IMG/VR virus record: IMGVR_UViG_3300013005_002372
Span: 1-25,647 of that record
Source of the DNA: a virus
DNA length: 25,647 bases
Reading direction: 5' to 3' (one strand)
Numbering within the stretch: position 1 is the first letter of the stretch; the number at the start of each line of letters is the position of its first letter. Positions 1 to 25,647 of this stretch are shown here, piece by piece. The notes under the pieces were generated by a model. It was not told where the DNA came from. It did no database searches and was given only the letters and a program-made list of their open reading frames with translations. The position numbers and the translations under genes were made by a program.

Positions 1-7
1 ACTATCA

Positions 8-367
8 TTAACCTGCGTCATAATATGCTATTGGCTCTGGGGTGTTATTTGATAAAACATAACAATGATTGCTTACTAAATATCTAATTTGATTATAGTT
101 TAATTTACTTTTAAATACTATATCCTTAGCCATGTTTATATTAGTTTTATCTTCTGATTTAAGCATCATACTAATTGATTCTAACATATCATCATCCACT
201 TCATGTATCCATCTAGATGGATGTGTTTGAATAGCATTTAATTTTTTACTTAATAACTTCCTAGCTGTTTTATCACTATTGTAACGGTAAAGAAAATCAG
301 GTGGATCTAATTTACTATTATGATCCATTCGTTTTTGCCAACTATAATTAACCATATTGCCACTCAT
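8..367 (-). CDS. Hypothetical phage protein, tandem paralogue A
   Basis: A 119-residue soluble protein of unknown function. Residues about 35-105 match the central part of the neighbouring 374-988 product. Shared positions include W53, H55-E56, the acidic run D58-D60 followed by M61, E63-S64, an ML.SE segment, AK.I.F.SK and a final Y.L. The start is the ATG at 367 in the context ATAAGTTATG, seven bases after the double stop (TAA TAA) of the upstream gene. Its TAA overlaps an ATG at 8-6 (TAATG), so another gene probably begins here and leaves the window. The N-terminal 34 residues have no counterpart in the paralogue. No membrane segment, metal site or catalytic motif is visible. The coding call is firm because of the paralogue; the function is unknown. 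Confidence 0.8.
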   Translation of the reverse strand: MSGNMVNYSWQKRMDHNSKLDPPDFLYRYNSDKTARKLLSKKLNAIQTHPSRWIHEVDDDMLESISMMLKSEDKTNINMAKDIVFKSKLNYNQIRYLVSNHCYVLSNNTPEPIAYYDAG

Positions 368-373
368 AACTTA

Positions 374-988
374 TTATTTAGCTGATTTATTAGATATTAA
401 TGTTGTTCCACTTGTTGTAAGTGAATTTATTAATCCTGTTCCTGATGTTGTTGTTATTATTGTTCCTGTTAGATTAGTATAATAACCTGAGTTAATACTT
501 GTTGTATAATGTCCTCCTGTTATATTAAATCCTATTTTCTCAAACTTAGATGGTTCTAGTTTATATCTAAAATTATTAGCGAAATATTTCCTATACTTAA
601 GACACATTTTACTATTGAATATAATTTCTTTAGCTACAACATTATCCGCTTTAAGTTCTGATGTTAACATACTACAAACACTCTCAAACATATCATCATC
701 CATTTCGTGTGTCCATGTTTTGTTATGTTGTATAACCCATAATCGTCTTTTTAACTTACGTTTAGCAGCATTTCCATCATCATGGCTCCACGTTGAGTAA
801 GCATTACCAGTACCTGTACCTATACCAACATTACCACCACTATATATAGTGTAGTTAGGATTATTAACAGTCAATGTACCAGTACTTGTTCCTGTAGTCA
901 TTGTTCCTATAGTATTAGTACTTGTAGTACTACTTGTACCTGTTATACTATGGTATACTTGTTTCACTTTGTCCAATAAATACTTCAT
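374..988 (-). CDS. Hypothetical phage protein, paralogue B with Thr/Gly/Ser-rich arms
   Basis: A 204-residue protein built of three parts: a Thr/Ser/Gly/Asn-rich arm (about 14-66), a central domain (about 74-145) homologous to the product of 8-367, and a second Thr/Gly/Ser-rich tail (about 155-204). The core keeps W92, H94-E95, D97-D99 with M100, and E102-S103, the same spacing as in the paralogue. The arms resemble low-complexity linkers of fibre or surface proteins, but no fibre domain is recognised. The ATG at 988 lies inside the end of the previous gene (41-base overlap), the longest overlap in the window, so the first residues are slightly less certain than the core. Function unknown; the composition suggests insertion of flexible arms around a duplicated domain. 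Confidence 0.75.
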   Translation of the reverse strand: MKYLLDKVKQVYHSITGTSSTTSTNTIGTMTTGTSTGTLTVNNPNYTIYSGGNVGIGTGTGNAYSTWSHDDGNAAKRKLKRRLWVIQHNKTWTHEMDDDMFESVCSMLTSELKADNVVAKEIIFNSKMCLKYRKYFANNFRYKLEPSKFEKIGFNITGGHYTTSINSGYYTNLTGTIITTTSGTGLINSLTTSGTTLISNKSAK

Positions 989-1223
989 AGGTACTATTTT
1001 GTGTATTAAATTTAATATAGTTTTCCTTGTTTTCCAAAATCTCAGTTACTGGAGTTGTCATCCATTTAAATGTACCCATATTAAAATCTAATACTAAACT
1101 ACGTCCAATACCTATTACATCATATTTGGAGTTAAATGTTCTATCATCATTCCATTCAACCCAATCAATAACACCTCCATATTTAGTTGTGTTATCTCCT
1201 ACTCTAATTACTTTATATTTCAT
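948..1223 (-). CDS. Small hypothetical phage protein
   Basis: A 91-residue protein starting at the ATG at 1223. A TTG two codons further upstream (1229) is possible, but the ATG overlaps the last codons of the preceding gene and is the simpler choice. The sequence is rich in aromatic and beta-branched residues (VIDWVEWNDD near residue 20, FKWMTTPV near 55), consistent with a compact beta-rich domain. No catalytic motif or membrane segment is seen. It overlaps the preceding gene by 11 bases and the following one by 41, so it belongs to the same transcript as genes 1213 to 3101. Unrecognised. Confidence 0.65.
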   Translation of the reverse strand: MKYKVIRVGDNTTKYGGVIDWVEWNDDRTFNSKYDVIGIGRSLVLDFNMGTFKWMTTPVTEILENKENYIKFNTQNSTYEVFIGQSETSIP

Positions 1224-1491
1224 AATCAATAAATTTTAATCCATATAATAAACTCATCATATCCATTTCTTTTACAGCCCTATATTTAGGCCATCTATAT
1301 TCACGCTGTAGTATTTTAATACCTGCTTGTTTCCACTGTTCGTTTTGTTCTAGAGTCATTCCCCAATCCATCCACCAACTGTCTTTCCTATCAATTATAT
1401 CCTCATAAGTAACATCTGGGTGGCCAGCAATTAAGAACATTTCATCTATAAGTTGCTTAGCCACCCATTTATCTTTTTCATGTTTGTTCAT
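1213..1491 (-). CDS. Conserved-type phage protein, Trp-rich
   Basis: A 92-residue protein with a Trp-rich centre (SWWMDWGMTLEQNEQW, about residues 38-53) and a basic helical C-terminal half ending in EMDMMSLLYGLKF. From memory, this W-DW-MT-EQ pattern followed by a helical EM....L.YGL segment occurs in small uncharacterised proteins of marine tailed phages; I cannot verify this here. The ATG at 1491 forms TAATG with the stop of the upstream gene, indicating translational coupling. It is probably a small soluble helical protein. Function unknown. Confidence 0.7.
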   Translation of the reverse strand: MNKHEKDKWVAKQLIDEMFLIAGHPDVTYEDIIDRKDSWWMDWGMTLEQNEQWKQAGIKILQREYRWPKYRAVKEMDMMSLLYGLKFIDYEI

Positions 1492-1703
1492 TAGTCAATA
1501 ATTACTTCTTTAATAAGTGTTCTACTAGCTGGTACCCATTTCTGAATAGCTGATTCTAGTAATTCAAGTGCTTTTTCTTCATTATCTTTACATAAATCAA
1601 TGAATTGTGAACTACCATCTTCATCTAATTTAATGTAATACCAAGTGTTTACTTGTCCGTTTTTGTACTCAACTTCTTTTTCGAGTGTGAATTTCTTTGC
1701 CAT
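1491..1703 (-). CDS. Small hypothetical protein
   Basis: A 70-residue protein that looks like a short beta-sheet followed by a helix: alternating N-terminal strands (EVEYKNG, TWYYIKLDED) and an amphipathic helix (DNEEKALELLESAIQKW). Start ATG at 1703 in the context AAATGTTATG, one of many genes here with GTT directly before ATG. It ends in a TAATG overlap with the next gene. No motif identifies a function. Position places it in the unit read from the promoter at 3125-3151. Confidence 0.65.
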   Translation of the reverse strand: MAKKFTLEKEVEYKNGQVNTWYYIKLDEDGSSQFIDLCKDNEEKALELLESAIQKWVPASRTLIKEVIID

Positions 1704-1730
1704 AACATTTATTTTATAATTAATAATAAT

Positions 1731-2603
1731 TTATTTACTTAGGTCAGCTGTTCTTTCATTATATTGTCTTTGAACACGTTCAGCATCATGATCGGCTTGA
1801 CTATTTTCCCAATAATGAGCATTCTCAATAAACGATTCAAATTTTTTCTCTAACACACTATATTCTTGAGGTATTTCACGGCCTTCTCTATATACTTCTA
1901 CTTTATATTTATTTCCTTTTTTACCTAATACTTTAAATCCACAAACCCATGTTGTATCATATTGTGAGCGACCATATTGAAGCTGAATTGTTTTATCTCT
2001 TCTAATAATTTGATATTCTTTCTCAGAATCTTTATAATTCCAATCAAGTTGACTTGTCTGTTTAAATGTCTTAATTTCAAAACCAAGTTGTTTCATTGAC
2101 TCTCTAACATCAGTACTTATCTCAGTTGCTAATTTATTAAGTGCACTATTTAATGTGTTATAATCCTCATGGAACGCGTGAGATGCTTTTTCTATTGCGC
2201 TATTTTCACCTCTCCACTCAAATAATTTAGTTTCAATTTTATCAAATTCATTAGTTAAAACACCTAAGTCATGTAAGTAGTTTTTATAATCAGAATCATA
2301 TTTTGAGTATTCTCCACTACGCCAAGATAACTCAGCACATATTGGTTTACTATCGTATCTATGTTTAACACTAATATTAATTCTTTTAATATGCTCATTA
2401 CCATAAGTGAACTCAATTCCATTACCTTGAAATGTAACTTCATTAGCTGTTATATCTGTATTTTGATATAACCATTCATTTACTCTAGACTTTAACTCAT
2501 TAATAGCTGGTGTATATACCTCATCATTATATTTATCACCTTCAGCTTTTTTAGCATCTAATTGACTCTTAAGAGCGTTGTATAAAACTTGTTTTGTATT
2601 CAT
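1731..2603 (-). CDS. Hypothetical phage protein, helical with coiled-coil tendency
   Basis: A 290-residue protein, the largest of this leftmost group. I set the start at the ATG at 2603 because it follows an A-rich leader (AATAAAAATAAAAGTTATG) and clears the stop of the preceding gene. An upstream GTG-type start (2636) would overlap that gene and add 11 poor residues. The N-terminal third is charged and helical, a middle region (about 125-185) has heptad-like Leu/Ile spacing, and the C-terminal part (about 200-260) looks beta-rich (TIQLQYG, WVCGFKVLG, YKVEVYREG). No enzyme motif or signal peptide is evident. Function unknown. Confidence 0.75.
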   Translation of the reverse strand: MNTKQVLYNALKSQLDAKKAEGDKYNDEVYTPAINELKSRVNEWLYQNTDITANEVTFQGNGIEFTYGNEHIKRINISVKHRYDSKPICAELSWRSGEYSKYDSDYKNYLHDLGVLTNEFDKIETKLFEWRGENSAIEKASHAFHEDYNTLNSALNKLATEISTDVRESMKQLGFEIKTFKQTSQLDWNYKDSEKEYQIIRRDKTIQLQYGRSQYDTTWVCGFKVLGKKGNKYKVEVYREGREIPQEYSVLEKKFESFIENAHYWENSQADHDAERVQRQYNERTADLSK

Positions 2604-2617
2604 AACTTTTATTTTTA

Positions 2618-2848
2618 TTAGTTTAAGTGTAACCAATTTAATTTATCATCAGGCATTACTTGTGTATAAACAACTTCTGGTCTGTTTGGAACTGCAAACG
2701 TGACATGGTCATTTACTCCTGAATTTAATTCTAGTAAAACTAGTTCTAATGTTTCCTCATCCACCCAAGGTGAACCATCAATATCTACTACATGGCCTAC
2801 AAAATATTGGCCATCATACTCTTCAAAATCTTCTTTAGTAAAGCTCAT
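2618..2848 (-). CDS. Small acidic hypothetical protein
   Basis: A 76-residue acidic protein with the look of a small beta-barrel or adaptor domain (YFVGHVVDIDG, ELVLLELNSG, HVTFAV). It starts at the ATG at 2848, overlapping the end of the previous gene by 14 bases. Its stop lies 14 bases before the ATG of the 1731 gene. Nothing in the sequence assigns a function. Continuous packing with its neighbours and normal composition support it as real. Confidence 0.65.
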   Translation of the reverse strand: MSFTKEDFEEYDGQYFVGHVVDIDGSPWVDEETLELVLLELNSGVNDHVTFAVPNRPEVVYTQVMPDDKLNWLHLN

Positions 2849-3101
2849 TTAATTTAGTTTTATTGTAAAAAATAGTATCAAACAATCGGTACATATACTT
2901 GTGACCACAATCATCATCATAATCACTATCTTCTTCTACTATAATAGCTGTACCTAAAATTTCTGATAGTTTACCTGTGTTGATTTGATTCCAATACCCA
3001 AATCTAAGATACATGTCATTTGTACCACCCATAACTTGTGAGATATCAAACTCACCTAATTCACTCTCAATTTTCTTTAATACTTCAATACTTAATCTCA
3101 T
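2835..3101 (-). CDS. Hypothetical protein, first gene behind promoter P1
   Basis: An 88-residue protein and the first gene after the promoter at 3125-3151. The leader between the -7 box and ATG contains the palindrome TTATTATATAATAA and then the A-rich start context AAATAAAAGTTATG, typical of Bacteroidota translation starts. The product is acidic in the middle (EEDSDYDDDC, about 57-66) with a helical N-terminus. No conserved motif is recognised. It heads a tightly coupled series of eight genes running to the left edge of the window. Confidence 0.7.
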   Translation of the reverse strand: MRLSIEVLKKIESELGEFDISQVMGGTNDMYLRFGYWNQINTGKLSEILGTAIIVEEDSDYDDDCGHKYMYRLFDTIFYNKTKLNELY

Positions 3102-3124
3102 AACTTTTATTTCTTATTATATAA

Positions 3125-3151
3125 TAAATTTAACTAAATAACCGCGGTCAA
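3125..3151 (-). promoter_or_regulatory. Promoter P1 (TTGACC-N13-TAAATTTA)
   Basis: On the minus strand TTGACC (3151-3146), a 13-base spacer beginning GCGG, then TAAATTTA (3132-3125). The box overlaps a perfect 14-base palindrome, TTATTATATAATAA (3127-3114). A TTTG lies 20 bases before the -7 box, which also fits the Bacteroidota -33/-7 arrangement. The TTGACC follows the stop codon of the 28-codon gene by one base. The same layout recurs at six other places in this window. Confidence 0.75.
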
Positions 3152-3238
3152 TCAAATGTCGTATTGACTCATGATTGCCTCAGTCACGGTCAATTCCGCT
3201 TCAATTAATTCTAGTAAATATTCGTAATCGTTTTCCAT
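3152..3238 (-). CDS. Tiny 28-residue acidic ORF between two promoters
   Basis: An open frame of 28 codons, starting at the ATG at 3238 in the context AAGAAAGTATG and ending in TGA at 3154-3152. The peptide is acidic and helical: it begins MENDYEYLLELIEAE and ends QYDI. It fills the space between promoter P2 (whose box ends 17 bases before the ATG) and promoter P1 (whose -35-like element directly follows its stop), so it appears to be transcribed from P2. It could be a small regulatory or leader peptide, or a small anti-host protein. The evidence is placement, start context and an amphipathic pattern, not homology. Confidence 0.55.
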   Translation of the reverse strand: MENDYEYLLELIEAELTVTEAIMSQYDI

Positions 3239-3255
3239 ACTTTCTTATTATATAA

Positions 3256-3282
3256 TAAAGATAGTGTAGGAGCCGCGGTCAA
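3256..3282 (-). promoter_or_regulatory. Promoter P2 (TTGACC-N13-TATCTTTA)
   Basis: Minus strand TTGACC (3282-3277), a 13-base spacer starting GCGG, TATCTTTA (3263-3256), and the perfect palindrome TTATTATATAATAA (3258-3245). TTTG again stands 20 bases upstream of the box and contains the TGA stop of the preceding gene. It precedes the 28-codon gene and reads on into P1. Confidence 0.75.
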
Positions 3283-3636
3283 TCAAACACAACCGTGTTT
3301 GGATAGTATGGCTTTTAATGATGTAATGTCTTCCTTACTATATGTCTTTTTATTAATACGTTCACATATAGTAGCTGCTTGTTTAATATCTCGTTCAATG
3401 TAAGCGATACGAGCGGTATGGTCACCTGGTTTACGTACCCAGAAATGTACCCTATTCATTAGACAGGTTTTAGTTAAACCTACTAATTTTCTATTTTCAT
3501 TATGTTGTAATTCTTCTTGGTCAATACCTTCACCTAGTACACTACTTAAATCAATGTTGTACTTTTTTAATTCTTGTCCTTTCTTATCATGTCCAAGCAA
3601 TTTGTCTGCAAATTTTTCAAATGGATTTTTAAACAT
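3283..3636 (-). CDS. Hypothetical phage protein
   Basis: A 117-residue basic protein with amphipathic helices. It contains NRVHFWVRKPGDHTARIAYI at about residues 61-80 and a helical C-terminus ending HGCV. It begins at the ATG at 3636, the first start after the terminator at 3689-3725, so it must have its own transcription start or depend on read-through. A TATATTTA box directly follows the terminator T-tract (3683-3676), about 40 bases before this gene. The stop TGA is immediately followed by the TTGACC of promoter P2. No family is recognised. Confidence 0.65.
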   Translation of the reverse strand: MFKNPFEKFADKLLGHDKKGQELKKYNIDLSSVLGEGIDQEELQHNENRKLVGLTKTCLMNRVHFWVRKPGDHTARIAYIERDIKQAATICERINKKTYSKEDITSLKAILSKHGCV

Positions 3637-3688
3637 TGGATTAACATATAAGATGGATTCGTGAATAATAGTTGTCTACTATAAATAT

Positions 3689-3725
3689 AAAAAAAATGCC
3701 CCAACCGTAGAAACGGTCAGGGGGT
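3689..3725 (-). terminator. Intrinsic terminator after the 3753 gene
   Basis: Read on the minus strand: CCCC, a small internal loop, ACCGT, loop TTCT, ACGGT, GGGG, then CA and eight T. The stem pairs five bases (ACCGT/ACGGT) plus four G-C pairs, and the T-run follows directly, the classical rho-independent layout. It lies 28 bases after the stop of the metalloprotease gene. It is the only convincing intrinsic terminator I found in the window. Confidence 0.8.
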
Positions 3726-3752
3726 AATAAAAATTAAAAGTATGAACCTTCT

Positions 3753-4136
3753 TTATTTCATAGCCTCATTCGGGCTGAAAATTTCATAATAACACATCCA
3801 CTTATACTTCCTCTCTATCCTATTCGCTTCACGTTCATGTGGATGATTTTTATAAGAATAAATCTTATCTAATTTATGGTACTCACGTTTTATACTCTGA
3901 TGATAATGAGTAAACTCATGAATTATAGTCCCTATGAACCCCATAAATGTTCTATGCTTTTGTTTGAAAACATGTATTTCATTCTTCCATGGATCATACC
4001 ATCCAGCATATTTCTTACCGGTCCTATGGAATACTAATCTTGGATATGTACCATTAATAGTACTCATCCCAAATGTTTTCTTACACCAATCAAATATCTT
4101 AACAGCGTTTTTCCTATTTATCTCTATTGTGTTCAT
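3753..4136 (-). CDS. SprT-like zinc metalloprotease
   Basis: A 127-residue protein with a zincin signature: HEFTH at residues 73-77 (two His ligands and the catalytic Glu) in a helix preceded by GFIGTII, followed by HPHEREAN (98-105), where E101 or E103 would be the third ligand. The length and the basic N-terminal alpha/beta part fit small SprT-like or WSS1-like phage proteases, a family associated with protein-DNA crosslink processing or host takeover; that role is family knowledge, not shown here. There is no signal peptide, so it acts in the cytoplasm. Its start overlaps the preceding gene by 23 bases, and a terminator follows its stop. The catalytic residues appear intact. Confidence 0.75.
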   Translation of the reverse strand: MNTIEINRKNAVKIFDWCKKTFGMSTINGTYPRLVFHRTGKKYAGWYDPWKNEIHVFKQKHRTFMGFIGTIIHEFTHYHQSIKREYHKLDKIYSYKNHPHEREANRIERKYKWMCYYEIFSPNEAMK

Positions 4137-4422
4137 GGTCTAGTTGTTTTAACATTTTTTGAATTTCAATACATTCCTCAAACATATCGTTTTGAGCAAA
4201 TACATCTAAACAAGTATTTAATGACACAACCCATTGATCACGTTCTAAAATAAATTCAATAACATCGTTTTTTATTTTAGCTACAAACGCTGTAACTTTT
4301 TTACGTCTTCGTTTATCGTTAATCGCTTTATGTATTTGTTTATATATCTCAGTAGATATTAATATGTCTTTATTTTCAATTTTAGACTTAAATTCACTGA
4401 CTGAGTTAAATTCAAATACCAT
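4114..4422 (-). CDS. Hypothetical protein with C-terminal EEC domain, paralogue of the 7396 gene
   Basis: A 102-residue protein whose C-terminal 40 residues resemble those of the 106-residue product of 7396-7716. The shared pattern is an IE-rich strand, then RD-W, a spaced L..C.D.F, then EEC..I and a basic helix. The preceding part, with AI.dK and a V/F strand, also aligns. The N-terminus differs. The predicted fold is a strand followed by two helices carrying two conserved Cys. It starts at the ATG at 4422 in an AT-rich gap after the DUF932 gene. Function unknown; a small adaptor or regulatory protein is a guess only. Confidence 0.7.
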   Translation of the reverse strand: MVFEFNSVSEFKSKIENKDILISTEIYKQIHKAINDKRRRKKVTAFVAKIKNDVIEFILERDQWVVSLNTCLDVFAQNDMFEECIEIQKMLKQLDHEHNRDK

Positions 4423-4454
4423 CTTACATATTTGTATATAAATATTTTATGGTA

Positions 4455-4475
4455 AGGAGTATTAAACATACTCCT
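4455..4475 (-). terminator. Perfect 8-bp hairpin enclosing a stop codon
   Basis: AGGAGTAT, loop GTTTA, ATACTCCT: a perfect inverted repeat on the end of the DUF932 gene, with the gene's TAA spanning the loop and the second arm. No U-tract follows (the next bases are TACCATAAAATATTT), so it may be a weak terminator, an RNA-stability hairpin or an operator rather than a strong stop. Confidence 0.45.
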
Positions 4476-5250
4476 CAACCAATTCCCAAAGCGATTCATT
4501 AATCTTTAAATCCTGGCTAAAGTTCTTAACTGCTCTAGCTTTTCTAATTTTAGCGCCTGATGTATAACTACAACCACCACTAATTAATTTCTCTTGAACT
4601 CGGTTAAACACAACCCATAAGTTATTACCCTCATCCGCAACACGTTCAGGCACTAATAACTCATCTAAATTCACTTTAACACCTTCACCAAAACGGATCG
4701 CAGCTGCTTTTTTAGTGAACGTAGCGATTTGTTTATCACTCAATTCAACGTTTTGCAATTTGTTAATTTTCTCAACTAACCCTGGAAACGATCCAACCGC
4801 TTCACTTACTTTAGTCTGTAATTCCTCAAATGTATAACCCATATGGCGTAATTTAAAATCACCATAATTGGTATCACATACTACTAATCCATTAGAACAT
4901 ACTAATCTAAATAACCCAATTTGGAACTTAAATGAACTCAAACCATCATGGCTATTTGTTAATAGTATTTGAGGAAATACATTATCACCATCCGAACCTT
5001 CAATTACAATATCCGGATTAAAAAACTTAATCATGTGGCGTTGGAACCCTTTAGTACTAGCCTTACGAGCTTTGATTTCAACCGCTTGAACCGGTTTCCA
5101 TCCTAACTCCATCATGTCGCTAATTACTCTATCAGTTGGAATGTGCACGTAGTGTTCACTTAACCCTGACTTTTGTTGTGTTTGGAAAATACTTGGAGCG
5201 TCATGTTTAATTTGCTCCATGGTCAATTCTGTAAATGCTTTCATATTCAT
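4462..5250 (-). CDS. DUF932 phage/plasmid-like protein
   Basis: A 262-residue protein matching the DUF932 family (phage/plasmid-like protein, TIGR03299 type). Diagnostic stretches are NSHDGLSSF, GLFRLVCSNGLVV and the N-terminal ISDMMELGWKP. The family is widespread in phages and plasmids and its biochemical role is not established; it is sometimes found near recombination genes. The start at the ATG at 5250 follows the leader AAAAGTTATG, and an internal ATG two codons on is also possible. It is the first gene behind promoter P3 and is followed by the 4114 and 3753 genes before the terminator, making a clear three-gene unit. No membrane segment is seen. Confidence 0.85.
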   Translation of the reverse strand: MNMKAFTELTMEQIKHDAPSIFQTQQKSGLSEHYVHIPTDRVISDMMELGWKPVQAVEIKARKASTKGFQRHMIKFFNPDIVIEGSDGDNVFPQILLTNSHDGLSSFKFQIGLFRLVCSNGLVVCDTNYGDFKLRHMGYTFEELQTKVSEAVGSFPGLVEKINKLQNVELSDKQIATFTKKAAAIRFGEGVKVNLDELLVPERVADEGNNLWVVFNRVQEKLISGGCSYTSGAKIRKARAVKNFSQDLKINESLWELVEEYV

Positions 5251-5273
5251 AACTTTTTATTTTTATTATATAA

Positions 5274-5300
5274 TAAATTTACATTACAAACCGGGGTCAA
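5274..5300 (-). promoter_or_regulatory. Promoter P3 (TTGACC-N13-TAAATTTA)
   Basis: Minus strand TTGACC (5300-5295), a 13-base spacer beginning CCGG, TAAATTTA (5281-5274), and the palindrome TTATTATATAATAA (5276-5263). The thioredoxin stop TAG is one base upstream of TTGACC. It drives the DUF932 gene. Confidence 0.75.
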
Positions 5301-5301
5301 C

Positions 5302-5565
5302 CTAGCTATTATAACGATCGACCATGGTTGCTAATTGTACAGGACTCATTGCTCCTGTTTGTCTATGAACAATTTCCTCACCTACTTTAAATATAAGGGT
5401 AGGAACACTTGATATACCATTAGTCATGACTACTTCTCTATTATCGTCCACATCTATTTTTCTATAGTCACTTACTCCTTTTTCATTCATTACTAACTCT
5501 ACTATTGGGCCAAATGCTTTGCATGGTCCACACCATGGTGCTGTGTAATACTCTACTGTTAACAT
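5302..5565 (-). CDS. Thioredoxin-like protein
   Basis: An 87-residue thioredoxin-fold protein, a thiol-disulfide oxidoreductase expected in the cytoplasm. It carries the active site WCGPC at residues 11-15 and the cis-proline loop (SSVPTL). It is shorter than cellular thioredoxins (about 105) but in the range of phage ones. I chose the ATG at 5565, six bases after the upstream stop and preceded by AAAATAAATTAT. A longer reading from about 5601 would overlap the previous gene and add residues with no thioredoxin counterpart. In T4-like phages, thioredoxin or glutaredoxin proteins usually supply electrons to ribonucleotide reductase, but no reductase is in this window. Confidence 0.85.
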   Translation of the reverse strand: MLTVEYYTAPWCGPCKAFGPIVELVMNEKGVSDYRKIDVDDNREVVMTNGISSVPTLIFKVGEEIVHRQTGAMSPVQLATMVDRYNS

Positions 5566-5570
5566 ATAAT

Positions 5571-5867
5571 TTATTTTATTTTTTTCCAAAATTGATACCA
5601 TTTCTTTTTAAGTGTTGGTTTACAAATACTAAATGGATTATCTCCAAATGATGTTACACCTACATACTTTGATGAAAACATATTTAAAAACACCTCATGA
5701 TACTTTTCAGGTATTTTACTAAAATCAGCTTTTATCTCAATATTCAACTCAATTGCCCCATCATCAACTGTAATTAATTGTAATGAATTATAGGTTTGAA
5801 CATAATTAGCTGATTGGATATTTAAATGCCCTCCACCTAAAAATATTTCACTATTATTTTTTTTCAT
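5571..5867 (-). CDS. Small hypothetical protein with basic aromatic tail
   Basis: A 98-residue protein. The N-terminal two thirds look beta-rich (LQLITVDDGAIELNIEIKAD), and the C-terminus is basic and aromatic (KKKWYQFWKKIK), possibly for membrane-surface or nucleic-acid contact. The ATG at 5867 lies exactly four bases after a TATATTTA box, so the transcript may be leaderless. It is followed after six bases by the thioredoxin gene. No family is recognised. Confidence 0.65.
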   Translation of the reverse strand: MKKNNSEIFLGGGHLNIQSANYVQTYNSLQLITVDDGAIELNIEIKADFSKIPEKYHEVFLNMFSSKYVGVTSFGDNPFSICKPTLKKKWYQFWKKIK

Positions 5868-5871
5868 ATTG

Positions 5872-5903
5872 TAAATATAATTTACTTGACTTTGGAAACC
5901 AAA
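5872..5903 (-). promoter_or_regulatory. Candidate promoter TTTG-N20-TATATTTA
   Basis: Minus strand TTTG (5903-5900), 20 bases, TATATTTA (5879-5872), then CAAT and the ATG of the 5571 gene. It matches the Bacteroidota -33/-7 layout but lacks the TTGACC element. It overlaps the end of the SWIM-protein gene. Confidence 0.5.
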
Positions 5904-6310
5904 TGTTTTTCTTTAAGTGCTATCACATGTTTACAATTACCCTTGCTCCTCCAAAAACCCATACATGAACAAGTATATTTATTTTTATTTGGATCGAACA
6001 TAGTTTTATACACCCCAACTGAACCTTGTATATGTTCAATTACTTTCTTTTGTTTTGGTTGTATCCAAACTACATCATTGTAAGTTGTTTCTGGATGTAC
6101 TTCAATCCATTTAGGTATAATATATTTTTTACCATCATCAGATATATGTAACCCAGGATGGAATGAACCTTCCACTTCGTATTTGTGGGCGCGTACAGTT
6201 ACTGATCTAATCTTATCACGTTTGGGAGAAAATGATGGTGGTGTGGTTGAGTAAATAATCTCACTCGTGGTCTGTCCATTATCATAAACAATATTCACAT
6301 CGTATAACAT
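5882..6310 (-). CDS. SWIM zinc-finger protein
   Basis: A 142-residue protein with a C-terminal SWIM zinc finger: C114-x-C116, then C126-x-H128 (pattern CxCx9CxH), followed by a helical tail. SWIM fingers bind DNA or proteins and occur in recombination-related and transposase-like proteins. The N-terminal 100 residues are beta-rich and contain VHPETTYNDVVW, with no known domain. The start ATG at 6310 follows ATTAAGGTTATG and is the first gene behind promoter P4. It is probably a small nucleic-acid-binding protein; the precise role is unknown. Confidence 0.75.
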   Translation of the reverse strand: MLYDVNIVYDNGQTTSEIIYSTTPPSFSPKRDKIRSVTVRAHKYEVEGSFHPGLHISDDGKKYIIPKWIEVHPETTYNDVVWIQPKQKKVIEHIQGSVGVYKTMFDPNKNKYTCSCMGFWRSKGNCKHVIALKEKHLVSKVK

Positions 6311-6328
6311 AACCTTAATTTTATATAA

Positions 6329-6355
6329 TAAATATAATAATTGGTTTACGGTCAG
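6329..6355 (-). promoter_or_regulatory. Promoter P4 (CTGACC-N13-TATATTTA)
   Basis: Minus strand CTGACC (6355-6350), a 13-base spacer, TATATTTA (6336-6329), followed by TTATATAAAA, a decayed version of the palindrome seen at P1-P3. The TGA within CTGACC is itself the stop codon of the upstream HNH-like gene. Confidence 0.65.
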
Positions 6356-6981
6356 ACCTTAGAAATAAATTCTGAGCCTGGTTCATGGTCTTCATCAACT
6401 ATACCTAGTTGTTGTAAATGTTCTTTGAAGTGGTCATCCATTTCCCAATCAACTTTAGATTGGAATGTAGATGGATTATAATCTTCTATGTGTTGTATTT
6501 GTTTGTTAGTAAAGATATTACCAACATATAGGAAATAATGGTTGTAACAAAGTAGCTCTAAATTATCAAGTGACCAATTTTTTTTATTATTATCTTTAAA
6601 ATTAAGTATTAAGGGTACCTTATAATCAGATACTCTACGTTCTTGAAATTGACATTTGTTACAACATTCTTGTAAATAACTCTCTTGTATTAATCTATTC
6701 TTTAATTTCTCAGGTGTATATGAGTCAATAGGTACTCTACCTTCAATTATATCTTTTAGAGCTGGTTCCTTACCTTTATTAGTTAAGAATTTAGATATGC
6801 CTTTACCTGATTGGTTCTTATGTTTATCAAATAATAATATTCCATTGTTATCAGAGAAATTCTTAGCCCATTTTTTATAGTGGATGTATGAGCAATGAAG
6901 GTATCTAGCCGCAGCGCGGTTCGATTTAGTCATAGCCATCGCTCGTTCAATATCAGATTTCAATAATGGTTTTGGTAACAT
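6352..6981 (-). CDS. HNH-like zinc protein with N-terminal helix-turn-helix
   Basis: A 209-residue protein. Residues 8-42 form a likely helix-turn-helix (AMTKSNRAAARYLHCSYIHY), suggesting DNA binding. Residues 106-148 resemble an HNH/zinc endonuclease domain: C107 and C110 pair with C145 and H148, and N140 sits in DNLELLC. The first catalytic His of HNH is expected in the strand LILNFKD but is N127 here, so nuclease activity may be lost or altered. A linker with PEKLKNRLI (90-98) and an acidic C-terminus complete it. This type of protein is, from memory, common in marine T4-like phages. It is probably a sequence-specific DNA-binding protein or degenerate homing-type nuclease. Its stop codon is embedded in promoter P4. 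Confidence 0.7.
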   Translation of the reverse strand: MLPKPLLKSDIERAMAMTKSNRAAARYLHCSYIHYKKWAKNFSDNNGILLFDKHKNQSGKGISKFLTNKGKEPALKDIIEGRVPIDSYTPEKLKNRLIQESYLQECCNKCQFQERRVSDYKVPLILNFKDNNKKNWSLDNLELLCYNHYFLYVGNIFTNKQIQHIEDYNPSTFQSKVDWEMDDHFKEHLQQLGIVDEDHEPGSEFISKV

Positions 6982-6983
6982 AA

Positions 6984-7388
6984 CTATTTTTCATTGTCTG
7001 ACTTTAACTTAGATAATATGTTCCAAATATCTTCAGGTGTTTCAGATGGTACTACTTTATCTTCATCATCAAATAATTCATTAACTGTTCCATCTGGATT
7101 AAACTTATCATATAAGTAAAAATTAATTACTTCAAATCCTTCCTTACCAAAATGGAGTAATATAAGTGAATCTATAAGTTGTAAAAACATTTCATTATAA
7201 GTAGAAAAATCTACTTTTAACTCACTATTAACTAAAGCAGTTCTAACTAGAACCGCTTGCATTGCCATTATAATACTTATAAATAAATCTTTTTGTTTAT
7301 CTAAGTATGCTTTTTTCTTTCGTTTAACAGTTGAGTTTACTTTAAGTAATTGATCAATTGCTTTCTTTATATCATCATAACCTTCCAT
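6984..7388 (-). CDS. Hypothetical helical phage protein
   Basis: A 134-residue, mainly helical protein. A basic N-terminus (VKRKKKAYLDKQKD, about 21-34) is followed by hydrophobic helices that are too interrupted by charge to be a confident membrane span, and an acidic tail carrying EDIWNIL. It lies two bases after the stop of one neighbour and six before the next, within the run downstream of the glycan cassette. No domain is recognised. Confidence 0.65.
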   Translation of the reverse strand: MEGYDDIKKAIDQLLKVNSTVKRKKKAYLDKQKDLFISIIMAMQAVLVRTALVNSELKVDFSTYNEMFLQLIDSLILLHFGKEGFEVINFYLYDKFNPDGTVNELFDDEDKVVPSETPEDIWNILSKLKSDNEK

Positions 7389-7395
7389 ATCACTC

Positions 7396-7716
7396 CTATT
7401 TTATTTTTTCTATAACATCTTTTATCCTAACACATTCCTCATATTTCTCTTCCTCCACAAATCTATCCATACAGGATTGTAATGCTTGTTCCCAGTCTCG
7501 TTTTTCAATTTCAATATAATATTCACTTCTTCCTAATTCAAATAACACTGCTGTTTTAGATTTAGTTTTAATAGCGTCTTTAATACCCTCAAATGCTTCT
7601 TTAAATACAGCTGTTGAGAATACTTCATTATTACTTAACGCTTCAATATCTGCTTTACCTTCACCATTGATATTGACTATCATCTTAGGTATAGTTCTTT
7701 CAGTTTTCTTAGCCAT
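7396..7716 (-). CDS. Hypothetical protein, paralogue of the 4114 gene
   Basis: A 106-residue protein whose C-terminal half matches the 4114-4422 product: YYIEIEKRDWEQALQSC, then MDRF, then YEECVRI and a short basic helix. The basic start MAKKTERTIPK and the middle helix (VFKEAFEGIKDAIKTK) complete a small alpha/beta protein. The conserved RDW, Cys and EEC positions suggest a shared binding surface. It begins five bases after the stop of the glycosyltransferase gene. Function unknown. Confidence 0.7.
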   Translation of the reverse strand: MAKKTERTIPKMIVNINGEGKADIEALSNNEVFSTAVFKEAFEGIKDAIKTKSKTAVLFELGRSEYYIEIEKRDWEQALQSCMDRFVEEEKYEECVRIKDVIEKIK

Positions 7717-7721
7717 ATTTA

Positions 7722-8891
7722 CTATTTGTTATAAATATGAGTTAAATCATGCTCATAAGTAGTTAATGAACGAACATCTATTTTAAATATACCTAATTCA
7801 AATTTACCTATTTCACCTGAGTCAGCTATGATTTCAGGTAGTTGCATCAATATATTAAAATGCTCTTGATCCAACTTAGAACCATCAAACTCAATTATTA
7901 TGTCATTATCAGGAACCGTGTGTTTAAATAATTTTAAACGTTGTTTTAAGTCAATTTTAGTGCTGGGTTGTTCCAAATCTAAATAATGTGATTCAATAAC
8001 ACACATTTCATCATCAGTATATAAAGTACTACACCATGGTTCTAAAGCACTCATTAATTGTAAAGTACATTTATCAACTACAAACCCAATATTGTACTTA
8101 TGAGGTATAATTGGTTTCATGTAAGCATCATGCTTAACAAAATGTCCCCACTTACGAATAAAGTTTCTAGCGTTTTTATTTGTTGTATGAATCCATTCTT
8201 CACTATTCTTACCTGCTGCACCTCCAGCGTGTGTATTAAACCTACTTCCTCTACTAGTAAAGTGATAAACTAAAGCATCCCATGATTGAATTACTTGATA
8301 ACCATTTAATATAAAACGATTAAACAAATCACTATCTTCTTTAGATTGAGGAGCAAATAACTCATCATGTCCTAAGAAATCTGATTTATACATACACCAA
8401 GGTGCAAATATACCTTCAGTTGTTTTATCTTCTTTTAATGATTCACTCTCAGTATACCATTTATCAAAGCTAAATTGTTCAGCTTCAATTCCAAAATCAA
8501 CAGTTATCTTCTCTACTCCAGACGGGTGTAATGGTGGTTCAACTCTTGTAGCACTTACTACTACACCTGGTTTTAAGTGTTTTAAAATGTTTTTATCTAA
8601 ATCTTTACACGCTACCATATCAGCATGAAATGCAAATATAATTTCTGTTCTAGCCATCTCAATACCTTTATCAAACATACCTACGATACCAATACGTTCA
8701 GGTCCTGGATTGTGATATGTAATTAGGTCTTCATCGTTTAGTGATTTAATCCATTCTTGAGTACCATCTACACTAGCATCATCTAAAACTAATACTTCAT
8801 GTTTGGTTTCTAAATTACGAATTGAAGTATAAGCTAACTTTAAAAATTCTAAGTTATTTCTACTTGGTAATACAAATGTTATTTTATCCAT
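7722..8891 (-). CDS. Family 2 glycosyltransferase with extra C-terminal domain
   Basis: A 389-residue GT-A fold glycosyltransferase (GT2). The N-terminal nucleotide-sugar site shows ITFVLPSRNNLEFL and VLVLDDASVDGTQ (residues about 4-46). A DxD-equivalent lies in FAFHADM (near 90), and acceptor-side motifs include the PWCMYKSDF region and KEDSDLFNR. The first 270 residues are the catalytic domain. The last 120 form an additional domain with repeated acidic patches, not assigned. The enzyme would transfer a sugar from a nucleotide donor to a surface or virion acceptor. It ends the glycan cassette and overlaps the upstream epimerase gene by eight bases, implying co-translation. Confidence 0.85.
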   Translation of the reverse strand: MDKITFVLPSRNNLEFLKLAYTSIRNLETKHEVLVLDDASVDGTQEWIKSLNDEDLITYHNPGPERIGIVGMFDKGIEMARTEIIFAFHADMVACKDLDKNILKHLKPGVVVSATRVEPPLHPSGVEKITVDFGIEAEQFSFDKWYTESESLKEDKTTEGIFAPWCMYKSDFLGHDELFAPQSKEDSDLFNRFILNGYQVIQSWDALVYHFTSRGSRFNTHAGGAAGKNSEEWIHTTNKNARNFIRKWGHFVKHDAYMKPIIPHKYNIGFVVDKCTLQLMSALEPWCSTLYTDDEMCVIESHYLDLEQPSTKIDLKQRLKLFKHTVPDNDIIIEFDGSKLDQEHFNILMQLPEIIADSGEIGKFELGIFKIDVRSLTTYEHDLTHIYNK

Positions 8892-9729
8892 TGAAATAAT
8901 TTTTTATATAATCTTCAATATTAATAGTTGGTTCCCAACCTAATACTTCATTAGCTAAACTATAATCACATAATGTGATTTGAGCTTCACCTGGTTTATC
9001 ATCTTTATATTCTACTTCTTGGTTAAACATATCAGCTATTTCTTTGATTGAATAGTTTTTACCTCTACCTAATTCAAATATATGTCCCCAAGCATTATTT
9101 TCTTTAACTAATAATAAAGCATTTACAATATCATCAATATGAGTAAAATCTCTACGTTTAGTACCATCCCCATATATTACTAATGATTGATGTTCTTCAA
9201 TTGCTTTTTCCCATTTGCCAATCACAGTACAATATCCGCCTTCTTTTAAATGATGAGGACCATAAACATTATAAAAACGAGTTATAGATGCTTGTAAATC
9301 AAAATGCTGTTGATACAATTGAATAATTTCCTCACCTACATCTTTACTAAATGTATAAGGATTCTTAAACTTACCTGAGTGATGAGAACTACTACCAGCA
9401 TATATAAGTGGTATATTATTTTTAGAGCAATATTGAGCTATTTGTAAAGTACCATTAGCATTAGTTGTAAAATAATCAATTGGATTTATAAATGATGGTT
9501 GTATTCTAGCTATAGCAGCTAAATGGTACACTACATCAAACTTACCCCATGCTGAATAATCAATTATATGTCTAATATCAAAATCAATATACCTAACTCC
9601 TGGTTGGTGATTCAATTGAGTACCTGTTTTATAATTATCAACTGATACTATTTCATAATTTTGTTTTAATAGAACTTTAATTAGATTTGTACCTACAAAT
9701 CCTGCTCCACCTGTTATTAATGCTTTCAT
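8884..9729 (-). CDS. NAD-dependent sugar epimerase/dehydratase (extended SDR)
   Basis: A 281-residue extended short-chain dehydrogenase/reductase acting on nucleotide sugars. Rossmann motif GGAGFVG at 7-13, D31 after strand beta-2 (NAD rather than NADP), DVVYHLAA at 65-72, and the catalytic pair Y125/K129 in YTFSK with S113-S115 upstream. The closest families are UDP-glucose 4-epimerase and dTDP-glucose dehydratase-like enzymes. At 281 residues it is shorter than typical (310-340), so the substrate cannot be fixed. It would supply the donor sugar for the neighbouring transferases. Start ATG at 9729, three bases after the methyltransferase stop. Confidence 0.87.
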   Translation of the reverse strand: MKALITGGAGFVGTNLIKVLLKQNYEIVSVDNYKTGTQLNHQPGVRYIDFDIRHIIDYSAWGKFDVVYHLAAIARIQPSFINPIDYFTTNANGTLQIAQYCSKNNIPLIYAGSSSHHSGKFKNPYTFSKDVGEEIIQLYQQHFDLQASITRFYNVYGPHHLKEGGYCTVIGKWEKAIEEHQSLVIYGDGTKRRDFTHIDDIVNALLLVKENNAWGHIFELGRGKNYSIKEIADMFNQEVEYKDDKPGEAQITLCDYSLANEVLGWEPTINIEDYIKNYFNG

Positions 9730-9731
9730 AA

Positions 9732-10370
9732 TTATTTTTTTAAATTAACTATACAAAAGAAGACCCAAGCTTGATTTAAATCAGTTGTAATATCTGTACC
9801 CCACTGTCCGTTTGGTAATTGATGTTCAACTAATCCCATAGCTGTCACTTCATCATCTTTAAAATTTTTAGTTAATATATCATACATTTCATTTTGATCA
9901 TATTCATATAAATGAGTACCACCATCATACTTCCAAATTGGTGTTTTACGTTGTGGAGTAGTAATAATAATAGTTTCTGAAGTACAATATCTTAAACTTT
10001 GTAAATAGTCATCAATACGTTCTGGAGGTAAATGTTCAAATGTTTCTATTGATGTACAAACTTCAAATTCATTTTCTTTAAAATGGTTTTGTAAGTTAAA
10101 TATATCACAAACTAAATAATCACAATTAGGACTAGCTATTCTAGTTTTAGCTTCCTCTATACCTTCAGTATCAATATCTATCCCAACTACTTTTTTAGCT
10201 CCTAAACTTAATAATATACCAGCACCATATCCTTTCCCTGTCGCGGCATCTAATACAGTTTTACCTTTAGTCCAATGGTTAGCAAATATATATCTGTCTA
10301 TTGATGTTGATGAAGCTGGATATGATAATCTATCTAAATCTTCAATTGGTGTATTTTGACTTTCTTTCAT
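9732..10370 (-). CDS. SAM-dependent methyltransferase
   Basis: A 212-residue class I methyltransferase. Motif I is VLDAATGKGYGAGIL (near 36-50), motif II VVGIDID, and the post-motif region CTSIETFEHLPPE is typical of Methyltransf_11/23 proteins. No DNA-methylase catalytic motif (DPPY or PCQ) is visible, and its place among glycosyltransferases points to methylation of a sugar or small molecule rather than DNA. The start at 10370 forms TAATG with the previous gene. A second, unrelated-looking methyltransferase lies two genes upstream at 11281. Confidence 0.82.
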   Translation of the reverse strand: MKESQNTPIEDLDRLSYPASSTSIDRYIFANHWTKGKTVLDAATGKGYGAGILLSLGAKKVVGIDIDTEGIEEAKTRIASPNCDYLVCDIFNLQNHFKENEFEVCTSIETFEHLPPERIDDYLQSLRYCTSETIIITTPQRKTPIWKYDGGTHLYEYDQNEMYDILTKNFKDDEVTAMGLVEHQLPNGQWGTDITTDLNQAWVFFCIVNLKK

Positions 10371-11281
10371 TATTTATTAAATCGTTTTATAAATTGTTCT
10401 TCACTAAATACTCTTTTATACCCATATCTAGCTGCTTGACTACATTCAGTATAAAATATACTATCATTCTTAAGTAAGTTAATTAGTTTCTTTGCAGTAA
10501 CCAAATCTCCTACTTCAACTGTTAAATCAGGATGACATACTTCTTGAGTATCTAATCCATGATAACCAATACAAGGTATACCTAAATAAGCACAGTTTAA
10601 AGCAAATGTACCTGCAGCATGTGTTCTCATTAGGTGAACTCCATATTTGAATTTACTTAATTGAGTAATCCAATCTCTCCAATTTAGATAAGGTAAATGA
10701 GTTAATAATTGTTCTTCACCTATTTGTTTTCTACCCATTGATGGAGCAAATACTTTATCTGATATTTCACTTGCTACAGTATAAGAATCAAATCCACCAT
10801 ACCATGAGACAAAATTTCCTCCTACTATTACTTCACCTCTGTATTTATCAGGCATTAAAGCATCTACATCAATAGCATCTTCTATCATTAGTGATTGAAG
10901 TACCCTAACATCCTTATGATTAGTTAAACCTTCATAATATGTTTTATCAACTATGTTATGGACAAAAATAATATCCGCTGATGTTAAAGTATTAAAGTAC
11001 CATATTTGTTTAGGCAAATCATAATCTTGCCAAAACCAATTAGGTCCTTCTTGCATCACAGCTACTTTATTACAACTTTGTTTTAAATTGTCTATATTAA
11101 AGTCAGGATTCTTTTTAGGTATAATAACAATACCTAAGTCATAATTCTCTTCAGGTATAGATTTTATATTGTAATGGTCAGCATCTAAAGCAACCATCCA
11201 AGCGAACTCAGTTCTCATGTTATCATGATTACGGGGTATCTTACCTTGGAAGAGCATTTCAGTAAAAAAAGCTATTTTCAT
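10370..11281 (-). CDS. Glycosyltransferase, GT-B type
   Basis: A 303-residue protein with the layout of a GT-B glycosyltransferase: N-terminal MKIAFFTEMLFQG, a mid segment VIVGGNFVSWYGGFDSY, and a C-terminal donor-site region with MRTHAAGTFALNCAYLGIPCIGY, resembling the E-x7-E/G-rich donor loop of GT4-like enzymes but divergent. The C-terminus RVFSEEQFIKRFN is also typical. It would transfer sugar to a polysaccharide or virion acceptor. It is coupled by TAATG to both neighbours. Exact family and substrate are unclear. Confidence 0.7.
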   Translation of the reverse strand: MKIAFFTEMLFQGKIPRNHDNMRTEFAWMVALDADHYNIKSIPEENYDLGIVIIPKKNPDFNIDNLKQSCNKVAVMQEGPNWFWQDYDLPKQIWYFNTLTSADIIFVHNIVDKTYYEGLTNHKDVRVLQSLMIEDAIDVDALMPDKYRGEVIVGGNFVSWYGGFDSYTVASEISDKVFAPSMGRKQIGEEQLLTHLPYLNWRDWITQLSKFKYGVHLMRTHAAGTFALNCAYLGIPCIGYHGLDTQEVCHPDLTVEVGDLVTAKKLINLLKNDSIFYTECSQAARYGYKRVFSEEQFIKRFNK

Positions 11282-11952
11282 TATTCCGTTATTAATTCTT
11301 TTTTAATAAATAAGAAAAATTGCATTTCCTCATCTGGTTGGTCTAATAATGTTACTTCATATCCTAATACTTTACCAAAACCAAATAATTCATAGTTTGG
11401 AATAAAGTTAATATGTTCAAATCTAACATCACCATCAAATAAAGGAGTGCCTGTATCGAAGAAATATTTTTCACCATACCAATGAGAATCTAAACCATCA
11501 TAGTCTGTATTTGGTTTACTAATCATAAAACCATACTTGCTTATTCTAGCTAACTCACTTAAGAAACCATATGTTGAGAACATATGTTCTATAACTTCAA
11601 ATGATATAGAAAAATCAACTTCATTATCTTGTAATGGTAAAGGTTCTTTATTAAAATTAGCTATACGAGCATCAGGTAAATTATCTACTATATATTGGCT
11701 ACCATCAGCCCTAATTATAGTTTCAATACCTGAAAACATAGGTAATTTTTGTAAGTCTAAAGGAGGAAAACCACATCCTATGTCAGCCATTGTTTTCCAT
11801 TTTACTAACTCATATATTTTATTTAAGTGAGTTAATGCTTGAGCCCACATATGAGGTGAGTGACTACCTTGTAATGGTATTTCAAAACTATTCCAAAATC
11901 TATAATTCCATTTATCAATGTTCTCATGATCGGATTTAAGTGTTCTTACCAT
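11281..11952 (-). CDS. SAM-dependent methyltransferase
   Basis: A 223-residue class I methyltransferase with ADIGCGFPPLDLQ (SAM-binding motif I, near 59-71), an acidic motif IIRADGSQYI, and SISFEVIEHMFSTYGFL (post-motif), typical of Methyltransf_11/12 proteins. The C-terminal half carries aromatic segments (DSHWYGEKYFFDTG) that could contact a glycan. It overlaps the deacetylase by 17 bases and the next transferase by TAATG. A role in O-methylation of the cassette's sugar product is an inference from context. Confidence 0.8.
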   Translation of the reverse strand: MVRTLKSDHENIDKWNYRFWNSFEIPLQGSHSPHMWAQALTHLNKIYELVKWKTMADIGCGFPPLDLQKLPMFSGIETIIRADGSQYIVDNLPDARIANFNKEPLPLQDNEVDFSISFEVIEHMFSTYGFLSELARISKYGFMISKPNTDYDGLDSHWYGEKYFFDTGTPLFDGDVRFEHINFIPNYELFGFGKVLGYEVTLLDQPDEEMQFFLFIKKELITE

Positions 11953-12628
11953 CTACAAATTCTTTTATTGTGACAAAACTAATTTCATTATTAGTGACCA
12001 AATAATCAAGACTTGATTTAAATTGATCAAAGTTATCTTCATTCCAAACATTGTCATTCCAATCTCCAAATATATGAGATTGAAACATTATAGCATTGTT
12101 ATTATGTATTTTAATATCAGTTTGATGAATGCCATCTGCTCCATAAACTGTTTTACATGTACCCCAATCTAAACCTCTATTATGTTCATAATGTATAGCT
12201 GAGTATTTAAAAGTATTTTTTAATGCTTCAACACTAACTGGACTAGCTAACCAACCTGGATTTCTCCATCCATGTGGTAAATAGTTTACACTATTCCATT
12301 CATTAACTAATAGATTTAATCTGTCTGCTACTAATGATGGATTATTTAATTCATAAAATTCACATTCACCAAACTTATTTTTATCTGATGTTTGATGAAA
12401 ATGTCCATGAGCGGCTAATTCAAATATACCCGCATCAAGTAATTCATCAACCCAATTTTTATTTTCAGATAATTTAGCATCACCATGATGGTTTGAAGGT
12501 ATGAATAAAGTAAATTTAGCTCCAAACTGTTTATTTAATTCAAATAAATACTTTTCAGTTTTGTCTCCAAATATTCTCCAATCCTTTTTAGGATTAACAT
12601 CATCAATAGCTATAGTTAAGTTAATCAT
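11936..12628 (-). CDS. Polysaccharide deacetylase (NodB/CE4-like)
   Basis: A 230-residue protein with the NodB homology features: the DD motif at D9-D10 (base and metal ligand) and H74-G-H-F-H78, giving the HxxxH metal ligands, followed by a WRNPGW-like arginine/proline motif (GWRNPGWLASP). The family removes N- or O-acetyl groups from sugars using a divalent metal. No signal peptide is present, so it would act in the cytoplasm on a lipid-linked or nucleotide precursor, or on virion-bound glycan. Deacetylases are unusual in phage glycan clusters. The start ATG overlaps the previous stop (ATGA). Confidence 0.82.
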   Translation of the reverse strand: MINLTIAIDDVNPKKDWRIFGDKTEKYLFELNKQFGAKFTLFIPSNHHGDAKLSENKNWVDELLDAGIFELAAHGHFHQTSDKNKFGECEFYELNNPSLVADRLNLLVNEWNSVNYLPHGWRNPGWLASPVSVEALKNTFKYSAIHYEHNRGLDWGTCKTVYGADGIHQTDIKIHNNNAIMFQSHIFGDWNDNVWNEDNFDQFKSSLDYLVTNNEISFVTIKEFVDGKNT

Positions 12629-13233
12629 ATAGTGTTGTAATAATTGTTTTGACGTTCTTGTCTTTCAATTGTTTTTGGATGAATTAAATCATATCCATAA
12701 GGTAAGTTAGCTATCGTTTTCCATCCTATTAAACGCTCATGTACTTTATTTACCCATTCAATATTAGGTTTATTAGTACATATACGAGTTTGGTAATCAG
12801 GATAATTAACATAACCATTTTCATCTACAAACCACCTCCATTTATCAATATGTTCTCTAGTTAAACCATCTACAGTATTAATCCTAGGTACTGATATAAC
12901 ATCTACAATGCCTTTATTAGCGTCAAGTATTTCATGTATGTTAAATAATAAATCATCACTTAAATACTCATCAGCGTCTATAAAGAATATCCATTCATTA
13001 GTACAAATGCTTTTAAGATTATTTTTAAATGTAGCGAAGTCATTATTTAATGGATGAATATAGTTTATTAATTTATATTTACTAACTATATCTTTAACTT
13101 CTTGTGTAGCAGTAATATCTAATTGAACTACTATCTCATCCTTCTTTTTAATGTTTTTATCTAATTGTTTTAATAGACGTTCTAATTCAATATGCTCATT
13201 ACAAGCTGTAATAGCAAAACTAATATTAGCCAT
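12625..13233 (-). CDS. Family 2 glycosyltransferase
   Basis: A 202-residue GT-A fold transferase. The N-terminus SFAITACNEHIELERLL is the usual nucleotide-binding start, and the DxD metal motif appears as FFIDADEYL. The C-terminal ERLIGWKTIANLPYG segment matches short GT2 enzymes related to waaE/KdtX-type LPS core transferases. It is shorter than most GT2 proteins and lacks membrane spans, so it is cytoplasmic or peripheral. It overlaps the deacetylase by four bases. Confidence 0.83.
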   Translation of the reverse strand: MANISFAITACNEHIELERLLKQLDKNIKKKDEIVVQLDITATQEVKDIVSKYKLINYIHPLNNDFATFKNNLKSICTNEWIFFIDADEYLSDDLLFNIHEILDANKGIVDVISVPRINTVDGLTREHIDKWRWFVDENGYVNYPDYQTRICTNKPNIEWVNKVHERLIGWKTIANLPYGYDLIHPKTIERQERQNNYYNTI

Positions 13234-13243
13234 AACTTAAATT

Positions 13244-13672
13244 TTAAATTAACCCAATGTAAGCACAAGCCTCATCAAATGAGTTTTTATCAAATGTTTG
13301 TAGTGTTTTAGGATCTGATTTGTAAGTGGCTCCCTTGAACTTTTCTTTTTCTTCATCTGTTGTTTCAATAGCCTTAATACCTGCCCATCCCCAAGTCTCA
13401 TTATTTGTACCATTTACAAATACAGTACCTTTATCATGGACATTTATAACTGTTGGATACCAAACTCGTTTTTGATCATCTATAAACTTAATATCCTTAT
13501 ACAACTCAGGCATTACTTCTTCTGATTCAGTTACTAATTGACTTCCTTCTAACATTAATTCGTTAGTTGTAAAGCCACAGCCCATACAACTCCAAACTGT
13601 TATTTTTTCTATTTCATGCTCATAACAAGCATCTGAACCGCATTTAGCACATATAACTAATTTATCATTCAT
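13244..13672 (-). CDS. Zinc-ribbon hypothetical protein inside the glycan cassette
   Basis: A 142-residue protein. The N-terminus is a four-Cys zinc ribbon (CAKCGSDACYEHEI, then WSCMGCGF), followed by a beta-rich region carrying RVWYPTVIN and ETWGWAGIKAI, and an acidic helical tail. From memory, similar proteins with a WGWA..K segment recur in T4-like marine phages without an assigned role. The zinc ribbon would bind nucleic acid or protein. Its location between two glycosyltransferase blocks does not by itself imply a sugar role. Confidence 0.65.
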   Translation of the reverse strand: MNDKLVICAKCGSDACYEHEIEKITVWSCMGCGFTTNELMLEGSQLVTESEEVMPELYKDIKFIDDQKRVWYPTVINVHDKGTVFVNGTNNETWGWAGIKAIETTDEEKEKFKGATYKSDPKTLQTFDKNSFDEACAYIGLI

Positions 13673-13684
13673 AATAAATATATT

Positions 13685-14044
13685 TTATAATTTATAATTT
13701 TCTATTTCATTATCATAGTGTAATCCTTCATTACCATTTTGTCCTATAATATCCATTCTTTTTTCCATTTCCTCTTCGGCGTATTTTCTCATTTCCTCTA
13801 CTGCATCTATATTACGTTCATTTCCTTCACTATCATCCATAGGGCCAAAGAAATCATTTTCTAATTCATCAAGACTTTCATATCCCTCACTATCTTTTAG
13901 ATAAGCATGTCTTAATGTATTGTCATCATCTTCTACTTGTTCTAAATTACTTTTTAATGCTTCCCAACCTGATGGAGTTAAATCATAATTATTAGATCCA
14001 GCTATAAATCCTTTTAACCATATAATAAACTCTTTACTAGTCAT
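13685..14044 (-). CDS. Conserved-type small acidic phage protein
   Basis: A 119-residue acidic protein. The start MTSKEFIIWLKGFIAG and the following TPSGWEALKSNLEQV look like a recurrent phage N-terminal module (hydrophobic helix, then W...L...L helix), seen from memory in many T4-like and Bacteroidota phages. The C-terminal half is highly charged (EEMRKYAEEEMEKRMDI) and probably coiled. Its ATG forms TAATG with the upstream glycosyltransferase. Function unknown. Confidence 0.7.
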   Translation of the reverse strand: MTSKEFIIWLKGFIAGSNNYDLTPSGWEALKSNLEQVEDDDNTLRHAYLKDSEGYESLDELENDFFGPMDDSEGNERNIDAVEEMRKYAEEEMEKRMDIIGQNGNEGLHYDNEIENYKL

Positions 14045-15321
14045 TATGATAATCTTTTAAGTTTAGGTAATTTAATTTCTACTTGTTTAGGTATTCCATC
14101 AAGTATAGTATCTAATACCTCAGCCATTTTATCAAATGAGAAGTTAGTTTTAGCATAATGTGTTTGACGTTTAGCTAACTCAGCATACTTATTATAATCC
14201 TTATAATTATTTTCTAATGCATCTGCTACATTAGCGTCATTAGGTGTAAACCATTGTGCTTCAGCTAATATCATATTTTTAACTACAGCTGATGAATGTA
14301 CATTAGTTAAACCACCTCCTACAAGTGTATTAAATTCTGGATTTAAGAAATCTAAATGTCCACTCCAATTACTAGTTATAATAGGTTTTTTAGATAAACT
14401 AAATTCAAGTAATGGTCTACCAAAACCTTCACCTTTAGTTAAACTAATCATAGTCTTAACTTTATCATGGTTATATAAGTCATTCATATCCTTATCATCT
14501 AAATCACCATGTAGTAAGTAAATGTTTGGTAAATCGCCTTTAACTGTGTTTTTAATGGCATCTATCTTCTTGAGTACATCATCTCTATCTAAAATAGAAT
14601 TATTAGCACTACTTGTTTTTAATAATAATGCTGGTTTTTTCTTTTTATTTTTAAATGTTTCTAAGAATGCTTTAATCATATAACCTACATTCTTTCTATC
14701 TTCACCTATTTGTCCTTGTAACCAATGGCCCACAAATAAGAAACAAAAATCTTCTTTAATCTCATCTAATGATAAAACTAAATCTGTTTCTTCTAACTCA
14801 GTATCTGGTATAGCAAAATATTTATTTAAATCAGCTCCCTCAAATAATACTTCAATTGGTTTCTCTAATTTAACTACTCCTAATATTTGCTCTGTTTTTG
14901 GATCTTTTTTCTCAAATGCTGATTCCTCAAATGTTTTTTTAGCATGGTTAGATGATACTAATGTTAAATTCATTCTATTAATACCTTCAATCCAACTTGG
15001 ATCACATATAGTAGTTTCAATACCAGCTGTAATACCAATATTAAATTTACCTACTGGTTGGAATTCATTTGGTACTGTAATTTGAATCCAAACATCAGGC
15101 TGTTTAGGCAACTGTTGTTCCTTCCAAATCAAATCATATAAGATTTTATCATCTGGATTATTTAAATCTAGAGCATTGTATGCTGTATTGCCCCAACGTT
15201 GAGATAAAACTCTAACATCGTATTTATCATACTTTAAAATTGCTCTAACTATATCTCTACTTCTCGCTCCGTATCCTGACATTGTCTCTACTGGACAACT
15301 AATAAACAATAATGGTTTCAT
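14044..15321 (-). CDS. Family 4-type glycosyltransferase
   Basis: A 425-residue GT-B enzyme. N-terminal acceptor domain (PLLFISCPVETMSGYGARSR) and a C-terminal donor domain with GEGFGRPLLEFSLSKKPII, carrying the E-x7-E-like loop that binds the nucleotide-sugar phosphate, then SNWSGHLDFL. The middle (FCFLFVGHWLQGQIG, then RKNVGYMIKAFLE) is the usual hinge. Full-length for the family. It would act on a glycan acceptor and is paired with the adjacent 15327 enzyme, five bases upstream, suggesting sequential sugar addition. Confidence 0.85.
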   Translation of the reverse strand: MKPLLFISCPVETMSGYGARSRDIVRAILKYDKYDVRVLSQRWGNTAYNALDLNNPDDKILYDLIWKEQQLPKQPDVWIQITVPNEFQPVGKFNIGITAGIETTICDPSWIEGINRMNLTLVSSNHAKKTFEESAFEKKDPKTEQILGVVKLEKPIEVLFEGADLNKYFAIPDTELEETDLVLSLDEIKEDFCFLFVGHWLQGQIGEDRKNVGYMIKAFLETFKNKKKKPALLLKTSSANNSILDRDDVLKKIDAIKNTVKGDLPNIYLLHGDLDDKDMNDLYNHDKVKTMISLTKGEGFGRPLLEFSLSKKPIITSNWSGHLDFLNPEFNTLVGGGLTNVHSSAVVKNMILAEAQWFTPNDANVADALENNYKDYNKYAELAKRQTHYAKTNFSFDKMAEVLDTILDGIPKQVEIKLPKLKRLS

Positions 15322-15326
15322 AACTA

Positions 15327-16766
15327 CTAATATACTAATTTGTGACGAATATGTTTTCTTTTAAGTGGCTCTATTTTTATTAACTCGAATTTAGGTTTTG
15401 GTTTCCATGTAGCCAAAACTTCATCAACATGTTTTACAACATTTTTACACATGTTTGAAGCTGACATGCCTGATTCTTCTGATGTAACCCACTCACGAGC
15501 CGCATCACAAACTTCTTTATAGTAATCTGGAGCGTTCATTTTTGTATCATATACATTCTCAATCATTCTAGCTGCGTCTTCAAAATTAGCTCTATCATCA
15601 AATATATAAGGTGTTTGAACTGAACCTTGAATACTTCTATTACTTGGGAATACTGGATAAGCCCATTTTCCTGCTAATTTATAAGTACCATAATGGTTAG
15701 AACAGAACTCAGAATCAAAATCAATCCATTTACCATTCTCATCTTTGAAACGCATTTGGTCTTGCATACCACCTGTAACATTTGCTATAATTGGTTTACC
15801 ACACATCATAGCTTCAGTTAATGATAATCCCCATCCTTCATTTGAACTTAATAATATAGTAGCATCTGATATGTTATAAATTAAATTCATATCATGAGAT
15901 GGAATACGACCGCTTGAGAAATATATTTGACTACATTGTTCTTCTGTAAATAACATATCTCGTACTGCATATAAATCAGTACCATGTTCATCAATAGGTT
16001 GAGTGTGTAATATAAAAGCACATTTATCAGCTTTATCTTTAGGTAATTTATCTAAAAATACTTTAAATGCAGCTAATGTATCTGGAACTGACTTACGTCT
16101 AATATTTCTAGAATTGAACATTAATACAAAATCATATTTTCTATCTCCAAAGATATTTTTTCTAACTTCATCTAATTTAACTTCATCAGTAACAGGATAG
16201 AATATATTTTCATTTATACCATGCGGCACATAACTTAATACTTTACCTTTTACTTTATCACCTAACGCTATTTTATTAATGTTAAGTGTTTGTTTAGATA
16301 TAGCCATTAACCCATCACATGATTCATAAAATGCTTCATTATATAATGGTGCTGGATAGTCATCCCAAATATTAAGATAAATCATAGGTACTTTCCTTCT
16401 AATTTCATTTTCAATTTGGAATAACCAAGTCCAATATCTTGGATCAGTGAAGAACATTATTGTGTCTGGTTTTTCAATTTCTATTAATTGACGAATCAAT
16501 TGAGCATCACCATAACCTGATACAGGATAAATAAAAACGCTAGCATCATTAATATCATTATGACTATTAGTGTCAGCGCTTAAATCTAAACGTTTACCTT
16601 TGTCTGGATGATCAATAGCACCACCTATATTAACCCAATTAAATTTGTGCGATGTGCCTACTACTATTTCTCTAGCTATTGTAGCTATGCCTGAGGTGAA
16701 TCTAATATCATCACTTAGTAATAATATTTTTTTTCTGTCTGCTTGTGGAATGTAACCTTCTTTCAT
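15327..16766 (-). CDS. Family 4-type glycosyltransferase
   Basis: A 479-residue GT-B enzyme. The N-terminus KKILLLSDDIRFTSGIATIA is a nucleotide-fold start with the GIATI acceptor loop. The C-terminal donor loop NEGWGLSLTEAMMCGKPII with E-x7-E spacing and NVTGGMQDQM is diagnostic. Other markers are FVLMFNSRNIRRKSVPDTL and LILHTQP-like strands. It is complete and longer than the 14044 enzyme by a C-terminal extension rich in Lys. It follows the ribbon-helix-helix gene by 15 bases, and its start context is CCGTTATG. Same pathway as its neighbours. Confidence 0.85.
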   Translation of the reverse strand: MKEGYIPQADRKKILLLSDDIRFTSGIATIAREIVVGTSHKFNWVNIGGAIDHPDKGKRLDLSADTNSHNDINDASVFIYPVSGYGDAQLIRQLIEIEKPDTIMFFTDPRYWTWLFQIENEIRRKVPMIYLNIWDDYPAPLYNEAFYESCDGLMAISKQTLNINKIALGDKVKGKVLSYVPHGINENIFYPVTDEVKLDEVRKNIFGDRKYDFVLMFNSRNIRRKSVPDTLAAFKVFLDKLPKDKADKCAFILHTQPIDEHGTDLYAVRDMLFTEEQCSQIYFSSGRIPSHDMNLIYNISDATILLSSNEGWGLSLTEAMMCGKPIIANVTGGMQDQMRFKDENGKWIDFDSEFCSNHYGTYKLAGKWAYPVFPSNRSIQGSVQTPYIFDDRANFEDAARMIENVYDTKMNAPDYYKEVCDAAREWVTSEESGMSASNMCKNVVKHVDEVLATWKPKPKFELIKIEPLKRKHIRHKLVY

Positions 16767-16781
16767 AACGGATTTAATTTT

Positions 16782-16976
16782 TTATTGTTGACTGCCTGAT
16801 AGAGCTAAATTAGTGTGGTTATGTATTTCTTTTCTAAATTCTTCATTAGTTAAGTATGAATGTATACTTCTATCTACTAATTTTTGAAGTGAGAACTTTG
16901 TTCTAACACACATCACTTTAAATTCTTCAAACAAGTCTTCGTTTACTTTTACGCTTGTTAATTTGTTGTCTCCCAT
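16782..16976 (-). CDS. Ribbon-helix-helix DNA-binding protein
   Basis: A 64-residue protein of the Arc/CopG (ribbon-helix-helix) type: an N-terminal beta strand (NKLTSVKVNEDLFEEF), helix 1, a turn (TKFSLQ), helix 2 (KLVDRSIHSYL) and a short polar tail. Dimers insert the strand in the DNA major groove. It heads the glycosylation cassette, directly after an AT-rich gap containing a TATATTTA box, so control of that cassette or of phage promoters is an attractive but unproven role. The size is typical for phage RHH regulators. Confidence 0.72.
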   Translation of the reverse strand: MGDNKLTSVKVNEDLFEEFKVMCVRTKFSLQKLVDRSIHSYLTNEEFRKEIHNHTNLALSGSQQ

Positions 16977-17012
16977 AATAATATATTTTATATATATAAA
17001 TATACGTATTAT

Positions 17013-17954
17013 CTATAAGGCGACATTCTTATCACAAAGTTCTTTATTATTGTTGAAGGGACAGTAAGTGCAAGATTCTTTACTCACTATTTTAGGATGG
17101 TCTTTATTTATCATTTTACCTTCAATATCAAAACATTCAGTTAAGAACATATTGAATTTATCAGCAGCTTGTTTGCGTTTAATCTTACCACTAGGTGGTT
17201 TAAATGAACTAATATAAGGTATAGTAAATGAATCATTTTCCCATATTTTTCTCTTCAATATAAAAAACTCTACCTCAATTTTATCTATATCAATATTATA
17301 TTGTTTAGCAAAGTATTCTTTATATAATAATATTTGAGCTAACTTAATATCATCTTTTTTAGCTTTATCATTCCATCCTGACCTGGATGTTTTGATGTCA
17401 TAGATATAAACTTTATCTAAATCCTTATCATATAATACAAAATCAATATAACCTTTAAGGAATAAATTTTTAGATAGACCTACCATTAAAGGTATTTCAA
17501 TGCCTAATAAAACAACATTACGTGTAGTGAAAAACTGTGAACGATGTTTTTTAAACCATTCAAGTATATTAATTCCATCCTCATAAAACTCTCTCATTTC
17601 ATCTGGATTAGAGAAATGTTGTTTAGTTTTTTCAAACTCAGTTTTATAAATTGATTTAAAACGCTCATTAAACATTCCTACTATATCTTCTCTATCAGCT
17701 GCCGCTCCACTTTGTTCATACATTACTTTTAAATAATGTTGCATTGTTTCATGAACTGCTGTTCCAAATATAGTATAAATTGAAGCTGTGTATGCTGATA
17801 ATCCTTTAAGATAAGCTAGCTCCCATTGGTGAGGACATCTACGCCACATTGAGTATTGAGAGTAGGATACAGTAGACTGATATCTGTAATCAACTTCTTT
17901 AGGTTGATAATTCTTTATTTTAAGTTCAATCTCAGTCAACTTTATCTTTGCCAC
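17013..17954 (-). CDS. PD-(D/E)XK nuclease, Cas4/RecB-like with probable Fe-S cluster
   Basis: A 313-residue nuclease of the RecB/Cas4 branch of the PD-(D/E)XK superfamily. Catalytic residues are H68 (in GTAVHETM), E153, D171 (GYIDFV) and D186-I-K188. Four cysteines, C40 near the N-terminus and C295, C298 and C307 at the end, match the 4Fe-4S arrangement of Cas4 and AddB. Such enzymes act as 5'-3' or end-processing DNA exonucleases in recombination and replication. The start is a GTG at 17954, because no suitable ATG exists before the conserved YSQYSMWRRC segment; it overlaps the upstream gene by 23 bases. Confidence 0.82.
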   Translation of the reverse strand: MAKIKLTEIELKIKNYQPKEVDYRYQSTVSYSQYSMWRRCPHQWELAYLKGLSAYTASIYTIFGTAVHETMQHYLKVMYEQSGAAADREDIVGMFNERFKSIYKTEFEKTKQHFSNPDEMREFYEDGINILEWFKKHRSQFFTTRNVVLLGIEIPLMVGLSKNLFLKGYIDFVLYDKDLDKVYIYDIKTSRSGWNDKAKKDDIKLAQILLYKEYFAKQYNIDIDKIEVEFFILKRKIWENDSFTIPYISSFKPPSGKIKRKQAADKFNMFLTECFDIEGKMINKDHPKIVSKESCTYCPFNNNKELCDKNVAL

Positions 17955-18138
17955 TTATAACTTGTTTTATTTTTTCTAAATATAGGATCGCGTCCATATG
18001 TTCTTGTTTAGCATGTTCAATCCATTCTAATAATGATAGATCTGTTCTGTCTAAATCAACTCCATATTTTGCTTTACCTCGTTCTGAACGTTCTATGAAC
18101 TGTTCAATTATTGATGTTACTACTGAGTCTAATTGCAT
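17932..18138 (-). CDS. Small MazG-like protein
   Basis: A 68-residue all-helical protein with E38-xx-E41 and E46-xx-D49, the two acidic pairs of the MazG/all-alpha NTP pyrophosphatase fold, after the RGKAKYGVDL segment common in phage MazG-like proteins. A full enzyme would hydrolyse (d)NTPs to monophosphates. At this size it is a minimal, possibly dimeric version and activity is uncertain. Its ATG lies four bases after a TATATTTA box, so the transcript may be leaderless. It probably shares a message with the following nuclease. Confidence 0.6.
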   Translation of the reverse strand: MQLDSVVTSIIEQFIERSERGKAKYGVDLDRTDLSLLEWIEHAKQEHMDAILYLEKIKQVISGKDKVD

Positions 18139-18142
18139 AAAT

Positions 18143-18173
18143 TAAATATAGTTAACTTAATGGGGGACGCCAA
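18143..18173 (-). promoter_or_regulatory. Candidate promoter before the MazG-like gene
   Basis: TATATTTA (18150-18143) lies four bases before ATG, with TTG 20 bases upstream (18173-18171) as a Bacteroidota-like -33. The intervening run contains CCCCC but not TTGACC, so it is a diverged member of the class. It overlaps the repeat at 18155-18175. Confidence 0.5.
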
Positions 18174-18175
18174 GT
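18155..18175. repeat. Left half of a long-range inverted repeat
   Basis: Plus strand ACTTAA, then TGGGGG, then ACGCCAAGT (21 bases). It is nearly the reverse complement of the sequence at 18523-18544, with ACTTAA, GGGGACG and CAAGT identical after alignment. In the minus-strand RNA the two copies could pair over about 18 positions and enclose the 18182-18496 gene. Confidence 0.6.
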
Positions 18176-18181
18176 TATATA

Positions 18182-18496
18182 TTAATTGTTATAATCGATC
18201 GTATTGTCTAATTTATTTTTCTTCTTAACATAGTCACGATCAACTATATTAGAGAATTTATCGAATCGTGAGTTAGTATAATTATGTTCCGAGACTAAAC
18301 GATTATCTGTATCTCGAATCATATCATCTAACATACGTTCTATGTTATTACAACGTCCTTCAATTTCTCTCCATAAATTTTCTTTTTGTTCTTCTAATTG
18401 CTTGATTTGTTTTGCTGACTTGATAGTAGCAATTGTGAACCAAACAAGCATCCCAACTACTATCGCAGCTGAAATTCCTAATGTAAATGTTATCAT
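18182..18496 (-). CDS. Membrane-anchored coiled-coil protein
   Basis: A 104-residue protein: one N-terminal membrane span (about residues 4-26, LGISAAIVVGMLVWFTIATI), then a basic/acidic coiled coil (about 30-85, KQIKQLEEQKENLWREIEG) and a polar tail. Topology probably places the coil in the cytoplasm or periplasm. The plan resembles inner-membrane spanin or other phage membrane-associated proteins, but no spanin partner is adjacent, so that is only one option. It starts within the ATGA overlap of the gp62-like gene, and the gene lies between two inverted-repeat copies. Confidence 0.65.
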   Translation of the reverse strand: MITFTLGISAAIVVGMLVWFTIATIKSAKQIKQLEEQKENLWREIEGRCNNIERMLDDMIRDTDNRLVSEHNYTNSRFDKFSNIVDRDYVKKKNKLDNTIDYNN

Positions 18497-18900
18497 ATTT
18501 TGTTTTTCCTTTTTTTATTTGTACTTGACGTCCCCACGTTAAGTATTGTTTTAAGTTTTTCATCTGTTAAGGCTGATATACATTCCTTAGCTTCTCTAGT
18601 ACTAATCTTATAGTAATCAGCTACCTTACTTAGTATTTCCTTATCCCATTTGTTGCTAGGTTTAATATATCTAAAGAATGTTTTCTTTTTAGGTAACACA
18701 TCACAATAGAAATTATAAACATGTCTACGAGACGCATTAGGGTAACGTTGGATCATATTAACTACTTCAATATAAGTAGGATCCATACTTACAAAACGAT
18801 GAATCATATAGATATTAAATACCTCTTTATCTTCGTCTGTAAAACTATTCCAAGGACGTTTACTAAATGTTATCTCGTTTAGCCAATCAAATAGATTCAT
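18493..18900 (-). CDS. 62: Probable clamp-loader small subunit (gp62-like)
   Basis: A 135-residue, mainly helical protein. The start NLFDWLNEITFSKRPW and the later LPKKKTFFRYIKP resemble, from memory, the clamp-loader A subunit (gp62) of marine T4-like phages. T4's own gp62 is longer (about 187 residues). gp62 binds the gp44 ATPase tetramer and loads the sliding clamp gp45 on DNA. Supporting context: it lies two genes downstream of the gp44-like gene in one overlapping operon. The basic tail (TNKKRKNK) may contact DNA. A recombination or structural alternative cannot be excluded without a profile search. Confidence 0.65.
   Translation of the reverse strand: MNLFDWLNEITFSKRPWNSFTDEDKEVFNIYMIHRFVSMDPTYIEVVNMIQRYPNASRRHVYNFYCDVLPKKKTFFRYIKPSNKWDKEILSKVADYYKISTREAKECISALTDEKLKTILNVGTSSTNKKRKNKI
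18523..18544. repeat. Right half of a long-range inverted repeat
   Basis: Plus strand ACTTGACGT, CCCC, ACGTTAAGT: a nearly perfect hairpin (8 of 9 stem pairs, CCCC loop) inside the C-terminal codons of the gp62-like gene, and the partner of the repeat at 18155-18175. Confidence 0.6.
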
Positions 18901-19132
18901 TGTTATCTAAATTTTTAAGTGGTTCAGGTAAAAACTCTTCATTAACATGTCCACATGCAGAGCATGAGAATACAGGTAATGGAATAAGAGCATCTTGTGC
19001 TGTACCTGCTAGAAATTTGTTTGCTTTTCTAAGCATAAGACCTTCTTGGAAAACTGTTTTACCACACTCATCACAAGTAATGGGAGTTGTTTTCTTTAGG
19101 TCAATGTTTAATTTTACTTGTTCTTGACTCAT
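18887..19132 (-). CDS. Zinc-ribbon protein in the clamp-loader operon
   Basis: An 81-residue protein with two CxxC knuckles: CDECG (about 20-24) and CSACGHVNEEF (about 56-66). The segment between them, FQEGLMLRKANKFLAG, is well ordered in appearance. Four cysteines would bind one zinc. From memory, a very similar zinc-ribbon protein recurs beside clamp-loader genes in marine T4-like phages, so it may be a replication-associated accessory. The gene overlaps gp62-like by 14 bases and the upstream gene by ATGA. Confidence 0.75.
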   Translation of the reverse strand: MSQEQVKLNIDLKKTTPITCDECGKTVFQEGLMLRKANKFLAGTAQDALIPLPVFSCSACGHVNEEFLPEPLKNLDNNESI

Positions 19133-19797
19133 ATTTTGTTTTTTGTATAAATGTTTAAAGATATATTTCCGTTATCATTTTTATAACTCATAATAGTTAA
19201 TACACCTGATGAATGTTCATCCAACCAATTTTCCAATTCTTCAGTATTAGAATTTATATGTTTACAATACGCGTTTAAAATAGGTATTAAACCTGATAAT
19301 GGTTCAAATATTACAAAATGTGTAATACCATCTTTTCTCCAACCTGCTTTAAAATAAGTATCTACTGATGGTATAATTAATCCTGTTTTATTAAGTATAT
19401 CACCTGCTAATTCTTTAGCTGTATCATTAATATCATCTAATAGATATTCATATTCTTTATCTTTAACTTCATCATATGAAATGATATTTGATGACTCACC
19501 TGGTTCTCTAACTTCAAAATATATTTCCTTATCTCCATCTGTGTAGCCAAAGAATATCATATGGATCATATCTTCATATTGGTCATATATTTTATTAATA
19601 AACTCTGTTACTTTATCTATATTATCAAAAGTTTCATTTGCTAAGTCTATTAATGTTTGTCTATCTACTTTTTTAAAACTAACATTAATCTTATCTGTAG
19701 TGATATTTTCATCTGTTATTTTACATGCTTGCTCAGTGACAAATTCTATGTCACCACAGATGTCTTTAAAATTGTTTACAAAATCTATTTTACTCAT
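19129..19797 (-). CDS. Hypothetical protein between clamp-loader subunits
   Basis: A 222-residue acidic protein with alternating helices and strands. Landmarks are YEDMIHMIFFGYTDGDKEIYFEV, a helical acidic segment EYEYLLDDINDTAKELAG and YFKAGWRKDGITHFVIF. No nuclease, polymerase or RegA-like motif is recognised. It is joined by ATGA overlaps to both gp44-like and the zinc-ribbon gene, so it is expected to be made in step with the replication proteins. Possible roles are a replication accessory or inhibitor of host functions; nothing distinguishes these. Confidence 0.65.
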   Translation of the reverse strand: MSKIDFVNNFKDICGDIEFVTEQACKITDENITTDKINVSFKKVDRQTLIDLANETFDNIDKVTEFINKIYDQYEDMIHMIFFGYTDGDKEIYFEVREPGESSNIISYDEVKDKEYEYLLDDINDTAKELAGDILNKTGLIIPSVDTYFKAGWRKDGITHFVIFEPLSGLIPILNAYCKHINSNTEELENWLDEHSSGVLTIMSYKNDNGNISLNIYTKNKI

Positions 19798-20678
19798 GTG
19801 TTTAATAATTTAGCTACACAACCCATAAAACATATTTCTTTATCAGGTATAGTAGTTGAATGGAATAAATATTCTTCTATTATTATAGTTGCCTCAGGTG
19901 ATGAAAAATCATTATGTAATGACTTATATAAACCTGTAAAATCATTTATATCATTATTAGCTATAATTTGTCTAATAGCATTAAACGATGTTTTCTTTTT
20001 AGATTTAGCCTCACTAACTATTTGTTCTACATAATTGCCATCAGTAATTTTCTTAACTACTAATTTACCTCCAATAGATAAACCCTGAATTAAACTTAAT
20101 GCTCGTCTAATATCAGGATATGTTTTCTTAACTATTTCAACTACATCTTTAATATCATACTCTACTTGTTCTGTTTCAAGTACTTCTTTTAAACGCTTAG
20201 CTATTGTTTTAGGCTCAGGAGAGTTTAATGCGAATACAGTTAATCTAGACTGTAATGGATCAGTAATACGTTCTACAAAGTTACAAGTAAATATAAACCT
20301 AGTAGTTAAACTAAATGATTCAATAACATTTCTAAGTGCTGCTTGAGCATTTATAGTTAAAAAATCAGCTTCATCTAATATAACAACTTTAAGTGGTTTA
20401 AATGTAGCACCTGAAGCAAATTGTTTTACTTTATCTCTAATTGTATCAATACCATTCTCATCAGAACAGTTTAAGTAAATAAAATCACAATTAATGTTTT
20501 TTACTATTAACTTAGCTGCTGTAGTTTTACCTGTGCCTGGAGGACCATAAAGTAATAAGTTAGGGAAATCGTTTTTACTAATCCATTCTTCTAGACTAGA
20601 TATAAAATCATTATTACCTAAATAACCTTCTAATATATCGGGTCTATATTTCTCAACCCATAATGTATGTTTACTCAT
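19794..20678 (-). CDS. 44: Sliding-clamp loader ATPase (gp44-like, RFC/DnaX-type AAA+)
   Basis: A 294-residue AAA+ ATPase. Walker A GPPGTGKT at 45-52, Walker B VVILDEAD at 98-105, sensor-1 IFTCN near 130 and an SRL in place of the SRC motif near 144. The N-terminus KYRPDILEGYLGN is the RFC-box start found in replication-factor-C small subunits and phage gp44. With a gp62-like partner it would load the ring clamp onto primer-template DNA. Length (T4 gp44 is about 319) and motifs fit a functional enzyme. The ATG forms ATGA with the upstream gene; transcription is presumably from P5. Confidence 0.88.
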   Translation of the reverse strand: MSKHTLWVEKYRPDILEGYLGNNDFISSLEEWISKNDFPNLLLYGPPGTGKTTAAKLIVKNINCDFIYLNCSDENGIDTIRDKVKQFASGATFKPLKVVILDEADFLTINAQAALRNVIESFSLTTRFIFTCNFVERITDPLQSRLTVFALNSPEPKTIAKRLKEVLETEQVEYDIKDVVEIVKKTYPDIRRALSLIQGLSIGGKLVVKKITDGNYVEQIVSEAKSKKKTSFNAIRQIIANNDINDFTGLYKSLHNDFSSPEATIIIEEYLFHSTTIPDKEICFMGCVAKLLNT

Positions 20679-20923
20679 ATATAATCTAATATAACTTCAA
20701 TATCTTTAGGAGCCAAAAATTTTATCATTCTCATTTTATTAGGATGATCTAAAGGTTTAGCCTCGGTTTCGTCTTGCGTCCATATAAGCTGTCCACCGTT
20801 GGCTAATCCTTTAAAGTATCCATAGTCACTATAGACTATAAACCAATCTCGTTTCTCGTTCTTTTTCTTAGATTTACGCTGTCCAGACATAGTATAACAT
20901 TCTGAATCCAAAATATAATACAT
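20675..20923 (-). CDS. Hypothetical small protein
   Basis: An 82-residue basic-then-acidic protein with a polybasic patch (SGQRKSKKKNEKRDW, about 13-27) and an aromatic segment DWFIVYSDYGYFKGL. It may bind nucleic acid. Two starts are possible: the ATG at 20923 (context TTAGGTTATG), used here, and an internal ATG at 20890 giving a 71-residue product. The longer version overlaps the 20874-20984 membrane gene in another frame by 50 bases. No function is recognised. Confidence 0.6.
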   Translation of the reverse strand: MYYILDSECYTMSGQRKSKKKNEKRDWFIVYSDYGYFKGLANGGQLIWTQDETEAKPLDHPNKMRMIKFLAPKDIEVILDYI

Positions 20924-20984
20924 AACCTAAAAATGAAAGTATAACTACATTAGTTATAAATTCTAGCCATTTAAATTTTTTCAT
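20874..20984 (-). CDS. Tiny 36-residue membrane protein
   Basis: An open frame of 36 codons starting at the ATG at 20984, four bases after TAAAA in a leader that follows the metallophosphoesterase stop by six bases. The product is a basic start (KKFKW), a hydrophobic stretch of about 22 residues (ITNVVILSFLGYVLYFGF) and a short tail, a classic single-span miniprotein. Its end overlaps the following gene in a different frame. It matches no known family; roles such as membrane anchor or holin-like are only possible. Confidence 0.55.
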   Translation of the reverse strand: MKKFKWLEFITNVVILSFLGYVLYFGFRMLYYVWTA

Positions 20985-20990
20985 ATAATT

Positions 20991-21725
20991 TTATTTAATT
21001 AATACTTCTCCATCTAATAATTCTATTTCCCAAGGCATATTTGTTGGATCATAACTTAAAGTACAAATACTAGCGTTAACATAAGTTGTATGCTCATCAT
21101 AATCAGTATCATGTCCTTCATGAATATGTCCTGATATGTGAAGTTTAGGTTTAATAAAGTTAATTGCTTTTCTTAAATCTTCACATCCAACATATTGTCT
21201 ATCATAAACTGTAAAGTCTAATTTATAAGCTACAGGACCATGAGTGACAACTATATCAGTATCTGTTGGAATTGCTTCCCATACTTCTTTAATTTCATCT
21301 CCTCTATACTTATTAAACGCCCATCTGTCACCATGAAACCAAGGTGTGATAGGTGAACCCCAAATATTAATACCGTTTATATTAATTGAGCTGTTTTCAA
21401 GATAATGTATATTGCCACTAGATTGGATATTAGATAAAATATCAACCACCCACGTCGGTTTAGTTTTTTGATTATTTTCATAGTTAAATTTTGGATCGAA
21501 TGAACGATCGTGATTACCAGCAATAAACACTACTCCATAAGTGTAGTTAGGTGCTACCATTTGTAACCACTCAATAAAGTCTTCCACTTCACCTTTTTTA
21601 CCTGTACTTGAAAAATCACCAGCATGGATAAGTAAATCACCATAAGGTAAATTATTAGGGAAATTAGCGTTACTAGTTAAACGCTCATGAAAACCATGAG
21701 TATCTGATATTGCTACTATTTTCAT
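20991..21725 (-). CDS. Calcineurin-like metallophosphoesterase
   Basis: A 244-residue metal-dependent phosphoesterase. All family motifs are present: D8-x-H10 (AISDTHGF), GD near residue 37 (IHAGDF), GNHD (FIAGNHDRSF), H in VVTHGPV and GHIHEGH near the end. These coordinate two metals and could hydrolyse a phosphodiester or phosphate; the substrate is not predictable from sequence. The ATG lies four bases after the P5 TATATTTA box, predicting a leaderless transcript that continues through the clamp-loader genes. The residues appear intact. Confidence 0.88.
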   Translation of the reverse strand: MKIVAISDTHGFHERLTSNANFPNNLPYGDLLIHAGDFSSTGKKGEVEDFIEWLQMVAPNYTYGVVFIAGNHDRSFDPKFNYENNQKTKPTWVVDILSNIQSSGNIHYLENSSININGINIWGSPITPWFHGDRWAFNKYRGDEIKEVWEAIPTDTDIVVTHGPVAYKLDFTVYDRQYVGCEDLRKAINFIKPKLHISGHIHEGHDTDYDEHTTYVNASICTLSYDPTNMPWEIELLDGEVLIK

Positions 21726-21729
21726 ATAT

Positions 21730-21756
21730 TAAATATATTATTGTTTCCCCGGTCAA
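21730..21756 (-). promoter_or_regulatory. Promoter P5 (TTGACC-N13-TATATTTA)
   Basis: Minus strand TTGACC (21756-21751), a 13-base spacer beginning GGGG, TATATTTA (21737-21730), then ATAT and the ATG of the metallophosphoesterase gene. The upstream gene's TAA directly abuts TTGACC. It is the probable promoter for the replication operon. Confidence 0.72.
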
Positions 21757-22581
21757 TTATTTATTATTTAGATACTGGTCATGTTCTTTTTCCATTAGTA
21801 ATGTAAACGGTTCTAATGTTTCCTCAAATACTTTTTTAAAGAATTCATCCATGTTATAGTTCCTTCTATCAATTAAGTCCCTGATGTAAGTAATTTTCTT
21901 TTCATTACCTTCAATATTAGCATTATGTTCATGAACACGAGCATACATTTTAGATATTGCTCTAATATTGTTATAATAACTTTTAGCATTATCCATTAAT
22001 GCTTTAATTTTTTCATAGTACTTAAATGTTGTGGACGATCTAGTATCTAAAGCATATCTCATTCTATAACTTAAAGTAATACTTGGATGAACTAATTTAA
22101 TAGGAAAATCATCATAATGTATTATAATAATATCTTTTTTACGAATCATTTCATCATTAAAAATATCTAATTTAAATTGTCTAGATCTTCCTAAGTCTTC
22201 ATTTACTTCCTCCTCCCATGTCTTTCTTAACTGCCACATATGAGCTTTAGGATCAAATTTATTTGTTAATGGAGTACCATTATCAAAATTATATCCTTCA
22301 TTAGTATTATATAAATGAAAGAAATTTTTGATAGCGTTATACTCATCTTCAGTAAATGTATCTGTTAATGCTAAATCAAAATCACCTATATTATCCATAG
22401 GTTCAAAACCTAACATTTTAAGAGATAAACTACCTGTTAAACAAAAATTCTCATTCATTGCTAAAATAGGTAAAATATATTTTTCAAATATATCCTTGTT
22501 AGATAATGGATCTAAGATATTTCTCTTAAATCGTAAATTCATTAACCCTGTAGTGGAGTCAATATTATACATTACATTCAT
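21757..22581 (-). CDS. Nucleotidyltransferase-fold protein
   Basis: A 274-residue protein. Residues 49-72 carry TGSLSLKMLGF then D67-F-D69, the GS(x)DxD signature of the polymerase-beta-like nucleotidyltransferase fold, and a third acidic residue D139 in FKLDIF fits the catalytic triad. The family includes antitoxin-type, antibiotic-modifying and tRNA-modifying enzymes; here the substrate is unknown. The C-terminal half is helical and basic. The start ATG at 22581 has the leader TTAAAATAAAAGGTTATG. The gene ends directly on promoter P5. Confidence 0.65.
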   Translation of the reverse strand: MNVMYNIDSTTGLMNLRFKRNILDPLSNKDIFEKYILPILAMNENFCLTGSLSLKMLGFEPMDNIGDFDLALTDTFTEDEYNAIKNFFHLYNTNEGYNFDNGTPLTNKFDPKAHMWQLRKTWEEEVNEDLGRSRQFKLDIFNDEMIRKKDIIIIHYDDFPIKLVHPSITLSYRMRYALDTRSSTTFKYYEKIKALMDNAKSYYNNIRAISKMYARVHEHNANIEGNEKKITYIRDLIDRRNYNMDEFFKKVFEETLEPFTLLMEKEHDQYLNNK

Positions 22582-22596
22582 AACCTTTTATTTTAA

Positions 22597-22890
22597 TTAT
22601 TCTGTTTCGTGATTCATAAAATTCACAAATTCAAGAGCTGCTTTAGGATTTACTTCATTTAAATGTTCTAAAGTTAACTCATATCTTCCATTTTGTACTT
22701 TAGAAATGAATAACTCGTCATGTAAACTATCAACTCGATTTCGTAATTGTTCTTTTTCAATGTCTCCACCAACTAAAACTTCTATTTTACTTTGGCTTTC
22801 TAGAGTATTTATTTTATGGTTTTGATAACCTGTTATTACTCCAAATATAATTACAAGAGCAATTACTATTATAAATGATGATTTGTTCAT
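22597..22890 (-). CDS. Membrane-anchored coiled-coil protein
   Basis: A 97-residue protein with one N-terminal membrane span (SSFIIVIALVIIFGVITGY, residues 4-22) and a charged region with heptad-like spacing (about 26-75, including RNRVDSLHDELFISK). The pattern is like that of the 18182-18496 product. Cytoplasmic start NK and a hydrophobic core suggest an inner-membrane protein with an exposed coil. It may be an i-spanin-like or phage-host interface protein; no partner gene identifies it. Confidence 0.6.
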   Translation of the reverse strand: MNKSSFIIVIALVIIFGVITGYQNHKINTLESQSKIEVLVGGDIEKEQLRNRVDSLHDELFISKVQNGRYELTLEHLNEVNPKAALEFVNFMNHETE

Positions 22891-22893
22891 ATT

Positions 22894-23124
22894 TTATTTA
22901 TTAAAATTAAAAAATTTATTTTTATAAGCATCCATTTCACCCTTAGTTCTTGGTTTTGATTCAATACGTCCAACTACTTTAGCTTTCCGTCCTCGTGGTT
23001 TACCTTGGTAGTCACCTTCATTATCAGCACCCCAATTAGTGTCCCTAACTGTTTTATAAAACGCTTCCATGATTCGTTTCCTATATTCAGGATCGTTTTT
23101 TGGATATACTGGCTGTAAATTCAT
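22894..23124 (-). CDS. Small basic hypothetical protein
   Basis: A 76-residue basic, poorly ordered protein: RKRIMEAFYKTVRDTNWGA, then a glycine/lysine-rich segment QGKPRGRKAKVVG, and a final aromatic helix. It could bind nucleic acid or be an assembly or packaging accessory; no motif supports either. The ATG at 23124 is four bases after promoter P7's TATATTTA box, so translation may be leaderless. It is followed by the coiled-coil gene after three bases. Confidence 0.6.
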   Translation of the reverse strand: MNLQPVYPKNDPEYRKRIMEAFYKTVRDTNWGADNEGDYQGKPRGRKAKVVGRIESKPRTKGEMDAYKNKFFNFNK

Positions 23125-23128
23125 GGAC

Positions 23129-23155
23129 TAAATATAGTCTATTAGTCTAGGTCAT
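23129..23155 (-). promoter_or_regulatory. Promoter P7 (ATGACC-N13-TATATTTA)
   Basis: Minus strand ATGACC (23155-23150), 13 bases, TATATTTA (23136-23129), then GTCC and ATG. The -35-like element lies in the last codons of the small membrane gene 23142-23282, whose stop follows it by six bases. Confidence 0.6.
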
Positions 23156-23282
23156 CGCCTAAGAAATCTTCCCCTTTATAGTCAGGGTGATTTTCTTTCA
23201 TATAATCAATTCCACGTACCCAAAATGTAGCCACTATAGCAGCTAATATAAAACTACCTCCAATTCCTATTACTATGCCCAT
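23142..23282 (-). CDS. 46-residue single-span membrane protein
   Basis: A small frame from the ATG at 23282 to TAA. Residues 1-22 are a membrane span with a glycine-rich start (GIVIGIGGSFILAAIVATFW), followed by basic and acidic tail residues ending GDDLD. The ATG shares bases with the stop of the upstream gene (TAATG). It belongs with a similar 46-residue gene immediately upstream. Function unknown; holin-like or membrane-anchoring roles are only possibilities. Confidence 0.6.
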   Translation of the reverse strand: MGIVIGIGGSFILAAIVATFWVRGIDYMKENHPDYKGEDFLGDDLD

Positions 23283-23422
23283 TATTTTTTCTTTTTAAAT
23301 AAATCAGATAATTTTTTACCCTCTTGTGTTACACGACCATTGTCGTCCATCATTGGGGCTGTGTATACTTCATATGCTAGTAAAGCAAATGTTAATACTA
23401 TAGATATAATTAGTCCCACCAT
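23282..23422 (-). CDS. 46-residue single-span membrane protein
   Basis: A second small frame from the ATG at 23422 to TAA at 23284-23282. Residues 3-17 (GLIISIVLTFALLAY) are hydrophobic and the tail is basic (GKKLSDLFKKKK). It overlaps the C-terminal codons of the 23410 gene by 13 bases and the next membrane gene by one base. The two 46-residue proteins share length and plan but not sequence. Position, overlaps and membrane pattern support real genes, not homology. Confidence 0.6.
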   Translation of the reverse strand: MVGLIISIVLTFALLAYEVYTAPMMDDNGRVTQEGKKLSDLFKKKK

Positions 23423-23910
23423 CTTTGAATGTTTTGTTCTAGTATTTTAAATAATAATTTATGTGCTCGTTCTTCATTTATCTTAGCGATATTAAATGCT
23501 ATTTTTTCTTTAGATGCTTTTAAATCAGGAACCATTCTATATACTAATGGGTACTTTTTAAAGTAATCAACATAGTGTTCTGAGATGTATTCTATTTCCA
23601 TTTCATAACTGCCAGGATGAGACTCACTAGGAATAAATTTTAATTCTGATTCATGATAGTCAAAGTATTCTCTTCCATAATATCCATCTTGTACTTTATC
23701 TATTAGACGAGTACATAACATCATTATTTCAGCATCACGTTTAGCCCCAATATATCTGTTTTTACTACCAATATATTCAGCTTGATTCTTTAATTTGAAT
23801 TTAAGTATTTCATAGATATAAGAATGATCCCAATCTTGATCTCTCCATATGATTGGAGCCCAACGATATAAGTTGTATATGCGTTGGAAAAAATGTTTGA
23901 GTTTATACAT
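23410..23910 (-). CDS. Hypothetical phage protein with Trp/Arg motif
   Basis: A 166-residue protein. The region YRWAPIIWRDQDWDHSYIYE (about 15-34) and EILKFKLKNQAEYI resemble, from memory, a family of conserved proteins in many tailed phages with an R-x-W-x-x-D-x-D-W-D start. It is helical with a positive tail ending QRWWD, and has no membrane segment. The ATG lies four bases after the P6 box TATATTTA. The role is unknown; some related proteins have been named only as hypothetical. Confidence 0.7.
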   Translation of the reverse strand: MYKLKHFFQRIYNLYRWAPIIWRDQDWDHSYIYEILKFKLKNQAEYIGSKNRYIGAKRDAEIMMLCTRLIDKVQDGYYGREYFDYHESELKFIPSESHPGSYEMEIEYISEHYVDYFKKYPLVYRMVPDLKASKEKIAFNIAKINEERAHKLLFKILEQNIQRWWD

Positions 23911-23914
23911 ATCC

Positions 23915-23940
23915 TAAATATAATGAATTATTTAGGTCAA
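23915..23940 (-). promoter_or_regulatory. Promoter P6 (TTGACC-N12-TATATTTA)
   Basis: Minus strand TTGACC (23940-23935), 12 bases, TATATTTA (23922-23915), then GGAT and ATG. One base shorter than the other spacers. It lies seven bases after the stop of the secreted nuclease gene. Confidence 0.6.
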
Positions 23941-23947
23941 GCCAAAA

Positions 23948-24580
23948 TTACTTTTTTGGAAATTTGAAACCAGTTAGTTTCTCAACATCTTTAATTTCAA
24001 CTCTGTTGTTATACAATCCATCTGCTTTGGTTGTACTATTATCAAATATAAACGCCATCCATTCGTTATATTTCTTAACATATATTACTTTCCAGCATTT
24101 AGTTGGAACTGATGTAGTGCCTATTTTTTTAGCTACTCCAACTGAACCTGCCCAAATATGAACTGAATCGTCTTTAATAGCAATTCCACGAGTCTTCATT
24201 TCTAATTCTTTCCAATCACCTCTATTTAATGCCGCGTATTGAGCAGTCATGTTACTAAAATAAAATGATTCCTCATTAGCTATTTGATCACATGATGCAT
24301 CAGCAGCTGGAAAGTTATGTCCACGATCAAATCCAGCACCTGTATAATCAGCTTGTAAATTTGTTTCAGTTGGTAATTTTGGATCAGGAATAAATTTGTC
24401 ACCACGTTTAACTTTAACATCACATGTTAATGATGCTTTAGTAATCCACCATTCTACCTTAACAGGATAATGTTTAGACTTGCTATAAGTTGTTTTATAT
24501 GCTTTATGAACTAGGGTAACTGTGTCTTGACTGTAAGATGTGACAGTGATTAATAACAATAATGATAATATATACTTCAT
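23948..24580 (-). CDS. Secreted DNA/RNA non-specific endonuclease
   Basis: A 210-residue His-Me finger nuclease of the DNA/RNA non-specific endonuclease (NUC1/Serratia) family. The catalytic motif DRGH lies at 85-88 (H88 general base), with N119 in ALNRGDWKELE as metal ligand and E127 downstream. A signal peptide (residues 1-18, SLLLLITV, SYSQ) with a cleavage site near Q18 sends it out of the cytoplasm; this Ser-Tyr-Ser-Gln end is flavobacterial in style. The mature enzyme would cut DNA and RNA in the periplasm or outside. Candidate roles are degrading incoming phage DNA, or scavenging. The start ATG at 24580 is five bases after a TATTTA-type box. Confidence 0.85.
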   Translation of the reverse strand: MKYILSLLLLITVTSYSQDTVTLVHKAYKTTYSKSKHYPVKVEWWITKASLTCDVKVKRGDKFIPDPKLPTETNLQADYTGAGFDRGHNFPAADASCDQIANEESFYFSNMTAQYAALNRGDWKELEMKTRGIAIKDDSVHIWAGSVGVAKKIGTTSVPTKCWKVIYVKKYNEWMAFIFDNSTTKADGLYNNRVEIKDVEKLTGFKFPKK

Positions 24581-24592
24581 ATATATAAATAT

Positions 24593-25647
24593 CTATAATT
24601 GCATCTTAGAACCAATTAGGAAGAAACTAAGTATAGGTGAACCGGGTACTGTAGATACCATTGCCTTATAATCAGCTTGGAAACCAAAACGTTTACTTAT
24701 TTTAAATGAATAACCACATCCAACCAATCCGTTAATATTATAATTCCAAGTATTACCTGTACCTGTATTATATGAGTAAGGTGAGGACATTATAAACACA
24801 CCTGGTGATAAGGTTGTTTTGGGATTTATCTGATATGGTTTAGTCCAAAATCCAGTTAATGATGACATAAATGAGTATGTATAATCAACTTCTCCTTTTA
24901 ATTTGATATTAATATATGAAGCATTAAATCCTATAGTACCATACTTAGGATGTGGTTTAATATATGTGTAACCACCGAAAGTCATGTTAGTACCATTAAC
25001 GTTAGCTATAGTATATGAATACGCGTTAATTGCCTTTAATTGACCGTTTTTAAATACTAATTCACTTCTATTAGCAGATAATGCAAATGATTTTAAATCA
25101 GCCCATATCATACTTGTTACGCCCCAACTTGATTCACCTGTAGCTGATGATTGGTTCAAACCAAGTGATATAACAGGAGTAAATCCACCTGTAGCGTTTT
25201 GTCCTACAGTTAAGTCTGAGCCTATCATTATAGGATTTATCGCTACTTTTTTCTTATCTTCCTTCTTCTCTTCCTTTTTTTCCTCTTTCTTATCTTCCTT
25301 CTTTTCTTCTTTAGATTCAGATTTACTTTCCTCTTTAGACTCACTCTTACTCTCACTTTTTGATTCGCTGCTTGAACTTGAACTTTCGCTTTTGCTCTCC
25401 CCACTTGATGTAGATGAAGAGGACTCCCCACCCGATGATGAGGATTGGGAAGATGAGGAGGATGATTGGGAGGAGGATGATGCTCCAGATGTTGATGCAC
25501 TCGAAGCAGAAGTTGAAGCGGCGCCTGATGCTGCTCCTGAAGCTGCTCCACTTGCTGCACTTGATGCTGCTGATGACGCGGCTGAGGAAGCTGCTGCGCT
25601 TGCTGCTGATGAGGCTGCTTGAGCTGCTACTTGAGATACTTGTTGAG
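24593..25647 (-). CDS. Exported low-complexity protein with outer-membrane beta-barrel domain (5' partial)
   Basis: An open minus-strand frame enters from the right edge, with its first complete codon at 25645, and runs 350 codons to a stop (TAG) at 24593. The start is outside the window; an ATG at 25228 would cut the frame in mid-sequence. Order: an Ala/Ser arm (about 1-55), a Ser-rich stretch with SSSSQSSSS (55-80), Ser/Glu/Lys repeats (SESKSESK, 85-105), an acidic/basic run (EEKKEDKK, 106-135), then a 210-residue C-terminal domain of alternating beta strands ending FFLIGSKMQL, fitting an outer-membrane beta-barrel. The low-complexity part may be a flexible spacer or surface-exposed arm. 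Virion or host-envelope location is inferred, not proven. Confidence 0.75.
   Translation of the reverse strand, partial: QQVSQVAAQAASSAASAAASSAASSAASSAASGAASGAASGAASTSASSASTSGASSSSQSSSSSSQSSSSGGESSSSTSSGESKSESSSSSSESKSESKSESKEESKSESKEEKKEDKKEEKKEEKKEDKKKVAINPIMIGSDLTVGQNATGGFTPVISLGLNQSSATGESSWGVTSMIWADLKSFALSANRSELVFKNGQLKAINAYSYTIANVNGTNMTFGGYTYIKPHPKYGTIGFNASYINIKLKGEVDYTYSFMSSLTGFWTKPYQINPKTTLSPGVFIMSSPYSYNTGTGNTWNYNINGLVGCGYSFKISKRFGFQADYKAMVSTVPGSPILSFFLIGSKMQL

Follow-up and report, generated by a model that had tools for sequence, protein, structure and literature searches.

Three promoters in what is probably a fragment of a phage genome carry the same perfect 14-bp palindrome across their predicted start sites, which raises the question of whether it is an operator or part of the promoter itself. 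The window, meaning the whole stretch of 25,647 bases analyzed here, is IMG/VR virus record IMGVR_UViG_3300013005_002372, and its minus strand carries 45 of 45 genes (greedy ORF set). An initial annotation proposed either role and named a ribbon-helix-helix (RHH) protein as candidate ligand. As it reported, the palindrome TTATTATATAATAA is exact at 3114–3127, 3245–3258, and 5263–5276, and the window has no further copy. Read on the minus strand, each copy shares the last three bases of a -7 box and lies behind GACC-N13-TA(AA/TC)TTTA, such that all three sites read GACC-N13-TA(AA/TC)TTTATTATATAATAA. Features of these and four further promoters (P1–P7) are as follows.

3114..3127, minus strand: P1 palindrome TTATTATATAATAA, exact match; predicted to span -7 to +7, predicted +1 at 3120
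3125..3132, minus strand: P1 -7 box TAAATTTA
3146..3149, minus strand: P1 GACC element, inside TTTGATTGACCGCGG
2835..3101, minus strand: 88-aa ORF behind P1, no Pfam or PHROG match at E 0.001
3245..3258, minus strand: P2 palindrome, exact match; predicted +1 at 3251
3256..3263, minus strand: P2 -7 box TATCTTTA
3277..3280, minus strand: P2 GACC element
3152..3238, minus strand: 28-aa ORF behind P2 (MENDYEYLLELIEAELTVTEAIMSQYDI), its stop overlapping the P1 -33 region
5263..5276, minus strand: P3 palindrome, exact match; predicted +1 at 5269
5274..5281, minus strand: P3 -7 box TAAATTTA
5295..5298, minus strand: P3 GACC element
4462..5250, minus strand: DUF932 gene behind P3 (PF06067, 1.2e-28)
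6318..6331, minus strand: P4 nonpalindromic version, tail TTATATAAAATTAAGG, 2 mismatches
6329..6336, minus strand: P4 -7 box TATATTTA
6350..6353, minus strand: P4 GACC element
21726..21754, minus strand: P5, GACC-N13-TATATTTA-ATAT, ATG from 21725; without palindrome, predicted leaderless
23911..23938, minus strand: P6, GACC-N12-TATATTTA-GGAT, ATG from 23910; without palindrome, predicted leaderless
23125..23153, minus strand: P7, GACC-N13-TATATTTA-GTCC, ATG from 23124; without palindrome, predicted leaderless
16782..16976, minus strand: RHH-like protein of 64 aa, the candidate ligand of the initial annotation; no Pfam or PHROG match at E 0.001

The window was compared with 16 relatives (among them G001–G011, G013–G015, and Flavobacterium phage immuto), for a set of 17 records. 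In an annotated phage collection, the nearest match of the window's DUF932 gene is in immuto (45% identity), a cultured relative with a 160-kb genome and annotations that include T4-type Gp20 and Gp23. The relatives found to be nearer than immuto are IMG/VR contigs; environmental contigs, possibly incomplete, make up 15 of the 16 relatives, and contigs G001–G011 were recruited by a pattern that includes the palindrome. The 28-aa ORF behind P2 has orthologs in G001 (96%) and in G002 and G003 (86%). The relationship to immuto and the type of -7 box suggest that the host is probably a member of the Bacteroidota.

Chance occurrence in AT-rich DNA is ruled out by shuffles and by the register of the copies. 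When the window was shuffled by Markov models of orders 1, 3, and 5 (300 shuffles each), TTATTATATAATAA averaged 0.003–0.01 copies and three were reached in 0 of 900. One perfect 14-bp palindrome by itself is not very remarkable, with eight places in the window having some such palindrome and shuffles averaging 3.6 (at most 9), but one and the same palindrome occurring three times is. The signal resides in exact copies because matches with up to three mismatches are no commoner than chance (25 in the window vs. 26.9).

The 17 records hold 40 copies, in the window and in 12 relatives, all at the same place behind GACC-N13-TAnnTTTA, with the last TTA of the box forming the first TTA of the palindrome (40/40). 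The fixed offset seen in the window is thus general. G013, G014, G015, and immuto have no copies. The register check covered 16 records in full, and none has a copy outside promoter context; G015 was counted for the palindrome alone (none). The initial annotation would have been refuted by a palindrome frequent in nonpromoter DNA, and the counts show no such frequency. Fourteen copies match the pattern used to recruit G001–G011, and the 26 that do not are all in the same register (hand count). Searches of IMG/VR with GACC-N{8,18}-TAnnTTTATTATATAATAA returned a spacer of exactly 13 in 59 of 59 matches, and with a sister tail in 46 of 52 (hand counts from match lengths). Copies are not independent since many of them, and many of the IMG/VR matches, are orthologs in related contigs. 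The same composite yielded eight matches in a GTDB collection of 84,980 species, and their spacers (8, 8, 11, 12, 13, 14, 14, and 18) have the look of chance. None of these eight has a Bacteroidota title that would point to a host origin of the composite, one being a MAG titled just "bacterium."

The palindrome is one form of a broader promoter class. The GACC element is usually within TTGACC or CTGACC, and sister promoters bear ATTATAAATAA, TTGTATAATAA, or GTTATAAATAA in place of the palindrome. The fully read near contigs hold 90 distinct GACC promoters; of these, 37 are palindromic, and in 75 the box is followed by TATAA at a distance of 2–3 nt. Palindromes are found with the AA and TC variants of the box (37 of 51) and never with TA (0 of 37), a link that a plain extended promoter leaves unexplained. 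Between copies, spacer identity is 0.24–0.30 in the window, G001, G002, and G003, compared with 0.29 for random sequence (tail identity is 1.0, a result of how the sites were selected). Recent copying of whole promoters is therefore unlikely in these four records, as spacers are at background; G005, with a spacer identity of 0.71, remains compatible with it.

Orthologs do not preserve the dyad symmetry itself. Of 26 distinct regions upstream of orthologs of the genes behind P1–P4 (protein identity of 55% or higher), all 26 retain GACC and TAHHTTTA and eight retain the palindrome (P1, 2/4; P2, 4/4; P3, 2/10; P4, 0/8). Retention of GACC was assessed within the clade only, and some of its contigs were recruited by GACC patterns, so the 26 of 26 is favored. 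The count leaves out three subjects whose match starts after residue 20 and one whose upstream stretch is too short. P3 already reads TTGTATAATAA in the nearest relative (95% protein identity). Below 55% identity, the palindrome and the GACC promoter are absent in 68 of 68 upstream regions (P1, 1; P3, 60; P4, 7), indicating that the entire promoter form is clade specific, and a TAHHTTTA box is present in 20 of them. P4 had been described as carrying a decayed copy. It has two mismatches, but given that none of its eight orthologous regions is palindromic, it looks like a separate version rather than a product of decay.

Of 58 distinct sites that differ from the palindrome by at most three substitutions, 37 are exact; in the others, changes are one-sided in 42 cases and two-sided in none. 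These counts speak mainly against a hairpin or cruciform; as a test of an operator they are weak because half-sites need not covary. Left and right halves are associated beyond what tail swapping yields (mean dyad of 6.08 vs. 5.64; reached in 0 of 200 shuffles), which an extended promoter does not explain. Without exact palindromes, the association is not clear, with 13 of 200 shuffles reaching the observed value.

Immuto provides a parallel. Its whole genome has no palindrome and no GACC-N13 promoter; at 31 sites, GTTG stands 20 bases ahead of TAHHTTTA. Of the 31, 15 run on as G(G/A)TATCAATAATTAAAA, a nonpalindromic tail, and each of the 15 copies of TATCAATAATTAAAA that immuto has is directly behind a box. 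With a different tail at the same place, the place is conserved and the sequence is lineage specific.

In Flavobacterium johnsoniae, the -7 element TAHHTTTG is at -12 to -5 and probable starts are 4–5 nt farther on (PMC6847099). Applying a 4-nt rule puts the predicted +1 on an A at 3120, 3251, and 5269, which is the dyad axis, and places the palindrome from -7 to +7. That the predicted start should fall exactly on the axis is a suspicious coincidence that would count against an extended promoter. Distances from box to ATG peak at 4–5 nt (14 of 87), with 1 of 87 at 6–13 nt and the remainder longer (window and G001–G011, orthologs included); such a peak is expected if transcription begins there and fits the predicted start. 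An RNA hairpin is rejected because half of the palindrome, a single arm, would be transcribed from the predicted start and leaders fold at energies near zero (0, -1.3, and 0 kcal/mol for P1–P3).

We suggest, with good confidence, that the palindrome belongs to a phage promoter for the host polymerase that reads -33 and -7 elements, one that a lineage-specific stretch between -4 and about +7 extends. The promoter would consist of GACC, a 13-base spacer, a Bacteroidota-type -7 box of the form TA(AA/TC/TA)TTTA, and a lineage-specific tail from about -4 to +7. The commonest tail in the clade is TTATATAATAA, and a palindrome arises where TTATATAATAA abuts the TTA of the box. The host primary-sigma RNA polymerase is predicted to read the GACC/-33 region and the -7 box, since Sigma70_r2 had no match in the 16 relatives (15 of them possibly incomplete contigs; the control matched in 10 of 14 genomes). 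As in F. johnsoniae, transcription would start 4–5 nt past the box. Strand opening may be eased by the all-A/T sequence between about -8 and +7, and the first transcribed bases together with the A-rich leader may favor translation without a Shine-Dalgarno sequence. The tail may optimize opening and the first transcribed bases, and can be compared with the additional consensus regions that T4 early promoters have (PMC2988021). The T4 parallel and a succession of small ORFs having promoters of their own make it likely that these promoters would be used early in infection. If the palindrome is part of such a promoter, changes that break symmetry and spare TATAATAA are predicted to matter less than changes to the box.

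A dimeric repressor or activator of host or phage origin, for example the RHH protein, might instead bind the palindrome over the start and block or time initiation at some promoters. We consider this quite unlikely, even though perfect symmetry at 37 of the 90 distinct promoters, the association of halves, and the intact P2 regions (4/4) favor it. The palindrome is lost in 18 of 26 orthologous regions while the promoter stays intact, is confined to promoter context in the 16 full records, and has a nonpalindromic counterpart in the sister lineage (immuto). Relatives of the RHH-like protein are present in 7 of 16 records, namely all four without palindromes (identity of 84% in G013 and 59% in G014, G015, and immuto, the immuto protein also aligning at 61% over 59 residues) and 3 of the 12 with them, which are fragments. 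The gene was not found in nine palindrome-bearing records, all IMG/VR contigs of less than 48 kb. Its N-terminal KLTSVKV stretch, which from the general RHH fold we take to be the would-be DNA-contacting strand, is identical in immuto. An operator bound by the RHH protein is thus rejected as the main explanation, given relatives that have the protein and no palindrome and the loss of symmetry in orthologs. On present evidence, the predicted RHH-like protein does not appear to be part of the promoter system, and the initial annotation's choice of ligand is not upheld. Of the two roles it offered, the extended element is borne out by copies locked to one architecture next to spacers at background identity (except in G005); the operator is not supported, with symmetry kept in 8 of 26 orthologous regions and 37 of 90 distinct sister promoters.

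Other explanations attribute the tail to different readers. It may be a per-lineage signature of the start site that runs from -4 into the leader (TTATATAATAA here, GGTATCAATAATTAAAA in immuto) and is read by a coevolving phage factor or a phage-altered polymerase; we regard this as rather unlikely, and if true, phage promoters would be picked over host promoters by sequence at and after the start. Constraint may alternatively act on the RNA, with AUAAUAA at the start and an A-rich leader serving a RegA-type translational regulator or stability and with symmetry being incidental. Continuation of the conserved tail into the A-rich leader is consistent with such a tag, as is the finding that many DUF932 orthologs, down to 45–50% identity, end in AAAGTTATG or AAGGTTATG. 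The conserved part, however, starts upstream of the predicted start, and we think a leader tag quite improbable; a search for the RegA family had no match in 16 records, and its control was likewise without match. Very unlikely, in our estimation, is a symmetric promoter at which the palindrome lets polymerase start on both strands and send antisense RNA into the upstream gene. Bacterial promoters that are bidirectional through sequence symmetry are described in the abstracts of PMC10268837 and PMC12825309, and 6 of 40 palindromic sites have a TATTTTTA box at the mirrored position of the opposite strand. At the other 34, a mirrored opposite-strand TAHHTTTA box is missing, and on that strand GACC at spacer 13 is absent from all six sites.

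An extended promoter for the host polymerase, the explanation we favor, belongs to a class that is clade specific, fixed in architecture, and located upstream of genes. Combining GACC with a start-site tail, the class provides candidate strong promoters and indicates where transcripts are likely to start in relatives of Immutovirus. It also suggests that a start-site sequence can be constant throughout one lineage but replaced by a different one in another. A literature search limited to titles and the opening lines of abstracts, and a weak negative, found no description of promoter motifs in Bacteroidota phages, and promoters of lytic Bacteroidota phages seem little described.

Compared with Bacteroidota primary-sigma promoters (PMC6847099), the promoters here are alike in the TAHHTTT of the -7 box (its two middle bases lack G in 89 of 90 distinct sites), and their distances from box to ATG fit a start 4–5 nt downstream. 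They differ from the TAHHTTTG described there at the last base of the box, which is A: of 113 sites found when TTT[AG] was permitted behind GACC, 1 has the G of the consensus. In relation to the -33 TTTG given in that source, immuto promoters have TTG 20 nt upstream of the box. Of 90 distinct sites in the clade, 34 have TTG at -35 to -33, and 78 have the TTG or CTG of the GACC element at -31 to -29. To the host pattern, the phage adds GACC at a fixed 13-base spacer and a strongly conserved start-site tail.

Among phage systems, the closest likenesses are with T4 (PMC2988021). T4 middle promoters have a MotA box 12 ± 1 bp upstream of the -10 element and are alike in having a fixed phage-specific element near -30, which here a 13-bp spacer separates from the box. 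GACC, however, is no MotA box, and MotA_activ had no match in 16 records, with the control likewise without match. T4 early promoters, in the same source, are alike in apparently being phage promoters for the host polymerase with conservation beyond the core elements; they differ in their sigma elements, and the start-site tail described here varies between lineages.

Three GACC promoters on the minus strand of the window (21723-21737, 23122-23136 and 23908-23922) have an ATG exactly 4 nt past the -7 box, a spacing from which leaderless mRNAs are predicted. Across the window and the related contigs G001-G011, orthologs included, the box-to-ATG distance is 4-5 nt in 14 of 87 cases. Upstream of many orthologs of the DUF932 gene (window 4462..5250, minus strand), down to 45-50% identity, the leader ends in AAAGTTATG or AAGGTTATG, a recurrent start context without a Shine-Dalgarno sequence.

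One short reading frame has a promoter of its own, P2, which carries the start-site palindrome at 3245-3258:

3152-3238, minus strand, 28-aa ORF behind P2

Orthologs are found at the same place in three related contigs (G001, G002 and G003), with identities of 86-96%, and the ORF may encode a small protein.

On the strand opposite the palindrome, TATTTTTA occupies the mirrored place at window 5258-5276 and at five sites in G002, G003 and G005. At these six palindrome sites, the mirrored sequence possibly marks an antisense start.

Variants of the -7 box and the start-site tail are paired in the promoters of G001-G013: tails such as ATTATAAATAA accompany box TATATTTA, and boxes TAAATTTA and TATCTTTA are mostly followed by tail TTATATAATAA. 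In the cultured relative, Flavobacterium phage immuto (NC_055915, 67.6-73.9 kb), 15 nonpalindromic start-site tails, TATCAATAATTAAAA, each lie directly behind a -7 box. Hand comparison with the annotation places the beginning of an annotated plus-strand CDS just after 14 of these 15 tails.
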